Assembly (NCBI RefSeq): GCF_907165195.1
Contig: NZ_OU015584.1
Location: forward strand, 2,323,291 to 2,387,290
Reading direction: 5' to 3'
Source: Parvicella tangerina
Lineage (GTDB): Bacteria > Bacteroidota > Bacteroidia > Flavobacteriales_D > Parvicellaceae
DNA: 64,000 nucleotides
Shown: piece after piece, positions 1-64,000 of the stretch
Layout: every line of letters starts with the position of its first letter
Position numbering within the stretch: position 1 is the stretch's first letter
Position numbers and translations under genes: made by a program
The notes under the pieces: model-generated
The model's database searches: none
Told to the model about the DNA's origin: nothing
Seen by the model: only the letters and a program-made list of their open reading frames with translations

Positions 1-385
1 CTCCAAATGTTCCTCCAGTTCGAGTTCCGTCAATTTCCGCATATTCAAACCTTCCGTAATCTGCATAGAGCAACGATGCATTAAACGTTCCGACATTCTT
101 GAAGTGTCTTGTATATGAAGTGTAACCAAAATTGGCATCAGCAAAATAATTGATGTAATTGAGGTTTACCTGACCATGCATGTTAGGATTCAACAAAGCA
201 GGGTTAGCTTGTCCTAAATTAGCATCATCGTCTTTTACACCAAGTAAATAACCACCCAATGCCTCAACTCTGGCACTATTATTAAAATCCAACACCTGAA
301 ACGTTTGTCTCCCCCCGATCTGAGCAGAAAAGACACCTCCCCATAACAAAGGTATAAGCCATATATGTTTTAAAGCAAGGTGCAT
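1..385 (-). CDS. porQ: Type IX secretion system protein PorQ (N-terminal part)
   Basis: The reading frame starts at the ATG at 385 and runs off the left edge, so only about 128 residues are seen. It begins with a signal peptide (MHLALKHIW... ending near FSAQ) and continues with a Gly-Gly start, a SARVEALGG motif, a KDDDANLGQANPALLNP stretch and a following beta-strand rich segment (NLNYINYFADANFGYTSY). This order is typical of PorQ, an outer-membrane beta-barrel protein of about 340 residues that acts with PorV/PorU in anchoring T9SS cargo. What is seen is the N-terminal signature; the function is taken from the family. The barrel and C-terminus lie outside the window. Confidence 0.85.
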   Translation of the reverse strand, partial: MHLALKHIWLIPLLWGGVFSAQIGGRQTFQVLDFNNSARVEALGGYLLGVKDDDANLGQANPALLNPNMHGQVNLNYINYFADANFGYTSYTRHFKNVGTFNASLLYADYGRFEYAEIDGTRTGGTFG

Positions 386-484
386 GAATACAAAGAAACG
401 GAATTTATTACTAAATAGTATGTATAAAAAAAGCCCCAGCGACAACTGAAGCTTTACTTTGAAGTAACAAGTACTATTAATTAT

Positions 485-1657
485 TTACTTATTCAGTACC
501 ATTTCTAATTTAGACACCACGTTCATTTTCATTCCCATGGTATTCATATTGGTGGTTACTGTTCCATAGACTTTATCGAACATTCCGTTCTGATAATCAA
601 ATTTAGAAGTTACATCACATCCCATGTCTGGCGCCATTGACTTTGAAGCTCCAATTGCTTCAGCATCCGAACCTGGCATTCCAAAACCACCCATATCCAT
701 TCCTCCCATTCCCATATCGTCTCCTGTGCTCATTTCGTCATCAAAATCCTGCATATCCATATCCATTCCCTCCATATCAGTATTCATGTCCATATCAAAA
801 TCACCATCATTATCAGAATCACCATCTTCGAACTGAGTATCCATACCCATTCCAAAAGAAGAGCTACCATCTCCTGAGGTTCCAGATGCACTACCGTCAA
901 ACATATCTTTTGATTTGTCTGTACTCATGGTATGGTGCAGCGAAGCCACTCCAGCACTCATATCATTGACTTTTACAACCGTTTCATACATGCCAGCACC
1001 TACTTTCACCTCATCATTCAAATTTACATCTCCCTCTGGTAAGGCCAATAATTCTAGAAAGTCATACGGTAAAACATCAATCATATCCGTCTCTTCAGTC
1101 ACTTTTACTTCTACTGTGGAGGTATTCTTAATCTCTTTTACGCTGTAACCGGCTTTCAATGAACCTGTTTTAGGATCGAACTCCGCATAAGCATCTACTT
1201 TCATATTACCAGCTTGCCCTCCTGCAGAAACACTGTTTGCATCTGCACTTCCATAAGCCAATACGTTTGATGAACCCGAAGTGATTAAATAGATTTTTTT
1301 TAGGAAAGTGAATTTACCTTTCGCATCAACAGTTACTTCACTTTGCAATGCCTTTTGGGGAAGATCATTCAGGGAAGCCAGGGCATTTCCTTTTGAGTCA
1401 ATAACGCTAAAATTAACCAAATACAGCATCCCCGTAGCTTTTCCATCCGAAGCAACTGAATTAATATACAATACAAAGTCTGTCGTTGTTTTGAACTGTT
1501 CTTTCATTTCCATCCCCATCATGGAGGTAGAAACATCATCGTTCACGACTGCTGTAAAATGATAGGCAGCTCCAGATTTCCATTTGTAGCTGAGTTCTGT
1601 AGCAAATGACGAAAGAGCGGTCAGCGCTACCATAGCTGAGAGTAATAGTCTTTTCAT
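485..1657 (-). CDS. Secreted protein with Met/Asp-rich tract, possibly DUF6263-like
   Basis: About 390 residues from the ATG at 1657, chosen because a clean signal peptide follows (MKRLLLSAMVALTALSSFA); the frame stays open for 23 more codons upstream but these look non-coding. The N-terminal half is beta-rich and reads like periplasmic proteins annotated as DUF6263 (tentative). The striking part is a stretch of about 60 residues in the C-terminal half built almost entirely of Met, Asp, Gly and Glu, with repeated MDM and GMGM patterns, before a normal C-terminus (KFDYQNGMFDKVYG). Such a tract could bind metal ions or be a flexible linker; neither is shown. No neighbour points to a role. Confidence 0.75.
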   Translation of the reverse strand: MKRLLLSAMVALTALSSFATELSYKWKSGAAYHFTAVVNDDVSTSMMGMEMKEQFKTTTDFVLYINSVASDGKATGMLYLVNFSVIDSKGNALASLNDLPQKALQSEVTVDAKGKFTFLKKIYLITSGSSNVLAYGSADANSVSAGGQAGNMKVDAYAEFDPKTGSLKAGYSVKEIKNTSTVEVKVTEETDMIDVLPYDFLELLALPEGDVNLNDEVKVGAGMYETVVKVNDMSAGVASLHHTMSTDKSKDMFDGSASGTSGDGSSSFGMGMDTQFEDGDSDNDGDFDMDMNTDMEGMDMDMQDFDDEMSTGDDMGMGGMDMGGFGMPGSDAEAIGASKSMAPDMGCDVTSKFDYQNGMFDKVYGTVTTNMNTMGMKMNVVSKLEMVLNK

Positions 1658-1735
1658 ATCTTTATTATTTACGTATAAGTTGCTTGGAAACAAAGTCTGT
1701 ACCAAACGTTCACATATTACTCTCAAATATACGAA

Positions 1736-2305
1736 CTAGTTTGATGAATTCACGGAATCGATAAACATCAAAATCTCTGCATCGCTTTTACCTAAGATAT
1801 TGGTCAGGTAATTTTTAGCATCTTGGGCAAATGGATCGTTGGGGTATTTCTCGATCAGTTGGTTATACATCGATTTAGACTTTTCCAGTTCACCATTTAC
1901 TTCATACAGACGGGCAATATTTGCCATATACTTGGGTGTATCTTCTGTTTCGGGGAATTCATCCACCAACTTTTGCATGATGTTGATTGCTTGTTGTGGC
2001 TTTCCAAGTATTTCTGATGACTTGGCTGCCAGTTCCATTATCGCTGGAGTCTTTTCGTGATTGGGGTGAGTATTTACGAACTTGCTCGCTGCATCAAAAA
2101 GTGCTTTTGCCGCAACTAGCTCATTTTCTGGTTTACCTCCAGTCAACTCTTTGTTCAGCATAGAGATATGCTCAATTTGTTGTTCCATTTCCTTCTGCTC
2201 CTCCGGAGAAATGGACTCACTCGTTTCTTCGGTTTCATCAGAGGCACATTGATTAAAAACTAATGTAAATACCATGAGTACTGCAAATAACCATCTCAAT
2301 TTCAT
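1736..2305 (-). CDS. Tetratricopeptide-repeat lipoprotein
   Basis: 189 residues. The N-terminus is a lipoprotein signal (hydrophobic segment then FNQC, with Cys about residue 19) followed by an acidic linker rich in Glu and Ser. From about residue 50 the protein is made of helical TPR-like units (AINIMQKLVDEFPETEDTPKY, then SKSMYNQLIEKYPNDPFAQDA), the pattern seen in BamD/YbgF-type scaffold proteins. It is likely tethered to a membrane in the cell envelope and works by protein-protein contact; the partner is unknown. Its start lies 5 bases from the stop of the deformylase gene upstream on the same strand, so the two are probably co-transcribed. Confidence 0.8.
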   Translation of the reverse strand: MKLRWLFAVLMVFTLVFNQCASDETEETSESISPEEQKEMEQQIEHISMLNKELTGGKPENELVAAKALFDAASKFVNTHPNHEKTPAIMELAAKSSEILGKPQQAINIMQKLVDEFPETEDTPKYMANIARLYEVNGELEKSKSMYNQLIEKYPNDPFAQDAKNYLTNILGKSDAEILMFIDSVNSSN

Positions 2306-2310
2306 AGTGC

Positions 2311-2898
2311 TTATTTTTTTAATGGGAAATTCATACGATATCCAATTTTTACCTTTCCTTTTGCAATGTCTTCAAGCTTACGCTTTAACAGACGTTTTTT
2401 GAGAGGGTTAAGGTAGTCTGTAAAAAGAACACCTTCTATATGGTCATACTCATGTTGAATAATACGAGCCGCAATACCTCCTAGCTTTTCTTCTTTATAC
2501 TCCCAGTTCTCATCGAAGTACGAAATTGTAATCACAGACTTTCTGGTAACATCTTCACGAATATTAGGAATGCTCAAACAACCCTCAGAAAAAGCCCATT
2601 CCTTTCCTTCTTCATCTTCAATAATCGGATTAATAAAAACTCTTTTAAAGTTCTTCAAGATCTCGAAATTCTTTGCTTCTTCCTCATCCTTTGGCTCATC
2701 TTCAGCAAAAGGAGAAGCATCTACTATGAATAGACGTAATGCCTTCCCAACTTGAGGTGCAGCAAGTCCAACTCCCTGACTGGCATACATGGTTTCAAAC
2801 ATGTCTTCCAGCAATTTAGAAATATCTGCCCCCTCCTCTATTTCTTCACATTCTTCACGAAGAACTGGTGATCCGTATGCGTAAATTGGTAATACCAT
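2311..2898 (-). CDS. def: Peptide deformylase
   Basis: Removes the N-formyl group from the initiator methionine of new proteins. All three family motifs are present: GVGLAAPQ (residues 42-49), EGCLS (105-109) and HEYDH (149-153). The Cys of motif 2 and two His of motif 3 bind the metal, and the Glu is the catalytic base. Start chosen at the ATG at 2898 (MVLPIYAYGSPVL), which matches the usual N-terminus; a start 7 codons upstream is possible but less likely. An acidic insertion near residues 64-76 (EDEPKDEEEAKN) is common in deformylases of this phylum. It precedes the TPR lipoprotein in a short operon. Confidence 0.97.
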   Translation of the reverse strand: MVLPIYAYGSPVLREECEEIEEGADISKLLEDMFETMYASQGVGLAAPQVGKALRLFIVDASPFAEDEPKDEEEAKNFEILKNFKRVFINPIIEDEEGKEWAFSEGCLSIPNIREDVTRKSVITISYFDENWEYKEEKLGGIAARIIQHEYDHIEGVLFTDYLNPLKKRLLKRKLEDIAKGKVKIGYRMNFPLKK

Positions 2899-2997
2899 CT
2901 CAAATAAATTGTTGCACAAAATTGCTGATTATTTCCGTTTCATGCAATGAACGAAGGAATTATTAATATTTTTGAAGAACCATTGAAGATGATCAAT

Positions 2998-3462
2998 ATG
3001 AAGTTAACAATAGTACTACTTGCTTTCATGGCGCTTCTCTCCAGTTGTGAGAAGAGTCCGAGATGCTGGGGCAAAACCGAAAAGAATGAGGGAGAGATCA
3101 TTGCAGACACTTCTTTATGTTCTAATTGCAAGGTGTTAACCAACGAAAACGAAGGGTATGTGGTAAACTCTTCAACCGATTTATGGAATATTTACTACAA
3201 GAATTTTGGTAACAATGGTGTTTGTGAGACTTATGATTTTGACTTTAGTAAATATACGCTTTTAGGAATGACTACGCTAGCGTCATGTAAGTACAAAATT
3301 CAAAGAGAGGTGACCATCGATGATGATGCTGAGACCTATTACTATGACATTACCATTAAAGAATGTGGTAGTTGTGATGAAAAGCACTATTTGACCAATT
3401 GGGTAATGATTCCCAAGATAAAAACTAGTTACAAGGTTGTATTTAGAAGTTCTTTTAACTAA
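2998..3462 (+). CDS. Hypothetical lipoprotein
   Basis: 154 residues from the ATG at 2998, chosen because it begins a lipoprotein signal peptide (MKLTIVLLAFMALLSSC); upstream Met codons at 2947 and 2989 would only add a poor leader. The mature part is Cys-rich for its size: CW near the start, CSNC, then ETYDF, SCK and a late ECGSC motif. The Cys pairs could form disulfides in the periplasm. I do not recognise the family. It is directly followed by the methyltransferase gene, with only 2 bases between stop and start, so the two are likely one transcript. Confidence 0.7.
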   Translation: MKLTIVLLAFMALLSSCEKSPRCWGKTEKNEGEIIADTSLCSNCKVLTNENEGYVVNSSTDLWNIYYKNFGNNGVCETYDFDFSKYTLLGMTTLASCKYKIQREVTIDDDAETYYYDITIKECGSCDEKHYLTNWVMIPKIKTSYKVVFRSSFN

Positions 3463-3464
3463 TT

Positions 3465-4040
3465 ATGTTAGACTCAACGTATTGGAACAACCGTTATTTA
3501 TCCAACGAAACTGGGTGGGATATTGGTCATGCCAGTCCTGCGATTATTGAGTTCTTTGCGGATAAAGATAAAGATGCAAAGATCCTGATACCAGGATGCG
3601 GAAACGCTTACGAAGGAGAAGTCCTTCACCGTCAGGGCTTCAAGAATATAACGCTTGCTGACTTTGCAGAAGAAACCAAAACAAACTTTCTTAATCGGTA
3701 TGAACATTTTGAACCCAATCAGTTTCACGTAGGTGATTTCTTTGAATTGAACGGAACTTTTGATTACATTGTAGAGCAAACTTTTTTTTGTGCTTTGGCA
3801 CCTAGTTTAAGAGAAAAGTACGTGTTCAAAATGAAAGAACTGCTACATGTAGAAGGAAAACTAGTCGGATTAATGTTTGACGCACCAATGCATATAGACC
3901 ACCCTCCCTTTGGTGGTTCTAAAGAAGATTATCTAGCTTTGTTTGGTGATCATTTTGGAGCTGTACGTATTGAGAAATGCCAAAACTCTATCCCTCCACG
4001 AGCAGGAAAAGAGCTTTGGATAGAAATTGGACATTCATGA
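3465..4040 (+). CDS. TPMT-family SAM-dependent methyltransferase
   Basis: 191 residues. The N-terminus (YWNNRYLSNETGWDIG) and SAM-binding motif I (ILIPGCGNAYEG, about residues 36-47) are typical of the thiopurine S-methyltransferase family, small cytoplasmic enzymes that methylate sulfur, selenium, tellurium or halide acceptors. Motif II is seen as ITLADFAEE, and VEQTFFCALAP matches the family's post-II motif. The natural acceptor cannot be read from the sequence. The stop codon overlaps the start of the next small gene (ATGA at 4037-4040), which indicates translational coupling. Confidence 0.88.
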   Translation: MLDSTYWNNRYLSNETGWDIGHASPAIIEFFADKDKDAKILIPGCGNAYEGEVLHRQGFKNITLADFAEETKTNFLNRYEHFEPNQFHVGDFFELNGTFDYIVEQTFFCALAPSLREKYVFKMKELLHVEGKLVGLMFDAPMHIDHPPFGGSKEDYLALFGDHFGAVRIEKCQNSIPPRAGKELWIEIGHS

Positions 4041-4186
4041 ACTTAGGAGAAATAATCATATTAATCTTTGTAATGCTGTTCTTTGCTGGAGGAATTTACG
4101 GTGGTATCCGGCTTTACAGGTGGAATCAGCGAGATCGTGCTTCGATTGAAAAAAGAAATCAAGAAAAAAAAGAGATTACCGATTGA
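4037..4186 (+). CDS. Small single-pass membrane protein
   Basis: 49 residues: MNLGEIIILIFVMLFFAGG gives one transmembrane helix, and the rest is a strongly basic, charged tail (RLYRWNQRDRASIEKRNQEKK) likely in the cytoplasm. The ATG overlaps the stop of the methyltransferase gene in an ATGA arrangement, which is the main reason to accept so short a gene. Its 3' end overlaps the end of the convergent gene at 4176 by 11 bases. No function can be assigned. Confidence 0.6.
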   Translation: MNLGEIIILIFVMLFFAGGIYGGIRLYRWNQRDRASIEKRNQEKKEITD

Positions 4187-4694
4187 TCTTACTTTTTAAC
4201 ACACGATACATCACATAATCGAAAACCAAGAGGAACGCACCTTGTACAATTATACTCTTGCCATATCCTGATGCTAGATACGGATTTTTAAAACGATCCG
4301 AGAGTACCATAAGTGTTGCACCAGTGCCTATATATGCAAAATCAATGAAGAAGTTTGTTTTATAGATCTTTGGCAGTTTTAGCTGATCATTCTCCCAACT
4401 TTCAAAATCAGGTTGATGGAGCATTTTATGACTTCGCATTATTCCAGAAATTCCTAATGCCAAATTGACCACATTCCAGTATCCGTTCATTTGGTTAAAG
4501 TACTTACCTTCTAGCCCCACCTGCTTTCTTAATGCTATGCTGGATGAAATATTAGCTACAGACCATGAAGTCAAAGCGATCATGCCTCTTGTGTTAGCCT
4601 TCCAAAATGACTCATACTGAAGAGTATCTTGTTTAAACTGAGTAAAACCAGAAAAAAGGCTAAAGAAAAACATTATGGTAAGTAACCTTCTCAA
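4176..4694 (-). CDS. Hypothetical membrane protein (DUF6992-like)
   Basis: 172 residues. A signal-like hydrophobic N-terminus (MRRLLTIMFFFSLF) is followed by three or four more hydrophobic segments, so it is probably an integral membrane protein. The pattern QYESFWKANTRGMIALTSWSVANI and a late KTNFFIDFAYIGTGA segment resemble conserved Bacteroidota proteins annotated DUF6992; this is from memory and tentative. The start is TTG at 4694, overlapping the TGA stop of the upstream gene (TTGA). It is preferred over the ATG at 4673 because it supplies the basic residues of the signal peptide and implies translational coupling. Confidence 0.65.
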   Translation of the reverse strand: MRRLLTIMFFFSLFSGFTQFKQDTLQYESFWKANTRGMIALTSWSVANISSSIALRKQVGLEGKYFNQMNGYWNVVNLALGISGIMRSHKMLHQPDFESWENDQLKLPKIYKTNFFIDFAYIGTGATLMVLSDRFKNPYLASGYGKSIIVQGAFLLVFDYVMYRVLKSKINR

Positions 4695-5116
4695 AAGTAG
4701 TTGAAATGAATATCAAAGGTATTACTTCCCTCCTTAACTTCGATTAACGTTTCCTTGAAGTCTGGTTTGGAGAAGCCGTAGTCTACAATGCGACTAAACC
4801 CATATCCTTCCTGAGGAACTCCGAACAAATTATAGTTCATCCTTGCATCCTGATTTGTATCATCTAAAAAGGCGATAGCATATTTACCAGGCTTAAGATT
4901 TAGTGTAATCTTCATAAAACCGAACACCAACTCTTTCTTTTCAAACGTATAAAGCATATTGGTCTTTTCTTTTTTGTAGCCTTCTTCATCCGAGTAAACC
5001 GCTACTCGAATAACACCATCATAATCTTGAACCCCAATCAGCTTAAAAGTTGTCTGTTGCGCACTTCCGAAAAGTGGAGCGATCAATAGCATGATTATAT
5101 ACCCCCATTTATTCAC
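4691..5116 (-). CDS. DUF2141 domain protein, secreted
   Basis: 141 residues with a GTG start at 5116 and a signal peptide ending near GSAQ. The mature part carries the DUF2141 pattern: a strand GVIRVAVYSDEEGY, then LNLKPGKYAIAFLDDTNQD and a later NYNLFGVPQEGYGFS. These proteins form a beta-sandwich in the envelope; their role is unknown. It is the first gene of a two-gene operon with the coupled membrane protein downstream. The ATG nine codons in (5092) is an alternative start but would lose the positively charged signal-peptide end. Confidence 0.82.
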   Translation of the reverse strand: MNKWGYIIMLLIAPLFGSAQQTTFKLIGVQDYDGVIRVAVYSDEEGYKKEKTNMLYTFEKKELVFGFMKITLNLKPGKYAIAFLDDTNQDARMNYNLFGVPQEGYGFSRIVDYGFSKPDFKETLIEVKEGSNTFDIHFNYF

Positions 5117-5159
5117 ACTACATTAACAAAGGACAAGCACATTTGTTCCAAAAAAGAGC

Positions 5160-5190
5160 ACAAAAAAGGGATCGAATAATCGATCCCTGA
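5160..5190 (-). terminator. Rho-independent terminator for the 5338-5901 gene
   Basis: A perfect 9-base inverted repeat, AGGGATCGA (5167-5175) and TCGATCCCT (5180-5188), has a 4-base loop. On the minus strand it is followed by a run of T (complement of the A run at 5162-5167), the usual intrinsic terminator layout. It lies about 150 bases past the stop of the minus-strand gene at 5338. Confidence 0.75.
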
Positions 5191-5337
5191 AATTGCTAGC
5201 ACTGAACTAGCAAGTTATGTAAATGAGGTAAGTAGTTTAGTAGTGATGTTATTTACGGTGATAGCAGCCGAATTGTTCTCTATTTTGTTCGAAACCGCAA
5301 TAATTTATGACCAACAAGTTTAATCCACCTACAAAAC

Positions 5338-5901
5338 TCAATTGAGAAAAATACTCCTGATTTTAGCATAAGCGACTTCAGGTTTTTTCACCGTCCAGCT
5401 ATCATTTAATTCATCAAATTCGGGTAAGAACAGAAGGTACGAACCTAAACCGTTATCATTGAACTCCTCTTTAACATGCTGTGGAAACTGCACACCAATA
5501 AGCCATCCTCCATCTAGATCTTCTGACAACTCCTGATAATAATCATCATCACCCGCATGAAAATTCAACACATTTCTTCCGATAAGGATAAATTTATTGA
5601 TTCCTTCATCCATCATAAGCTCCAGCAAATTCTGCTTAAGAAACATGATATCGTTGTAGAGTAGGTCATTCCATTCTCCCAACAATTCTACGAAAGCATA
5701 CCCTTCTTCATAATTTGCATACAGTACTTTCACGAATAACGTTTCTGACTCAATGCTATCCCACTGTGGATGAATGTAATGATCATAGATCGCATTTGAA
5801 TACTCAAATTCACTGTGTTCAAACCCAAAGAAGGGTGATCGTTGATCATCTTCAACCCGATAGTAATCTCGCCAGTGGAAAAATGGTTCAATGGTTTGCA
5901 T
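5338..5901 (-). CDS. Conserved hypothetical protein, acidic, cytoplasmic
   Basis: 187 residues with no signal peptide or membrane segment. It is rich in Asp, Glu and aromatic residues (HWRDYYRVEDDQRSPFFG near the start). A central alpha/beta pattern (EGYAFVELLGEWNDLLYND, then LLELMMDEGINKFILIGRN) suggests a single globular domain. I do not recognise a named family, though the style is that of conserved single-copy hypothetical proteins in Bacteroidota. It stands alone with its own terminator downstream (5160-5190) and is divergent from the gene at 5956, with 54 bases between the starts. Confidence 0.75.
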   Translation of the reverse strand: MQTIEPFFHWRDYYRVEDDQRSPFFGFEHSEFEYSNAIYDHYIHPQWDSIESETLFVKVLYANYEEGYAFVELLGEWNDLLYNDIMFLKQNLLELMMDEGINKFILIGRNVLNFHAGDDDYYQELSEDLDGGWLIGVQFPQHVKEEFNDNGLGSYLLFLPEFDELNDSWTVKKPEVAYAKIRSIFLN

Positions 5902-5955
5902 GTACTACAAGATTAGGAAATAATTTTGTAAATTGCTTGCTCTAAAACATTAACT

Positions 5956-6414
5956 ATGGTAATAACATACGAATCAATTAAACCTTTGATCAAGAGTGAA
6001 AGTTTAGAAGGTGGTAATCAAATGAAAGTTTCTTTTCAGGCAGAAGGTATGGCAGCGCCTATCCAAGCTGTAGGAATGATGATGGCCGATCAGGATGAAA
6101 TGATGAAAAATGTTAAAAAGCAGGCGGTAAAACAAGGTATTATGAGCTCGATTATATCAAGTGCTAGCAGTTTTTTGGGAGGGCTTATTGGTGGAGTTGG
6201 TGGTCGTGCGGCAAGTTCTGCTGCATCAACAGCAGCTTATAGCATGACAAGCTCATCATCTATGGGACAAGATATGATGAACGCTAAGGATACTCCAGAA
6301 AACAGACAAAAGGCTGTTGTAGCTGCGTTTCAGACGGTTCAAACCTACTTTGAATACGATTCGACCAATGGGACCTGGAAAGGGAAAGACATGAGTAAAG
6401 TTGCTCAGGGATAA
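5956..6414 (+). CDS. Hypothetical Gly/Ala/Ser-rich protein
   Basis: 152 residues without a signal peptide. The middle (residues about 55-95) is a low-complexity Gly/Ala/Ser segment, SSFLGGLIGGVGGRAASSAA, which could be membrane-inserting or glycine-zipper-like. The ends look soluble, and the C-terminus has an aromatic stretch (AFQTVQTYFEYDSTNGTWKG). I do not recognise the family. It is convergent with hemL, with 32 bases between the stops and no clear terminator. Confidence 0.65.
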   Translation: MVITYESIKPLIKSESLEGGNQMKVSFQAEGMAAPIQAVGMMMADQDEMMKNVKKQAVKQGIMSSIISSASSFLGGLIGGVGGRAASSAASTAAYSMTSSSSMGQDMMNAKDTPENRQKAVVAAFQTVQTYFEYDSTNGTWKGKDMSKVAQG

Positions 6415-6446
6415 TCCGCTGACAGTAACGCTTAATAGATGCTTTA

Positions 6447-7721
6447 TTAAATTGCCTTACCGAATGCTTCTAGTGTTCGATTGAGGTGGGTGTCGTTTAA
6501 TTGTGTATTGAGAAACCATGCCTCAAATTGCGAAGGAGGAATATATAATCCACCTTCGAGGAACTTCCAGAAGAAATCTGCAAACTTATTTGTATCACAC
6601 CCTTTGGCGTCTTCGTAATTCTTTACTTCTTGACCTGTAAAGAAAGGATTGATCATCGATCCAAACCTATTTACTTGCAAAGGAATCCCTTTTTCATTGG
6701 CCAAACTTAGCATACCTTCCTGCATGTTTTGAGCATAGGTATTAAAGAAATCGTACGGGCTCTCTTTTTCCAAGACCTCCAAAGTGGCTAATCCACCAGC
6801 CATAGCCACAGGATTACCGCTCAACGTTCCCGCCTGGTACATATCACCCAAAGGTGCTACACAATTCATAATTTCTTCTCTTGCACCATAGGCTCCAACA
6901 GGAAATCCACCACCAACTACTTTACCTAAGCAAGTGATATCAGCTTTCAGTCCGAGCAATTTCTGAGCTCCACCAAACATAGAACGGAAGCCTGTCATAA
7001 CCTCATCTACAACAATTAAGACTCCGTGCTCCTTTCCTATTCTATTCAATCCCTGAATAAATTCATCAGTTGGTATCACCACCCCCATATTTCCGGCAAT
7101 TGGTTCCAGAAATATTGCCGCTATGTCATCGTGGTCAGCTATTAGTTGTTCCACAGATGAGATATCATTATAGTTGGCAATCAATGTATTCTGAACTGAA
7201 CCTTCGGTTACACCTCCACTACCCGGCATCGATAAAGTAGCCAAACCTGAACCAGCTGCGACCAACAAAGCATCATGATGTCCATGATAACAACCAGCAA
7301 ACTTGACAATCTTATTCTTCTTTGTGTAAGCTCTGGCAAGACGAATAGCGCTCATTACAGCCTCAGTTCCAGAATTCACAAATCGAACCTTATCCATCCC
7401 ATCAAATGCTCCACACACCTTTTCGGCTAATTCGATCTCAAGTTCTGCAGTTGCTCCAAAACTATATCCTTTCTCTAACGTTTTCACCACCTTTTCCTGT
7501 ACGTGCGGATGAACATGTCCAATGATCATAGGCCCGTAAGAAAGAACATAATCTATATACTCGTTTCCATCAACATCATAAATATTCGCCCCTTTAGCAT
7601 GGGAAATAAACAATGGATTTCCGCCAACACTTTTAAATGCTCTTACAGGACTATTTACACCACCTACGAGATGGTTTAAGCTTCTGTTATATAGTTGGTT
7701 TGAGTTTTTAGTAGTTAACAT
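6447..7721 (-). CDS. hemL: Glutamate-1-semialdehyde 2,1-aminomutase
   Basis: Converts glutamate-1-semialdehyde to 5-aminolevulinate, the second step of the C5 heme route. At 424 residues it has the family length. The PLP lysine is K267 in ITCLGKVVGGGFPVGAYG. NSGTEAVMSAIRLAR (117-131) and CYHGHHDALLVAAGSG (144-159) are the phosphate and substrate loops, and VVDEVMTGFR (238-247) has the PLP-binding Asp. It is the last gene of the minus-strand heme cluster, separated from hemB by the inserted four-helix-bundle gene. With hemA upstream it supplies all of the early pathway. Confidence 0.98.
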   Translation of the reverse strand: MLTTKNSNQLYNRSLNHLVGGVNSPVRAFKSVGGNPLFISHAKGANIYDVDGNEYIDYVLSYGPMIIGHVHPHVQEKVVKTLEKGYSFGATAELEIELAEKVCGAFDGMDKVRFVNSGTEAVMSAIRLARAYTKKNKIVKFAGCYHGHHDALLVAAGSGLATLSMPGSGGVTEGSVQNTLIANYNDISSVEQLIADHDDIAAIFLEPIAGNMGVVIPTDEFIQGLNRIGKEHGVLIVVDEVMTGFRSMFGGAQKLLGLKADITCLGKVVGGGFPVGAYGAREEIMNCVAPLGDMYQAGTLSGNPVAMAGGLATLEVLEKESPYDFFNTYAQNMQEGMLSLANEKGIPLQVNRFGSMINPFFTGQEVKNYEDAKGCDTNKFADFFWKFLEGGLYIPPSQFEAWFLNTQLNDTHLNRTLEAFGKAI

Positions 7722-7784
7722 TTGATAGTTGTTTGTTGATATTTAATAATTGACAGTTGATAATTGATATTTAATAGTTATTGG
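7722..7784. repeat. Short AT-rich repeats beside the four-helix-bundle gene
   Basis: The interval between hemL and the four-helix-bundle gene is built from imperfect copies of a GTTGATATTTAATA-like unit (around 7735-7749 and again around 7756-7776), mixed with TTGACAGTTGATAATTGA. On the other side of the small gene lies the palindrome TTGTCAATTGACAA (8185-8198). Similar short TTGATAATTGA repeats often flank four-helix-bundle genes in this phylum (recollection, not checked). Confidence 0.55.
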
Positions 7785-8165
7785 TTAGTACTCTTGATTA
7801 CTTCCTCTGGCGCTATTCGCTTTTGTACTCTTAATGATTGAGGTCAACAGTTTTAATAGTTCCAGATTCTTTTGTTTTAAGCTTTCATAATCTATCTTGT
7901 TAAGATAATCAGATTTGTAAAGCAAATCAATCCAGTAATCGGTTTCGTTTGACTCCTTTAGAGCAATTGATAATTTATGAATGAAATCAGGTCTGCTTTG
8001 TGCATGCTCAGATTCTCGAATTAATGCGCCAATAGCTGTTCCGCTTCTCAACAACTGTTTACTCAATACAAACTCCTTCTCTTGAAACTTTAAGAATTTG
8101 TATACACAAACCACCGCTAATGCAAATTCGAAACTTTTTTCTTGTAAAATATTCTTAACACTCAT
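7785..8165 (-). CDS. Four helix bundle protein (23S rRNA IVS-type family)
   Basis: 126 residues, all helical. The pattern (FEFALAVVCVYKF, LSKQLLRSGTAIGALIRE, FIHKLSIALKESNETDYWI, LLTSIIKSTKANS) matches the TIGR02436 / S23 family first described from intervening sequences in 23S rRNA genes. Here it sits inside the heme operon between hemB and hemL, flanked by short repeats, so it looks like an insertion rather than a heme gene. Its biological role is unknown. A Gly in place of conserved residues is not evident, and the gene appears intact. Confidence 0.88.
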   Translation of the reverse strand: MSVKNILQEKSFEFALAVVCVYKFLKFQEKEFVLSKQLLRSGTAIGALIRESEHAQSRPDFIHKLSIALKESNETDYWIDLLYKSDYLNKIDYESLKQKNLELLKLLTSIIKSTKANSARGSNQEY

Positions 8166-8202
8166 TCAGCGAAGCAATTGTTAATTGTCAATTGACAAAT
8201 CT

Positions 8203-9195
8203 TTATTCTTTTAACCAATACGCTACGTCCTTTGCAAAGTACGAAGCAATTAATGATGCTCCCGCCCTCTTGAACGCGATCAAACTCTCCAAAACCACCT
8301 CTTTTTCGTTCAGCCAGCCATTGGCTACCGCTGCCTTAATCATTGCATATTCTCCGCTTACTTGATAAACAGAGATCGGCTGCTCTATCTCATTTGCAGC
8401 ATCTCGGACAATATCTAGATACGGCATTCCTGGCTTTACCATCAAGATATCTGCACCTTGTTCTACATCTTGCAATATTTCTTTGATCGCTTCTTTACGA
8501 TTAGCCGGGTCCATTTGATATGTTTTCTTGTCTTTGGGGATATCCTTCATATCTACGGGTGCTGAATCAAGCGCCTCCCTAAAAGGTCCGTAGAATGACG
8601 AGGCATATTTAGCTGCATAACTCATGATTCCAACATCTTGATATCCTGCATTATCTAAAGCTTGCCTTAAAGCAAGCACTCGCCCATCCATCATATCAGA
8701 AGGTGCAACCATATCTGCCCCAGCCTCTGCGTGAGAAACAGCCATTTTACATAATGTCTCAACAGTTGGGTCATTAACAATCTTTCCATTCGAGACAATT
8801 CCATCATGCCCAACCGATGAATAAGGATCTAAAGCTACATCCGTCATTATGTATAATTCTGGAGCAACTGCTTTGATATGTTTGATCGTTTCCTGCATAA
8901 AGCCATTCGGATTGAATGCTTCCTTACCTGAATTATCCTTTAGTTCATCGCCCACTTTCACAAAAACAAGAACAGACTTTAAACCCAGACCTAAAATTGT
9001 ATGTAATTCTTCAGTAAGCGTATCTAGTGAATACCTAAAATATCCAGGCATAGAGGGGATTTCAGATTTAACTCCCTTCCCTTCCTGAACAAACAGAGGA
9101 ACGATAAAGTCATCTACCGAAAGGCTATTTTCTCTTACCATAGCTCTGATAGCCGATGATGTTCTTAGCCTTCTTGACCTGTTCAATAACTCCAT
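8203..9195 (-). CDS. hemB: Delta-aminolevulinic acid dehydratase (porphobilinogen synthase)
   Basis: Condenses two 5-aminolevulinate molecules to porphobilinogen. 330 residues from the ATG at 9195 (MELLNRSRRLRTSSAIRAMV, the usual N-terminus); a 37-codon extension upstream overlaps hemE and is rejected. The two active-site lysines are K196 (MSYAAKYASSFYG) and K254 (LMVKPGMPYLD). The metal region DVALDPYSSVGHDG (119-132) has Asp and Ala where zinc enzymes have Cys, so this is the Mg-responsive, non-zinc-cysteine type. It starts 4 bases after hemE ends. Confidence 0.97.
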   Translation of the reverse strand: MELLNRSRRLRTSSAIRAMVRENSLSVDDFIVPLFVQEGKGVKSEIPSMPGYFRYSLDTLTEELHTILGLGLKSVLVFVKVGDELKDNSGKEAFNPNGFMQETIKHIKAVAPELYIMTDVALDPYSSVGHDGIVSNGKIVNDPTVETLCKMAVSHAEAGADMVAPSDMMDGRVLALRQALDNAGYQDVGIMSYAAKYASSFYGPFREALDSAPVDMKDIPKDKKTYQMDPANRKEAIKEILQDVEQGADILMVKPGMPYLDIVRDAANEIEQPISVYQVSGEYAMIKAAVANGWLNEKEVVLESLIAFKRAGASLIASYFAKDVAYWLKE

Positions 9196-9199
9196 GACA

Positions 9200-10225
9200 T
9201 TAGACTTTATAGTTTTTAATGGCATCCACAAAGGCCTTAGCATGATCAACGGGAATATTTGGCAAAATGCCATGCCCAAGATTTGCAATATACTTGTCTT
9301 TGCCAAATCGATCTACCATTTCCTTCGCCATTTTTTGGATGGTTGGAATAGGAGATAACAACCTAGCTGGATCAAAATTCCCCTGAAGTGTGATGCTGTT
9401 ATTCGTGAGTTTTCTCGCGATCTCTGGAGAAAGCGTCCAATCAACTCCCAATGCACTTGCACCTGACGTTGAGTACTCCTCTAGTGCATACCAGCAACCC
9501 TTACCAAATACGATCACTGGGACATGTCTTTTCAATTTAGCTGTGATCTGATTAATGTAAGGCATTGAGAATTCTTTATAGTCCTCTGGAGACAACAATC
9601 CTCCCCAGCTATCAAAAAGCTGAACTGCATCTACGCCAGCCTTTACTTTTTCTAACAAGTAATCAATGGTGATATCAGTAATCTTCTGTAAAAGTCTTTT
9701 CGCTGCTTCAGGGTGCTCGAAACAGAAACCCTTAGCCTTATCGAAAGTCTTTGAACCTTTACCTTCTACTGCATAGCACATGATGGTCCATGGACTTCCA
9801 GCAAAGCCGATCAACGGAACACTATCATTCAGCATCTCCTTTGTTACTTTAATCGCGTCATACACATAGGCTAGCTCCTCTTTTGCGTCATTAGCTGGAA
9901 TAGCATCTACCATTTCTACCGTTCGAATGGGGTCTGGAACGAAAGGTCCAAAATTGGGCTTCATTTGCACTTCTATCCCCATCGCTTGAGGGATCACTAA
10001 AATATCTGAAAACAGAATAGCCGCATCAGTTCCTACCTGCTCTATGGGCATCACGGTAATTTCTGACGCTAGTTCAGGCGTACGGCATCGAGTAAAGAAA
10101 TCATACTTCGCCTTAAGCTTCATAAAATCTGGCAAGTATCTACCCGCCTGTCTCATCATCCAAACTGGAGGCCGCTCAACCGTCTCTCCTTTTAATGCTC
10201 TTAAAAACAAATCGTTTTTTGCCAT
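9200..10225 (-). CDS. hemE: Uroporphyrinogen decarboxylase
   Basis: Removes four carboxyl groups from uroporphyrinogen III to make coproporphyrinogen III. 341 residues, with the signature [15 protein letters not shown] (residues 21-35) carrying the substrate-binding Arg residues, the second signature GFAGSPWT, and the conserved C-terminal NLGHGILP. It lies between hemD and hemB in the minus-strand cluster, with 3-4 base gaps on both sides, so the genes are one operon. Confidence 0.97.
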
Positions 10226-10228
10226 ATC

Positions 10229-10933
10229 CTATTTCTTTGTCACGGTCTCAGCACATTTCACTGAATTGATGACCATTGCTTTCTTTCTTGCTATTCTTAT
10301 CACATCCTCCATTCTTGGAGTTTCTGGGTAGTACACATTCTCTTCCTTAAAGGCGTCTTTAGCCGCTTTAGCAGTTGTTTCACCAATGCAAATATGCAGT
10401 GCCTCAGCATCAACTATATCTTTCATGCATTTAACCCCTTTGGGGCTAAACCAGAGGTAAATATCAAAACGGCCTTCAGGCTTCTTTTTGGAGACCTCTG
10501 TTTTATAGGTGTAAACTTCTTCAAAAATCACGTTACTTTTAGAGAGAAGATCAGGCAAAGTACTCAACCTATCTTCACTACACAAGTAACTAAAAGAGGA
10601 GTTCCTTAGGTTTTCGATCAGTAGCTCAGCCAAATCTTTGGAGTAATTAGCAAAACCATACACTTCTAAACCTGCTGCTTTAAGGTGTTGTTCAGATTTC
10701 TTACCTACACAGAAATAATGATATTTTTTTGCCTGATCACCTAGCAACTCCAATCCTCTTAACGTTGCTTTGAAACTCGTGAATATGATATTCTTGTAAA
10801 ACTCCTTTTTGTTTGGGACTAGGGGCTGAACCTCAAGAACGTCATAGTCAACAACTTCGGCTATAGAGCTGAGGTCATCAACACTTACTTGCTCAAGTTT
10901 TTTTGTCGATAAAATACGTACCGCCTTCTTCAT
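10229..10933 (-). CDS. hemD: Uroporphyrinogen-III synthase
   Basis: Closes and inverts ring D of hydroxymethylbilane. The family is poorly conserved in sequence, so the call leans on position: it overlaps hemC by 4 bases and is followed 3 bases later by hemE. 234 residues form the expected two-lobed alpha/beta protein. YKNIIFTSFKATLRGLELLG matches the 'threatens a free-standing lobe' N-domain strand-helix, and a later DIYLWFSPKGVKCMKDI plus CIGETTAKAAKD match the second-lobe motifs (FxSPxgv and IGxxTAxa). The N-terminus is somewhat short of the usual opening. Confidence 0.9.
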   Translation of the reverse strand: MKKAVRILSTKKLEQVSVDDLSSIAEVVDYDVLEVQPLVPNKKEFYKNIIFTSFKATLRGLELLGDQAKKYHYFCVGKKSEQHLKAAGLEVYGFANYSKDLAELLIENLRNSSFSYLCSEDRLSTLPDLLSKSNVIFEEVYTYKTEVSKKKPEGRFDIYLWFSPKGVKCMKDIVDAEALHICIGETTAKAAKDAFKEENVYYPETPRMEDVIRIARKKAMVINSVKCAETVTKK

Positions 10934-11820
10934 CCTCTTGCTTTAAACGCTTTAATTACTTCTTTTGCTCCTTGATTCACCAGTTCGTCAAAGACTTGTT
11001 GCGCAATGGACTCTGCATCTCTCTTAACATAAACTTCATCCAACTCAATCACATCTGATCCATCCAACGAATATACACCAGCTTTAACAGCTACTTGTCC
11101 CTGGTCATTCACAACTGCATTCGCAGCTATAGGAGCTGTACAACCACCTTCCAACAATTGAAGTATTCTCCGTTCTATGGTAACACATAGATCTGTTGCC
11201 TCATGATTCAAGGCAGCAATTTTTTCTTTGAGTTCATAATCTTCTTCTCGTCCTGCAATCAATAAAGCACCCTGAGCAGGAGCTGGGATCATCCAGTCTA
11301 ACACACGATGATTTGCCGGTAACAATCCAATTCTCTCTAACCCCGCCTTTGCAAAGATCGCTCCTTCCCAATTGCTATCATTAACTTTCCTCATTCTGGT
11401 ATTCACATTCCCTCTCAAATCCTCAATCACGTAGTCAGAATTTCTAGACAACCACTGAGACCTTCTTCTTAAACTACTAGTAGCAATAATCTTTGTATTT
11501 TTCTGATTATCAACAAAAACATCCTCAACAACACCTCTTTCTGGAACTGCGAATTGCACTAGCCCTTTAGGTAATTTTACAGGAACATCTTTCATTGAGT
11601 GAACAGCAATATCTATGTCATTATTTAAGAGAGCAATATCTAAAGACTTAGTAAAAACTCCAACTACTCCGAGATCATACAGCGGTTGTTTTAGGTTGGC
11701 ATCGCCATACGATTCGATCAATACCAATTCAGCCTTATAACCCAATGCCTTCAGTTTGTCCTGAACAAACTTAGCTTGCCATTGCGCCAATTCACTTTTA
11801 CGTGTACCGATTCTTATCAT
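10930..11820 (-). CDS. hemC: Porphobilinogen deaminase (hydroxymethylbilane synthase)
   Basis: Joins four porphobilinogen units into hydroxymethylbilane. 296 residues. The N-terminus IRIGTRKSELAQWQA is standard. VHSMKDVP (73-80) holds the catalytic Asp region, SSLRRRSQW (115-123) binds substrate carboxylates, and C227 in LLEGGCTAPIAAN is the attachment point of the dipyrromethane cofactor. It overlaps hemA and hemD by 4 bases each, which shows tight translational coupling. Confidence 0.98.
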   Translation of the reverse strand: MIRIGTRKSELAQWQAKFVQDKLKALGYKAELVLIESYGDANLKQPLYDLGVVGVFTKSLDIALLNNDIDIAVHSMKDVPVKLPKGLVQFAVPERGVVEDVFVDNQKNTKIIATSSLRRRSQWLSRNSDYVIEDLRGNVNTRMRKVNDSNWEGAIFAKAGLERIGLLPANHRVLDWMIPAPAQGALLIAGREEDYELKEKIAALNHEATDLCVTIERRILQLLEGGCTAPIAANAVVNDQGQVAVKAGVYSLDGSDVIELDEVYVKRDAESIAQQVFDELVNQGAKEVIKAFKARG

Positions 11821-13058
11821 GACTGCTTGATATCCAGATCAAAAATTTCAGTCATCACTTTGATACTATTTCCAGCATTTCCATTAGCTGTTTTCAGATG
11901 TGTGATGAATTGCTTGGTCATTTTCTGGATGATGCGTTCAGACACAATCTCCATGTGTTCTTCATTCAACCCTGCTATTTTCTTACTTTGAAAATTAATC
12001 TCTTCTTGTTTGATCTTCAATAACCTATCTTTAAATGCTTTGACTGCATCTGTATGCGTTCTGTGAGACAACCACTCCTTAAATGCGATAAAGTTTTCTG
12101 CGATGATCTCTTTGACTTTAGGAATTTCTTGTTCTCTTTTTTCGAGTGTTTTATCCACCACTTTTGTCAATTCATCTAACGTAACCACGCAAGCCCTGTT
12201 CTCGCTAGTAATTTCCACATTGGTAGGAACTGAGAGGTCAACTATTGCCAGATTGCCAGCAGCATTGATCAAGTCAGCCGTTACCGTAACTTTAGGAGCG
12301 TTTGTCGCTACGATCAACACATTACTGGTTTGAACCTCCTTCTCTAAATCGCTGAAAGGAGCTACATTAACGTTGAACTTCTCACCTAGAGAATCCGCTT
12401 TCTCCTGCGTTCGATTCACCAAGGTAATACTATTATTGGGGAAATGTTTTACCAAGTTCGCACAAGTCACCTTTCCAATTTCTCCAGTACCAAAGAGTGT
12501 GATTTTCACATCCTGACTATCGTTTAGGAAATCCTTAATCCATTGTACTGCTGCATAGGCGGTAGAAGCAGCGTTTGTACTAAATGCTGTATTATTTTTT
12601 ACTGCTTTACTGGTTTGAATTGCCGTATTCACTAAACGTTCAATGTTGGCGTTTGTATAACCAAATTCCTTCGCTAAGGCAAAAGCCCCCTTTAACTGAC
12701 CAATGATTTCGAAGTCACCGAGAATCTGGCTCTCCAACCCTGTTCCCAATTTCAAGACATGATTGATTGCATCATCGCCTTTGTGCGTAAATGCATATTT
12801 CCTAAAATCATGTTTAGTACCTTCTGCGTTAGAGCATAAAAGATCAACTAGCACTTCTTCTGAGGGCACATAACCTATCAATTCGGTGCGGTTGCAAGTA
12901 CTGATTACGAGGAGCGGTATTTCCTTTTGTTTAGCTTCTTGCAGCACTTCAATCTGCGCTTCTCTTGTTAAACTAAACTTGCCGCGAGTCATAGCATCTG
13001 CTTTTTTGTAGCTAATACCTACGCAATAAAAATTGTCTTTCTTAGTCTGATTCTTCAC
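11817..13058 (-). CDS. hemA: Glutamyl-tRNA reductase
   Basis: Reduces glutamyl-tRNA(Glu) to glutamate-1-semialdehyde, the first and committed step of the C5 pathway. 413 residues. The catalytic cysteine is C55 in VISTCNRTEL; the NADPH-binding Rossmann motif is GTGEIG (190-195); LGTGLESQILGDFEIIGQLK (104-123) is the conserved linker. The start is GTG at 13058, since no ATG occurs until residue 23, which would cut into the domain. First gene of the minus-strand heme operon. The C-terminus carries the usual dimerisation helices. Confidence 0.97.
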   Translation of the reverse strand: MKNQTKKDNFYCVGISYKKADAMTRGKFSLTREAQIEVLQEAKQKEIPLLVISTCNRTELIGYVPSEEVLVDLLCSNAEGTKHDFRKYAFTHKGDDAINHVLKLGTGLESQILGDFEIIGQLKGAFALAKEFGYTNANIERLVNTAIQTSKAVKNNTAFSTNAASTAYAAVQWIKDFLNDSQDVKITLFGTGEIGKVTCANLVKHFPNNSITLVNRTQEKADSLGEKFNVNVAPFSDLEKEVQTSNVLIVATNAPKVTVTADLINAAGNLAIVDLSVPTNVEITSENRACVVTLDELTKVVDKTLEKREQEIPKVKEIIAENFIAFKEWLSHRTHTDAVKAFKDRLLKIKQEEINFQSKKIAGLNEEHMEIVSERIIQKMTKQFITHLKTANGNAGNSIKVMTEIFDLDIKQS

Positions 13059-13147
13059 CTCAATTCTTTGACGCTACAAAGATAGGTATGATGGCTTGGG
13101 ATTTTTTATGATATATGTCATTCTATTGTCAGATTAAAGTCAGGACA

Positions 13148-13177
13148 TTTGCAGTGAACTAAAATTACTCATTTTTG
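13148..13177 (+). promoter_or_regulatory. Probable promoter of hemH-hemG
   Basis: TTTG at 13148-13151 and CATTTTTG at 13170-13177 are separated by 18 bases. The second differs in one base from the Bacteroidota -7 consensus TAnnTTTG, and the spacing is near the usual 19. It lies 11 bases before the hemH start in the 130-base region shared with the divergent hemA. Confidence 0.5.
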
Positions 13178-13188
13178 TTCTAGAAAGC

Positions 13189-14208
13189 ATGAAAAAGGGA
13201 TTATTATTAGTGAACTTAGGATCACCAGATAGCACAGATCCGAACGATGTAAAGCGTTATCTGGGAGAATTTTTGATGGACGAAAGAGTGATTGACCTAG
13301 ATTATTGGAAGCGTGCCCTTCTGGTAAAAGGCATCATTCTAAACACAAGACCTAAGAAATCGGCAGCTGCCTATAAAAAAGTCTGGACATCAGAGGGTTC
13401 TCCTTTGATCGTTATATCAGAGCGATTAACAAAGAAGGTCAGAGAAAGACTGGGAAGCGAAACCCCTGTTGCTTTAGGAATGCGTTATGGCAACCCCAGC
13501 ATAAAGAGTGCTCTGGAAGAACTCAGAATGAAGGGAGTTGATCAATTATTTGTTATTCCATTGTATCCTCAATATGCTATGAGTACCACCGAGACCGTTG
13601 AAGAAAAAGTTAAAGAAGATCTCCAAGCGATGGAATGGAAGGTTGAGCGTACTTTTCAACCTCCTTTTTACAATGATAGAAATTATTTAAAAGCCTTAAC
13701 TAGTTCAATTGCTGAGCAAATCGATCAGAATGAATATGACAAGGTACTTTTTTCTTATCACGGAATACCAGAGCGACATATTTTCAAAACGGACAGAACA
13801 GGACTCTGTAAAATTGACGGCTCTTGTTGTAATACTCCTTCAGAAGCGCACAAGAGGTGTTACCGCCATCAATGTTTACAGACCACCAAAAACGTTATTT
13901 CTTTATTGAACTGGAGTGATGACAAGGTTCTCACAACATTTCAATCCCGACTAGGTAGAGCAGAGTGGTTAAAACCGTACACGGCTAATACGCTAGAAGA
14001 ATTGCCTAGAAAGGGAATTAAAAAGATAGCAGTGATCACTCCAGCATTTGTTGCTGATTGCTTAGAAACGATCGAAGAAATCGGGATGGAAGGCAAGGAA
14101 GAGTTTTTACACGCTGGTGGAGAAAAGTACGATGTAGTTCCTTGCTTGAATGATCGTGATGATTTTGCAGAGACTATTGTAACCTGGTTTAATGGAGTTG
14201 ATTCATGA
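13189..14208 (+). CDS. hemH: Ferrochelatase
   Basis: Inserts ferrous iron into protoporphyrin IX to make protoheme. 339 residues. The catalytic His is H191 in FSYHGIPERH, and the acidic metal-path motif is seen as FVADCLETIEEI near residue 290. The N-terminus LLLVNLGSPDSTDPNDVKRY is the family signature. A Cys-rich loop (CKIDGSCCNTP...CYRHQC, about residues 206-226) is present, as in many bacterial ferrochelatases. It is divergent from hemA and overlaps hemG by 4 bases (ATGA). Confidence 0.97.
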   Translation: MKKGLLLVNLGSPDSTDPNDVKRYLGEFLMDERVIDLDYWKRALLVKGIILNTRPKKSAAAYKKVWTSEGSPLIVISERLTKKVRERLGSETPVALGMRYGNPSIKSALEELRMKGVDQLFVIPLYPQYAMSTTETVEEKVKEDLQAMEWKVERTFQPPFYNDRNYLKALTSSIAEQIDQNEYDKVLFSYHGIPERHIFKTDRTGLCKIDGSCCNTPSEAHKRCYRHQCLQTTKNVISLLNWSDDKVLTTFQSRLGRAEWLKPYTANTLEELPRKGIKKIAVITPAFVADCLETIEEIGMEGKEEFLHAGGEKYDVVPCLNDRDDFAETIVTWFNGVDS

Positions 14209-15473
14209 TAACTGAATTTGATCATATCGTTGTAGGTGGTGGAATAAGTGGCTTAAGTAGAGCTTATTCATTACAGAAACAAGGAGTTAAGGTTCTGTTA
14301 TTAGAAAAAGAGAATAGAACTGGTGGGGTGATCCATTCTAAGACGACTGCATGTGGAGTAACCGAATTGGGGCCAAACTCGCTGGCTATCACTCCCCTTC
14401 TGGAGCAACTTATTGAGGAGCTAGGATTGAACGACCAGCTGATCAAGGCTAATGAGGTGGCCAATAAACGGTATATCTACTTAAAGGGTAAACCCATTTT
14501 GATCAACCCTAAAACCCTAATATTCAGCAACAAAGTGATCGGTTTTGGTTCTAAGATAAAGCTTTTGTCTGAACGTTTTAAGCCTGCTAAGAATGTTCCC
14601 AACGAAACTTTAGCTGGAGTAATCAAAAGACGCTTTAATAATGAAATCCTGACCAACTTAGTGGAACCTGTAATCACAGGTATATATGCTGGCTCACCCG
14701 ACAAATTGGAATACAAGAGTAGTATGAAGCGGATGTACGCTATGGAGCAAGAGCATGGATCTTTTACCAAAGGCTTTCTTGCCTCTCGTAAATCCGGCAA
14801 TAAGCGAGAGATCGTTTCTTTTAAGCAAGGACTACAGCAACTGACGGACGCACTCCGTGATCAACTGGAGCACGTTAGCTATGAAGCCGTACAGTTTATC
14901 TCATTACCGAATGACAAGGTGGTGGTTAAAACCAGTAAAAAAAATTACAATGCGAATGCATTGACACTTGCTGTCCCCGCTTATGTCGCGTCAGAGCTAC
15001 TTCGTCCGATAGATGACCAAATCGCAAAGCTGATTGACCAAGTGGAGTACCCTTCTCTACTGGGTTGGCAGGTAACCTTTAAAACAACTAGCATCCAGCA
15101 CAGAATTCCTTCATTTGGGATTCTCTTTCCATCTATATCGAAGAAAGTGATCAAAGGAATCATTAACTACAGTGAGATCTTTGGAACGAATGATGACTGC
15201 AGACATTTTACGGTATTTGCGGCAGCCAACAGCACAAACAAAGAACAAGTTGAACAAGCTGTTATTGAAGAATTCAGATCTGTTTACGGGGTAAAAGATG
15301 AACCCATCGAATCCATCTTTACATTTTACGAAAAAGCCATTCCTCAGTTTAATGTAGGGCATAGTGAACTGATGAAGACCATTGACGCCTGGGAAAAAAT
15401 CTATCCTCAAATTAAGATCCTGGGCAACTGGCGAACTGGTGTTGCTATTGGAGATTGTGTAAACTATGCTTAG
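14205..15473 (+). CDS. hemG: Protoporphyrinogen oxidase, HemY/HemG FAD type
   Basis: Oxidises protoporphyrinogen IX to protoporphyrin IX. 422 residues. The N-terminal FAD dinucleotide motif is HIVVGGGISGLSRAYSLQKQ followed by a Glu-terminated strand (VLLLEKENRTGG). TELGPNSLAI is the conserved substrate-side motif, and the C-terminal GNWRTGVAIGDCVNYA is the FAD-closing motif of the oxygen-dependent HemY family. It is translationally coupled to hemH. Because substrate oxidation needs oxygen in this type, it suggests an aerobic lifestyle. The symbol follows Bacteroidota usage; hemY would be equally right. Confidence 0.94.
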   Translation: MITEFDHIVVGGGISGLSRAYSLQKQGVKVLLLEKENRTGGVIHSKTTACGVTELGPNSLAITPLLEQLIEELGLNDQLIKANEVANKRYIYLKGKPILINPKTLIFSNKVIGFGSKIKLLSERFKPAKNVPNETLAGVIKRRFNNEILTNLVEPVITGIYAGSPDKLEYKSSMKRMYAMEQEHGSFTKGFLASRKSGNKREIVSFKQGLQQLTDALRDQLEHVSYEAVQFISLPNDKVVVKTSKKNYNANALTLAVPAYVASELLRPIDDQIAKLIDQVEYPSLLGWQVTFKTTSIQHRIPSFGILFPSISKKVIKGIINYSEIFGTNDDCRHFTVFAAANSTNKEQVEQAVIEEFRSVYGVKDEPIESIFTFYEKAIPQFNVGHSELMKTIDAWEKIYPQIKILGNWRTGVAIGDCVNYA

Positions 15474-15613
15474 TAAATTCTGTTATGCATGAAGAATTAA
15501 CTAATCAATTGGAATATCATTATATAAAGGGCAGTAATCATTTTTCTAATTGATGGAAATATAGAAATCTCTAAAGACATGACTATACATAAAATAAAAC
15601 CTACACCTCAATC

Positions 15614-16276
15614 TTACAAAACAAATAAGGTAGTTGTAATTACCCCCTTTCCGTTTGAATATGGAACGGAAAACCAAGTCTCAGAATGTTTAGCTTTCAA
15701 GTTAAATGGATCTAGTTGTAAATTCAATCCACTCCCCTTCTTTAGTCGAATACCTTGACCTGAAATAATATCTTTATTAGGCTCAAAAGTTCCGTCTGGC
15801 AAATGTTCTGTTAAGATCACAAACCTATATTGATACAGTTTAGTCACCACATTTTTCACCTCCGCATTAGATAAATGTTGCAGTACCTGCCTCAAAATCG
15901 CGACATCTCCCGGTGGTAGCTCATCATTCGCTATATCCATACAACCAAAAGTCAGGTTCGTTGCTTGATAAATTTGCTTATTTCTTTCTATCAACGCTGG
16001 CACAATATCAATTGCATCGTAATGCTTTGCAAATGGCACCAATTGATTGCCAACATTGAAATCTCCACACCCTAGGTCAACAACCTCTAAAGGTTCTTCA
16101 AAGGACCTTAGGAATGATTGCACTCTTTTAACATAAGGGTCAACCAAACTTGGATCATGAGATCCTAAACCAGAATAGAAGCTACCTTGTCCACCCCACA
16201 GGTTGAGTTCATAGATCTGTTGCATTGCTGCTCTAGTTGGCCAGGCTTTTTTATTGGTTGAATTGGGTTGATCCAT
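15614..16276 (-). CDS. Class I SAM-dependent methyltransferase
   Basis: 221 residues from the ATG at 16276; one codon upstream is a GTG that would only add a Met. SAM motif I is VVDLGCGDFNVGNQL (about residues 63-77), the acidic motif II end is YDAIDIVPALIE, and GDVAILRQVLQHLSNAEV is the post-motif helix region found in this fold. The N-terminal helix region has an NLWGGQGSFYSGLGSHDP motif. The acceptor is unknown. The C-terminal part includes EHLPDGTFEPNKDI. It is convergent with hemG; the 140 bases between the stops show no clear terminator. Confidence 0.85.
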   Translation of the reverse strand: MDQPNSTNKKAWPTRAAMQQIYELNLWGGQGSFYSGLGSHDPSLVDPYVKRVQSFLRSFEEPLEVVDLGCGDFNVGNQLVPFAKHYDAIDIVPALIERNKQIYQATNLTFGCMDIANDELPPGDVAILRQVLQHLSNAEVKNVVTKLYQYRFVILTEHLPDGTFEPNKDIISGQGIRLKKGSGLNLQLDPFNLKAKHSETWFSVPYSNGKGVITTTLFVL

Positions 16277-16352
16277 CACACTCGTAAAAATAGCATTAAA
16301 GCTAAACTATTGTGCCGAAAATTTGTTCTTGTAATAAAAGGAACAGGCATTT

Positions 16353-16811
16353 ATGGTAATTCGATTCATCGTTTTTTTGGTCATCAATTTCGCTGCGCTT
16401 GGTATAGGGGGATTTTTTACTGGATCCGGGGTTACATCCGAATGGTACTTGAACCTCAATAAAGCTCCTTGGACACCTCCTGGATGGGTTTTTGGTGCAG
16501 CTTGGACTACCATCATGATTCTTTTTTCAATTTATCTGGCTATACTATGGCCTGAGATTGAAGAAAAGCGCCCCCTCATCTTGCTATTTGGTGCTTCATG
16601 GCTCCTTAACGTTGGTTGGAATCCGCTATTCTTTCATTTTCAAGATGTTTTTATTGCCTTAGTCACCATTATTGGACTAACCGCTATAATCATTTGGATA
16701 ATGTTTAAGTACTGGAACGAGGTAACATATTTTTCCTTACTTCTACTCCCCTACATTGTTTGGTTAGTGATCGCTACTTCTTTAAATGCTTACATTTATC
16801 TGAAGAATTAG
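16353..16811 (+). CDS. tspO: TspO/MBR family protein
   Basis: 152 residues with five hydrophobic segments, the topology of TspO, a membrane protein that binds tetrapyrroles and helps handle photosensitising porphyrins. Family motifs are present: WYLNLNKAPWTPPGWVFG (about 30-47), WLLNVGWNPLFF (about 87-98) and the C-terminal PYIVWLVIATSLNAYI. The window places it less than 1 kb from hemG, which suits a role in porphyrin balance, but no shared transcript is evident. A methyltransferase lies divergently upstream with 76 bases between. Confidence 0.93.
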   Translation: MVIRFIVFLVINFAALGIGGFFTGSGVTSEWYLNLNKAPWTPPGWVFGAAWTTIMILFSIYLAILWPEIEEKRPLILLFGASWLLNVGWNPLFFHFQDVFIALVTIIGLTAIIIWIMFKYWNEVTYFSLLLLPYIVWLVIATSLNAYIYLKN

Positions 16812-16830
16812 AGGGCTAGCTAACGTCAAA

Positions 16831-18390
16831 TTATTCTACAACAAATCTGACTACGGCATGTTGCTCTGTACTGAAAAGCACAAAATAAACTCCAGACTTG
16901 AAATCGTTGACATCAATATGGTTGTAATAACTACCTGTTTTGACCGTCTTACCGTTGATATCCAAAATCGCAAATTTCTCTCCTGCTGGTACACCTTCAA
17001 TCCTTATGTAGTCAGTAGCTGGATTGGGAAATGCATTAACCATCTTCGTCTCATGAACGGTTGACAGGCTAATCACTCCATCGATGATATTCGTTTTAAC
17101 CATGTAAATATTAAGTGAACTTGCCCGTGCATCGCCCCAAACGGCATAAAGCGTATCGCCAATTAACTCCGCACACATAAAATCGTTTCCTTTCCCATTG
17201 AGAATAGTATCGTGTGCAATAATCTGATCGGTTAAAGTTATTTCATGAAAGGAAGCTGTATCCTTTAAACGAACTCCCGCAAAGATTTCAGTAGGCTGTT
17301 CATAACCAGCGTTTCCGGATACTCTTCGATCTCTCCAGGTTATCACCAAGTCACCATCAGCGTTAAAGTCTCCCCACACCAAATCTTGTAATACACCGTT
17401 TGATACCACATCTTGATTCACTCTTTCCATGGTTGACCAGTTCTGCCCCTTGTCATATGTTTCAGAAAGGAAGATATCAGCATCACCATTGTATTGGGCC
17501 AGAATAATCATGGCGAGATGATCTGAATTATGATCATCCGTAATAAGCAGGCTTGCTTTTTTCGCTAGTGGATCTGTAACCGCAGTACCGCTACCTCCAT
17601 AAAGGATAAACTTATGATCAAGTGTATTTCCTCCATCTGTAGAACTCGCCATAATGAGCGTTGCATACAAACTTTGAGCTGTGACATAGCTCGGGTAAAC
17701 TGCATAAAAGGTTCCATCTGTTCCTATAGCCGGAGTTGGCATGGGCTGATCAATATCATCTCCAGCCAAATAATTGATTGTATCCAAATATCTTGGTGTT
17801 TGAAAACTCGCTCCCCCGTCAGTACTAACGGATAAATAGGGGTTATATGGTGGTGAAACATTTCGGTCTGCATTCATTGATGTCACATAAATCGTTCCTT
17901 GATTAGGTCCATTCGTTCTATCAATTTCCATCCAGGGTCTATCGATACAGTACTTATTTGGGCAGTCAGCGATACTAATCACTTCAACAGGTGTATTCCA
18001 GGTATTTCCACCATCGGTTGATTTCGTGACATAAATCGCACCATTAGACATCGTTGCGTTGTTGTAATCTATATAACAGATATAGACATTTCCCAAATGA
18101 TCAAACTGAATAGACGGGTCTGCAGACTGATTGCCACTAGCAAAGTGAGGAATCGACTGAGTGGTGCTCCACGTATCACCACCATCTGTTGAATTTCGGG
18201 TTTTGATCACAACCAACTCATTGAATTTATACCCCATCCAGGCAACTACGATATGTTGTGAGTTCTGTGGGTCTACAGCAAGATATGGTTCTCTGTCAAA
18301 CACCAGACCTTGTGAAACATTTTGATTTTGTTGAGCATTTAAATTAGCCAGTCCATACCAGAACAAGGATAGTAAAAAGAGGTATTTCAT
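16831..18390 (-). CDS. Secreted BNR-repeat (sialidase-like) protein with T9SS sorting domain
   Basis: 519 residues with a signal peptide (ending near LNAQ). The body is a beta-propeller with Asp-box repeats (STDGGDTW, STDGGNTW, STDGGASF, SSTDGGNTL, DKGQNW), the layout of sialidase-like propellers. No arginine triad or Tyr nucleophile set could be placed, so enzymatic activity is not claimed. The last about 75 residues form a type A T9SS sorting domain (NAFPNPATDYIRIEGV... then FKSGVYFVLF), so it is likely exported through the outer membrane and anchored or released. Confidence 0.88.
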   Translation of the reverse strand: MKYLFLLSLFWYGLANLNAQQNQNVSQGLVFDREPYLAVDPQNSQHIVVAWMGYKFNELVVIKTRNSTDGGDTWSTTQSIPHFASGNQSADPSIQFDHLGNVYICYIDYNNATMSNGAIYVTKSTDGGNTWNTPVEVISIADCPNKYCIDRPWMEIDRTNGPNQGTIYVTSMNADRNVSPPYNPYLSVSTDGGASFQTPRYLDTINYLAGDDIDQPMPTPAIGTDGTFYAVYPSYVTAQSLYATLIMASSTDGGNTLDHKFILYGGSGTAVTDPLAKKASLLITDDHNSDHLAMIILAQYNGDADIFLSETYDKGQNWSTMERVNQDVVSNGVLQDLVWGDFNADGDLVITWRDRRVSGNAGYEQPTEIFAGVRLKDTASFHEITLTDQIIAHDTILNGKGNDFMCAELIGDTLYAVWGDARASSLNIYMVKTNIIDGVISLSTVHETKMVNAFPNPATDYIRIEGVPAGEKFAILDINGKTVKTGSYYNHIDVNDFKSGVYFVLFSTEQHAVVRFVVE

Positions 18391-18495
18391 TTCAGTTGAA
18401 TTTGTTTTAAATTTAGTAAAATGTATTCAAATGGTCATTGGTTATGAGGGTAAAATTCTACATCTTTGCTTTAACAACTAATTACTGCCAACCTC

Positions 18496-21400
18496 ATGAA
18501 GCTCGCCTTTCTCAAACGAAGAAAGTTCTGGATCCGTTTTTTTATCACCCTGATCCTTGTCCCCGTTGTACTATTTATGGCCTTAGTTGCTATTCTCTAT
18601 TGGAAACAAGACGAAGTTGTAGAAGAGCTCGTAAGCACGATGAATGAAGATTTCGAAGGTCACTTTGAAATTAGCGGCAGTCACATCTCTCCTTTTGAAA
18701 ACTTTCCTTACATCTCTATTGATCTGGAAGGTGTAAAACTTTATGAGAATGAAAGTAAAGACGGTAAGCCAATAGTAGACATCAAGGATGTATATGTTGG
18801 TTTTAATTTATGGGATGTCGTTTCAGGAAGTATGGAGATCAAGTCAATTCTATTGGAAGATGGCAATTTAAATCTCGTGCAGCATATCGATGGTAGCTTC
18901 AACCTGTTAAACGCTTTAGCCAGTAAGGAAGAAATTGAAGATCCCAATGAGGAGTTCCATCTTGACCTGAAATCTATCGAACTGGAGAACATTGATATTA
19001 ACAAGCTGAACGAGGCAAATGGTATGTACTTTGACGTTTTTGTAAATGACGCTACATCCAACTTCAAAACGAGTAATGATCGTCTTCAGATGTTTCTCGA
19101 TTCAAAGTTTATTGTGACCTATATCGATAATGGTGATACAACCTTTATTCACGACAAGCACTTCGATGTTCATACGGAGATCGACTACCTATCTGATGAA
19201 GAAATCTTAGAAATCGTTCCCTCTGAAATTGCACTAGAAGGAGCACTTTTTAAAATGGAGGGAATCATTGACTTTGCCAATGAAATGTATCTCGATCTAA
19301 AATTCCATGGGGAGAAACCCAACTTTGACCTACTCATGGCTTTTGCTCCAGACGAACTGACCCCTACCCTAAAAAAATATGACAACCAAGGACAGGTTTA
19401 TTTTAAAGGACTCGTGAAAGGAAAGTCCATTAATGGTCACTCTCCGTTTATAGATGCAGAGTTTGGTTGCTCAGAAGCTTTCTTTGCCAATACGATAAAC
19501 AAGAAAAAATTAGACGACCTCCAGTTTAAGGGACATTTCACCAATGGAGAAAAAAGAGATTTAACCACCATTGAGTTCTCTCTTCAAGATTTTTCAGCGA
19601 AACCTGAAGCGGGGGTATTTAGTGGAGATCTTCTTGTCAAGAATTTTGCAGAACCAGAAATTGATCTGAAATTAATTTCAGACTTTCAACTAGATTTTTT
19701 AGCTAACTTTTTCAATTTGGAAGACCTGAAAGATCTCTCAGGAGGCATTGAGTTGACGATGAATTTTCACGACATTATTGACCTTCAACATCCAGAAAAA
19801 AGCATCGAAAAATTGAACGAATCATACTACACGGAGCTAAAAGTGACCGATCTTAGCTTTTCTCTTCCTGACTATCATCTGCCACTAAAAGATCTCGACC
19901 TTTATGCCGTTATGGATGGTCATGAAGCCCACATTGATCACTTTGATATTCTAATCGGGAACTCTGATTTACATATCGAAGGGACCTTAGATGACCTTCC
20001 TGCAATACTTCACCATACCGAAAAAGACGTACTAACCCATTTAGAAATATCCTCAAAAGTTTTGGACATTCTAGAATTAACTCAACCCCAAAATGACACC
20101 ACAAAGGGATTTGATGAAGTGATCACTGATTTGAGTCTTGGGCTTAGTTTTAAAAGTTCTGCAAGAGATTTTACGGAATCTCCTAACTTGCCCATTGGGG
20201 AGTTCTTTATTGATGATTTCCATGCTCAGTTAAAGCACTACCCTCACGAGTTTCATGACTTCCATGCCGACTTAATTATTGAGGAGCAAGACATGAAGTT
20301 AGTTGACTTCACCGGGATGATCGACAAAAGTGATTTTCATTTTAGCGGAGGCTTATCTCACTACGACCTTTGGTTTGCTGAGCACCCTTTAGGCGATACA
20401 AAGGTTGAATTCAATTTAACCTCTGCAATGCTTCAGCTGGAGGATATCTTTTCGTATGGCGGAGAGAATTATGTACCAGAAGACTATAGACATGAAGAAT
20501 TTGATGACTTGATTATTCATGGTGTAACAGATTTGCACTTCAACGAAGGTTTGCAATCTACAGATGTGATGATCGATAAATTTGAATCAAAAATGAAAGT
20601 TCATCACCTCCGATTTGAGGACTTTGGTGGTAGGGTTCACTTAGAAGATGAGCATCTTACCATTGAGGATTTCAGAGGAACCCTTGGAAAAAGTAAATTT
20701 CTCCTGAATACAACCTACTATTATGGAGCTGACACATTGCTCAAAAAGAAAGACAATTACATTAATCTAAAGGCTTCTCGATTAGATTTTGACGAATTAT
20801 TTGCCTACGAACAACCTGCAGAAGAATATGCAAGTTCACCAGAAGAGCATGAAGCTGGTTTCAATATTTATCAAGTTCCTTTTCCTAACTTAACCGTTGA
20901 TCTGGATATCGATTATCTTAACTATCACCTATATAAAATCAAAGACTTCAGCGGAGCGATAAGAATTCAGCCCAACCATTATATCTATATTGATACTTTA
21001 GCGATGACTTTAGCTGGCGGTGACATTCACTTATCAGGCTACTTTAATGGCTCTGACCCTTCTCACATCTACTTTAAACCCAAGATGAGACTGGATCATG
21101 TGGACCTGGACAAAATGATGGTAAAATTTGAGAATTTTGGGCAAGACCATCTTGTTTCTGAGAATCTACATGGGAAACTGAGCGGTGATATTTGGGGTAA
21201 GATTCACATGCACGCTGACATGGTTCCGATCATCGATGACAGTGAAATTCACATGGACTTTAGTGTGCTCTCAGGAAAACTGGAAAACTACGGTCCGATG
21301 GAGTACCTCTCTGAATATTTTGCAGATAAAAATGTGGCTAAAATTATTTTTGATACGCTTCAAAATCACATTGACATGCAGGGTGGAGTGCTTAGCATCC

Positions 21401-21684
21401 CGAATATGACCATCAATACCTCTTTAGGGTTTGTAGAGTTGTCGGGCAAACAAAATCTGGACTACTCCTATGAATACTATCTAAGAGTTCCATGGAAAAT
21501 GGTTACGAAAGCAGGCGCTTCAAAACTTTTTGGCAAGAAGAAAGGAGAAGATGTAGATCCAGAGCAAGAGGATGAAATCATTTATGCCGAAGAAGGTAAA
21601 AAGGTTCGCTACGTCAATATCCAGATCATTGGTGATCTTGAGGACTATTCCATCAAACTCAAGAAAGAGAAAAAAGACAAATAA
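18496..21684 (+). CDS. AsmA-like inner-membrane-anchored protein
   Basis: 1062 residues. It has an N-terminal basic segment and one transmembrane helix (FFITLILVPVVLFMALVAIL, about residues 14-33) followed by a very long beta-rich periplasmic part. AsmA-family features are the opening EISGSHISPFENFPYISI, the phrase VDIKDVYVGFNLWDVVSG with IKSILLEDGNLNLV, and the late MDFSVLSGKLENYGPM region. AsmA-like proteins are thought to bridge the periplasm and move phospholipids. The composition is unusually rich in Asp, Glu and His (many DF, HFD, DLHFN motifs). The C-terminus is Lys/Glu-rich. It is a single-gene unit. Confidence 0.87.
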   Translation: MKLAFLKRRKFWIRFFITLILVPVVLFMALVAILYWKQDEVVEELVSTMNEDFEGHFEISGSHISPFENFPYISIDLEGVKLYENESKDGKPIVDIKDVYVGFNLWDVVSGSMEIKSILLEDGNLNLVQHIDGSFNLLNALASKEEIEDPNEEFHLDLKSIELENIDINKLNEANGMYFDVFVNDATSNFKTSNDRLQMFLDSKFIVTYIDNGDTTFIHDKHFDVHTEIDYLSDEEILEIVPSEIALEGALFKMEGIIDFANEMYLDLKFHGEKPNFDLLMAFAPDELTPTLKKYDNQGQVYFKGLVKGKSINGHSPFIDAEFGCSEAFFANTINKKKLDDLQFKGHFTNGEKRDLTTIEFSLQDFSAKPEAGVFSGDLLVKNFAEPEIDLKLISDFQLDFLANFFNLEDLKDLSGGIELTMNFHDIIDLQHPEKSIEKLNESYYTELKVTDLSFSLPDYHLPLKDLDLYAVMDGHEAHIDHFDILIGNSDLHIEGTLDDLPAILHHTEKDVLTHLEISSKVLDILELTQPQNDTTKGFDEVITDLSLGLSFKSSARDFTESPNLPIGEFFIDDFHAQLKHYPHEFHDFHADLIIEEQDMKLVDFTGMIDKSDFHFSGGLSHYDLWFAEHPLGDTKVEFNLTSAMLQLEDIFSYGGENYVPEDYRHEEFDDLIIHGVTDLHFNEGLQSTDVMIDKFESKMKVHHLRFEDFGGRVHLEDEHLTIEDFRGTLGKSKFLLNTTYYYGADTLLKKKDNYINLKASRLDFDELFAYEQPAEEYASSPEEHEAGFNIYQVPFPNLTVDLDIDYLNYHLYKIKDFSGAIRIQPNHYIYIDTLAMTLAGGDIHLSGYFNGSDPSHIYFKPKMRLDHVDLDKMMVKFENFGQDHLVSENLHGKLSGDIWGKIHMHADMVPIIDDSEIHMDFSVLSGKLENYGPMEYLSEYFADKNVAKIIFDTLQNHIDMQGGVLSIPNMTINTSLGFVELSGKQNLDYSYEYYLRVPWKMVTKAGASKLFGKKKGEDVDPEQEDEIIYAEEGKKVRYVNIQIIGDLEDYSIKLKKEKKDK

Positions 21685-21770
21685 TAAGTCGAACTATACG
21701 GATAATTTGGCCCAATTTTCATCCTGGTCTACGAATAATCAAAACCTTAAAATCCAGCCATTTGTTGTGC

Positions 21771-21778
21771 TACATTTG
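21771..21778 (+). promoter_or_regulatory. Candidate -7 box of the VanW-glycosyltransferase gene
   Basis: TACATTTG matches the Bacteroidota -7 consensus TAnnTTTG exactly and ends 22 bases before the start codon at 21800. No TTG at the expected distance upstream was found, so the call rests on the -7 box alone. Confidence 0.4.
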
Positions 21779-21799
21779 AGTTGTTAACCAAACAATTTA

Positions 21800-23554
21800 A
21801 TGATGGGAGCAACAATAATTTCAAATCAATTAGCCGAAGAACATAGTAAGAAGGAAGAATTAATTTTCAAATTCAAAACATGGGTACATACTAGTCTTCG
21901 TGCTGTAAAAAATCTAATCAACCCTCCTCACAAAGGAGTAGTAAATAATGAACTGATTAACTCGACTACCATTAGCACTTCTTTAAGTGCATTATGGAAT
22001 CGGAACGATAATGAAAAGAATTGGATCCTAACAGCTGGCAAGATTGAAAACCTGAGAATAGCTGCAAAAGCTTTAAATGGATTGGAAATTCCAGCGGAAG
22101 CAACATTTAGCTTTTGGAAACAAATTGGGAACCCAAACTTAGATAGGAATTACAAAATAGGAAGGGAAATTCGAGAAGGTTGTTTGGTACCAACTAAAGC
22201 AGGTGGATTGTGTCAATTATCGAATGCTCTGTATGATGCCGCACTCAAAGCCAACTTCGAAATCATCGAAAGACATCGCCATTCCAAAATCGTAAAAGGC
22301 TCTCTGGCTGAACAAAATCGAGACGCAACCGTAAAATGGAACTACGTTGATCTACGTTTTAGATCTAAAAGTGCTTTTAGAATTGAAGCAGAGTTAACCG
22401 CTACTCATTTAATTGTGAAATTTAAGGCTAAAGCTAAAACAGCATCCAATTCTACTCAAAACATCTTTTCTTCAACTCCTTCTCATTTGAACGATTGCCA
22501 TTCTTGTGGGAACAAGACTTGCATAAAGTCTATTTTTAAACAACAGCCTACCCATAGCAGAGCATTTATTATAGAAAGTGATAGACCTGAGTGGATTAAA
22601 TTCGTAGGTGATCAAATGAACGCAAATGACTACCTAATTGATTTGACCGGTAAGAGCTTGTTTTCAAATCATTCGAGAAATATCAAATTGAATAATCAAC
22701 CTCTGCTAGACAAAGTAGTTGCTCGTCTCCAAAAGAAATCAGACATTTTTAAAGAAAAAATGTCTCAGGATTTGAAATTAGCAAAGCGCATTCAAAAAAT
22801 CCTTCCGATTGAGGTGACACATATTACGGTTTCTCAAGATTTAGCGCTACATTTTCAAGAACTAGGCGTTTTCGGAGGAAGAACCTTCCAAATATTAATG
22901 ACTAGACTTCCACTTCAACAACTTCATAAACGTCTTGATTATGCATTTCAAATACATCCATACAGTCCAACCTTGACAAACTACAGAGCATCAGACCTTC
23001 TGGTAGAGTTAGAACAGAAAATACTCTTAAACGCGCACAAATTAATAACCACCCATCAAGAAATTGCAAAACTGCACCAAAAGAAAACAGTCTTGATTGA
23101 CTTTGAGCAATCATTAGGAGTTTCTAATTCATTAGTTAATACTAATAGACTAAATGTTTTACTACCACACTCTGCTTTAGCAAGAAAAGGCATTTACGAA
23201 GTTCTCAAATTACAGCGAGAACATTCATTTCACCTTATCATTGGCGGCAAGTCTGTTGATCAAAATGGGATGTTAGACCACATTGATTATTCTCATTTTG
23301 ATGGTGATTTTAGTAAAGTAGATTTAATCATATCACCTACTTATGTAGAACACTACCCTAAGCTAATTCTAGAAGGGTTAGCTGCTGGAATTCCTGCTAT
23401 TGTATCAGAAGCTGTAGGTCTATCCAAAGTATCTCATCAAGAAATTACGATTTTGGAAACAGGTAAATACGAACTCTTCAATAACGCACTCGAAAGTTTC
23501 ATTCAAAGTAGAAATTACCACCAAGGCTTCAACCCTTTAAATCTTGCTAGCTGA
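21800..23554 (+). CDS. VanW domain fused to a glycosyltransferase-like domain
   Basis: 584 residues, no signal peptide. Residues about 70-210 are a VanW domain (LRIAAKALNGLEIPAEATFS, EGCLVPTKAGGLCQLSNALY). A Cys cluster follows (C233, C236, C241: CHSCGNKTC), then a helical region (VTHITVSQDLALHFQELG, GGRTFQILMTRLPLQQL) resembling the N-lobe of a GT-B enzyme. A C-terminal Rossmann-like domain carries PKLILEGLAAGIPAIVSE (about 519-536), the glycosyltransferase family 4 donor-site pattern. VanW is of unclear function but is linked to cell-wall changes. The start could be the first or second of two adjacent ATGs. Confidence 0.78.
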   Translation: MMGATIISNQLAEEHSKKEELIFKFKTWVHTSLRAVKNLINPPHKGVVNNELINSTTISTSLSALWNRNDNEKNWILTAGKIENLRIAAKALNGLEIPAEATFSFWKQIGNPNLDRNYKIGREIREGCLVPTKAGGLCQLSNALYDAALKANFEIIERHRHSKIVKGSLAEQNRDATVKWNYVDLRFRSKSAFRIEAELTATHLIVKFKAKAKTASNSTQNIFSSTPSHLNDCHSCGNKTCIKSIFKQQPTHSRAFIIESDRPEWIKFVGDQMNANDYLIDLTGKSLFSNHSRNIKLNNQPLLDKVVARLQKKSDIFKEKMSQDLKLAKRIQKILPIEVTHITVSQDLALHFQELGVFGGRTFQILMTRLPLQQLHKRLDYAFQIHPYSPTLTNYRASDLLVELEQKILLNAHKLITTHQEIAKLHQKKTVLIDFEQSLGVSNSLVNTNRLNVLLPHSALARKGIYEVLKLQREHSFHLIIGGKSVDQNGMLDHIDYSHFDGDFSKVDLIISPTYVEHYPKLILEGLAAGIPAIVSEAVGLSKVSHQEITILETGKYELFNNALESFIQSRNYHQGFNPLNLAS

Positions 23555-23573
23555 TCGTTAATTATATTTGAAT

Positions 23574-24383
23574 ATGAAAACACCAATTCTGATAACGTCA
23601 TTAATTACTCTAGTTGGGGTTGCAAGTTGCGAATATTCAGAACAAAACACCATCCCTCACGAGCTGTCAAATACTCCCAAAGCAACCAATCTCGAAGACT
23701 CATTAATTGATTCTTTATATCTTGGATCTGCAGACAGGTTTCACCATCTAACTGACTTAGAATCCTCAAGCACCATTGACACTGTTTATTCAGTAAAAAA
23801 AATATGGTCTGATGATTCAAAGTTAAATTCTACCCATATTTACTTTAAGAACTTTGATGTTGTAATTAACTCCTTCTTTATATCTGAAAAATTAACTGCC
23901 GATACAATTATTGTCATGGAGGATGTGGGAGAATATTTAAACGGAAGACGATTAAAAATCATTCCCAAAAATGTACAAGATACATTTCATTTATCCATCC
24001 GAGTTATTGATGAAATTCATGAAATGATGGATTCTGATTCACTCAGTTTCATTGGAGATTGGGATACATGGCAGCCTCTTATGATAACTGATACTTCTGA
24101 TTATTTTTATTGGAAACCATTTCAAAAAAACAAATACTACTTCCCAAGCATTGTTGATTATAACGGAACTATAATGCAACGGAGAATTAAGGAACTTAAC
24201 TTTAGGGATACAATGTACTGGTATCACGGAGAAATGTCAGGTACTTACTATGGTCCCGCATGGTTATACAACGGTCATATTGTCGAGCACTATGTTTTCA
24301 CTGCTTTTGTAATGATTGAAAGACATAACAACGGTCTTCAGGAAAGGAAATGGTTAAAATTGGAGTTTAGCTATGGTTGTTAG
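23574..24383 (+). CDS. Hypothetical lipoprotein
   Basis: 269 residues from the ATG at 23574; the frame allows a TTG two codons earlier, which is less likely. MKTPILITSLITLVGVASC is a lipoprotein signal with Cys near residue 19. The mature part is rich in Tyr, Trp and Asp (for example KNKYYFPSIVDYNGTIM, MYWYHGEMSGTYYGP) and looks like a beta-rich envelope domain. I do not recognise a family. Its 3' end overlaps the next gene by 11 bases, so the two are probably co-translated. Confidence 0.7.
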   Translation: MKTPILITSLITLVGVASCEYSEQNTIPHELSNTPKATNLEDSLIDSLYLGSADRFHHLTDLESSSTIDTVYSVKKIWSDDSKLNSTHIYFKNFDVVINSFFISEKLTADTIIVMEDVGEYLNGRRLKIIPKNVQDTFHLSIRVIDEIHEMMDSDSLSFIGDWDTWQPLMITDTSDYFYWKPFQKNKYYFPSIVDYNGTIMQRRIKELNFRDTMYWYHGEMSGTYYGPAWLYNGHIVEHYVFTAFVMIERHNNGLQERKWLKLEFSYGC

Positions 24384-24717
24384 ACCACGGGAACAGTTTT
24401 GGATTAAACAGATCCTCCTCTCCACGACTCTGTCGGCTTTGATCTTCTTTTCGGTTTCCTTCCTAACTTATCTTCGCAATATAATACCGTTTCATTATCT
24501 AGGAAAGGATGAATGGTATCACGTAGAAATTGGATTCCCGATAACCTTTTATTCAGAGTTCTTTCTGGATGGAAATAGATCACCCAACGCTGGGTGGGAT
24601 GAACACGCATTACTCATAGATATCCTTGCTACCTGGCTTACTACTCTTCTAGGATATCTACTTTTCTTAAAATATTACAAGAAAACTAAATATAATCTGG
24701 ACAAACACGATGCATAA
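24373..24717 (+). CDS. Small two-helix membrane protein
   Basis: 114 residues. Hydrophobic segments at about residues 12-33 (QILLSTTLSALIFFSVSFLT) and 83-101 (LIDILATWLTTLLGYLLFL) enclose a loop of about 50 residues. This topology suggests an integral membrane protein with both ends in the cytoplasm. The short basic C-terminus overlaps, tail to tail, the end of the porP/sprF gene by 32 bases. The start overlaps the stop of the upstream lipoprotein gene. No known family was recognised. Confidence 0.62.
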   Translation: MVVRPREQFWIKQILLSTTLSALIFFSVSFLTYLRNIIPFHYLGKDEWYHVEIGFPITFYSEFFLDGNRSPNAGWDEHALLIDILATWLTTLLGYLLFLKYYKKTKYNLDKHDA

Positions 24718-25693
24718 TGCGTTTTGGCTGATCAAACTTGATAATGTATTGCACTCCGATCTCAAAACCTCCTCTCAGGTTACTAGCTGGTTTGAGCGTG
24801 GAAACATTTATATCATAGCTAATTCCTACCTTCCAGGCATCGTAATTCATACCAACACTTACAAATGTTGCGTCTTTGTTTCTATAGAAAACACCTCCCC
24901 AAACGGCTCGGTACATCCCCATAAAGTCAGTAAAAACATATCTTGCATTTGCTCCAACATTGAATGATTTATACTTCCCTTGAGAACTTAACAATACCGT
25001 TGGTAAGACATCCCACTTGTCTGCTACTTTCCATTCAGCATTAGCATGAAGATTATAGCGAACGTCTAGTTTTACGTCATTATCGTTAAAGAAACTCTGC
25101 TTTGGCCTTAGCAAATTGAATGCACTGACTCCCCCTCGGATTATTTTCCGTGTATCCAACTGTTTAAAGTAAGCCACTCCTAGTGCCAGGTTCATATAGG
25201 TTCGGCTCGCTCTGGCAAAATTTTCCTGATTGGGTAATGATGGATCGTATTGAAACCCATCGTATTGAACATCAAATTGGAGCGGATCATAGGTCAGGTT
25301 CTTGTTGGTAACTCCAAGCTGGGCACCAAAAGAAAGCTGGTGTAAACTGTCTTTATTCAAAGCAAGAGCATACGCCCCATCTAAATTCACCTGAAAGGTA
25401 TTGAACTTGCTATCCCCTGCCCTGTCTTGATTAATCTGAATTCCTGCACTATATGGTTTATGCCCTAGAAAATTCTTTGCATCTGCACTTATGGCATAGG
25501 TAGAAAACGGAACAGTAACAGATGACCATTGGTTCCTATGATTTCCGTTGAAACGATAATCACCATCAAACCCACCTGCATTGGCTGGGTTCAGATTAAG
25601 TGGAGACATATCCCACATAGAGAAATGAATGTCTTGAGCGTTCACAAGGGTGATACTGGCAAGAAAAATTCCTATGGATAATATAAACCTCAC
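24686..25693 (-). CDS. PorP/SprF family type IX secretion system membrane protein
   Basis: 335 residues with a GTG start at 25693 and a signal peptide ending VNAQ. The mature start DIHFSMWDMSPLNLNPANAG and the following GDYRFNGNHRNQWSSVTVPF are the PorP/SprF signature, and the rest is a beta-barrel with alternating strands. PorP is part of the T9SS; SprF-type paralogues help move or attach specific cargo such as the gliding adhesin SprB. Paralogues are often paired with large adhesins, but no such gene is next to this one. The 1400-residue T9SS protease lies 500 bases away on the same strand. Confidence 0.9.
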   Translation of the reverse strand: MRFILSIGIFLASITLVNAQDIHFSMWDMSPLNLNPANAGGFDGDYRFNGNHRNQWSSVTVPFSTYAISADAKNFLGHKPYSAGIQINQDRAGDSKFNTFQVNLDGAYALALNKDSLHQLSFGAQLGVTNKNLTYDPLQFDVQYDGFQYDPSLPNQENFARASRTYMNLALGVAYFKQLDTRKIIRGGVSAFNLLRPKQSFFNDNDVKLDVRYNLHANAEWKVADKWDVLPTVLLSSQGKYKSFNVGANARYVFTDFMGMYRAVWGGVFYRNKDATFVSVGMNYDAWKVGISYDINVSTLKPASNLRGGFEIGVQYIIKFDQPKRIMHRVCPDYI

Positions 25694-25781
25694 AATACCA
25701 AAGATAGGGAAATCAGTTTGGGAATTGACTTAAATCATTTATTTTTAGTGAGATAAATATAGTTTTACAAAAAATACAACC

Positions 25782-26123
25782 ATGAGTAATATCACTGAAC
25801 ATTGGAATAGAGAAGATCTTTACGTCTATACGCTATTATACTGCGCAAATGCCGACTTTGATGAGAGCATTTATGAAGAAGCTGAAATAAAAGCGAAGTA
25901 TCCCACGGCTAATTATGCTCAAATCCATAAGACATTTGATGAGGACAATGATGCTGTGAGAGCCGAGAGGATTCTCAGTGTAGCCAAAGCTCACAAAATG
26001 AACAAGGAAGATTTTGAAGATCTAATGGATTTCATTCCAACTGTTATTAAAGCCGATGGGCATGTTTCTCCAGAGGAAGAAATGATGCTTCATGGCCTGC
26101 ACGAACTATTGAATTCACTATAA
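25782..26123 (+). CDS. Small helical protein, TerB-like
   Basis: 113 residues, all helical and acidic, with no signal peptide. The C-terminal half (VIKADGHVSPEEEMMLHGLH) resembles the second metal-binding turn of TerB-like domains, in which a DGxxxxxE loop repeats twice; an earlier copy reads YCANADFDESIYEEAEI. This likeness is by eye and tentative. The gene is monocistronic and ends in a strong hairpin (26128-26149) shared with the convergent protease gene. Confidence 0.65.
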   Translation: MSNITEHWNREDLYVYTLLYCANADFDESIYEEAEIKAKYPTANYAQIHKTFDEDNDAVRAERILSVAKAHKMNKEDFEDLMDFIPTVIKADGHVSPEEEMMLHGLHELLNSL

Positions 26124-26127
26124 TAAA

Positions 26128-26155
26128 AAAGGGCTAAAACCAGCCCTTTCTTTTT
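26128..26155. terminator. Bidirectional intrinsic terminator
   Basis: AAAGGGCT (26128-26135) pairs with AGCCCTTT (26142-26149) around a 6-base loop. T-rich sequence follows on the plus strand, and the A run upstream gives T on the minus strand. It sits between two convergent genes and would serve both. Confidence 0.8.
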
Positions 26156-29100
26156 ATCTCAAGATGGTAATGCGTTTGGTTACTTGATCTTTTCCGTCTT
26201 GCAGTCTTAAAAGGTAAACCCCTTCACTTACGCTTCCCAAATCAAGTTGGTATTGATGAAGACTGTTCATCGTAATTGGCGCTACAACTACCTTTCCTGA
26301 CAAATCATATACGGTAAGCATCAGATCTCTAACGTCTTGATTCACTTGAATGCTTACGACTCCATTAGATGGATTGGGGTAAACGCTCAGACCAAAAATA
26401 TTCTCATCTATTCCACTTACATCTTCGATAACTACCGTAACTTGATCTGTAGCTGTACAACCATTTAACTCGCCCGTCAACTCAACGGTATAAGTTCCCT
26501 GAGCTGAATATGAATAGCTATCGTTTGCTGAGGTAGATGTACCGCCATCGCCAAAGTTCCAATTATAGCTTGTTGCATTTGATCCTGTTGAGCTGAAGTT
26601 GATTACCTCTCCGACTAGTGCATTTGAAACACTTGCTCCAGCCGTTACGTTAGGAGAAGGGTTAACAGTGATGCTTTCGCTCACGCTACTACTCGAACAA
26701 GTACCATTTTGTCCGACTACCGTGTAGGTCATTGAACTTGAAGGAGACACCGTAAGTGTAGCACCCGTAGCGCCAGTATTCCAGGTGTAAGTTTGCGCTC
26801 CTGAAGCTAACAACGTAGTTGTCTCACCTTCACAAATTGTCGTATTGGTTGTGGTAACATTCACAACAGGTATAGCATTTACGGTAACTGTCAAAGAAGT
26901 TGATTGGCTACACCCATTGCCATCTGTTCCTGTCACTGTATATACAGTAGTAGCAGTTGGAGAAACTGTTTGATTAGCTCCATTTCCTAAGTTTTGATCC
27001 CATGAATAACTACCTCCTGATGGGACACCGCTAGCAAATATAGTTACTGAACTTCCCTCACAGATCGTTTGATCTCCTGAAGTTGACATCGAGAAGTTGC
27101 CTCCTGAGCTACTAACCACAACACTACTTGACTGCGTACAACCGTTATCATCTCTTACCATCACGCTGTATGTTGAAGATGACAAGCCTGTAAAGGCTGA
27201 TGAAATGGAGTAATTTGTCCCTCCGTCAACACTATATTCATAAGGAGCTGTTCCTCCTGATGCCACAATGTTCAACTCCCCATCCACCTGTCCGCAATTT
27301 TCATCCTGTGTGGTAGTGGTCAAGCTAATCGGTGTAGGTTCAGAAATCGAGAAGCTCAATGAGTCAATACATCCATCACTTCCTTTTACGTAGCCCATAT
27401 AGCTACCTTCAGACAAACCTGAAAACAAATTATTCGAACCATAATTTATGTTATCTATACTATACGTCAAAGGTGCGACTCCATTAACGGCTGATATCGT
27501 TACTGTTCCATCTGTTCCACTATTACACGAAACATCTGTTGGCGAAACACTTATTTCGGGACAGTTCGCTACCACATCTCCAGAAATATTAATGTTGTCG
27601 ATAAACAAGTTATTTCCATTTGTACCCGCATTATAGCCCTCAAACTTTATAAATACGTTAGACTGCCCAGCGTAGGCATCTAAGCTAATGGTCCGACAAT
27701 CCGCACCAACTGTCCCCATACACCAATCACCCGCTGCAGGCGTGAATGCAGCTGTATTGGTGTAGGCAGTAGCGAATGATCCTGTACCATCCTCTCCCAG
27801 CTCGATCAGTCTTGTGAAGCTTTGTCCACAATCTGTGGATATCGAAACGATTAAAGAATCTGTAGAATTCTGATCATATCTACGGTAAGCGTATTCAAAA
27901 TACAAATCAACAGTAGACTGTCCGCTAAAATCCAACAGTGGCGTGATCAACTCATCTCTTTCTCCTTGTTGACCGTAATTAAAGAAGTCCATTTTAGCAG
28001 CTTGCGATCCTGGTGTAGTTCCTGCAATTGCAGCTAACTGCCATGTAATTCCACCATCTGCATTTTCAATTGACCAGTTCTGATTGGTAAATCCATTTTC
28101 AAAGTCTTCTGTAAAGGGCAGATTTAAGCCGTTGGTGAACACCGTGAAATCAATTGTTGTAGTATCATTCAGGTTATTTCCATCCGTATTTCCATTTGGA
28201 AAAGTTGTATAAGCAATAAAGGTTTGGTTACCAGCTGTAGCGTTAATAACAGGAAGCGTTACAGTCTCAGATTGATTTGGTGTTAGACTTCCCGACCAGT
28301 TATAGGTTTGAACTGCACCTCCAGCCAATTGATAATTGATCACACAATTAGATAATGTCTGATTACCTAAGTTCTGAAGATCGACTTCTGGAATAATCGA
28401 TCCGTTACAATAAGAACCATCTGGACTCGACACATTAACAATCCCTGCGTCATCTGGAATAGGTGATGAAACACAAAAGGTATGCGAGGTTCCATTACCA
28501 AAATCACCATTTGCAGCGGTCATTGTAAACAAGGTATTTCCACTTCCATCCTGCATACTGTAATCTCCATCAACGGTACAAGACCACTGTGATCCGTACA
28601 TTCCATCACCATAAGAATCATTTATATTGAACGTATAGCACCCTGGCGCCAGACAAATCGAAGCTGTTTCTAATTGGCCACCAGTAACATCAGCATACGG
28701 TCCTCCATTCGCAACAATATTACTTTGATCATCAACTATTTCCCAAGTAATCTCACTTCCATAACAGTCAGTTAAAATTTCTAATGTAACCTGATCTCCG
28801 TTAGGAATTACAGAGAAGTTATTTATCGACCCATCGTTTGAAGGGTTTTGATCCGTACTTCCATTAGGAGAAGAAGTTGAGGCTGAGAAGGTATAACTAC
28901 CGGATGTACTGGTGATGACTGGTAAAGTTATCGTGGCTGTTTGTCCTGTAGTTAAGCTACCTGACCAGTTATACGTTTGCGATCCGCTTCCTGAAACCTG
29001 ATAGGTAATTGTTGCAGATGTCAGTGTATTACTACCATAGTTTCTTAGAATTACTTCAGGTGAATAGGTGTCATAACATAGATTTCCTTCTGGTGAACCA

Positions 29101-30386
29101 ATACTAGAAACGCCAGCATCAAGTTGAAATGCATAAGAATTTGCGCATACCATAGCCTGATGCGCATTGATTCTTCCAGCTCCTAGTTGCCCTACATAAC
29201 TCGAGTTTGCAGCATCAATATTATCTGCCGAGCTATACAAACAGTTGATGATATCGGCATTACTTGCACCTACTGCATGAGATTTCATTAAACCAACCAA
29301 ACCTGCCACCATCGGAGAAGCCATTGATGTTCCTTGGGTAACTTGATATCCATTACCATCATTACAGCTCAGGATACTACTCCCCGGAGCAGAAATATCA
29401 ATCCAAGAGCCATAGTTTGAAAAACTCGATTTTGAGTCACCTGATGTCGTTGAAGCGACTGAAACTACATTGTTGTAACCCGCTGGATAAAAGACTGAAT
29501 TTACACCATCATTACCAGCAGCAGCGACTAAGATAGCTCCTTGGTTCCAAGCATAATCACAAACATTTTGACCATAAGTACTAGAGCCTCCTCCACCCCA
29601 GGACATGTTAATTACATCTGCACCATTATCTGCAGCCCAAACAATACCTTCATAACCAGCCGTAAGAGAGCCACTACAATTTCCAATTTTCACGGGAAGA
29701 ATACTTACGTCATATCCAATACTCGCAACACCGAGGTTGTTGTTTGTTTCTGCTCCAACGATTCCTGAGACATGTGAACCGTGAAAACCATCGTTACTTC
29801 CACAAGGAGAAGGGTCTGTATCGCTATCCACGGCATCCCATCCTTGAAGCATTTTATTCGTGAGGTCTGGATGATTGGTATTAATTGCGTTGTCGGTTAC
29901 AGCCACAACCGTATTTGCATCACCCGTTGAAATATCCCAGGCTTGTTGAGCGTTGATTTGAAATAATGCCCACTGCCCATTTGAAAAGCTATTTGAAAAA
30001 TAGGTGTCATTTGGTGTTAGGCACGTGTGGTGCAACTCCTTCTTTTCTGCATACTCAATAGCGTTAAAACGAGACAAATCTTCAATGAAAGCATCTATTT
30101 GAGATGGATTGGCAAACTCTATCTGATACGTTCGTTCCAAGACCTCATAATCATGGTCTGGGTATAACTGTTTAACGGATACAATTGTATACTTGGCATC
30201 CATCCTTTTTAGGATGGGATCAGTCTCAAAACTTACGATTCCTTTATTGGAAGGGATAATTGGTACCTGTTTATCCGTTTTTAACTGAAAAATGATTAAG
30301 CCATCTTGGTAATCTGAGTAGACGGTCTGTGCCTGAATATTTGCCACCATAGCAAAAAGCACAGCAAATAAAAATGCTGGTTTCAT
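26154..30386 (-). CDS. Large S8-family (subtilisin-like) secreted protease with T9SS sorting domain
   Basis: 1410 residues from the ATG at 30386, chosen since a signal peptide follows (MKPAFLFAVLFAMVANIQAQ). The catalytic triad is visible: D165 (VVAVTDNAINTNHPDL), H202 (HGSHVSGIVG) and S354 (GTSMASPMVAG). A propeptide of about 110 residues precedes it. After the protease come two CARDB-like repeats, a MAM/CUB-like module (FTEDFENGFTNQNWSIENADG), SprB-like repeats, Ig-like modules and a PKD domain (NWNFGDGGTSTS). The protein ends in a T9SS sorting domain (LSVYPNPSNGVVSIQV). It is probably exported to the cell surface or medium, where it degrades proteins. Confidence 0.93.
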   Translation of the reverse strand: MKPAFLFAVLFAMVANIQAQTVYSDYQDGLIIFQLKTDKQVPIIPSNKGIVSFETDPILKRMDAKYTIVSVKQLYPDHDYEVLERTYQIEFANPSQIDAFIEDLSRFNAIEYAEKKELHHTCLTPNDTYFSNSFSNGQWALFQINAQQAWDISTGDANTVVAVTDNAINTNHPDLTNKMLQGWDAVDSDTDPSPCGSNDGFHGSHVSGIVGAETNNNLGVASIGYDVSILPVKIGNCSGSLTAGYEGIVWAADNGADVINMSWGGGGSSTYGQNVCDYAWNQGAILVAAAGNDGVNSVFYPAGYNNVVSVASTTSGDSKSSFSNYGSWIDISAPGSSILSCNDGNGYQVTQGTSMASPMVAGLVGLMKSHAVGASNADIINCLYSSADNIDAANSSYVGQLGAGRINAHQAMVCANSYAFQLDAGVSSIGSPEGNLCYDTYSPEVILRNYGSNTLTSATITYQVSGSGSQTYNWSGSLTTGQTATITLPVITSTSGSYTFSASTSSPNGSTDQNPSNDGSINNFSVIPNGDQVTLEILTDCYGSEITWEIVDDQSNIVANGGPYADVTGGQLETASICLAPGCYTFNINDSYGDGMYGSQWSCTVDGDYSMQDGSGNTLFTMTAANGDFGNGTSHTFCVSSPIPDDAGIVNVSSPDGSYCNGSIIPEVDLQNLGNQTLSNCVINYQLAGGAVQTYNWSGSLTPNQSETVTLPVINATAGNQTFIAYTTFPNGNTDGNNLNDTTTIDFTVFTNGLNLPFTEDFENGFTNQNWSIENADGGITWQLAAIAGTTPGSQAAKMDFFNYGQQGERDELITPLLDFSGQSTVDLYFEYAYRRYDQNSTDSLIVSISTDCGQSFTRLIELGEDGTGSFATAYTNTAAFTPAAGDWCMGTVGADCRTISLDAYAGQSNVFIKFEGYNAGTNGNNLFIDNINISGDVVANCPEISVSPTDVSCNSGTDGTVTISAVNGVAPLTYSIDNINYGSNNLFSGLSEGSYMGYVKGSDGCIDSLSFSISEPTPISLTTTTQDENCGQVDGELNIVASGGTAPYEYSVDGGTNYSISSAFTGLSSSTYSVMVRDDNGCTQSSSVVVSSSGGNFSMSTSGDQTICEGSSVTIFASGVPSGGSYSWDQNLGNGANQTVSPTATTVYTVTGTDGNGCSQSTSLTVTVNAIPVVNVTTTNTTICEGETTTLLASGAQTYTWNTGATGATLTVSPSSSMTYTVVGQNGTCSSSSVSESITVNPSPNVTAGASVSNALVGEVINFSSTGSNATSYNWNFGDGGTSTSANDSYSYSAQGTYTVELTGELNGCTATDQVTVVIEDVSGIDENIFGLSVYPNPSNGVVSIQVNQDVRDLMLTVYDLSGKVVVAPITMNSLHQYQLDLGSVSEGVYLLRLQDGKDQVTKRITILR

Positions 30387-30654
30387 AGTTATTTCATTGG
30401 TTTGGTTAGCTGTTAAAAACAAATTCTCTCTAGACTTCTGCGCTCAGATTGTTGGGTAGACAATCAAACTTTCACACGAAAAGAATTTATGTTCGTCAAC
30501 AATAATAGTAATTTCATCAATAAAAAGCAAGTTTTCATCTCTAATTAATAATTATTCATCCATCCAAATTGACGCTCGAGAAATTGGATCAGTATAAAAA
30601 CTCTGACTTTCGTCATTTACAATTCAATTATTCTACTGTATCTTAGGATTCAAA
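30387..30654. other. Intergenic region, divergent promoters expected
   Basis: This 268-base AT-rich gap separates the divergent protease and LDH/MDH-family genes. I see no open frame, RNA gene or strong hairpin in it. It must hold the promoters of both genes, but no convincing -7/-33 pair was located. Confidence 0.6.
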
Positions 30655-31581
30655 ATGGACGAATCTACCCCTGTTTACATATCGATCATTGGTCCTGGTA
30701 AGATTGGAAGGACCTTGATGTTGAGTTTGATTAATCAAACCAAGAGAAGGTATGTAATTAACATTGTAAGTCGTCAAGAAGTACTTTCGGGGTTTATTTT
30801 GGATATTGTTCAGTCTTTACAATTAAAAAATAAGCATAGAATAACACTCAACTCCACTAGTAACTTTAACCGTTCCAGTTTCATATTTCATTGCGCTGGA
30901 GTGAGTGTTAAGCAAGGAGCATCTCGATTAACTACGTCCAAGGATAATATTGCTATCACGAAAGAACTATTTGAAAAATTCCGACCAAATAAAGATGCAA
31001 AGGTTATTGTAATTACGAATCCCGTAGACATTATTAGTTATTATACCTGGAAGTTTACAGGGCTTCCACCAAAACAAATCATCGGTACCGGAACGCTATT
31101 AGATACCATTCGTTTACATTATTACATGGAAGAATTAGTTGGCGCAGATAAACAAATCGAGACGTTAATGCTGGGTGAACACGGTGAATCCATTGTTTGG
31201 GCTAAATCTCATAGTAAAATAAACGGAGGCGCTATAGAAGACTATTTTACGGAAGAGCAGCAAGCCAAACTAGAGCTTGACGTTATTCACACGGCAGCTC
31301 GTATTAAACAAAATCAGGGAGCTTCTACATACGCAATTTCATTGTGCGCGCTTGAAATAATGGAAGCGATGATCGAACCTGACGGTCGAGTATACACCGT
31401 GAGTTGCTTATTAGATGAGTATTATAAACAACTTCTCCAAAGTCCATCCATTTACATGGGACTTCCTGCTCAACTTGATCAAAACGGTGTTAAAGCGATC
31501 CTTCCGCTAAAGTTTACTCCTGATGAATTGGCTCAACTTCAGCAGTCTGCGGCTTTAATTGAATCGCACCTTATTCATTAA
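30655..31581 (+). CDS. Lactate/malate dehydrogenase-family protein, atypical
   Basis: 308 residues. The NAD motif is GPGKIG (residues about 14-19). Catalytic residues of the family are in place: ITNPVDIISY, GTGTLLDTIR (the Asp and Arg pair) and GEHGES (the catalytic His). The mobile loop reads AGVSVKQGASR: the conserved loop Arg is present, but the substrate-specificity site has Val, where lactate dehydrogenase has Gln and malate dehydrogenase has Arg. Substrate is therefore unclear. It is probably a 2-hydroxyacid dehydrogenase in the cytoplasm. Its 3' end overlaps pbpC by 11 bases, tail to tail. Confidence 0.82.
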   Translation: MDESTPVYISIIGPGKIGRTLMLSLINQTKRRYVINIVSRQEVLSGFILDIVQSLQLKNKHRITLNSTSNFNRSSFIFHCAGVSVKQGASRLTTSKDNIAITKELFEKFRPNKDAKVIVITNPVDIISYYTWKFTGLPPKQIIGTGTLLDTIRLHYYMEELVGADKQIETLMLGEHGESIVWAKSHSKINGGAIEDYFTEEQQAKLELDVIHTAARIKQNQGASTYAISLCALEIMEAMIEPDGRVYTVSCLLDEYYKQLLQSPSIYMGLPAQLDQNGVKAILPLKFTPDELAQLQQSAALIESHLIH

Positions 31582-33937
31582 TTACCTCGAAGGTTACAGA
31601 AGTCTCAAACCCTTCTTGGTCAATAATCCTCAATTCATGCTTACCTATGGAAGGAATTAATTCCAATTGATGAATCCCAACCGTTTGTCCAATATACTGA
31701 TCATCAAGATGCCAGTAAATAATGGCTTGAGCGTCAGAATGCGTAGCCTCGAATACTGTCTTTGACTTTGTTTCATCCAAATTAGTAGGAATATAAATAT
31801 GACTTTCCTTTTTAGGGTAAGCTATCGCCAAAGGTTTTACACTTTCATCAAACTGACAGTCTGAACGATATGGAGGAACTGGTTGATACGTAGGATTCTT
31901 CTGTTTGTAAAACTTCTCAGCCAATGGGGGCAATATCATCCATGGAGTGGTTTTCATGTTATGTGGTAGCTCACAAGAAGAGTTCACCCGATATTTTCCA
32001 TCTAGTGTTGTATGTACATGCTTATGGTAAGGACAAACTTCCGCTGATTCACAGGATTTTGGCACATTAACGTGAATAACATTCGGACAAATATGAGAAG
32101 CTTTAAACCCAGTTTCTTTACAAATGGCTAATTCTTTCATTTCATCATGGGGCGGAGCAAACCAGTCGGTACCATCCAAACGAGAAAAGACATCAAACAA
32201 TATAGGTGCTGCAGCTTTTACTCCAACCAATCCAGGTCTTCCTTCTCCATCTGCATTTCCAACCCAAACCCCAACTGCATATCTCGGAGTAACTCCAATT
32301 GCCCATGCATCTCTAAAACCGTAGGAAGTACCCGTTTTCCAGGCAATCTTCTGAGAAGTATTGAACTGCTGCCAACTACCTTCTTCCTCTGGCCTTGCTA
32401 CCTGCAGTAGTGCTTCAAACGTACTCCATACTGCTTCTGGCTGGAATGGTTTTCCATTAAGAGGGTTCGACTTCGCATAGAGCTTAAAGGACTCAAACTG
32501 ATTTTCTGTCCCCTGTTCGTAATTATTAAGTGTTAAAGCCATATTTCCGTAAACGGCTGTGAGATCCCAAAGCGATGCTTCAGCTCCACCAAGCACTAAT
32601 GATAATCCATAATCAGAAGCTGGACGATTCACGGTGGTCAAACCAATGTCATTTAGTTTCTGATGAAATTTTTGCACCCCGTAGTCCTTGAGCATTTTCA
32701 CTATCGGCACATTTAATGAACGTGCAAGAGCTCGATGAGCAGGTACCACTCCATCATATTTTTCATTATAATTCTTGGGAGCGTAACCACTTATAATCAT
32801 TGGAACGTCTTCAATCAATTGACTTGGCGTAATCACACCATCCTCCAGCATAGCTGCATATAAAAAGGGCTTAAGAATACTTCCTGTGCTACGAGGTGCT
32901 TTGATCACATCCACCTGATTTCCATGTTCATTATTCTCATCAAAAGTGTTACCTACATACGCCAACACCTGTTTGGTTTCAAGGTCTAAAATGATTGCAG
33001 CAGCATTGTGAATTTCATTCTGCTCCAGCATTTCATGATGATATTCAATAATATTGGTTACTTCGTTTTGCAGGTAACTATCCAAAAAAGAACTCACCCA
33101 CTGCCCTTTTTGACCACTTGCTATGGCTTTGTCAATAACATGTGGAGCTAAACTTGGCAAATCAGGAGGAGCCGTTGGCAACTCTTCCATCAATGCTAAC
33201 TGCCATTCTGTTTTATCAATCACTCCGATTTCATAAAGCCTATCAATTAAACGATCCCTTTTTTCTTGTAATAACGTTCGGTTCTTGTCCAGATGCATCA
33301 AGCTTGGAGCATTCGGCAATACTGCCAACAAGCAAGACTCCGCCCAACTCAGTTCATCAGCTTTTCTTCCAAAATAGCGCCAGGCAGCCGCATCAATCCC
33401 CACTACATTCCCTCCCATTGGGGCATAGGAAGCGTACATGGCTAAGATTTCATCTTTGCTATAAGTCCACTCCATTCGAGTAGCCTGAAAAACCTCTACT
33501 AATTTCTCACTTATTGTTCTAGATTTACCCTTTCTAGATAATCTCACCACCTGCATCGTAATGGTGCTACCTCCGCTCACTACTTTCCCTGCAGCAAGAT
33601 TTTGCTTCATTGCACGACCAAAAGCTTTAAAACTAATTCCCCAATGTTCATAAAAATCACGATCTTCAAATTGAAGAATCGCCATCTTAAATTTATAAGG
33701 AACATCTTCTCTAGGAGGAAATCGCCATTGGCCATCATCCGCTATCCGAGCATTTAGGATATTACCATCCTTGTCGGTCAATATGGTACACGTGGGATCG
33801 TCAAAGAATTCATCAGGAGTACAAAATAACCAAACGAAGAACAGTATCGCCCAAGCCCCGAGAAAATAGTATTTTTTTCTCCATATCCACCCTAGAAATC
33901 GTTTCGGAAATGACTTTATTTTGGACCAGAAATTCAC
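31571..33937 (-). CDS. pbpC: Penicillin-binding protein 1C
   Basis: 788 residues with a GTG start at 33937 and one N-terminal membrane helix (YYFLGAWAILFFVWLF, about 23-38). The glycosyltransferase domain (GT51) has the catalytic Glu E91 in EDRDFYEHWG and a GGSTITMQVVRL motif. The transpeptidase domain has the SxxK motif with S353 and K356 (STGSILK), an SLN motif, and KTGTSYGFRDAW. The C-terminal segment with Cys residues (CKETGFKASHICPN) is the BiPBP_C domain. It polymerises and crosslinks peptidoglycan; type 1C enzymes are nonessential and often act with an alpha-2-macroglobulin, not seen here. Confidence 0.95.
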   Translation of the reverse strand: MNFWSKIKSFPKRFLGWIWRKKYYFLGAWAILFFVWLFCTPDEFFDDPTCTILTDKDGNILNARIADDGQWRFPPREDVPYKFKMAILQFEDRDFYEHWGISFKAFGRAMKQNLAAGKVVSGGSTITMQVVRLSRKGKSRTISEKLVEVFQATRMEWTYSKDEILAMYASYAPMGGNVVGIDAAAWRYFGRKADELSWAESCLLAVLPNAPSLMHLDKNRTLLQEKRDRLIDRLYEIGVIDKTEWQLALMEELPTAPPDLPSLAPHVIDKAIASGQKGQWVSSFLDSYLQNEVTNIIEYHHEMLEQNEIHNAAAIILDLETKQVLAYVGNTFDENNEHGNQVDVIKAPRSTGSILKPFLYAAMLEDGVITPSQLIEDVPMIISGYAPKNYNEKYDGVVPAHRALARSLNVPIVKMLKDYGVQKFHQKLNDIGLTTVNRPASDYGLSLVLGGAEASLWDLTAVYGNMALTLNNYEQGTENQFESFKLYAKSNPLNGKPFQPEAVWSTFEALLQVARPEEEGSWQQFNTSQKIAWKTGTSYGFRDAWAIGVTPRYAVGVWVGNADGEGRPGLVGVKAAAPILFDVFSRLDGTDWFAPPHDEMKELAICKETGFKASHICPNVIHVNVPKSCESAEVCPYHKHVHTTLDGKYRVNSSCELPHNMKTTPWMILPPLAEKFYKQKNPTYQPVPPYRSDCQFDESVKPLAIAYPKKESHIYIPTNLDETKSKTVFEATHSDAQAIIYWHLDDQYIGQTVGIHQLELIPSIGKHELRIIDQEGFETSVTFEVINE

Positions 33938-34010
33938 TCTACTAAGATACGCTCAATATTCAGAGATTCTGACTTGAACCATTAAGTGATTGAAAAGATT
34001 GATTTTTCGT

Positions 34011-34610
34011 TCACTGTAAAATCCCTCTAAATTTCATTTTAAAGTGATGCGCAAATGCATCTAATACTTCAATCTGATTATCCCTTAGAATATCCTGCTC
34101 AGACAGCATCTCAAAAAACTTTTGATCATCAAGTGCCAACAACAGGGGGTTCACATCCTTTTTAAAGACACCTATATCCACCCCCACTTCATAATACGAC
34201 TTAAGGTTTAAAAAGACCTTCCTTTGAAAATTCTCCACTTTTTTATAGATCTGTGGGTATTTGTTCTTTAACTGTAGCAACAACTTACTTGAAATATCGA
34301 AGGTCTGCACACAAAAGAACAACATCGACTTTCGGTATCGCTCTGTGTAAGGCAAGGTCAAATTCTCTAGCACCGTCTGATAATCTTTGATAATGCTCAA
34401 CTTATAATCCAGCGCGGCTTCTATTGCCTCTTCTTTGGTTTCAAAATGATTATAGATGGTCGTCTTACTCATTTTGAGATCAGCGGCCATTTTAGACATG
34501 GAAAAGTCCTCTACTCCGTGTTCTTGAAAATACACCATAAATCGGATGGCATGTTTTTCTCGAATTTTCGGATCCTTGTATCGATATCTTTTGATTGGCT
34601 TTCTTCCCAT
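34011..34610 (-). CDS. TetR-type transcriptional regulator
   Basis: 199 residues. The N-terminal helix-turn-helix (IRFMVYFQEHGVEDFSMSKM, ADLKMSKTTIYNHFETKEEA) is the TetR signature, preceded by a basic segment rich in Arg and Lys that starts GRKPIKRYRYKDPK. The C-terminal part is all helical, as expected for the ligand-binding and dimer domain. The ligand is not known. It is divergent from accA, with 75 bases between the starts, so it may control accA or itself; no clear palindromic operator was seen there. Confidence 0.9.
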   Translation of the reverse strand: MGRKPIKRYRYKDPKIREKHAIRFMVYFQEHGVEDFSMSKMAADLKMSKTTIYNHFETKEEAIEAALDYKLSIIKDYQTVLENLTLPYTERYRKSMLFFCVQTFDISSKLLLQLKNKYPQIYKKVENFQRKVFLNLKSYYEVGVDIGVFKKDVNPLLLALDDQKFFEMLSEQDILRDNQIEVLDAFAHHFKMKFRGILQ

Positions 34611-34656
34611 TAAAGGCTTTTTTTGAACATTCCTCCTGCTTCATCCGTAAAAATAC

Positions 34657-34664
34657 TAATTTTG
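34657..34664 (+). promoter_or_regulatory. Candidate -7 box of accA
   Basis: TAATTTTG matches the consensus TAnnTTTG and ends 21 bases before the accA ATG at 34686. No matching -33 element was found. Confidence 0.45.
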
Positions 34665-34685
34665 CTTTTCCAAAACAGAAAAACT

Positions 34686-35648
34686 ATGGTGACTACATAT
34701 TTGGAATTTGAAAAACCAATTGAAGACATTCAAGATAAGATCAAGAAAACAAATGAGATCGCAGCAGAAGGCGATGTAGATATGACAAAAGCTTTGGAAG
34801 ATCTACAAGAGAAACTAGAGAAAACAACTTCTGAGATCTACGAGAACCTAACTCCTTGGCAAAAGGTTCAGGTCAGTCGTCATCCAGATCGACCTTACAC
34901 CTTAGATTATATTAATGCCATTACGAAAGGAGACTTTATAGAACTTCACGGAGATAGAAACGTCAAAGACGACAAAGCTATGGTTGGTGGAATTGGTTCT
35001 ATTGATGGTACTTCAGTCATGTTTATCGGGCAACAAAAAGGTAGAAATACCAAGCAGCGTACCTACAGAAATTTTGGGATGGCAAATCCTGAAGGGTACA
35101 GAAAAGCACTTCGACTGATGAAATTGGCTGAAAAATTTAATAAGCCGATCGTTTGTTTAATTGACACTCCAGGGGCATACCCGGGATTGGAGGCCGAAGA
35201 GAGAGGACAGGGAGAAGCTATTGCCAGAAACCTTTATGAAATGGTTGGACTTAAGGTGCCCGTAATTTGTATTATCATTGGTGAAGGAGCCTCGGGTGGC
35301 GCATTAGGAATAGGTATTGGCGATCGAGTATTAATGCTAGAGAACACCTGGTATTCTGTTATCTCGCCAGAATCTTGTTCTTCAATTCTATGGAGAAATT
35401 GGGACAATAAGGAAAAAGCTGCTGATGCCTTGAAATTGACGGCAAAAGACATGTTAAAGAATAAACTGATCGATGGAATTATTAAAGAACCTCTTGGAGG
35501 AGCTCATGCAGATCCGGAAGGAATGTTCAAAAAATTGAAGACCGAGATCAAAAGAAATATTACTAAGTTAAAAGACATTGCACCTGAAGAAAGAATTGAA
35601 AAGAGAATTGAAAAATTTGGGTCAATGGGAGTTTATAATGAAGCTTAA
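34686..35648 (+). CDS. accA: Acetyl-CoA carboxylase carboxyltransferase subunit alpha
   Basis: 320 residues from the ATG at 34686 ([15 protein letters not shown]); 21 more upstream codons are open but lack family similarity. It forms the carboxyltransferase with AccD, moving the carboxyl group from biotin to acetyl-CoA to give malonyl-CoA for fatty acid synthesis. Motifs: TDLHGDR-like [47 protein letters not shown]-like [20 protein letters not shown], and [13 protein letters not shown] forming the oxyanion region. No accD lies near, as is common. The next gene starts 11 bases downstream, so both may share a transcript. Confidence 0.97.
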
Positions 35649-35659
35649 TAAAGTTTAAA

Positions 35660-36088
35660 ATGAAGAAATTATTTATAGGAATACTATCACTTGCGATGAT
35701 CACATCGTGTACTTTTTCTGACCAAGGAAATAATGGTGATGAAATCACGGTAGAAGATATTGATCCGGAGAATCCACCAGTAATCACCTTTGACAACCCT
35801 GATTTTGACTTTGGTGAAGTTGCCGTTGGAGCTGTGGTTGAACACGAATTCAAATTCACAAACACTGGTACTGGAAATTTGATCATTCATGATGCCAAGC
35901 CATCATGTGGTTGTACGGCTTTAAAGAACTGGCCTAAAGGAGCTATAAAGCCTGGTGAAGGAGGTTCAATTCCTATTGAGTTTACTCCAAGTCACTCTGG
36001 TGAGGTAACTAAAACAGTTTCCGTTATCACGAACTGCTCTCCAAGTGTACTGAAGCTTCAGATTAAAGGAAATGTAATCGGAGGATAA
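35660..36088 (+). CDS. DUF1573 domain lipoprotein
   Basis: 142 residues with a lipoprotein signal (MKKLFIGILSLAMITSC). The mature part after an acidic linker is the DUF1573 fold: FDFGEVAVGAVVEHEFKFTN, then a conserved PSCGCTALKNWPKGAIKPGE segment and IEFTPSHSGEVTKTVSV. The two Cys of SCGC are characteristic. The fold is an immunoglobulin-like beta-sandwich on the periplasmic face; function unknown. It ends in a clear terminator (36109-36143). Confidence 0.92.
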   Translation: MKKLFIGILSLAMITSCTFSDQGNNGDEITVEDIDPENPPVITFDNPDFDFGEVAVGAVVEHEFKFTNTGTGNLIIHDAKPSCGCTALKNWPKGAIKPGEGGSIPIEFTPSHSGEVTKTVSVITNCSPSVLKLQIKGNVIGG

Positions 36089-36108
36089 TCGATTAATTAA
36101 CATCAATG

Positions 36109-36143
36109 AATCACTCAAGACTTCTCTTGGGTGATTTTTTTGT
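36109..36143 (+). terminator. Intrinsic terminator after the DUF1573 gene
   Basis: AATCACTCAAGA (36109-36120) pairs with TCTTGGGTGATT (36125-36136) around a CTTC loop, with one G-T pair, followed directly by a run of T. The stem and T tract form a typical Rho-independent terminator. Confidence 0.85.
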
Positions 36144-36159
36144 TTATGCCTAAACGTTC

Positions 36160-37755
36160 TTACTCTACGAAGTTGGGATTAAGCTTAGTTCTAAATGGGT
36201 AATAAGTAAGTCCTACAGTCATGTTTGATGATTTAAGAGACTTTTTCATCAAATAACTATCATCAGTAATACTACCAAATGAGTTATTGACTTGATAACC
36301 AGCCATAAGATCAAAGTTCTTGGTTACTCGAACACGTAGGTTAGCAGCCAAAGACCACATCACAAAGCTCTTTTTCAACATTTCACTTTCTTTCGAGAGT
36401 GTTGACAACTGTAAATTATCCCAGTAGTAGAATCTCTCGTAATTCTCGTCTAATCCTTGTTTGACATAAAGTCCATGAGAATTGGTTAGTAAATTCACAT
36501 CTACGCCTCCCAAAAGATCAAGGCTTACGTATTTAAAATTAAACTGTGCTCCAAGTTGAAGGGGGACTTTTAAATAAGAGTATTGATTGTACTCCTCTTT
36601 TAATTCATTTTGTAGCTCTTTGGTATTGTGCGCATAAAAACACTGTGTACAAGTATCTTTACCATAGGTATCCACCCAAGCCAGCTCGTCTGTGTTAAAG
36701 AAATTCAGCCAAACTGGATCGGTAATCTCTTCAAATTCATATACAGCCTTTGTATCATTCACGGTAAAGTAGTTAATCCCAGCCGAAGCCTTAATTCTAA
36801 ATACTCTAGCACCAAAACTATAGTTGACGTTAGCTCCACCCAGAACATTCATTGTCAACACATCATTCTCCCCATGAAAATCCCAATAATACTGACGATG
36901 AATAGCACTTCTTAAATCACTTTTCAACTCACTTTTTCCCATCATCCCTTTGTAAAGGTCAAACGATAGCTCTCCGAAAACACCTTTGCCATTATTCAAA
37001 AACGGTATCGGGTCTTTGTTGGGATCAAGCTGAGCCAGAACAGGAGAACCCTTTAAATCTACTCCCAAGCGATTTACAAAGGTAAAATCACCAGTTAAAT
37101 AATTCTCTTTCTTATTGCTACTGGCCAACTCCGTTTCCTCAGCTTCATCCACTGGCATGTTCTCGGATTCCTTTTCAGCTATAGAAGTATTCAACTCTTC
37201 TTGATTTTCAACTGTTTCAGCTACTACAGCAGATGCTTCTTCCTGAAATTTTGATTTATTCAAATGATCAGTATCCGTGTTTCCACCCGAATCAGTTGAG
37301 GCAATTCTTTCTGACGATTCCTTTGTTGACATCTCTTGCGTATCAGCCATTATCTCTGATTTATCCGTGGTATTATTATCAGAGGCGTGGTCAACACTTT
37401 TTGGAGCTAACTCATTATTGCTGTTTTCAGCATCAAACTGAATCGAACTAAGATTACTTTCATCAGTCGTTTCAACAATCTTCACCACCTGTTCAGATTT
37501 CTCTCCCTTCAAGTTCAAGCTTACAAAAGGTTGCTGACTCAACACAGCCTCTTCTCCATTATCCATGGTCACAAAATAAAAAGTTGAACCCGTTGACACC
37601 AGCAATAAGCCAATTGCCACTTTTATTTTATGAAAAACCACCAAATTCTGAAAAAACAACTTCCAGCCTAAGACTTTCTTCAGTCCGGCTGAAGGGGCAA
37701 CCTGCATATCCTGCAAGTTCTCCTTAATCATTCTATCAAATAATTCGTTGTTCAT
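36160..37755 (-). CDS. Membrane-spanning protein with C-terminal barrel-like domain, sigma-factor partner
   Basis: 531 residues. It starts with a short cytoplasmic segment (MNNELFDRMIKENLQDMQV), a region ending in a transmembrane helix (IKVAIGLLLVSTGSTFYFV, about residues 44-62), a long acidic Ser/Glu/Asn-rich linker (about 65-215) and a C-terminal half of alternating strands ending in a Phe-containing strand, like an outer-membrane barrel. It lies 9 bases after the ECF sigma gene, so it may act as its anti-sigma factor while also reaching the outer membrane. The barrel and anti-sigma roles are inferences. Confidence 0.7.
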   Translation of the reverse strand: MNNELFDRMIKENLQDMQVAPSAGLKKVLGWKLFFQNLVVFHKIKVAIGLLLVSTGSTFYFVTMDNGEEAVLSQQPFVSLNLKGEKSEQVVKIVETTDESNLSSIQFDAENSNNELAPKSVDHASDNNTTDKSEIMADTQEMSTKESSERIASTDSGGNTDTDHLNKSKFQEEASAVVAETVENQEELNTSIAEKESENMPVDEAEETELASSNKKENYLTGDFTFVNRLGVDLKGSPVLAQLDPNKDPIPFLNNGKGVFGELSFDLYKGMMGKSELKSDLRSAIHRQYYWDFHGENDVLTMNVLGGANVNYSFGARVFRIKASAGINYFTVNDTKAVYEFEEITDPVWLNFFNTDELAWVDTYGKDTCTQCFYAHNTKELQNELKEEYNQYSYLKVPLQLGAQFNFKYVSLDLLGGVDVNLLTNSHGLYVKQGLDENYERFYYWDNLQLSTLSKESEMLKKSFVMWSLAANLRVRVTKNFDLMAGYQVNNSFGSITDDSYLMKKSLKSSNMTVGLTYYPFRTKLNPNFVE

Positions 37756-37764
37756 TCTAATTTC

Positions 37765-38310
37765 TTAATCGTTAATTCCTAAATATGATTTTAAATATTT
37801 TCTTGCTTTACTCAGCTGTGATTTTGATGTGTTTTCTGACACTTCCAAAATCTCGGCAATTTCTTTGTGCGAGTATCCTTCCATAACGTAGAGGTTAAAC
37901 ACTGCCCTATATCCAGGAGGCAACTCCTGGACAGCATTCAAAATCATCTCCCGTTTTCTTTCATCACTCTTATCATCTTCAAACACATGAACATCAGGAT
38001 CTGCAATTCTCATTTCCGTTACATCCTCTGTTCTATTATGTTTTTTATTTTTTCTATTCAATGATAATGCAGAATTAATCACTATCGTCTTAATCCAGGC
38101 TGTCAGTGAACCTTCTCTTCTACCTTCAAAGTCCTTGATCCGCTTAAAAATATTCACAAAGGCATCTTGCAGGGCATCTTCCGCTTCCGAACGATTTTCA
38201 CAATACCGCATAGCAATGGCAAGCATAGCACCACAATACTGGTTGTAAAGTTGGCTCTGTGCTTTCCTTTTCCCTTTCTGACATCCTTCTATTAAATCCT
38301 CTTCACTCAT
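37765..38310 (-). CDS. ECF-type RNA polymerase sigma factor
   Basis: 181 residues if started at the ATG at 38310 (MSEEDLIEGCQKGKRKAQSQ), which fits the usual ECF N-terminus; the frame is open to a GTG at 38400 and an ATG at 38379, giving up to 30 more residues that look unrelated. Region 2 (YNQYCGAMLAIAMRYCENRS, then EAEDALQDAFVNIFKRI) and region 4 (ELPPGYRAVFNLYVMEGYSH, then EIAEILEVSENTSKSQLSKA) are clear. It directs transcription of an unknown regulon. The protein at 36160-37755 follows 9 bases downstream and is the likely regulator. Confidence 0.93.
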   Translation of the reverse strand: MSEEDLIEGCQKGKRKAQSQLYNQYCGAMLAIAMRYCENRSEAEDALQDAFVNIFKRIKDFEGRREGSLTAWIKTIVINSALSLNRKNKKHNRTEDVTEMRIADPDVHVFEDDKSDERKREMILNAVQELPPGYRAVFNLYVMEGYSHKEIAEILEVSENTSKSQLSKARKYLKSYLGIND

Positions 38311-38539
38311 GGATTTGGACTTATTGATGAATTCGGAAGTTCTTGGGGCCTGCACTCTTATAGTTGCGCTTGCATGCATTATTTTTTCATCCGTTTTCAC
38401 CTTATAAACTTACAAAAAAATTAATAGTTGCCTTAAATCAAACTCTTTGACCTTACTCTTGTATGACGAATAATTCATCATTTAGTTGAGTTGTATGATA
38501 ACTTTTTATTAACTTGCTCATCTAAAACTCACTACAGTC

Positions 38540-39235
38540 ATGCGAAAATTTATTATTTTATCACCCTTAGTTGGTCTGTTCTTTTCTGGTTGCACAAAAA
38601 AAATCGAAGATCTTGAAGGAAACAACGTACCTTTTGATGATACTTATGTGACTATTTCAGAAGTTATTTCGCTTGATATCCCTAACGATCAATTTAGCTG
38701 GATTCCGAACCTGGCTAACTGTCTCGCTGTTCCATTTGGTCAAACAATTGATTATGAAGCTTTCATACCAACACAAAATCCAAACCCATATGCACATCTA
38801 ACTGAAGACATCACTGCATTAAATGTAAAAATGGAATTGACTGATGTTCCAGATTGTGATTTTGACATGTTACAATCTGTGGAAGTTTATTTGGTTATGA
38901 ATAATGATACTTGCGGAAACCCAATAAATGATGCTTCTCAACTAGTTTTCCCTGATGATGGTGTTGTTTATAGTGGTTCTTGTAGTACAACAGCTACAGA
39001 ACCTGGTCCGTATTATAATGCTGTGTTGCTAGGTAGCTATGATAACTTCTACAATGGCATTGGAGATGTGATCAACCTTAACGTTAATGAAGATGCACGA
39101 TTAGACCAGTTTATTTACGCTCAGAACTTTCAAACTTACGCTTTTATGGTTTTTGACAAGGCGTTTACTCAAAACTCTGCTAACATCAAAACCACCATGG
39201 ATCTTAGAGCAAAGTTGATCAATAGTCCTGACTAA
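38540..39235 (+). CDS. Hypothetical lipoprotein
   Basis: 231 residues. The N-terminus MRKFIILSPLVGLFFSGC is a lipoprotein signal. The mature protein is acidic and beta-rich with Cys pairs (LANCLAVPFG, DVPDCDFDML, NDTCGNPI, YSGSCSTTATE) and many Asn, Asp and Tyr. No family was recognised. It is divergent from the ECF sigma factor, with 229 bases between it and the chosen sigma start, so it could be a regulon member, but no shared motif was demonstrated. Confidence 0.7.
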   Translation: MRKFIILSPLVGLFFSGCTKKIEDLEGNNVPFDDTYVTISEVISLDIPNDQFSWIPNLANCLAVPFGQTIDYEAFIPTQNPNPYAHLTEDITALNVKMELTDVPDCDFDMLQSVEVYLVMNNDTCGNPINDASQLVFPDDGVVYSGSCSTTATEPGPYYNAVLLGSYDNFYNGIGDVINLNVNEDARLDQFIYAQNFQTYAFMVFDKAFTQNSANIKTTMDLRAKLINSPD

Positions 39236-39241
39236 ACCACT

Positions 39242-39802
39242 TTAGTGAATCAGAATTTCGGTAGCTCCGTATCCGTATTTTCTGTATGATGCATCATGAA
39301 ACTCATAATCTGGATAGTTACTAAGCAATTCTGTTCTAATTTCTGTTCTTAGCACCCCCTCTCCTACACCATGGATAATTACGAGTTTTTTTACTCTCCT
39401 GCGGATAGCTATGTTTAGCTGACGTTTGAAGTTAGCCATCTGAACATTCAGGATTTCGGCATTAGACATTCCGTGATGACTATCAATCAATTCTTCAATG
39501 TGAAGGTCAACTTCCATTTCGTCCTCAACGTAAGAAACTAAGCCCTTTGTTTTTTTCTCAAATTCTTCTAATCGTTCATACTTGCGTTCAGCATCAATTT
39601 TCTCTTTAACAGACTCTACGTACTCGAGTCCATCTAAACGATATTCTTTCTCACTCTTTTCTAGAACTAACTCTGCTATCAGGTGTTTTTCATCAAAACC
39701 ATCCTCATTTTCCACTAAGGCATACTGATCATTCAGTATTTCAGTAACTACTCCACTTCCTACCTCATTTAAAAAGGTGACTTTATCTCCAACTTGTATC
39801 AT
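39242..39802 (-). CDS. Smr-domain protein (DUF2027-like)
   Basis: 186 residues. An N-terminal SH3-like segment (VGDKVTFLNEVGSGVVTEIL) is followed by a charged helical linker, and the C-terminal half is an Smr domain with the marks VDLHIEEL (about 99-106), HGVGEGVLRTEI (about 144-155) and a closing GYGATEILI. Smr domains nick or bind branched nucleic acid in MutS2-type proteins; Bacteroidota carry this short form as a DUF2027 family. The exact role is unknown. It is convergent with the lipoprotein at 38540-39235, with only 6 bases between the stops. Confidence 0.88.
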   Translation of the reverse strand: MIQVGDKVTFLNEVGSGVVTEILNDQYALVENEDGFDEKHLIAELVLEKSEKEYRLDGLEYVESVKEKIDAERKYERLEEFEKKTKGLVSYVEDEMEVDLHIEELIDSHHGMSNAEILNVQMANFKRQLNIAIRRRVKKLVIIHGVGEGVLRTEIRTELLSNYPDYEFHDASYRKYGYGATEILIH

Positions 39803-39881
39803 AATACGTTTATAAGGTTATCTCCAACAAAATTTGGTTTGAAAATTGCAATACGAATCCATATTTAGTTTTTTTAACAAG

Positions 39882-39889
39882 TAACTTTG
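39882..39889 (+). promoter_or_regulatory. Candidate -7 box of the S41 protease gene
   Basis: TAACTTTG fits TAnnTTTG exactly, 53 bases before the start codon. No clear -33 partner was found, so the leader would be about 47 bases. Confidence 0.4.
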
Positions 39890-39942
39890 CGGACAAGCTG
39901 CGTTATTCTAGTATCTTTAAAGTTCCAAAAATATATCCAAAT

Positions 39943-42024
39943 ATGAAGTTTACATTCAAATATACAATATCTCTCATTTTATTGCTCACATTTGGTCAGC
40001 TTACCTTCGGCCAGGAAACCAGTGCACAAGAAAAATTACAAACAACTTTGAAAGTACCGCAACTTCTCGCAAACATTGACTTAATGTATGTTGAGGATGT
40101 GGATAAAAAAGAGTTGGAACGTAATCTCGTTTCAGGATTGTATAATGGTATTCGTCCATTCTCAATTTATCAGGATTCTAAAATTGTGCAATCCGTTTAT
40201 CCTGATTATGAAACGAACTATGAAAGTCTTGGAATTGTTTTTAAATTTAGAGGAGACTCGTTAAAAGTTCAAGAAGTGATTAAGGGAAGTGGTGCAGAAA
40301 AAGCGGGAATTCAAAAGGGAGATCTTATTTATCAGGTTGGTGATCATGATTTTGTCACGGATTACTACTACAACGAAGTTTATCCTAAGTTGATCGGCTC
40401 CGCCAATTCTCAGGTATCTGTTAAGTATGTGAGAGATGGTGAACCTATGACGACTACCGTGACCAGAACTCCAATTGCTGGTAAAAGCATTGTTATTTGC
40501 GGTAATAATGAACTGAAAGGTTCTATCAATACCTATAATGAAGCCCTTCCTTACTTTGATCTGATTTACGCAGACTCCGTTACGAATGGTTTTATCACAG
40601 AATATGGAATTCGATACATGCTCGAACAACTTGATCCACACTCCAGCTATATTTCTCTTGAGGACCTTCATGATATGGAAGCTCCTTTAAAAGGATCCTT
40701 TACAGGAGTTGGAGTTCGTTTTCAGATAGACAAGGACACCATTGTGGTTGCTGAACCTATCCCGGGTGGTCCAAGTGAAAAAGTTGGCATCATGGCTGGA
40801 GACAAATTCATTTACATCGATGATGAATTAGTTGCTGGTATCGGGATTAAGAATAGTGGTGTTAGATCAAGGTTACTTGGAGAAAAAGGTACTGAGGTGA
40901 AAGTTAAAATGAAGAGAAAAGGGGTGAATGAACTACTTTCTTTCACCATTAAACGAGATAAAATTCCGATTTACAGTATGGACGCCTCTTACATGGCAGC
41001 TCCAGGAATTGGGTATGTAAAACTAAATAATTTTTCGGCCACTTCTGTTCAAGAAATCAGAGGAGCAATTAATGACCTTAAAAGAGATGGGATGAAAGAT
41101 CTTATTCTTGACTTACAGGGTAACGGAGGAGGTTATTTGATGACCGCTGTGAACCTAGCAGATGAGATGCTTGACGGCACTAAAACGGTTGTTTACACAG
41201 AAGGTAGAGCCTATCCCAAAAAACTATACAACACCAGATACAAAGGACTTATGGAAGAAGGTAGGATTATCGTTTTAGTTGATCAAAACAGTGCTTCTGC
41301 TTCTGAAATTGTATCTGGCGCAATTCAAGACTGGGATCGAGGCCTAATTGTTGGTCGAAGAACATTCTCGAAAGGATTGGTTCAAAAACCAGTATCTCTG
41401 CCAGATGGAACAACCGTGAGAATTACCACATCCAGATATTATACCCCTAGTGGACGATGTATCCAAAAACCCTATGATGACGGTTCAATTGAGTATAGAA
41501 AAGAAAAGTATGGACGCTACGAAACTGGAGAACTCTTTCATGAAGACAGTATTAAAGTCAATGATAATGACGTCCACTACACCATGGTTAAAAATAGAAA
41601 GGTTTACGGTGGTGAGGGCATCATTCCTGACGTTTTTGTTCCGCTTGACACTACTGGAACGAGCGACTATTTCTCTCAACTATTGAGAAACGGTATCTTC
41701 AGTGGTTTTACCTTAAACTATGTGAACGATAACCGTGAGAAATTGCAAGATAAGTATCCCACATTTGATAAGTATAAGGAAGGTTTTAAAGCGGATAAAA
41801 TTGTAAAAGAGTTGATCAAGTATGGGGAGAAGGAAGGTGTTGAATTTGATGAAGAAAATTATAACAAAGCAGAAAAAGCCATTCTCACTCGCTTAAAAGC
41901 TAATATCGCTCAGAATCTCTATGACAGGTCAAAATTCTATGAGATCATCAATGATTTGAATTCTGAGCTTCAAGTTGCCATAGACATTTTGCAAGATGGC
42001 GATGAGTTTAGCGAAATCAAGTAA
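39943..42024 (+). CDS. S41-family C-terminal processing peptidase with two PDZ domains
   Basis: 693 residues with a signal peptide (ending FGQ). Two PDZ-like regions occur, at about residues 90-170 (GSGAEKAGIQKGDLIYQVGD) and 240-330 (GGPSEKVGIMAGDKFIYIDD). The catalytic core has the Ser in QNSASASEIVSGAIQDW and the Lys in RRTFSKGLVQ, the Ser/Lys dyad of the CtpA/Prc/tail-specific type. LDLQGNGGGYLMTAVNLAD is the strand-loop before them. It cleaves proteins at the C-terminus in the periplasm, and Bacteroidota homologues help process envelope proteins. The C-terminal helical tail is about 100 residues. Confidence 0.94.
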   Translation: MKFTFKYTISLILLLTFGQLTFGQETSAQEKLQTTLKVPQLLANIDLMYVEDVDKKELERNLVSGLYNGIRPFSIYQDSKIVQSVYPDYETNYESLGIVFKFRGDSLKVQEVIKGSGAEKAGIQKGDLIYQVGDHDFVTDYYYNEVYPKLIGSANSQVSVKYVRDGEPMTTTVTRTPIAGKSIVICGNNELKGSINTYNEALPYFDLIYADSVTNGFITEYGIRYMLEQLDPHSSYISLEDLHDMEAPLKGSFTGVGVRFQIDKDTIVVAEPIPGGPSEKVGIMAGDKFIYIDDELVAGIGIKNSGVRSRLLGEKGTEVKVKMKRKGVNELLSFTIKRDKIPIYSMDASYMAAPGIGYVKLNNFSATSVQEIRGAINDLKRDGMKDLILDLQGNGGGYLMTAVNLADEMLDGTKTVVYTEGRAYPKKLYNTRYKGLMEEGRIIVLVDQNSASASEIVSGAIQDWDRGLIVGRRTFSKGLVQKPVSLPDGTTVRITTSRYYTPSGRCIQKPYDDGSIEYRKEKYGRYETGELFHEDSIKVNDNDVHYTMVKNRKVYGGEGIIPDVFVPLDTTGTSDYFSQLLRNGIFSGFTLNYVNDNREKLQDKYPTFDKYKEGFKADKIVKELIKYGEKEGVEFDEENYNKAEKAILTRLKANIAQNLYDRSKFYEIINDLNSELQVAIDILQDGDEFSEIK

Positions 42025-42070
42025 TATCAAGGCTTTCAAGAGAAGCTATAAAATAATGATAATTAATGTA

Positions 42071-42101
42071 TTGTCGGTAACATTTAATTGATTTACCTTT
42101 G
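42071..42101 (+). promoter_or_regulatory. Bacteroidota promoter upstream of a candidate small RNA
   Basis: TTG at 42071-42073 and the perfect -7 box TACCTTTG at 42094-42101 are 20 bases apart, the expected spacing. Transcription would begin near 42107 and run through a structured 80-base interval to a terminator. No gene starts within it. Confidence 0.6.
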
Positions 42102-42106
42102 CAAAA

Positions 42107-42186
42107 AATTATCATCGTTTTACTTGCTTTTAAAAGTTGATAATTAACTCTTGTCGAAAGTCCTGATTTTTTCAGGACTTTTTTTG
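42107..42186 (+). ncRNA. Candidate small RNA or terminator leader between the S41 gene and rpsP
   Basis: The interval has no start-to-stop frame of note. Its first segment AATTATCA (42107-42114) pairs with TGATAATT (42138-42145), with CTTTTAAAAG between them. A second stem follows: AAAGTCCTGA (42157-42166) with TCAGGACTTT (42172-42181), loop TTTTT, then a T run, a classic terminator. With the promoter at 42071-42101 this could be an independent RNA of about 80 bases. The alternative is that the last stem is simply the terminator of the S41 gene, 133 bases upstream. Confidence 0.35.
42157..42186 (+). terminator. Intrinsic terminator
   Basis: A 10-base stem, AAAGTCCTGA and TCAGGACTTT, with a 5-base T loop is followed by T residues up to 42185. 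It can end S41 transcripts or the candidate small RNA. Confidence 0.85.
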
Positions 42187-42213
42187 TTATTTCCAAAAAA
42201 AGTATGACATTTG
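42183..42213 (+). promoter_or_regulatory. Probable promoter of rpsP
   Basis: TTTG at 42183-42186 and GACATTTG at 42206-42213 are 19 bases apart. The second differs at one base from TAnnTTTG. The leader of about 70 bases that would follow contains two stems: TAAGTGA with TCACTTA (42221-42227, 42242-42248) and GGGT with ACCC (42256-42259, 42265-42268). Confidence 0.55.
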
Positions 42214-42287
42214 CAGCCCTTAAGTGAGATCACGGTCGTTTTCACTTATTTAACCGGGTTTAGGACCCTTTTAAAATTAATAACAAA

Positions 42288-42806
42288 ATGGCAACAAAAT
42301 TAAGATTGCAAAGACACGGTAAGAAAGGAAGGCCTTTTTACCACATCGTAGCTGCTGATGAGCGAGCTAAAAGAGATGGTAGATTCATCGAAAAGTTAGG
42401 AATCTATAATCCGAATACGAACCCAGCAACAATTGATATCGATTTTGATCGAGCACTTTACTGGGTTGGCGTTGGTGCTCAGCCAACTGATACTTGTAGA
42501 GCAATTCTTTCTTACAAAGGAGTGATGTATAAGAATCACTTGAACAAAGGAGTTACTAAAGGCGCTCTATCTCAAGAAGATGCTGATAAGAAATTTGAAG
42601 CGTGGTTAGCTGAAAAAGATGCTAAGATCCAAGCGAAAAAAGAAGGCTTAGACAAAGCTGCTGCTGAGCAATTAGCAGAAAGATTAGCTGCAGAAAAGAA
42701 ACAAAATCAGGAAAGAGCAAAAGCACTAGCTGCTGCAATGGCTCCTCCAGCTGAGGAGGTTGCTGAAGAAGCAGAAGCTACTGAAGGTTCAGAAGAACAA
42801 GAGTAA
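42288..42806 (+). CDS. rpsP: 30S ribosomal protein S16 with long C-terminal extension
   Basis: 172 residues. The first about 80 match S16 ([40 protein letters not shown]), which binds 16S rRNA and helps assemble the small subunit. The rest is a charged extension ([20 protein letters not shown]... ending in [17 protein letters not shown]), typical of Bacteroidota S16 and roughly twice the length of the E. coli protein. The usual neighbours rimM and trmD are absent here. A strong terminator follows (42830-42862). Confidence 0.97.
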
Positions 42807-42829
42807 TCTTTAACGATTCATAATATTTT

Positions 42830-42862
42830 AAAGCCCCTCCAGATTTGGAGGGGCTTTTTTTG
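42830..42862 (+). terminator. Intrinsic terminator of rpsP
   Basis: AAAGCCCCTCC (42830-42840) pairs perfectly with GGAGGGGCTTT (42847-42857) around a 6-base loop and is followed by a T run. This is a very strong terminator. Confidence 0.92.
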
Positions 42863-42875
42863 TACATTTATTTCC

Positions 42876-43415
42876 ATGAAAGAAATCACTACAGACCGTT
42901 TGATTCTGAGAAAATTCAAGCTTTCTGATGTTCAAGATATTTATGAACTTGATTCTGATCCTGATGTCCATGAGTTTTTGGGCAATAACCCTATCAGTAC
43001 TATTAAAGAATGTAAGGAAATCATACGAGGTGTTTTAGATCAATACGAAAAGTATGATATTGGAAGGTATGCAATTGAATTAAAGGAAACTGGAGAGATG
43101 GTAGGTTGGTCTGGACTTAAGTATGAGACCATGCTTCCTCAATTTGGAGATTACTACGACCTTGGTTATCGACTTAAGAAAGCTCACTGGGGAAAAGGAA
43201 TTGCGTTCGAAGCAGCAGTCGCATCACTAAACTTTGGATTTGATGAACTAAAGTTAAAGAAGATCTGTGCTGCCGCTCATGTAGACAATGGTGCTTCCAA
43301 TCATCTTTTAACGAAATTGGGATTCGTGTACAAAGCTGACTTTCAATGGAAAAATGAACCTTGCTTTTGGTATGAACTCACGTTAGAGAACTGGAATGAA
43401 ATAGCTTCAAATTAA
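42876..43415 (+). CDS. GNAT-family N-acetyltransferase (RimJ/RimL type)
   Basis: 179 residues. The opening TTDRLILRKFKLSDVQDIYE matches the RimJ/RimL/SpeG-like acetyltransferases. The acetyl-CoA loop appears as YRLKKAHWGKGIAFEAAVA (about residues 98-116), and IGRYAIELKETGEMVGWSGL gives the central strands. NGASNHLLTKLGFVYKAD is the conserved late helix-strand. It acetylates an amine, but the substrate is unknown. It sits 1 base before the GH31 gene, so the two are likely co-transcribed. Confidence 0.9.
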   Translation: MKEITTDRLILRKFKLSDVQDIYELDSDPDVHEFLGNNPISTIKECKEIIRGVLDQYEKYDIGRYAIELKETGEMVGWSGLKYETMLPQFGDYYDLGYRLKKAHWGKGIAFEAAVASLNFGFDELKLKKICAAAHVDNGASNHLLTKLGFVYKADFQWKNEPCFWYELTLENWNEIASN

Positions 43416-43416
43416 C

Positions 43417-45324
43417 ATGAGATCCTGTTACACAGCATTATTATTTATTCTTTCTCCATTAGTTTTATTGAGCTTTCAATTTGACACGCTGGATGGAAAT
43501 ATTCGTATTCTGAACCAGGATACAGTAACTTTTGAAATCCCAATTATATCGGTCAACCTGGAACCTCCCAAAGTTGATCTGAACTCCAAACTAGGATCGG
43601 TAAAATTCAAACAGAAAGAACAAAATGAGTTTCAACCAAATTTAGAGCTTCTGTCTCATAGCCAAATCAGGCTCAAAGATGGAGATTTTATTTCAACGTT
43701 AACCTTGAGAGAAGATGGGTTGCTGAGCATTTCCTCATCTAGCAATTTTTTTCGTTTCACTTTTCTAAACCTGTCAGACGAACTCTACTTTGGAGGAGGA
43801 ACTAGATTTAGTTCACCAGTTTTAAATGAACAACGAATTGTAAACATTTGCGAAGAAAATGGAATTGGAAGAGGTGATCCTCCCATTTCGAAATGGACGA
43901 GTCTAGCAGGGGTTAAAGGAGAAGAATATTCTACCTATTACCCTATTCCATTTATTGTATCCAACAAAAACAGAGGATTGCATATCACGTATCCGAATGG
44001 ATTGAATCAAATAGTAATCAATGAACATTTCACAGAAGTTCAGCTATTTTCTTCCAAGTCCAATATTCATCTCTACGTAGATAAGAATATGAAATCTATT
44101 ATTCAGGCATTCAATCAATTAAATGGTAGAGGAATACCACTTCCCGATTGGTCATTGGGCTCAATTATTGGCGTACAAGGCGGCACACAAGAGGTCAGGC
44201 GTAAAATCACTCCCCTTCTCGACAAACAAATCCCAATTCAAGGCATTTGGATTCAGGATTGGGTAGGGAAACGCGAAACTAAGATTGGGAGTCGCTTAAA
44301 TTGGTGCTGGCAATTAGATTCTTCTTACCAAGACATTTTTGACTTTGCCGAAGAGCATGATTTAAAAGTCTTGGGATACATCAACCCATTTTTTTCAGAA
44401 ACAGGGTATTATACTGAAATAGGTCTTACGCAAGGGTATTTTGTTCAAGAAAACAATGAGAGTCTTGTATTTGATTTTGGTGGAATGAAGGGCTATATGC
44501 TCGACATTTTTAATCCAAAAGCCAAACAATGGATGAAAGAAATAATTTTAACCAATTTAGTCCAAAATGGTTTTAACGGCTGGATGGCTGATTTTGCAGA
44601 ATGGTATCCCGTAGAAAAAATAGAAGACATTTCTGAACATAATTCATACGCTCATGAGTGGATTAAACTTAATAACGAGGTTCTAGACAGTGCGCAAAGA
44701 GATCTTTTTATCTTTCATCGATCTGGTAATATCGCTACTGCCCATTTTTCACAAGCCACCTGGTGTGGCGATCAAATGACTAATTACGGGGTAAACGATG
44801 GATTGCCATCTGCGATAAATGCCATGATATCCTCTGGCATGTCTGGTTTAACGCCAACTCATTCTGATATTGGTGGCTACACATCAGTAAAGAAGCCAAT
44901 TATCAAGAACTGTCTGAGGTCTATTGAGCTTCTAAAAGACTGGATCAAACTTGAAGCATTTACCCCGTTCTTCAGGTCACACGAAGGACTACTACCTGAA
45001 GATGATCTTCAAGTCTATTCACCTGAAATAATAGACTTTTACGGCAATTTATCAAATGTCCATCAGAAATTGAAACCTTATTTTATAGACATCATTGATC
45101 AATACCACAGTTCAGGCACTCCCGTATTTCGACATCCAATATTAATGAATGAACCCAATTTAGTGAATAGCTTTTTTGTTGGTGATGATCTATTTATTCA
45201 ATACACTACAGACAAACCTTATCTACCTAATTCATTCAGGACATACAATATCGATGGTTATTCCGGAAGAATTCATATATCTGTAAGAATGAACAGCAAA
45301 CTCGAAGAAGTGTTATTTCCGTAG
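43417..45324 (+). CDS. GH31 glycoside hydrolase with sulfoquinovosidase-type active site
   Basis: 635 residues with a probable signal peptide (MRSCYTALLFILSPLVLLSF). It aligns by eye with E. coli YihQ: the nucleophile is D392 (GWMADFAE) and the acid/base is D452 (WCGDQM). The residues that bind the sulfonate sugar in YihQ are also present: Q254 (GVQGG), Q280 (WIQDW), R293 and W296 (SRLNW), Y488 (DIGGYT). It probably releases sulfoquinovose from plant or algal sulfoglycolipid derivatives. The C-terminal strands are shortened and divergent relative to YihQ. No sulfosugar catabolism genes are near. Activity is inferred. Confidence 0.8.
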   Translation: MRSCYTALLFILSPLVLLSFQFDTLDGNIRILNQDTVTFEIPIISVNLEPPKVDLNSKLGSVKFKQKEQNEFQPNLELLSHSQIRLKDGDFISTLTLREDGLLSISSSSNFFRFTFLNLSDELYFGGGTRFSSPVLNEQRIVNICEENGIGRGDPPISKWTSLAGVKGEEYSTYYPIPFIVSNKNRGLHITYPNGLNQIVINEHFTEVQLFSSKSNIHLYVDKNMKSIIQAFNQLNGRGIPLPDWSLGSIIGVQGGTQEVRRKITPLLDKQIPIQGIWIQDWVGKRETKIGSRLNWCWQLDSSYQDIFDFAEEHDLKVLGYINPFFSETGYYTEIGLTQGYFVQENNESLVFDFGGMKGYMLDIFNPKAKQWMKEIILTNLVQNGFNGWMADFAEWYPVEKIEDISEHNSYAHEWIKLNNEVLDSAQRDLFIFHRSGNIATAHFSQATWCGDQMTNYGVNDGLPSAINAMISSGMSGLTPTHSDIGGYTSVKKPIIKNCLRSIELLKDWIKLEAFTPFFRSHEGLLPEDDLQVYSPEIIDFYGNLSNVHQKLKPYFIDIIDQYHSSGTPVFRHPILMNEPNLVNSFFVGDDLFIQYTTDKPYLPNSFRTYNIDGYSGRIHISVRMNSKLEEVLFP

Positions 45325-45334
45325 TTCTTATTCT

Positions 45335-46741
45335 CTATTCCCAAATCTTACCAGGATTTAATAGTCCTTTAGGGTCAAAAACCTTCTTTATTTTCTTCAT
45401 TAGCTCAAGTTCTACCTTTGAAAATGGAATATCCATGTACCCCTTTTGAACGTATCCAATTCCATGCTCTCCAGAAATCGTACCTCCGAGATCAACGGTA
45501 AGTTGAAACAACTCTCTAATGCCTTTTGGCAACTCCTCACTCCATTGCTGATCTGTCATATCAGCCTTTACAATGTTGATGTGTAAATTACCATCTCCAG
45601 CATGCCCGTAACAAACCGATTTAAAGCCATACTTCTCTCCTATTCTTTTTACTCCCTCAAGTAATTTCGGTAATTCAAATCGAGGGACAACCGTATCTTC
45701 CTCCTTATAAATTGAATTAGCTTTAACCGCCTCGCCTACTCGTCTTCTCAAAAACCACAGCGCTTCTTTTTGAGCTTCAGAATCAGCAAACATGACTTCA
45801 TCTGCCTCATAGCGTTGAACAACCTCTGAAATCTTCTCACAATCTTTGAATAATACTTCTTGATCATTGCCATCCACCTCGATCAGTAAATGGGCTTGAT
45901 GATGTTCTTTAATCTCCAACTGCGGAGGTGAATCCACAAAATCGAGGGTCCAGTCTATGGCGTCACGCTCCATAAACTCAAGTGCCGATGGTGTTATTCC
46001 TGCGTTAAATATTGCAGCAACCGCTTCACAAGCTTTAAAAGCTGATGAGAAAGGTACTAACATCAATAAATTGTGTTTGGGCAGTGGTAGCAATTTTAAA
46101 ACTGCTTTTGTGATCACTCCAAGAGTGCCTTCAGAGCCTACCAATAATTGTGTAAGATTGTATCCTGTACTGTTTTTTAGTGTATTTGCTCCAGTTTGAA
46201 TGATCTCTCCATTCGGTAAAACAACTTCAAGATTAAGTACAAAATCTTTCGTCACCCCATACTTTAAAGCTCTGGGGCCTCCTGAATTTTCGGCCAAATT
46301 ACCACCAATACTGCAGGTTCCTCTACTTGCTGGGTCTGGAGCATAGTATAATCCATACTTTGCCACTTCCTCCTGAAGTAACTGAGTAATTACAGCAGGT
46401 TGAGTGGTTACCTGCATATTATTTGTATCAATCTTTAAGATTTTGTTCATTCGTTCAAGAGAAAGACCTATTCCGCCTTTCACACTAAGTGCTCCCCCGC
46501 TCAACCCCGTCAACGCTCCTATAGGTGTAACTGGAACCTCAACTTCATAAGACAGACTCAAAATCGCTGACACCTCTTCTGTAGAACCTGGCTTTACGAG
46601 TATTTGTGGTGGGAAACTTAAATCTTCTGTATGATCACTTCCATAAGCCTTCAACACTTCTTCTGTAGTAAAGACATTTTCTTTTCCGCAAATCGCTTCT
46701 AAATGACTTTTTAGACTTAAGATATTACTGCTGCTTTTCAT
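45335..46741 (-). CDS. FAD-linked oxidase, GlcD/D-lactate dehydrogenase type
   Basis: 468 residues. The FAD_binding_4 domain has the motif VTPIGALTGLSGGALSV (about residues 75-91) and the flavin loop PDPASRGTCSIGGNLAENSG (about 136-155). The C-terminal FAD-oxidase domain carries the conserved YGHAGDGNLHINIV and a closing SGEHGIGYVQKGYM. It oxidises a 2-hydroxy acid such as glycolate or D-lactate with a membrane or quinone acceptor. GlcE and GlcF are absent, so it is probably a single-chain enzyme. The ATG at 46741 gives a standard N-terminus. Confidence 0.92.
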   Translation of the reverse strand: MKSSSNILSLKSHLEAICGKENVFTTEEVLKAYGSDHTEDLSFPPQILVKPGSTEEVSAILSLSYEVEVPVTPIGALTGLSGGALSVKGGIGLSLERMNKILKIDTNNMQVTTQPAVITQLLQEEVAKYGLYYAPDPASRGTCSIGGNLAENSGGPRALKYGVTKDFVLNLEVVLPNGEIIQTGANTLKNSTGYNLTQLLVGSEGTLGVITKAVLKLLPLPKHNLLMLVPFSSAFKACEAVAAIFNAGITPSALEFMERDAIDWTLDFVDSPPQLEIKEHHQAHLLIEVDGNDQEVLFKDCEKISEVVQRYEADEVMFADSEAQKEALWFLRRRVGEAVKANSIYKEEDTVVPRFELPKLLEGVKRIGEKYGFKSVCYGHAGDGNLHINIVKADMTDQQWSEELPKGIRELFQLTVDLGGTISGEHGIGYVQKGYMDIPFSKVELELMKKIKKVFDPKGLLNPGKIWE

Positions 46742-46862
46742 ACTTCGAAAATAATCAGAAATCGCAAACCTTTTTCATACATATTGAGATTAAACACAAT
46801 ATTTTATTCCTCTGTAAATCAATCAGCTATATATTACCGCCAAAAAAAGAACCCCTAACGAC

Positions 46863-46892
46863 TTGTATTATTAAATATAGACGTTATATTTG
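46863..46892 (+). promoter_or_regulatory. Promoter of tRNA-Lys
   Basis: TTG at 46863-46865 and a perfect -7 box TATATTTG at 46885-46892 are 19 bases apart. It lies 22 bases before the tRNA, as expected for a strong stable-RNA promoter. Confidence 0.75.
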
Positions 46893-46914
46893 CACCCGCG
46901 TTTGAAAAAACGAT

Positions 46915-46987
46915 GATTCGTTAGCTCAGTTGGTAGAGCACAACACTTTTAATGTTGGGGTCCTGGGTTCGAGCCCCAGACGAATCA
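46915..46987 (+). tRNA. tRNA-Lys (anticodon TTT)
   Basis: The cloverleaf is complete: acceptor GATTCGT with ACGAATC, D-arm GCTCAGTTGGTAGAGC, anticodon stem CAACA with TGTTG around the loop CTTTTAA (anticodon TTT), T-arm CTGGG with CCCAG, and discriminator A at 46987. CCA is not encoded. It is the only RNA gene in the window. A near copy of its 3' end (46976-46989) lies at 48982-48995. Confidence 0.97.
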
Positions 46988-46989
46988 CT
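46976..46989 (+). repeat. tRNA-Lys 3' end, possible attL core
   Basis: The 14 bases CCAGACGAATCACT at the end of the tRNA and the next two bases recur with one mismatch at 48982-48995. Tyrosine recombinases often use the 3' end of a tRNA as their crossover site, so this may be the left attachment site. Confidence 0.4.
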
Positions 46990-47000
46990 GAAGGAACTAA

Positions 47001-47030
47001 GCTCTATCCGTTACGGATAGGGCTTTTTTT
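47001..47030 (+). terminator. Intrinsic terminator after tRNA-Lys
   Basis: GCTCTATCCG (47001-47010) pairs with CGGATAGGGC (47014-47023) around a 3-base loop, with one G-T pair, followed by a T run. It begins 13 bases past the tRNA end. Confidence 0.85.
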
Positions 47031-47356
47031 ATTGTCAAACTTAGAGTTTCAAAGGAAACAGGACCATATTTTTCTAAGTCAAATCCCTCTCTATCCTGCA
47101 CTAATAATGTGATACAGAAACAGCAATTGTTTTGCCTGTGTTTTACCATTTTTAGATAGTAATATTTTGATGAAATAATTAGAAATTCTACAAGTATTTC
47201 TAAGAATATATTTAATTAGAACCATCAATATCAACGATTAAATGAGAAAAACTGTAACGTTAACATGTATTTTATAGTTATTATTGGTATGATTTTGGTG
47301 TGATATTGTACATTATTAGAGTAAACAACATTGACTTTAATGTTAAAAAAATGTCA
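47031..47356. other. AT-rich intergenic stretch
   Basis: Over 300 bases without a credible gene. It holds an imperfect copy of the direct repeat found at 49040-49078 (TAACGTTA at 47255-47262 and TTATTGGTATGAT at 47281-47293). Otherwise I see only low-complexity AT sequence. A short open frame running through the tRNA into this stretch is not convincing. Confidence 0.5.
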
Positions 47357-47402
47357 TTTTGTACAAAAATGAGCACTAAATTCAAAGTTTGAACTATATT
47401 TG
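47357..47402 (+). promoter_or_regulatory. Operator-like palindromes and -7 box of the 58-residue protein gene
   Basis: TTTTGTACAAAA (47357-47368) is a perfect 12-base palindrome and TTCAAAGTTTGAA (47381-47393) a palindrome with one central base. The perfect -7 box TATATTTG (47395-47402) follows at once, 22 bases before the start codon. No -33 element is present, and the palindromes occupy its place, which suggests control by a DNA-binding protein, perhaps the gene's own basic product. Confidence 0.5.
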
Positions 47403-47424
47403 TATACAATTAAAAACCAACACA

Positions 47425-47601
47425 ATGGGCGCTGATTTAACAAACAATGCTTTAGATGCTATAAAAGACAGAGTTGTTAATGAGAAAAAGTTACGACTTT
47501 CTAAAAAGAGAAAATCAAGAATTGAAGATTTTTCTCCAAGAGTAATGACGTCTGAGGAAATTAGAAAAGAAAAGATTGATAGGTATCAACTTGTCTTGTA
47601 A
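47425..47601 (+). CDS. Small basic protein, possible antitoxin-like partner
   Basis: 58 residues from the ATG at 47425 (MGADLTNNALDAIKDRVVNE); an in-frame Met codon at 47389 lies upstream of and within the promoter and is rejected. The centre is very basic (KKLRLSKKRKSRIEDF), followed by SPRVMTSEEIRKEKIDRY. It has no signal peptide and could bind DNA or RNA. The family is not recognised. It is separated from the next gene by a strong terminator. Size, basic charge and position resemble antitoxin genes, which is an inference only. Confidence 0.6.
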   Translation: MGADLTNNALDAIKDRVVNEKKLRLSKKRKSRIEDFSPRVMTSEEIRKEKIDRYQLVL

Positions 47602-47626
47602 ATTTATTTAATTAAAGAATTTTGAT

Positions 47627-47660
47627 TCCGTTATTCAATGTTTGAATAACGGATTTTTTT
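47627..47660 (+). terminator. Strong intrinsic terminator inside the two-gene unit
   Basis: TCCGTTATTCAA (47627-47638) pairs perfectly with TTGAATAACGGA (47642-47653) around a 3-base loop, then a run of T. The next gene begins only 10 bases after the T run, so any transcript reaching it from upstream must read through this stop. Confidence 0.9.
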
Positions 47661-47670
47661 TGTTTTAAGC

Positions 47671-48267
47671 TTGTTCGAGGAAAGATACTCATATCATCTT
47701 AATAACCCTGTTAAAGTCTCTGAAATAAGTATTAATGGAGAACTTAAATCAGAGATCTACCGTGTTAGGACAATTAAAGGAAAAAAAGTCTATTTCATTA
47801 AATTAGATATATTCCATCATGATGTATTCTTTATCAAATTTTACCTGAAGAAAGATCAAAATAATAAGAATAAATTCAAAATTAGATACGGAAATGTAAA
47901 GGAACTAACTCGATTAGTTTCAACATGTCTAGTATTGGCAAACAGAAAACTGAAACAAAATCCCGATTCAATCTTTGCTTTTCACGGACAGTGGGATGAA
48001 AAAGATGTACAAGAAGAAAATGTTATTAGCCAAAGATATAGAATATACAAAAGAGTCATTGCGTCAAAAGTAGATGAGAATAAATATAAGTTCTATTTAA
48101 TAGACAGACTAAACTCGATGGCAGTAATCCCAGTCCACCTTTATAATGAAAAAAATCTAGCTAAGATTAATAAATACTTCAATGATCTATACGGAGAAAC
48201 ACTTGAAGAACTTATTGTACCTACAATTGAAGAGTATAATCAAAACCTTATGGAAACAGAAACTTAA
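47671..48267 (+). CDS. Unrecognised 198-residue protein with TTG start
   Basis: No in-frame ATG or GTG lies between the stop at 47647 and codon 1; the first start is TTG at 47671 (FEERYSYHLNNPVKVSEISI). The protein is Lys-rich with no signal peptide or membrane segment. The middle reads like an alpha/beta domain (RYGNVKELTRLVSTCLVLAN, then DSIFAFHGQWDE), and a basic region follows (SQRYRIYKRVIASKVDE). The overall plan recalls Bacteroidota DUF6169-like proteins, but this is uncertain. With a terminator and a poor start codon before it, it would be made at low level, as for a toxic product. Confidence 0.6.
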   Translation: MFEERYSYHLNNPVKVSEISINGELKSEIYRVRTIKGKKVYFIKLDIFHHDVFFIKFYLKKDQNNKNKFKIRYGNVKELTRLVSTCLVLANRKLKQNPDSIFAFHGQWDEKDVQEENVISQRYRIYKRVIASKVDENKYKFYLIDRLNSMAVIPVHLYNEKNLAKINKYFNDLYGETLEELIVPTIEEYNQNLMETET

Positions 48268-48317
48268 CTCAATGGGAACCTACTATGTAATCCCTAGGAT
48301 AGAGACCTAGCTAAAAG

Positions 48318-48578
48318 TTAATTATGACCGTTATTCTTTATTGAATCAGCTAAATTTTTTGCAAGTTGATGTTGAGTTTCCCCATTAATACCCTCAATAT
48401 CTAACATCAAACAAGCTAATTGACAATATTCGTCAGGTAATTCGTCTTCATCAATTGGGATAGTAAACTTCCTGCTATTTATTTCATTTCTATACACATC
48501 ATGTTCCCAACCAGGCATTCTTTGATAGTGTACAACACTGTTATTAAGAAAATGAATTTGCAAATCTACTAAACGCAT
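48318..48578 (-). CDS. HicA-like small protein
   Basis: 86 residues. The segment GWEHDVYRNEINSRKFTIPI (about residues 23-42) resembles HicA, whose pattern is a Gly-x-His near a turn followed by YRN/FRH and a strand with VP or IP; the His is in the expected place. HicA is an mRNA interferase with a double-stranded-RNA-binding fold. The C-terminus (YCQLACLMLDIEGINGETQH) is longer than in HicA. It overlaps the upstream HicB-like gene by 10 bases. Likeness is weak and by eye, and a non-HicA family is possible. Confidence 0.45.
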   Translation of the reverse strand: MRLVDLQIHFLNNSVVHYQRMPGWEHDVYRNEINSRKFTIPIDEDELPDEYCQLACLMLDIEGINGETQHQLAKNLADSIKNNGHN

Positions 48579-48814
48579 GGTATCGACATTTTTTCTCTCT
48601 CTAATCCAAATTTCTCAAACTGAACACGCAAATCTTCTGCATTCTCCAACTTATTCGATTCTAGAATACAATTTGCGGCATCCATCAACCTTTCCATTAA
48701 GAGTTCTTTTGAACTAGCAAACGAAGTAGCACCAGCCACTTCTAAAATTGCCCCCATATAACTGCTTTCATTTATCTTAACGATCCAAGCTGTATATTCG
48801 TGTTTATGACTCAT
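48569..48814 (-). CDS. HicB-like small protein
   Basis: 81 residues. The start (EYTAWIVKINESSYMGAILE, VAGATSFASSKELLMERLMD) follows the HicB order: a strand, an ESS/DGG turn, a second strand ending in a Gly-containing segment, then an amphipathic helix. HicB has a partial RNase H-like fold that blocks HicA. No C-terminal DNA-binding helix-turn-helix is visible. It is first in the pair, as in some hicBA loci, and the 10-base overlap with the HicA-like gene indicates coupling. An alternative is a pair of unrelated small hypothetical genes. Confidence 0.42.
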   Translation of the reverse strand: MSHKHEYTAWIVKINESSYMGAILEVAGATSFASSKELLMERLMDAANCILESNKLENAEDLRVQFEKFGLEREKMSIPCV

Positions 48815-48981
48815 AATTTTAATTTAGTTAAGCATATTACGAAATATCCTATAATTTGTTACACAGATTAACAACCATCTTTATAGTTTAGAATGATTAC
48901 AAATAATGTTTTACCATTGTTTTACTTCCCAACAACAAAACAACTGTTTTTTTACAAAGAATTAATCTCACATACGAACTA

Positions 48982-48995
48982 CCAGACGAATAACT
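48982..48995 (+). repeat. Near copy of the tRNA-Lys 3' end, possible attR core
   Basis: CCAGACGAATAACT matches CCAGACGAATCACT (46976-46989) at 13 of 14 positions. The similarity stops at the T-arm side, as expected for a crossover core rather than a tRNA pseudogene. A terminator begins 3 bases later. Confidence 0.4.
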
Positions 48996-48997
48996 AA

Positions 48998-49038
48998 AAA
49001 GAGGATTGTTGAGAAGTGTTCAATCCTCTTTTTTTATT
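48998..49038. terminator. Hairpin terminator after the tRNA-end copy
   Basis: AAAGAGGATTG (48998-49008) pairs with CAATCCTCTTT (49021-49031) around a 12-base loop. A T run follows on the plus strand, and the A run before it gives T residues on the minus strand. It may be the displaced terminator of the tRNA or may end the minus-strand gene at 49145-49444. Confidence 0.8.
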
Positions 49039-49039
49039 C

Positions 49040-49078
49040 TAACGTTACCTATAAAATCTATGTTATTGGTATGATCTT
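49040..49078. repeat. Imperfect direct repeat (second copy)
   Basis: TAACGTTA at 49040-49047 and TTATTGGTATGAT at 49063-49075 appear in the same order at 47255-47262 and 47281-47293, separated by 15 and 18 bases respectively. The origin is unknown; it may mark duplicated regulatory DNA around the accessory genes. Confidence 0.4.
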
Positions 49079-49144
49079 AACAAACAAACTTTAGATGCAT
49101 AACAATGCACCTGGATTATTTGCAGAGAAAAACTTCAGCTCTTA

Positions 49145-49444
49145 TCATTCACACAATTCTGCTAGAATTTCTTCTAACTTATTTTTGATAATTGTGTTTT
49201 TTAGACTGGGGTACAAATACTCTTGTACTTCAAAATAATCGAGTAACATTCTGGTAACCTCCTCTATTGTAGTACCGTTTTTAGTCCACCCTTTTCTATC
49301 GGAGTTCACTACTCCTGAGGCATTCATAAATAATCGAATAACCTGGTAATCATCACTTTCTACATTATACAATCGATAACGATGTCCGGGAATCTCAGCA
49401 AGGGCTCCACTTTCTGAAACTAATATGTCTCTCAATTTACTCAA
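49145..49444 (-). CDS. Hypothetical small cytoplasmic protein
   Basis: 99 residues if started at TTG 49444; a stop codon lies two codons upstream, and the first internal Met is residue 40, which would remove nearly half. The N-terminus (SKLRDILVSESGALAEIPGH) is followed by YRLYNVESDDYQVIRLFMNA and a helical C-terminus (LEEILAELCE). No signal, membrane or known motif was recognised. It sits alone on the minus strand with a terminator about 115 bases downstream. The coding potential seems real but the start is uncertain. Confidence 0.5.
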   Translation of the reverse strand: MSKLRDILVSESGALAEIPGHRYRLYNVESDDYQVIRLFMNASGVVNSDRKGWTKNGTTIEEVTRMLLDYFEVQEYLYPSLKNTIIKNKLEEILAELCE

Positions 49445-49803
49445 ATTTCAACATTAGGACTATTTGTAAATTCACCAATAAATTTGCTTTAGAAAAGCTA
49501 TATCGAGCTTTTGATTTCTAATTTTTAATTACCTTTAGCAACATACCTAATGACCAGCGACAAGAATTGAAAAGAGAGTCGCTGACCACTAGGTAGTTTG
49601 TTTTAACATGTCAACAAAACTTTGAAGGGGTTTTCACATTACAGTGAGGGTTGGTTGTCCTTATGAATAATAAATCAGAACAATTAGAACCCTGACCTTT
49701 TAGTTTGTTAGACCTAACAAATATAGGTCTAATTTTTTAGAAAAATGATCTAAAAAACTAAAAAATAAGTCTTTTCGGGTTTTTGGCTACTAATGGATGA
49801 CAA
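49445..49803. other. Intergenic region with inverted repeats upstream of the XRE gene
   Basis: 359 bases without a gene. It contains a long imperfect inverted repeat (49546-49561 with 49578-49593; 13 of 16 pairs, 16-base loop) and nested operator-like repeats near 49708-49765. The rest, including a GC-poor segment near 49600-49700, shows nothing I can name. Confidence 0.5.
49708..49765 (+). promoter_or_regulatory. Nested operator-like repeats upstream of the XRE regulator
   Basis: TTAGACCTA (49708-49716) and TAGGTCTAA (49724-49732) form a perfect inverted repeat with a 7-base spacer. TTTTTTAG (49733-49740) pairs with CTAAAAAA (49750-49757), which is repeated directly at 49758-49765. The block ends 38 bases before the XRE start, so it is a likely binding site for the regulator. 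Confidence 0.5.
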
Positions 49804-50280
49804 TTGAGCTTAGGAAGTAGACTACATAAGGCGATGAGAGGCAAAGGGATTACACAAAAAGATTTGGGTAAACTGTTAGGGGTAAAATCAGGCACGATTT
49901 CTTACCGTATCAGAAACAATGCTTTTAAAAGTCACGACATTGATTTCATTTGTAATCATTTTGGAATAAATCCTGAATGGGTAAAACTCGGAGTTGGAGA
50001 AATATATCAGGACTCTGAAACTACTTATGCTTCCAAAGAAATTGAGAGTGACATTCAAGAACGTTCTGTTGAGTATTACAATATCCTAACTGGTAATGAA
50101 TTGAATGAAATCATCAACAACGAAAAGGATTATTCGAGGAAAGTTCTTATTGAACGAATCCGAGATTTGGAGATTAAGCTTCTGCAAGCTTTAGATGCTG
50201 AAAAAATAGCTGTAAAAAGAGAACGTCAGATTACTGATCGATATCTAGAACTTTTAGAACAAAAGAATAGTAAAGATTAG
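49804..50280 (+). CDS. XRE-family helix-turn-helix regulator
   Basis: 158 residues with a TTG start at 49804 (an in-frame stop lies one codon upstream); an ATG at codon 11 would remove the first helix of the domain. The helix-turn-helix (LHKAMRGKGITQKDLGKLLG, VKSGTISYRIRNNAFKSHDI) is followed by FGINPEWVKLGVGEIYQ, the phrase typical of Bacteroidota phage-like repressors. The C-terminal half is a long charged coiled coil (KVLIERIRDLEIKLLQALDA) that could mediate dimer formation. It likely binds the repeats at 49708-49765 to control itself. It is convergent with the DUF4919 gene. Confidence 0.88.
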   Translation: MSLGSRLHKAMRGKGITQKDLGKLLGVKSGTISYRIRNNAFKSHDIDFICNHFGINPEWVKLGVGEIYQDSETTYASKEIESDIQERSVEYYNILTGNELNEIINNEKDYSRKVLIERIRDLEIKLLQALDAEKIAVKRERQITDRYLELLEQKNSKD

Positions 50281-50282
50281 CT

Positions 50283-51035
50283 TTAATCCTTTTCTTCTTT
50301 CTTCTTCTTTTTGGCCTTCTTCTGTTCCTTTTTATAAGCTTTCTCAAACTTTTTCACAACGTCTTCCTTGAACATTCTAAGAACAGCATGTTCTATGTTG
50401 AAGTACATGTTGGTCGGTTCTTCTCCTTCCTTTAGTACTTCCAAAATATCTACAAAGTTGCCATAAGCATCTTCACCAGAGCCCATATTTCCAACTCCTG
50501 CTCCGAACACGTAGCGCACAAGGAGCTGACCATCTCCTGGTCCCAAAACCATAATAGGTGCTTGATAAGTTCCATCTCCTGTGGATAGAATAACATCTAG
50601 ATACAGTACAAACTTAAACTTTGACTTTTTAGCAGTCAGACTTCCAAGTTTATCTTCCAGAAAAGCTTTGTGTAAAATAGCCGTGAAGTTTAATGGATGA
50701 TTCATTAAAACACTATCACACTTGTATAGCGCATTCGCATATTCTCCCTTGTTTGCGAGTTGCATTATTTCTTGCTCTACAGGAATCAACTCATAAGGGT
50801 AATAATGATCTTGCTGCGTTTCTCCAATAATTAGCGCAAGCATGTCGAAAGAGGTCATGGATGTATCTCCTTCTTCATATCTTTCCCTAAGGTCATCATA
50901 AAAATAATCGCCTTTTTTATCCTGACTTAAACTAGCGATACTGTCAAAATGCAGATGATATTGAAACAAAAACTGGGCATGCTTCTCTTGAAGCACACCC
51001 AGCAAAATAATGATTAAAACGACTAACTTCTTCAA
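50283..51035 (-). CDS. DUF4919 family secreted protein
   Basis: 250 residues with a TTG start at 51035, 1 base after the stop of the PorE-like gene; the signal peptide that follows (MKKLVVLIIILLGVLQEKHA) supports this start and suggests coupling. The mature part opens like DUF4919 (YDDLRERYEEGDTSMTSFDM, ALIIGETQQDHYYPY), continues with a TPR-like helix pair (ANALYKCDSVLMNHPLNFTA), then LSTGDGTYQAPIMVLGPGDG, and ends in a Lys-rich tail (KKAKKKKKEEKD). Function is unknown. Confidence 0.75.
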   Translation of the reverse strand: MKKLVVLIIILLGVLQEKHAQFLFQYHLHFDSIASLSQDKKGDYFYDDLRERYEEGDTSMTSFDMLALIIGETQQDHYYPYELIPVEQEIMQLANKGEYANALYKCDSVLMNHPLNFTAILHKAFLEDKLGSLTAKKSKFKFVLYLDVILSTGDGTYQAPIMVLGPGDGQLLVRYVFGAGVGNMGSGEDAYGNFVDILEVLKEGEEPTNMYFNIEHAVLRMFKEDVVKKFEKAYKKEQKKAKKKKKEEKD

Positions 51036-51036
51036 A

Positions 51037-53124
51037 TTAATTCGCTAAGATTTCAAACTCTGTTCGTCTGTTTTGCTGACGACCTTCAGCTGTAGAATTA
51101 CTAGCTACAGGTTGAGAAGAACCATATCCTTTACTTTCCAAGCGATCTTTTTTGATTCCTTTCCCAATTAAATAGCTTACAACCGCATCTGCCCTCGCCT
51201 GAGACAGCTTAGCATTCATACTTTCGCTACCCACATTATCGGTGTGTCCAGAGATCTCAATAACCAAAGAAGGAACATCTTTCAATAACTTCACCAAACG
51301 ATCTAACTCCGTATTGGACTCTGGTTTAAGGTCAGACTTTCCACTATCAAAGAATATGTTCCGAAGTGCAATTTTACTTCCTTTTTTGATGTTTTTCAAT
51401 TCAATAACCTTATTGACCATATTAAACCCAGTAGGCTCAACCACATCAAAATTCTCACTGTGAAATAAGTAACCTGGAGCTTTTACAGCAATTCCATAGT
51501 TCTTACCTGCTGTTAATGAGAGCAAGAACTTACCGGTAGCGCTATTCGTTGTAAACGTTTCAATCACTTTTCCAGTAGCATTATCCGTAATGTCAATCTC
51601 AGCTTCAACTGCTTTTCCTGTAAGTGCGTCAATTGTTTTCCCCTTAAATACAGTCAGCGCTTTTTTATCGACCTTCACTTCTTTCTCAATTTGTACTTCC
51701 TTTATAGGATTTGCAATACTTGCTAACAGGTAATCTTCTGTTGTTGCATTCTGTTCTTTTGGATCTCCCCAAAAGGTTACTTTATAGATATCCAATCCAC
51801 CTTGTCCGCCTTCACGGTTAGAAGCTATATAAGCATACTTCTCACTTGCCGTCATGGCAAAGAAATAATCATCATAAGGCGTATTAATCGGATAGCCTAG
51901 ATTTTCTGGTTCTTGCCATTGACCTTGCTTGTACTCGGAAACGAAGATGTCGTAACCTCCCATGGAGTTATGGCCCTCACTACAGAAGAACATGAAGTCT
52001 CCCGTTGGATGAATATATACGGATCCTTCATTGAATTTGGTATTCACTTCAATTCCCACAGTCACAGCAGAGCCGTATTCCGTCCTACTATTATTCATCA
52101 GACTCAACTCGTAAACATCAGTTCCTTTGCTCATTCCGCCAGTCTTCTTATCAGTAATAATATACAATCTTCTTCTGTTAGGTGCTAAACTTGCATAAGT
52201 TTGATTTGCAATGGTATTGACACTTCTGTGCATGATCTCAGGCTTCGTCCAATTCGCTCCATCCAACTCACTCTGGTAGATATTATAATCTTCTCCTTCA
52301 GACTTGAATGTCAATAACTTTGTACCGTCATAAGAAAGCATAGAAGCTGTCTCATCATCTGTTGTAGACAACGGTTCTCCTGCATTTTTTGGAGCGGTCC
52401 ACTTACCATTTTTCATTTCAGACATGTAAATATCACCATCGTAATTTCCTACCTCATCAGGTGTATGTCCGTTTGGTCTTCTGGATGTGATCATTATAGA
52501 CGTACCATCTGTAGTGATACATGGCGAATAATCATCCTGAGGTGAATTCAACGTCTTCATATTATCAACCCACACTCTTCTTGGTTTTGCCACCAACTCC
52601 TGACCACTTTCACATTCATTGATTCGCTGTTTCAACATTCTACCCAACGACTCAATTTGTTTACTCTTTGAGTTATTTTCAAACTTCTTATAGAGCTTAA
52701 TCGCTTCGCCAAAGTTCATATCCAACTGTTCTGCCATTCCTCGATAAAAATCAAGGAAATCATCTACCTCTGGATTCAACTTATACGCTTCATCAAGATA
52801 CTTTTTTGCTTTATACTTCTCATTCGTATAGAGATAAGCGTTACCCATATAAAAGTTCAGTAGCGCACTCTTTGGGTTAAAATCATAAGCTATTTGAAAT
52901 TCCTTTAATGCCGCATGGAAGTTATTCCCAGGATCTAATACGGCATAGATCGCCTCATTACCTAGTTCAAGAAACTCCTCTCCTTTTTCAAAGTGCTCCT
53001 CAGCTACTTTGAATTCATCCTTATTATCTTTAAAATTACTTGCTTTAAATTCAACATCTTGAGCAAATGAAACGCTCCCGATGAAGAACAATGCGGTTAC
53101 TATACTTAATCTTACTTTTTTCAT
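51037..53124 (-). CDS. OmpA-family protein with TPR, propeller and CarboxypepD_reg domains (PorE-like)
   Basis: 695 residues from the ATG at 53124 (MKKVRLSIVTALFFIGSVSF). Domain order: TPR-like helices (about 25-160, LLNFYMGNAYLYTNEKYKAK), a PD40/WD40 propeller (about 195-430, DDYSPCITTDGTSIMITSRR), a carboxypeptidase regulatory-like domain (about 480-560) and an OmpA peptidoglycan-binding domain (about 585-695, ISGHTDNVGSESMNAKLSQA). This is the layout of T9SS PorE, which tethers the complex to peptidoglycan. The signal looks like type I rather than a lipoprotein. Paralogues with other roles exist, so PorE identity is not certain. Confidence 0.85.
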   Translation of the reverse strand: MKKVRLSIVTALFFIGSVSFAQDVEFKASNFKDNKDEFKVAEEHFEKGEEFLELGNEAIYAVLDPGNNFHAALKEFQIAYDFNPKSALLNFYMGNAYLYTNEKYKAKKYLDEAYKLNPEVDDFLDFYRGMAEQLDMNFGEAIKLYKKFENNSKSKQIESLGRMLKQRINECESGQELVAKPRRVWVDNMKTLNSPQDDYSPCITTDGTSIMITSRRPNGHTPDEVGNYDGDIYMSEMKNGKWTAPKNAGEPLSTTDDETASMLSYDGTKLLTFKSEGEDYNIYQSELDGANWTKPEIMHRSVNTIANQTYASLAPNRRRLYIITDKKTGGMSKGTDVYELSLMNNSRTEYGSAVTVGIEVNTKFNEGSVYIHPTGDFMFFCSEGHNSMGGYDIFVSEYKQGQWQEPENLGYPINTPYDDYFFAMTASEKYAYIASNREGGQGGLDIYKVTFWGDPKEQNATTEDYLLASIANPIKEVQIEKEVKVDKKALTVFKGKTIDALTGKAVEAEIDITDNATGKVIETFTTNSATGKFLLSLTAGKNYGIAVKAPGYLFHSENFDVVEPTGFNMVNKVIELKNIKKGSKIALRNIFFDSGKSDLKPESNTELDRLVKLLKDVPSLVIEISGHTDNVGSESMNAKLSQARADAVVSYLIGKGIKKDRLESKGYGSSQPVASNSTAEGRQQNRRTEFEILAN

Positions 53125-53136
53125 TTCTCTCAATAT

Positions 53137-54228
53137 TTAAAATTCGCAATTTGCTGATTGGTAGGTTTTCCCAAGAGAAGAACCCAACTCACTTGCCGTT
53201 GACCAATCTGCGCAAGCTCCTTCCATATCCCTATTCATTTCTCGAGACACTCCTCTATTGGCATAGGCCTCCGCATAGTTCTTGTTCAAAGAAATGGCTT
53301 TATCAAAATCTTTGATAGCTCCTTTATAGTCCTCTTTTCGATGCTTAATAATTCCTCTATTGTTGTAGGCTGGGGCATAATTAGGATTCATTTCAATTAC
53401 TTTGTCAAAATCTCTGAGCGCTTCTTCATTCTTTTCTTGTTCCAGTAACATAGCTCCTCTATTGTTGTAAGCAAGAAAAAAGTCAGGATCTAGCGACATT
53501 GCCTTGGTGAAGTCATTCTTAGCCCCATCATAATCTTTCATCATTTTCTTAACTGATCCTAAGTTGTTAAAAACAAAAGCATGCTTAGGTCCGTACTTAC
53601 CGGCTTTTTCGTAATCAGCCAAAGCCATATCAAATTTTTGAAGCATTCGATAGCACGAACCTCTATCGTTATAAGCCTTGTAGTCCTTTGGCTCCATTTC
53701 TGTACATTTTGTAAACAGTGGAATGGCGTCTTCATATTTCTCCATTAAAAACAACACGGTTCCTGCATTATAATAAGCCTTCACATCATCTGGAGCGAAA
53801 AAAGTAACTTGATTATAATCGGATAAAGCGGCCTCATAATCACCATCAGCCTGATGCGCCAACCCCCTTTGAAAATAAGCTCTATCATGTTCATCATTCA
53901 TTTTGATGAGTTTGTTCAAGGTAGCAATACATCCCTTCATGTCTTTCGCTTCGTATTGTGCAACTCCTTTGTTGTAATAAGCCGCCTGAAAGTTGGGATC
54001 ACCCGAGATTGCTTTATTGAAAGAGCCAATCGCTTCTTTGAATTTGCCTTTCCCAAAAAGTTCTATACCAAGGTTGTACGCTTCCTGCGCTTCTGCTGTT
54101 GCTGCATTCTCAGCGTTAACCTTATTAATACTATCCTGATAAGCTTGTTCCTCTGGAGTCAGTTCTACTTGCGACCAGCAAAAGCTCGTCAAAAGCAAAC
54201 CAACCATGAATAAGTAGAGTTTTTTCAT
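53137..54228 (-). CDS. Tetratricopeptide-repeat protein, secreted
   Basis: 363 residues with a signal peptide (MKKLYLFMVGLLLTSFCWSQ). Nine or so TPR units fill the rest, with typical motifs such as AYYNKGVAQYEAKDMKGCIA, AYYNAGTVLFLMEKYEDAIP, AYNNRGAMLLEQEKNEEALR and AYANRGVSREMNRDMEGACA, the last leading to a closing segment (CADWSTASELGSSLGK). It is likely a periplasmic scaffold. The gene starts the operon with the PorE-like gene 12 bases downstream and the DUF4919 gene after it. Confidence 0.88.
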   Translation of the reverse strand: MKKLYLFMVGLLLTSFCWSQVELTPEEQAYQDSINKVNAENAATAEAQEAYNLGIELFGKGKFKEAIGSFNKAISGDPNFQAAYYNKGVAQYEAKDMKGCIATLNKLIKMNDEHDRAYFQRGLAHQADGDYEAALSDYNQVTFFAPDDVKAYYNAGTVLFLMEKYEDAIPLFTKCTEMEPKDYKAYNDRGSCYRMLQKFDMALADYEKAGKYGPKHAFVFNNLGSVKKMMKDYDGAKNDFTKAMSLDPDFFLAYNNRGAMLLEQEKNEEALRDFDKVIEMNPNYAPAYNNRGIIKHRKEDYKGAIKDFDKAISLNKNYAEAYANRGVSREMNRDMEGACADWSTASELGSSLGKTYQSANCEF

Positions 54229-54401
54229 GAAATTTGGTTTTATGGTTTAATAGTTTCCTTGTTAACAGTGCCCTCGAAGATACCAAGAAACAGACCAAAC
54301 TTTAAAATTTAGTTATACACAGACTGTGGAAAACATTAACAGTACACAGGTATTGAATTAAAATACTTTGAACAACCCGTTGGGATAATTAACTTAGCCC
54401 T

Positions 54402-57113
54402 ATGAGAGAACCTAAGAGTACGATAGGCTATTTGAAGTCGTGTTTTGAATTGGATAACAGAGGTAATCTAGTATCCAATGTATATAGTAGCAAGGTCTCT
54501 TATCGGCAATTCTTTAAAAATGGAAACTTTTTTACAAGCTGGAATGAGTTGTTTCTATTAGAAAACGAGCACGCCAATAATGTTCAAAAGGAACTCCAAT
54601 TATATGTAAAGGAAAAAGAGTTGAAAGTAGGTTTGTTTTTTATCTCTTTTATCTCAAATGTCATTGGTAAAGAAATTAAAAACATCTGTCCTCTATTTTT
54701 AGTAGATGCTGAAATTATAAGTGATGAGTTTTACTTTTTGAGACTTCAGAAAGACTCAGCAATTCTAAATCCTGCCGCTCTTAAGGCTCTTGATATTGAA
54801 TCTGAAGATCATATGCTGGAGTTTAAATTGAAAGTGGAAGAATTGATCGCTGAGTCAAATGGTTTTAGCGAAGGAGTAGTATTACAATTGAGACAACTTT
54901 TTATCGACTTTTTGCCAAGTGTTGAAAGTGACGAACTACTACTCTACCCTCAGTTTTGCACTCAAAAAAAATTGAAACAATTTGACCCAGAACGCTGCAA
55001 AATTCAAGTCGCGGGCTGTATGTTCGTTCAGGAAAAATCAAAAAACACGCAAAGCGTTTTGAGTGAATTAGATGTTTTGATGAGGGATAATTGCGAATAC
55101 AGTAAACTCCTGCTTTCTTATTTGAATCAAACTTTCATCCCCAAAGATATATCAATCTCACCTCATCAGCACATTAAAACTCCAGTAATACTTAGTGAAT
55201 CACAGCTTAAAATACTCAGTGAGTGTGTGCAAAATCAATGCACGATTGTAACAGGTCCTCCGGGTACTGGAAAATCATTCACCATAGCTGCCACAGCTGT
55301 GAATGAAACTCTCAATGGTAAAAGTGTATTAATTGTAACAGGAAGTGAACACGCTAATAATGCCATAGAAGATAAGATCAAAAAGGACTTTCAGCTAACA
55401 AATATCTCAGCAAGAATAAGTAAGAACAGGAGCTACAAAGCTGAACTAAATCGAAATCTGAAGAAGTGGCTTGAAGGTGTGGGACTTACTCGTGGAGTTG
55501 GAAAAAAACTTCTGCTTTCAATGGAAATCGAAAAACTCGAAGATAGGCTTTTTCAATTAGAAACCGAACTCTTGGAACTTGCCCAAGAAGAGATCAAGTT
55601 TGGGGAAATGATCTTAGCGGAGCAGAGAGGTTTGATCAATAAAATCAAGTCATTCTTCTTGAAGCTGTCCTTGGAAAGAATAGAGCTACACCCAAAGCTG
55701 ATGAACGAGTATTTCAATACGTCCTCCGAAGTCATTCGCTTAAAAAGGATGTATTTGCAAGCTGCCCAAAAAGAGATCATCAAAAACAGTATAGAACGAA
55801 ACAGGCAGAGTTTTCTCCAATTTAGAAATGCGTTAAATGCAACGGCTAGCGGATATATTGATGAACTTTTCAAAGAGATCGATTTTACCATGCTTACGAG
55901 CGTTTTTCCTATTTGGATATCTACGGTCAGTGATGTGGGAATTGGACTACCTTTCGAAAAGGAGATGTTTGATTTTGTTATTGTTGACGAAGCAAGTCAA
56001 ATTGATGCTGCCACTATCTTACCGATCTTTCAACGTGCGAAAAGAGTTATTATTTGTGGTGATACAGAGCAATTAAACCCCGTGACATTCATCGGTCAAA
56101 AGCAATTACTTGAAGTTGCAGAAAAATTCAAAGCTCCAGACCTAGCGAAGTTATTCAATTATCAAAAAGAGAGTTTTTTAGATATATGTCACAAATCACT
56201 TCAGGATCAATCTCAAATGCATTTTCTGGATGAGCATTATCGTAGTTTGCCCGATATCATTTCTTTTAGCAATTATCACTTTTACAATAATGAGTTGAGA
56301 ATTATGACTCAGCTTCCAAAGAATGAGAATAAAATTGGTCTTGAGCCTGTGTTTTGCAATGGTACTCGATTGGAAGACGGCACCAACTTAGAAGAAGCTA
56401 ACGCATTAATAGAGAGACTAAAACACTTAATCGATCATATTGTGTTAGACGATCATCTTCCAACCATAGGAATCCTTAGTCCATTCCGTAAACAAGCCAA
56501 CTTAATAGAGAAACTGATCGCTAATGATATTGAACTTAAAGACATTAAGAGACATGAAATCGTTTGCGGAACGGCTCACACTTTCCAAGGTAATGAAAGA
56601 GATATCATGCTACTATCTATGGTAGTTGATAACCACTCTCACCACGGAGCGTTTATGCACATCGATAAATCTGACGTCTTCAATGTCAGCATAACCAGAG
56701 CTCGAAATAAACAATATGTGTTTCACTCACTCACCAATAAGTGCTCGCATAGGGATAATCTTCTCTTTAGATATCTATTCGAACCAATTCTACTTGAAGA
56801 TAGAAACGAGCAGTATCTATTAGATGACTTATCTCTAGACAAGGTGACCGAATGGCTCAAGCGCTCCTTCAAAACTGAAGAACTGAAGATCAACTATGCT
56901 ATTGCTGGCATCAACATTGACATTTGGGCTAAAATCAACGATCGTTTCGTAGGGATTGATGCAATTGGTTTCCCTGGAGAATATGAAGCTGCGATCAGCG
57001 TCACCAAACTCAAAATTCTATCGAGATTAGGAATTAAGATCATTCCCATATCCGTTAGTAACTTCCTTTATCACAAGCAAGAATTGAAAGAGATCCTTCA
57101 GCGCTACATTTAG
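54402..57113 (+). CDS. Superfamily 1 DNA/RNA helicase (UPF1/DNA2-like)
   Basis: 903 residues. The first about 260 residues are an unrecognised N-terminal domain. Walker A is GPPGTGKS (285-292); an insertion of coiled-coil type follows (about 370-500); Walker B is DEASQ (529-533), then GDTEQLNP, DEHYRSLPDIISF and the C-terminal ATPase motif AHTFQGNERD with SITRAR. The last about 85 residues (IAGINIDIWAKINDRFVGID) resemble a PD-(D/E)XK/Vsr-type nuclease fold, but the E/DxK pair is not seen, so it may be inactive. The role is unknown; DNA repair or defence are possible. Confidence 0.87.
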   Translation: MREPKSTIGYLKSCFELDNRGNLVSNVYSSKVSYRQFFKNGNFFTSWNELFLLENEHANNVQKELQLYVKEKELKVGLFFISFISNVIGKEIKNICPLFLVDAEIISDEFYFLRLQKDSAILNPAALKALDIESEDHMLEFKLKVEELIAESNGFSEGVVLQLRQLFIDFLPSVESDELLLYPQFCTQKKLKQFDPERCKIQVAGCMFVQEKSKNTQSVLSELDVLMRDNCEYSKLLLSYLNQTFIPKDISISPHQHIKTPVILSESQLKILSECVQNQCTIVTGPPGTGKSFTIAATAVNETLNGKSVLIVTGSEHANNAIEDKIKKDFQLTNISARISKNRSYKAELNRNLKKWLEGVGLTRGVGKKLLLSMEIEKLEDRLFQLETELLELAQEEIKFGEMILAEQRGLINKIKSFFLKLSLERIELHPKLMNEYFNTSSEVIRLKRMYLQAAQKEIIKNSIERNRQSFLQFRNALNATASGYIDELFKEIDFTMLTSVFPIWISTVSDVGIGLPFEKEMFDFVIVDEASQIDAATILPIFQRAKRVIICGDTEQLNPVTFIGQKQLLEVAEKFKAPDLAKLFNYQKESFLDICHKSLQDQSQMHFLDEHYRSLPDIISFSNYHFYNNELRIMTQLPKNENKIGLEPVFCNGTRLEDGTNLEEANALIERLKHLIDHIVLDDHLPTIGILSPFRKQANLIEKLIANDIELKDIKRHEIVCGTAHTFQGNERDIMLLSMVVDNHSHHGAFMHIDKSDVFNVSITRARNKQYVFHSLTNKCSHRDNLLFRYLFEPILLEDRNEQYLLDDLSLDKVTEWLKRSFKTEELKINYAIAGINIDIWAKINDRFVGIDAIGFPGEYEAAISVTKLKILSRLGIKIIPISVSNFLYHKQELKEILQRYI

Positions 57114-57204
57114 AACAATTACTTCTCTAAACTGTTAATCATTTAACAATTTTTGGATTCCTCGAAATAATAATAAGTAGGTCAAATTGTTAATACAAAT
57201 AAAG

Positions 57205-57212
57205 TAGTTTTG
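57205..57212 (+). promoter_or_regulatory. Candidate -7 box of the HMG-CoA reductase gene
   Basis: TAGTTTTG fits TAnnTTTG exactly and ends 37 bases before the ATG at 57250. The nearest TTG upstream is too close (15 bases) for a standard -33 element. Confidence 0.4.
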
Positions 57213-57249
57213 TAAAACGATAGGCGAATTGCCCGATAACCACGATAAG

Positions 57250-58599
57250 ATGACAGATAGTAAAATCATAAAAGGATTCTCCAAGCTTTCGAAAGAAGCC
57301 AAAATGGAATGGATCATTAAAGAATATTTAAACAATGATGCCGAAGCTATTGACTTTTTAAAATCCTATTGGCATCCAGATAAGGATAAACAGAAGTTAC
57401 ACGATGAGTTTATTGAAAACACAATCACCAATTTCTATATCCCTTTTGGCGTTGCACCTAATTTCAAGATCAATGACAAGGTGTATTGTGTCCCTATGGC
57501 CATAGAAGAAAGCTCAGTCGTTGCAGCTTCGGCAAAATCGGCATCCTTTTGGCTACAACGAGGAGGATTTAAAGCTCAAGTGTTATCAACCATCAAAATT
57601 GGGCATGTACATTTTGCTTGGTATGGAAAGTATGAAAGACTCAAAGCATTCTTTGATAAGGTAAAGCACAAACTGTTCGAAGGAACGGAAGAATTAACCG
57701 CCAACATGCGTGCACGAGGTGGAGGAATTTTGGATATTGAATTGGTGAATAAATCTGATCTCGAACCGAATTACTATCAGTTAATGGCCAAATTCGAGAC
57801 TTGTGATTCAATGGGCGCTAATTTCATTAATAGTTGTCTGGAGGAATTCTCAAAGATTTTTCAGGCTGAAATGGAAGTGGATGATGAATTGAATTCGGAT
57901 GAAAAACGTATTCAAGTAATCATGTGTATCCTAAGTAATTATACGCCCGAATGTATCGTTAGAAGTGAGGTAAGCTGTCCGATAGAGCAACTAACTGAAG
58001 GTACTGATATCACACCTGAGAAATTCTGCGAAAAATTTGAACAGGCTATCCACGTTGCGCAAATTGAGCCGTATAGAGCGACTACTCATAATAAAGGAAT
58101 CTTCAACGGTATTGATTCTGTGGTCATCGCTACGGGGAATGATTTCAGAGCAGTTGAAGCGTGTGGTCATACTTATGCAGCTCGTGATGGGCAATATAGA
58201 AGTTTGACTAATGTTGAAGTCAAAGATGGAATCTTTAGATTCTGGATCGACATACCAATGGCGTTAGGTACTGTAGGTGGTTTAACCAAACTTCACCCGA
58301 TGGTGAGCTTTGCGCACAAATTACTTGGTAATCCAAATGCTGAGGAACTGATGATGATCACTGCTACGGTTGGTCTTGCTCAGAATTTTGGAGCTATTCG
58401 CTCTTTGGTAACTACCGGAATTCAAAAGGGTCACATGAAAATGCACTTGTTGAACATACTCAATCAATTGGGTGCTACTGAGGAAGAAAAAACGCAAGCG
58501 GCTATCTATTTTCAAGATAAAGTAGTTGCCCATAAAGATGTGGTGAATTACTTCTGTTCCTTAAGAGGAATTGAAAGTCCTGATAAAGTAAAAAAATAA
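57250..58599 (+). CDS. mvaA: Hydroxymethylglutaryl-CoA reductase, class II
   Basis: 449 residues from the ATG at 57250; a TTG 7 codons upstream is possible. It reduces HMG-CoA to mevalonate, the control step of the mevalonate route to isoprenoids. Signatures: [17 protein letters not shown] with the catalytic Glu, [47 protein letters not shown] with the catalytic Asp, and [14 protein letters not shown] with the catalytic His near residue 397. Length and motif order fit class II. The next gene follows after 1 base, so they are co-transcribed. Confidence 0.95.
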
Positions 58600-58600
58600 A

Positions 58601-58960
58601 ATGAAGACTACTGAAGCTCACAATAAGAAAATTGCGGAGATGAAACTCTCATCTGTTTTTCCGCATTATATCACTAAAGTTGAAAAGAAAGGTAGATCAA
58701 TTGAGGAGCTCTATCAGGTTATAGAATGGTTAACAGGATTTGATCAAAACGATATCGAAAAGTTGATCGAGGAAAAAGTAACGTTTGAAACGTTTTTTGA
58801 CAGGGCTACATTAAACCCAAACGCTCATTTGATCAAAGGGGTTATTTGTGGTTACAGGGTTGAAGAGTTAGAAAACCCGTTAACCCAAAAAGTGAGATAT
58901 TTAGACAAATTAGTAGATGAGCTCGCAAAAGGAAAAAAAATGGAGAAGATTTTAAGATAA
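58601..58960 (+). CDS. DUF2200 domain-containing protein
   Basis: 119 residues, small and basic, no signal. [40 protein letters not shown] and ERATL-like [20 protein letters not shown] match DUF2200, a family of about 115 residues of unknown function widespread in bacteria. The C-terminus [20 protein letters not shown] is a basic helix. The start lies 1 base after the stop of mvaA, so it is made from the same transcript. Confidence 0.92.
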
Positions 58961-59001
58961 AAAACAGAGAATAATTATGTTAGTTCTAATTTGAACGAAT
59001 T

Positions 59002-59466
59002 TTACTCTTCATCTTCCGTTAACCAGTAGTAGAAATTTTGCTTGGGCAAATAACCATCAAGAAATTTTACGATTTGGTAGTTTTCATCTAGAATTACGGT
59101 AGTTGGATATTTAATCTGGCCGTCTCGCTTAGCCCACTTCCGAGCCAACTCCTGAATCCCTCTATTTCCGCCATAAATCTTAAACTTATAGGTTGTATCG
59201 TTTAATTCAATGGTCTGCTTTTCTTCTGCGTTTAACTTGATGTAATAATAATTCTTAGCTAATTCCTTTCTGACCTTTTTGTATGGATACACCTTTTTAT
59301 CCATTAGTTTACAGTAGCCACACCATGGCGTTTCTATCTTCACTAAGATGGGCTTCACCTTCTTAGCCATGCTATCCTCAATATCATGAATACTAGTCCA
59401 ACTTAGATCTTGCGCTGAACCTCCCAAAACGATGAGAAGTCCGATTATACCCAATAAATACTTCAT
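59002..59466 (-). CDS. Thioredoxin-like protein, secreted
   Basis: 154 residues with a signal peptide (MKYLLGIIGLLIVLGGSAQ). The active site is WCGYC (about residues 48-52), in KIETPWCGYCKLMDKKVY. The CxxC pair is complete, so it may reduce or form disulfides in the periplasm; the sequence around it is of the DUF255/thioredoxin_7 style rather than classic thioredoxin. The cis-Pro is in IKYPTTVILDENYQIVKFLD. It is convergent with the DUF2200 gene. Confidence 0.9.
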   Translation of the reverse strand: MKYLLGIIGLLIVLGGSAQDLSWTSIHDIEDSMAKKVKPILVKIETPWCGYCKLMDKKVYPYKKVRKELAKNYYYIKLNAEEKQTIELNDTTYKFKIYGGNRGIQELARKWAKRDGQIKYPTTVILDENYQIVKFLDGYLPKQNFYYWLTEDEE

Positions 59467-59500
59467 AACACAAATCTACTCAAAAACTTTGCCGTAATGT

Positions 59501-59508
59501 TATATTTG
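59501..59508 (+). promoter_or_regulatory. Candidate -7 box of the BNR-propeller gene
   Basis: TATATTTG, a perfect -7 box, ends 30 bases before the start codon at 59539. No -33 element at the normal distance was seen. Confidence 0.5.
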
Positions 59509-59538
59509 TAAGTAATCACAGAAACACTACACATTAGC

Positions 59539-62500
59539 ATGAATAAATTCATTTTACTATTAGTAGGATTATTAATTGTATCTCCTACAATCGCTCAAAA
59601 GAAAAAAAATAAGAAAGGGACTACGGAAGAAAAAACGGCTTACACTTCGGCCACATTCAGTGGATTAAAATTTAGAAATGTTGGTCCCGCACTAACTTCA
59701 GGACGTGTTGCAGATCTTGCTGTTGATCCAACCAACCCGAACGTTTATTATGTAGCTGCCGCTTCAGGTGGAGTTTGGAAAACTACAAATGCTGGAACTA
59801 CCTACGAACCGATCTTCGATGGTCAAGGATCTTATTCAATCGGCTGTGTTACCATAGACCCTTCAAACCATAATACGATCTGGGTAGGAACAGGAGAAAA
59901 TAACAATCAGCGTAGTGTTGCCTATGGAGACGGGGTTTACAAGTCTGAAGATGGTGGGAAATCTTGGAAGAATGTTGGGCTAGAAAAGTCAGAGCATATC
60001 GGCATGATCAAAGTACATCCTGAGAACTCAGGTATCGTTTACGTTGCGGCTTATGGTCCCTTGTGGAGTGCTGGTGGAGAAAGAGGTCTTTACAAAACGA
60101 CTGATGGGGGTAAAAACTGGGAATTGATTCTTGAGATTGATGAACATACGGGAATCAACGAAGTTCATTTTGATCCAACTAATCCAAATGTAATTTATGC
60201 TACTGCTCATCAGAGACGTAGACATGTTTTCACTTACGTGAGCGGTGGACCAGGATGTGGCATCCACAAAAGTGAAGATGGAGGAAAGACCTGGAAAGAA
60301 ATCAACAAGGGGCTACCCGAGAAGATGGGAAGAATTGGTATGACCGTTTCTCCAGTAGATCATAATGTACTCTATGCAATTGTAGAAGGTGAAGGTGAAT
60401 CAGGAGGATTTTTCCGTTCAACCAATAGAGGTGCTTCATGGGAGAAGATGAATAAATACGTAACTAGTGGTAATTACTACCAAGAGTTGATAGCAGATCC
60501 ATTAGACAAAGATAAAGTCTTTATCATGGATACTTGGCTGCACCATACTGAGGATGGTGGTAAGACTATTGCACGAACTGGGGAATCAAATAAGCATGTG
60601 GATAATCATTGTATATGGATCAATCCGAAAAATACAGAGCATTGGATCGTAGGTTGTGACGGTGGAATCTATGAAACATTTGATCATGCGAAAACGTGGA
60701 ATTACAAGAGTAACTTACCCATCACACAGTTTTATAAAGTAGCTGTAGATAACGACAAGCCATTCTATAACATTTATGGTGGCACTCAAGATAATAACAG
60801 TATCGGAGGTCCGTCAAGAACAATGAGCAATCACGGAATTTTGAATTCTGACTGGTTCATCACTAATGGTGGTGACGGCTTTGAAAGTGCTATTGATCCT
60901 GTAGATCCGAATATTGTATATGCGCAATCACAATACGGATGGTTGGTTAGATATGACAAGACCAATGGAGAAAGCGTAGGTATCAAACCGCAGGCTAAAC
61001 TCAATGAAACTGCGTTGAGATGGAATTGGGATGCTCCCCTATTGATCAGTCCGCATGATCACAAACGACTTTATTTTGCTGCCAATGTCCTTTTCCGAAG
61101 TGATGATATGGGGAATACTTGGCAACAGATCAGTGGTGACCTTACACAACAAATTGACCGTAATAAACTTCCTGTTATGGGACACGTTCAAAGCGTAGAT
61201 GCCGTAATGAAGAATAAGTCTACAACGATCTATGGAAATATTGTTGCACTGGATGAATCACCTGTACAAGAAGGGTTAGTTTATGTAGGTACAGACGATG
61301 GACTTATCCAAGTAACAGAAGATAATGGTGCTAATTGGAGAAAAATAAGCTCATTCCCGGGAGTTCCAAAAAACACTTATGTAAATGCGATTGTTTCCTC
61401 AAAGTATGACGCAAATACGGTTTATGCAGTTTTTAATAATCATAAGAATGGTGACTTCAAACCATATATTCTAAAAAGTACGGACAAAGGAGCTACTTGG
61501 TCTAGCATGACCGGAAACCTTCCTGAAAAAGGTTCTGTTTATGATATTGTTCAAGATCACAAAGTAGAAAACTTATTCTTTGCAGGAACTGAGTTTGGAT
61601 GTTTCTTCAGTATTGATGCTGGTAAAAACTGGACACAGCTTAAATCTGGTTTACCTACCATTGCCATAAGAGACCTAGAAATTCAAGAAAGAGAGAATGA
61701 CTTAGTATTAGCTTCATTCGGTCGTGGATTCTATGTACTCGATGATTATACACCTTTAAGAACTTTTAAGGAAGAAATGCTACAGGAAAAAGCGAAGATC
61801 TTTCCAATCAAAGAAGGACTCATGTTTGTCGATGCCAGACCGCTTGGATTAAGAGGAAAGGGATCGCAAGGAGCTAATTTATATAACGCTCCTAATCCTG
61901 AAATCGGTGCAACATTCACCGTTTTGATCAATGACACTACGTTGACCTTAAAAGAGATTCGTCAAAAAGAAGAAGATGAACTCTTAAAAGAAAATAAGGA
62001 CATACCGTACCCCTCAAAGGAAAAGTTAATTAAAGAAGAAAAACAGGAGAAGCCATACTTAATATTTACGATCTATGACAACGACAAAAATCCTGTTCGT
62101 AAGATTGAAAAAGACATGATGTATGGAATGAATCGAGTGGTATGGGATTTCCGATACGCACCTTCTACACCAATTCAATTGAAAGAAAAAGAACCAAGTA
62201 GGTATGGAGAAAAAACAACGGGTCCTATAGCACTTCCAGGAACTTACTTTGTAAGTCTGGACAAAGTATTTGATGGTGAAGTAACTAGAATGATCGAACC
62301 GACAGAATTCTTTTGCAAATGGTTAGAAGAATATGCAATACCAGTTGAGGATAAAGCAGAGATACTAGCCTTTTCTAAGAACGTAGAAAAACTAAGAAAT
62401 GCTGCTTCAAGTACAGATCAATACTTCGACTACATCAATAAACGTATCAACTATTTAAAGAAAGGAATATCCGTAGCTCCTGAAGCTCCACTATCCTTGC

Positions 62501-62829
62501 TATCAGAATTAAAAAAAGCTGAAAAAGTACTAGCAGAGCTAGAGGTTAAATTCTATGGCAATGAGGTTCTAAGTAAACACGAGTTTGAAACTCCGAACAC
62601 AATTTACGGTAACGTGGGACTAATCATCTGGAACATGTGGCGCGTCAGGACATCGGTTACTACTACGAACAAAGAACTGTATGCGGAAACAGGTCAGGCA
62701 TTGGAAACACTTTTAGTATCACTTGAAAAAATAGACAATGAGGTGAAAGCCGTTGAGGAGAAAATGGATAACTTTGGCGTACCATATACACCTGGAAGAT
62801 ACAACATTCCGAATTGGAAAATGGACTAA
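59539..62829 (+). CDS. Large secreted BNR/VPS10-type beta-propeller protein
   Basis: 1096 residues with a signal peptide ending TIAQ and then a Lys-rich stretch. The first about 750 residues are Asp-box propeller repeats (KTTDGGKNW, KSEDGGKTW, STDKGATW, SIDAGKNW), preceded by the common opening SGLKFRNVGPALTSGRVADL, as in sortilin/VPS10-like and YVTN-type Bacteroidota proteins. After VLDDYTPLRTF comes a C-terminal region of about 300 residues with beta strands and a helical end. There is no T9SS sorting domain. Function unknown; a peptidase or glycan-binding role has been suggested only for relatives. Confidence 0.88.
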   Translation: MNKFILLLVGLLIVSPTIAQKKKNKKGTTEEKTAYTSATFSGLKFRNVGPALTSGRVADLAVDPTNPNVYYVAAASGGVWKTTNAGTTYEPIFDGQGSYSIGCVTIDPSNHNTIWVGTGENNNQRSVAYGDGVYKSEDGGKSWKNVGLEKSEHIGMIKVHPENSGIVYVAAYGPLWSAGGERGLYKTTDGGKNWELILEIDEHTGINEVHFDPTNPNVIYATAHQRRRHVFTYVSGGPGCGIHKSEDGGKTWKEINKGLPEKMGRIGMTVSPVDHNVLYAIVEGEGESGGFFRSTNRGASWEKMNKYVTSGNYYQELIADPLDKDKVFIMDTWLHHTEDGGKTIARTGESNKHVDNHCIWINPKNTEHWIVGCDGGIYETFDHAKTWNYKSNLPITQFYKVAVDNDKPFYNIYGGTQDNNSIGGPSRTMSNHGILNSDWFITNGGDGFESAIDPVDPNIVYAQSQYGWLVRYDKTNGESVGIKPQAKLNETALRWNWDAPLLISPHDHKRLYFAANVLFRSDDMGNTWQQISGDLTQQIDRNKLPVMGHVQSVDAVMKNKSTTIYGNIVALDESPVQEGLVYVGTDDGLIQVTEDNGANWRKISSFPGVPKNTYVNAIVSSKYDANTVYAVFNNHKNGDFKPYILKSTDKGATWSSMTGNLPEKGSVYDIVQDHKVENLFFAGTEFGCFFSIDAGKNWTQLKSGLPTIAIRDLEIQERENDLVLASFGRGFYVLDDYTPLRTFKEEMLQEKAKIFPIKEGLMFVDARPLGLRGKGSQGANLYNAPNPEIGATFTVLINDTTLTLKEIRQKEEDELLKENKDIPYPSKEKLIKEEKQEKPYLIFTIYDNDKNPVRKIEKDMMYGMNRVVWDFRYAPSTPIQLKEKEPSRYGEKTTGPIALPGTYFVSLDKVFDGEVTRMIEPTEFFCKWLEEYAIPVEDKAEILAFSKNVEKLRNAASSTDQYFDYINKRINYLKKGISVAPEAPLSLLSELKKAEKVLAELEVKFYGNEVLSKHEFETPNTIYGNVGLIIWNMWRVRTSVTTTNKELYAETGQALETLLVSLEKIDNEVKAVEEKMDNFGVPYTPGRYNIPNWKMD

Positions 62830-62830
62830 G

Positions 62831-63463
62831 ATGATAGAAGAATTACAACAACAATATGGTTTCTTATTTGAGGAAGCGCTATTAAATGAAATAGCTGACA
62901 TAGGAACGATTCGAACAATTTCTGCAGATGGTCACCTGATCGATCCTGGGCAATACATTAAAAGCATTCCATTATTGTTAGAGGGAGTGATCAAAGTTTC
63001 CCGACTGGACGAAGACGGAGATGAATTATTATTGTACTTTATTGAAAGTGGCGACACCTGCGCAATGACGTTAAATTGTTGTATGCAAGGATCGAAAAGT
63101 GAGATTAAAGCTGTAGCAGAGACAGACACCAAACTGTTAATGATTCCTTTGGATAAGATGGAAGAATGGCTCGTAAAATACCGTTCCTGGAGAAATTTTA
63201 TCCTTAATTCTTACCAGTCCAGGCTAAATGAAGTACTTCAAACCGTTGATAGCATTGCTTTCTTAAAAATGGACGAACGTTTACTGCATTACCTGCAGGA
63301 TAAAACAAAAATTGGGCACAGTGAAACCATCCACATCACCCATGAAGAAATTGCCAAAGATTTGCACTCCTCAAGAGTGGTTATCTCAAGACTTTTGAAA
63401 AAATTAGAAAATGAAGGTCAAGTGAAGCTACATAGAAATAGCATTGATGTGATTGACCTCTAG
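62831..63463 (+). CDS. Crp/Fnr-family transcriptional regulator
   Basis: 210 residues from the ATG at 62831, which lies 1 base after the propeller gene stop; an upstream in-frame Met would overlap that gene. The cyclic-nucleotide-like domain (YIKSIPLLLEGVIKVSRLDE, YFIESGDTCAMTLNCCMQGS) is followed by the helix-turn-helix HITHEEIAKDLHSSRVVISR. Several Cys (in TCAMTLNCCMQG) could sense redox or metals. It belongs to the Crp/Fnr family typical of Bacteroidota, but the signal is not known. The next two genes follow closely, and the three may be one operon. Confidence 0.9.
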   Translation: MIEELQQQYGFLFEEALLNEIADIGTIRTISADGHLIDPGQYIKSIPLLLEGVIKVSRLDEDGDELLLYFIESGDTCAMTLNCCMQGSKSEIKAVAETDTKLLMIPLDKMEEWLVKYRSWRNFILNSYQSRLNEVLQTVDSIAFLKMDERLLHYLQDKTKIGHSETIHITHEEIAKDLHSSRVVISRLLKKLENEGQVKLHRNSIDVIDL

Positions 63464-63464
63464 T

Positions 63465-63749
63465 ATGTTTGTAGACAACTCAAATAAAGAAAAAATAACG
63501 GATTGGTTAGCCTTAGAGCGAACCAAAATGGCGAATCAGCGTACGCTTTTGGCCATGATCAGAACTGGTTTTTACTTTTTGGTAATGGGTTTAACGGTAG
63601 TTACGGTGGATGAATTAGGAGGATTACGCCAGTATTATTGGCTTTTCTTTGTAGCTGGAGCGCTATTCGTTATTATAGGAGTGATCCACTACTTTTATAA
63701 TCTGAATAAACTCAATAAGAAATACGAAAGCTCTTTATCTAATGAATAA
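63465..63749 (+). CDS. DUF202 small membrane protein
   Basis: 94 residues from the ATG at 63465, 1 base after the Crp/Fnr stop; a TTG 4 codons earlier is unlikely. DWLALERTKMANQRTLLAMI is the DUF202 hallmark (a motif at the start of the first helix), followed by two membrane helices (GFYFLVMGLTVVTV and YYWLFFVAGALFVIIGVIHY). Function unknown. It overlaps the next gene by 8 bases. Confidence 0.9.
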   Translation: MFVDNSNKEKITDWLALERTKMANQRTLLAMIRTGFYFLVMGLTVVTVDELGGLRQYYWLFFVAGALFVIIGVIHYFYNLNKLNKKYESSLSNE

Positions 63750-63936
63750 AAGCATTTACAAAATAATTATAGGCGCATTTTTCATTGCTGCAGGAATCTA
63801 TGGCTACCTAGCAAAAACGGGAATGCTACAGTTACTAGCTCTTGCTATTGGTGCTTATGGGGTTTACAATATTGGTTGGGGGATTTATCTTAGAAAGAAA
63901 GAGAAAAGAATTAGCGAATCTGAAAGTGAAAACTAA
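63742..63936 (+). CDS. Small membrane protein
   Basis: 64 residues. Two hydrophobic segments (YKIIIGAFFIAAGIYGYLA and LLALAIGAYGVYNIGWGIYL) are followed by a charged tail (RKKEKRISESESEN). The start overlaps the DUF202 gene by 8 bases, so it is the third gene of the Crp/Fnr operon. It is likely an inner-membrane protein that acts with DUF202, but no function is known. Confidence 0.72.
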   Translation: MNKSIYKIIIGAFFIAAGIYGYLAKTGMLQLLALAIGAYGVYNIGWGIYLRKKEKRISESESEN

Positions 63937-63989
63937 AAATCGGAAAAGCGAAGTTTATTCTGTTTCAAATTTGCTTCTCATTTAGTACT

Positions 63990-64000
63990 ATGACAAAAAA
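63990..64000 (+). CDS. Start of the next gene (first codons only)
   Basis: ATGACAAAAAA runs off the right edge. A CAAATTTG box (63966-63973), close to the -7 consensus, lies 17 bases upstream, so this is probably a real gene start. Too little is seen to name it. Confidence 0.3.

Follow-up and report, generated by a model that had tools for sequence, protein, structure and literature searches.

Genomic islands in the 3' ends of tRNA genes are common (PMC9897764), and islands of this kind are also known in the Flavobacteriia, where the 10K island of Riemerella anatipestifer lies at a tRNA-Arg gene and carries a perfect repeat of 53 bp (PMC6764341). The DNA behind the tRNA-Lys(TTT) gene of Parvicella tangerina, described here within a window of 64,000 nucleotides (the whole stretch that was analysed, to which the coordinates refer), resembles these tRNA-targeted islands in that lineage-specific, AT-rich DNA lies 3' of the tRNA and a copy of the tRNA tail follows downstream; it differs from the Riemerella island, with its perfect 53 bp, in that the repeat matches at 13/14 bases, and from such islands in general in that no integrase is seen and the terminator of the tRNA is in place. 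Two further kinds of arrangement are comparable. Insertion hotspots between convergent genes likewise hold a compact cassette between the ends of transcription units, with variable content at the same spot and without repeats, whereas here one of the flanks is a tRNA gene and the insertion is one that we infer. Terminator-controlled two-gene units share with the cassette described below the succession of a small ORF, a hairpin with a U-tract and a second start codon, although about half of the homologous cassettes are without the hairpin.

The tRNA-Lys gene occupies positions 46915–46988 of the forward strand (ARAGORN; Rfam RF00005), and the 14 bases of its 3' end (46976–46989, CCAGACGAATCACT) recur on the same strand at 48982–48995 (CCAGACGAATAACT), 13/14 identical, as a degenerate copy, and nothing else in the 64 kb matches with fewer than two mismatches; the repeat with a single mismatch pointed out in the first-pass annotation is, then, real. 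The resemblance of this copy to the tRNA is confined to the 3' 14 bases, the remainder of the tRNA not being recognisable upstream. Dinucleotide shuffling of the 3.3 kb that follow the tRNA (47000–50282; 1000 shuffles) put the probability of a match of at least 13/14 at 0.002 when the 14-mer is fixed as 46976–46989, at 0.4–0.5% when it may lie anywhere near the tRNA 3' end, and at 0.034 when every 14-mer of tRNA-Lys counts. One of the 17 relatives (L028) has an internal tRNA 14-mer matched 13/14 within 3.3 kb, apparently by chance, and a tRNA-like match with an alignment score equal to that of the tail copy, but to a different part of the tRNA, is found at 48522–48543, inside the p86 gene. The copy may therefore have arisen by chance, given the length and AT-richness of the interval, as a match to the end of the tRNA that lies beside one of many terminators, a reading that we hold to be tenable at less than even odds: it draws on the probability of up to 0.034 once any part of the tRNA counts, on the comparable match in the relative, on the equally scoring match within p86, and on the chain score of the tail copy and the sm58-like remnant behind it, which was attained in 4 of 150 shuffles, but it accords less well with the fact that the match coincides with the tRNA's functional end and has a terminator at most two bases further on, as for a tRNA, and with the probability of 0.002–0.005 when the tRNA end alone is allowed. 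The repeat is suggestive and not decisive, and the tail copy is too weak as proof of an inserted element.

Both members of the repeat have a terminator behind them, the left one at its normal position. The tRNA-Lys gene is followed by its own intrinsic terminator at 46999–47030 (forward strand; hairpin of -16 kcal/mol, z -3.9), and a second intrinsic terminator, the one already noticed behind the copy, is present directly 3' of it at 48996–49036 (forward strand; -14.9 kcal/mol, z -2.9). The claim that the original terminator of the tRNA had been displaced is not confirmed, as tRNA-Lys retains a strong terminator at a distance that is normal by comparison with its relatives: in 17/17 of those examined a hairpin with a T-run is placed close behind tRNA-Lys, as at 46999–47030. 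Since this strong terminator already follows the tRNA, the displacement argument carries little weight, and the native terminator of tRNA-Lys could be either 46999–47030 or 48996–49036.

These observations bear directly on the possibility that a small integrative element, or the remnant of one, was placed at the 3' end of tRNA-Lys by a tyrosine recombinase acting in trans, with about 2 kb between att sites at 46976–46989 and 48982–48995. The element would then have brought the proximal terminator, 48996–49036 would be the displaced native one, and 49042–49103, next in line, would belong to another element, decayed and sharing its left end with the first. The tail repeat with its following terminator (given the shuffle probability for the tRNA end alone), the sharp junction at which only the last 14 bases of the tRNA are copied, the collinear sm58 remnant behind the copy, the AT-rich, foreign-looking content and the customary location of islands, in Flavobacteriia too, would all fit such an event. 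Nevertheless, the significance of the repeat is modest, the tRNA-Lys terminator is normal, as in all the relatives examined, the repeat falls far from the perfect 53 bp of Riemerella (PMC6764341), members of the same cassette family occur elsewhere without repeats, and neither a recombinase nor an integrase was found among the interval ORFs or the surrounding genes scanned, in agreement with what the first-pass annotation had reported for the integrase. Integration of this type is, in our judgement, unlikely.

The tRNA-Lys neighbourhood in related genomes offers a different origin for the copy. Several other genera of the family have GlcD, tRNA-Lys, a terminator and tRNA-Leu(GAG) in this order, the two tRNAs being about 65 to 600 bp apart, whereas in the genus of the window this order is broken, and tRNA-Leu(GAG) is located beside other genes in the genome of the window (G000) and in G001 and G002. 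The tRNA-Leu(GAG) of the own genome lies about 580 kb from tRNA-Lys, beside tRNA-Arg(CCT) (L083, G000:C1:2945000-2960000). tRNA-Lys has a different context in G001, no tRNA-Lys follows GlcD on the stretch of G003 examined, and DUF4919-OmpA has other neighbours in G001 and G002; synteny with the remaining three genomes of the genus is lacking here, and no empty allele of the tRNA-Lys site was found. Two complete tRNA-Lys genes occur at one locus in four relatives (L035, L044, L148, L149), with Lys-Leu-Lys tRNA arrays in G010, G023 and G035, and with two identical tRNA-Lys genes in G039 that are 4.0 kb apart, enclose protein genes and have each their own downstream sequence; a further tRNA-Lys end behind the first thus has precedents in the order and does not have to mark an att site. 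The tail copy might accordingly be the last trace of a second tRNA-Lys gene that decayed, its 3' end with a terminator of its own, left after an ancestor with two such genes had lost the 5' part of the second one by deletion or by replacement with the genes that now lie between. The arrays and the gene pair of G039 provide a precedent for this origin, but the copy stops after 14 bases with no recognisable tRNA upstream, and in G001, a member of the same genus, tRNA-Lys is seen without a second such gene beside it, which leaves this origin doubtful.

The interval 46990–50282, bounded by tRNA-Lys on one side and by a convergent DUF4919 gene on the other, contains sm58, p198, p86, p81, p99 and an XRE gene. 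The AT-richness previously ascribed to the interval is borne out (GC 0.27–0.34, against 0.37–0.41 in the surroundings), and so is the description of its genes as small and unrecognised, with no convincing Pfam, NCBIfam, PHROG or PADLOC match in the 2 kb delimited by the repeat. The orphan ORF p86 (48318–48578, reverse strand), which overlaps p81, matches no family and no phage record, and its match to a viral contig (L147) is short, the contig being GC-rich. The orphan ORF upstream of it, p81 (48569–48814, reverse strand), is present in its own genome only, among 399 Flavobacteriales; a resemblance of p81 to HicB, noticed by eye, receives no support from Pfam. A third orphan, p99 (49145–49444, reverse strand), has no family match and no viral-contig relative, and p81 and p99 are without relatives in the collections searched. 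Beyond the interval first delimited lies the gene for an XRE/CI-like helix-turn-helix protein (49804–50280, forward strand; Pfam HTH_19, 3e-6; PHROG repressors, 1e-13), restricted to its own genome among 299 Flavobacteriales. A probable degenerate upstream region and 5' end of sm58, composed of pieces of 47257–47296 and 47433–47465 in collinear order, is found on the forward strand at 49042–49103, with a whole-search significance of only about 0.03; it sits just behind the second terminator. The tail copy and this remnant together hint at a tandem second set of tRNA end, terminator and sm58 start, which may have arisen via duplication or a second element. Four origins of the tail copy are thus conceivable: it could descend from an att site, from a second tRNA-Lys whose end alone survived decay, or from a tandem duplication, or it could be a product of chance.

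The one recognisable unit of the interval is a two-gene cassette, defined here as a small MG... ORF with a MTxEEIxxxRxxAY-like C-terminus, located on the same strand and directly upstream of a p198 homologue of about 200 aa. In the window, sm58 (47425–47601, forward strand, 58 aa) matches these small ORFs with the motif MTxEEIxxxRxxAY and is followed by p198 (47671–48267, forward strand, 198 aa; alignments A1, A3 and A4), so that the pair conforms to this definition; an intrinsic terminator lies between the two genes (47627–47661, forward strand; fold z -4.2), and p198 starts with a TTG codon 9 bases past its U-tract. The -7 box of Bacteroidota promoters has the consensus TAnnTTTG, and by this consensus we take TATATTTG (47395–47402, forward strand), read from the DNA upstream of sm58, to be a -7-like box; no -33 box was recognised upstream of sm58.

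Homologues of p198 are present in 20 of 399 Flavobacteriales genomes, the own included (about 5%), and a profile recovered them in 10 of 395 Bacteroidota, including Brumimicrobium, Fluviicola and Cryomorphaceae MAGs; within the own family they are found in 2/39 genomes, one of them with a broken, divergent copy. Nearly all of the Flavobacteriales homologues examined have directly upstream a small ORF of 50–65 codons, and these ORFs share the conserved end MTxEEIxxxRxxAY, sm58 being a member. About half of the cassettes, that of the window included, have an intrinsic terminator between the ORFs with the second start a few bases past the U-tract, an arrangement also seen in Brumimicrobium, Fluviicola and Flavobacteriales MAGs, and about half have no intercistronic hairpin. 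No further copies of sm58 were detected in the own genome. An origin from a phage or plasmid was considered and discarded: p198 has no relatives in the plasmids or viral contigs searched, and phage records yielded one weak partial match, with 33% identity, on an unannotated faecal phage scaffold.

The p198 protein of the window itself matches neither Pfam DUF6934 nor DUF6853, whereas other members of its family, taken singly, give weak matches to DUF6934 and DUF6853 (E 1e-4 and 8e-4, 1e-4 being the best). Comparison by sequence with solved structures gave nothing below E 0.45 for p198. A structural model built with a ten-sequence alignment (mb0bcd0256c2f), after an earlier fold without alignment had been poor, reached pLDDT 71 and pTM 0.71; its best Foldseek match in pdb had an E of 0.06, and the best Z values by VIA, 7.7 for antizyme and 7.5 for an acetyltransferase, are within the range of common arrangements. 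The similarity to GNAT, antizyme and RNase E domains, nowhere reaching a Z of 8 or a Foldseek E as low as 0.05, is too weak for a function of p198 to be assigned. Foldseek also linked the model to phage proteins, uncharacterised but alike in their predicted fold, the best match having an E of 6e-7 and a TM of 0.56 (by query length); among them are domains of proteins annotated as ParB-like and as zeta-toxin.

Filled and empty alleles of a cassette site are available in another genus, g16, at one site only. Two convergent genes there lie 6 bases apart in G356 and about 21 in G306 (L104, L105), and in G079 and G269 a cassette of about 0.9 kb lies between the convergent stop codons (L070, L081); the same site holds another gene in G092 and a divergent cassette with other genes in G324 (L106, L107). 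No direct repeats were found at the g16 cassette borders, and no integrase accompanies the 0.9 kb unit at this site. At the g16 locus the cassette has been gained or lost as a unit, without att sites, and this intergenic site is a gene-insertion hotspot whose content differs between species. In the sister species G003 (L056, G003:C3:30000-38000), a divergent cassette with an in-frame stop lies on the reverse strand 413–1125 bases behind tRNA-Gln; it starts 413 bp behind this tRNA and its terminator, and no tRNA repeat is associated with it. Synteny of tRNA-Gln and ddl, considered for the G003 cassette, is not conserved in the genus.

The proposal of an inserted element at tRNA-Lys is therefore retained in part. 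The content of the interval is lineage-specific (p81 and the XRE gene occur only here among the 399 and 299 Flavobacteriales searched, and p198 in 2/39 genomes of the family) and includes a cassette that is demonstrably an insert at the g16 site, and the lineage-specific DNA behind tRNA-Lys was probably inserted; the integration by an att-type recombinase finds no support, with the terminator in place and no integrase seen, and the duplication taken for att sites has no counterpart at the related cassettes of g16 and of G003. Insertion of the cassette behind terminators, those of tRNA genes included, would be the economical explanation for this site, given that the filled and empty g16 alleles and the cassette behind the G003 tRNA-Gln are both free of repeats. 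Accretion of the cassette behind the terminator is thus favoured over att-mediated integration, and, with a rough probability of 0.5, 46990–50282 is a zone in which lineage-specific genes accumulate and no defined integrative element, the sm58-terminator-p198 cassette being its main recognisable unit. Against accretion it can be said that the exact 3' end of the tRNA is copied 13/14 with a terminator at once behind it, which has an att-like look, and the p81-p86 module and the XRE gene are not accounted for by the cassette.

Under the accretion reading, the cassette would have arrived behind tRNA-Lys as at the g16 site, through recombination, either illegitimate or relying on homologous flanks, at a place behind a terminator that tolerates insertions, and no recombinase would have acted on the tRNA gene. 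The tail copy would be a by-product, either the end of a second tRNA-Lys or the end of a tandem duplication of local extent, in which the start of sm58 was copied as well, or else a chance match. The order of the elements in the cassette is consistent with expression of sm58 from its own promoter and with termination of most transcripts at the hairpin between sm58 and p198. The p198 protein might then be made by read-through only, and the weak TTG just past the U-tract may render it scarce or conditional; against this candidate read-through control stands the absence of the hairpin from about half of the homologous cassettes. A more speculative extension, to which we assign a low likelihood, is that sm58-terminator-p198 represents an undescribed mobile cassette of Bacteroidota without an integrase of its own, which would prefer terminator-backed spots, such as convergent gene ends and the 3' sides of tRNAs, and whose effector, p198, would be gated by a read-through terminator, in the manner anticipated for a unit of conditional immunity or of toxin type.

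In summary, the locus illustrates how a repeat behind a tRNA gene can look convincingly like an att duplication while the evidence that integration took place is not firm, and the position of the native terminator, the presence of tandem tRNA copies in relatives and the rates obtained in shuffled sequences are useful controls for claims of att sites. The lasting interest of the locus lies in the sm58-p198 pair, a little-known two-gene cassette that recurs patchily in the Flavobacteriales and for which natural empty sites exist.
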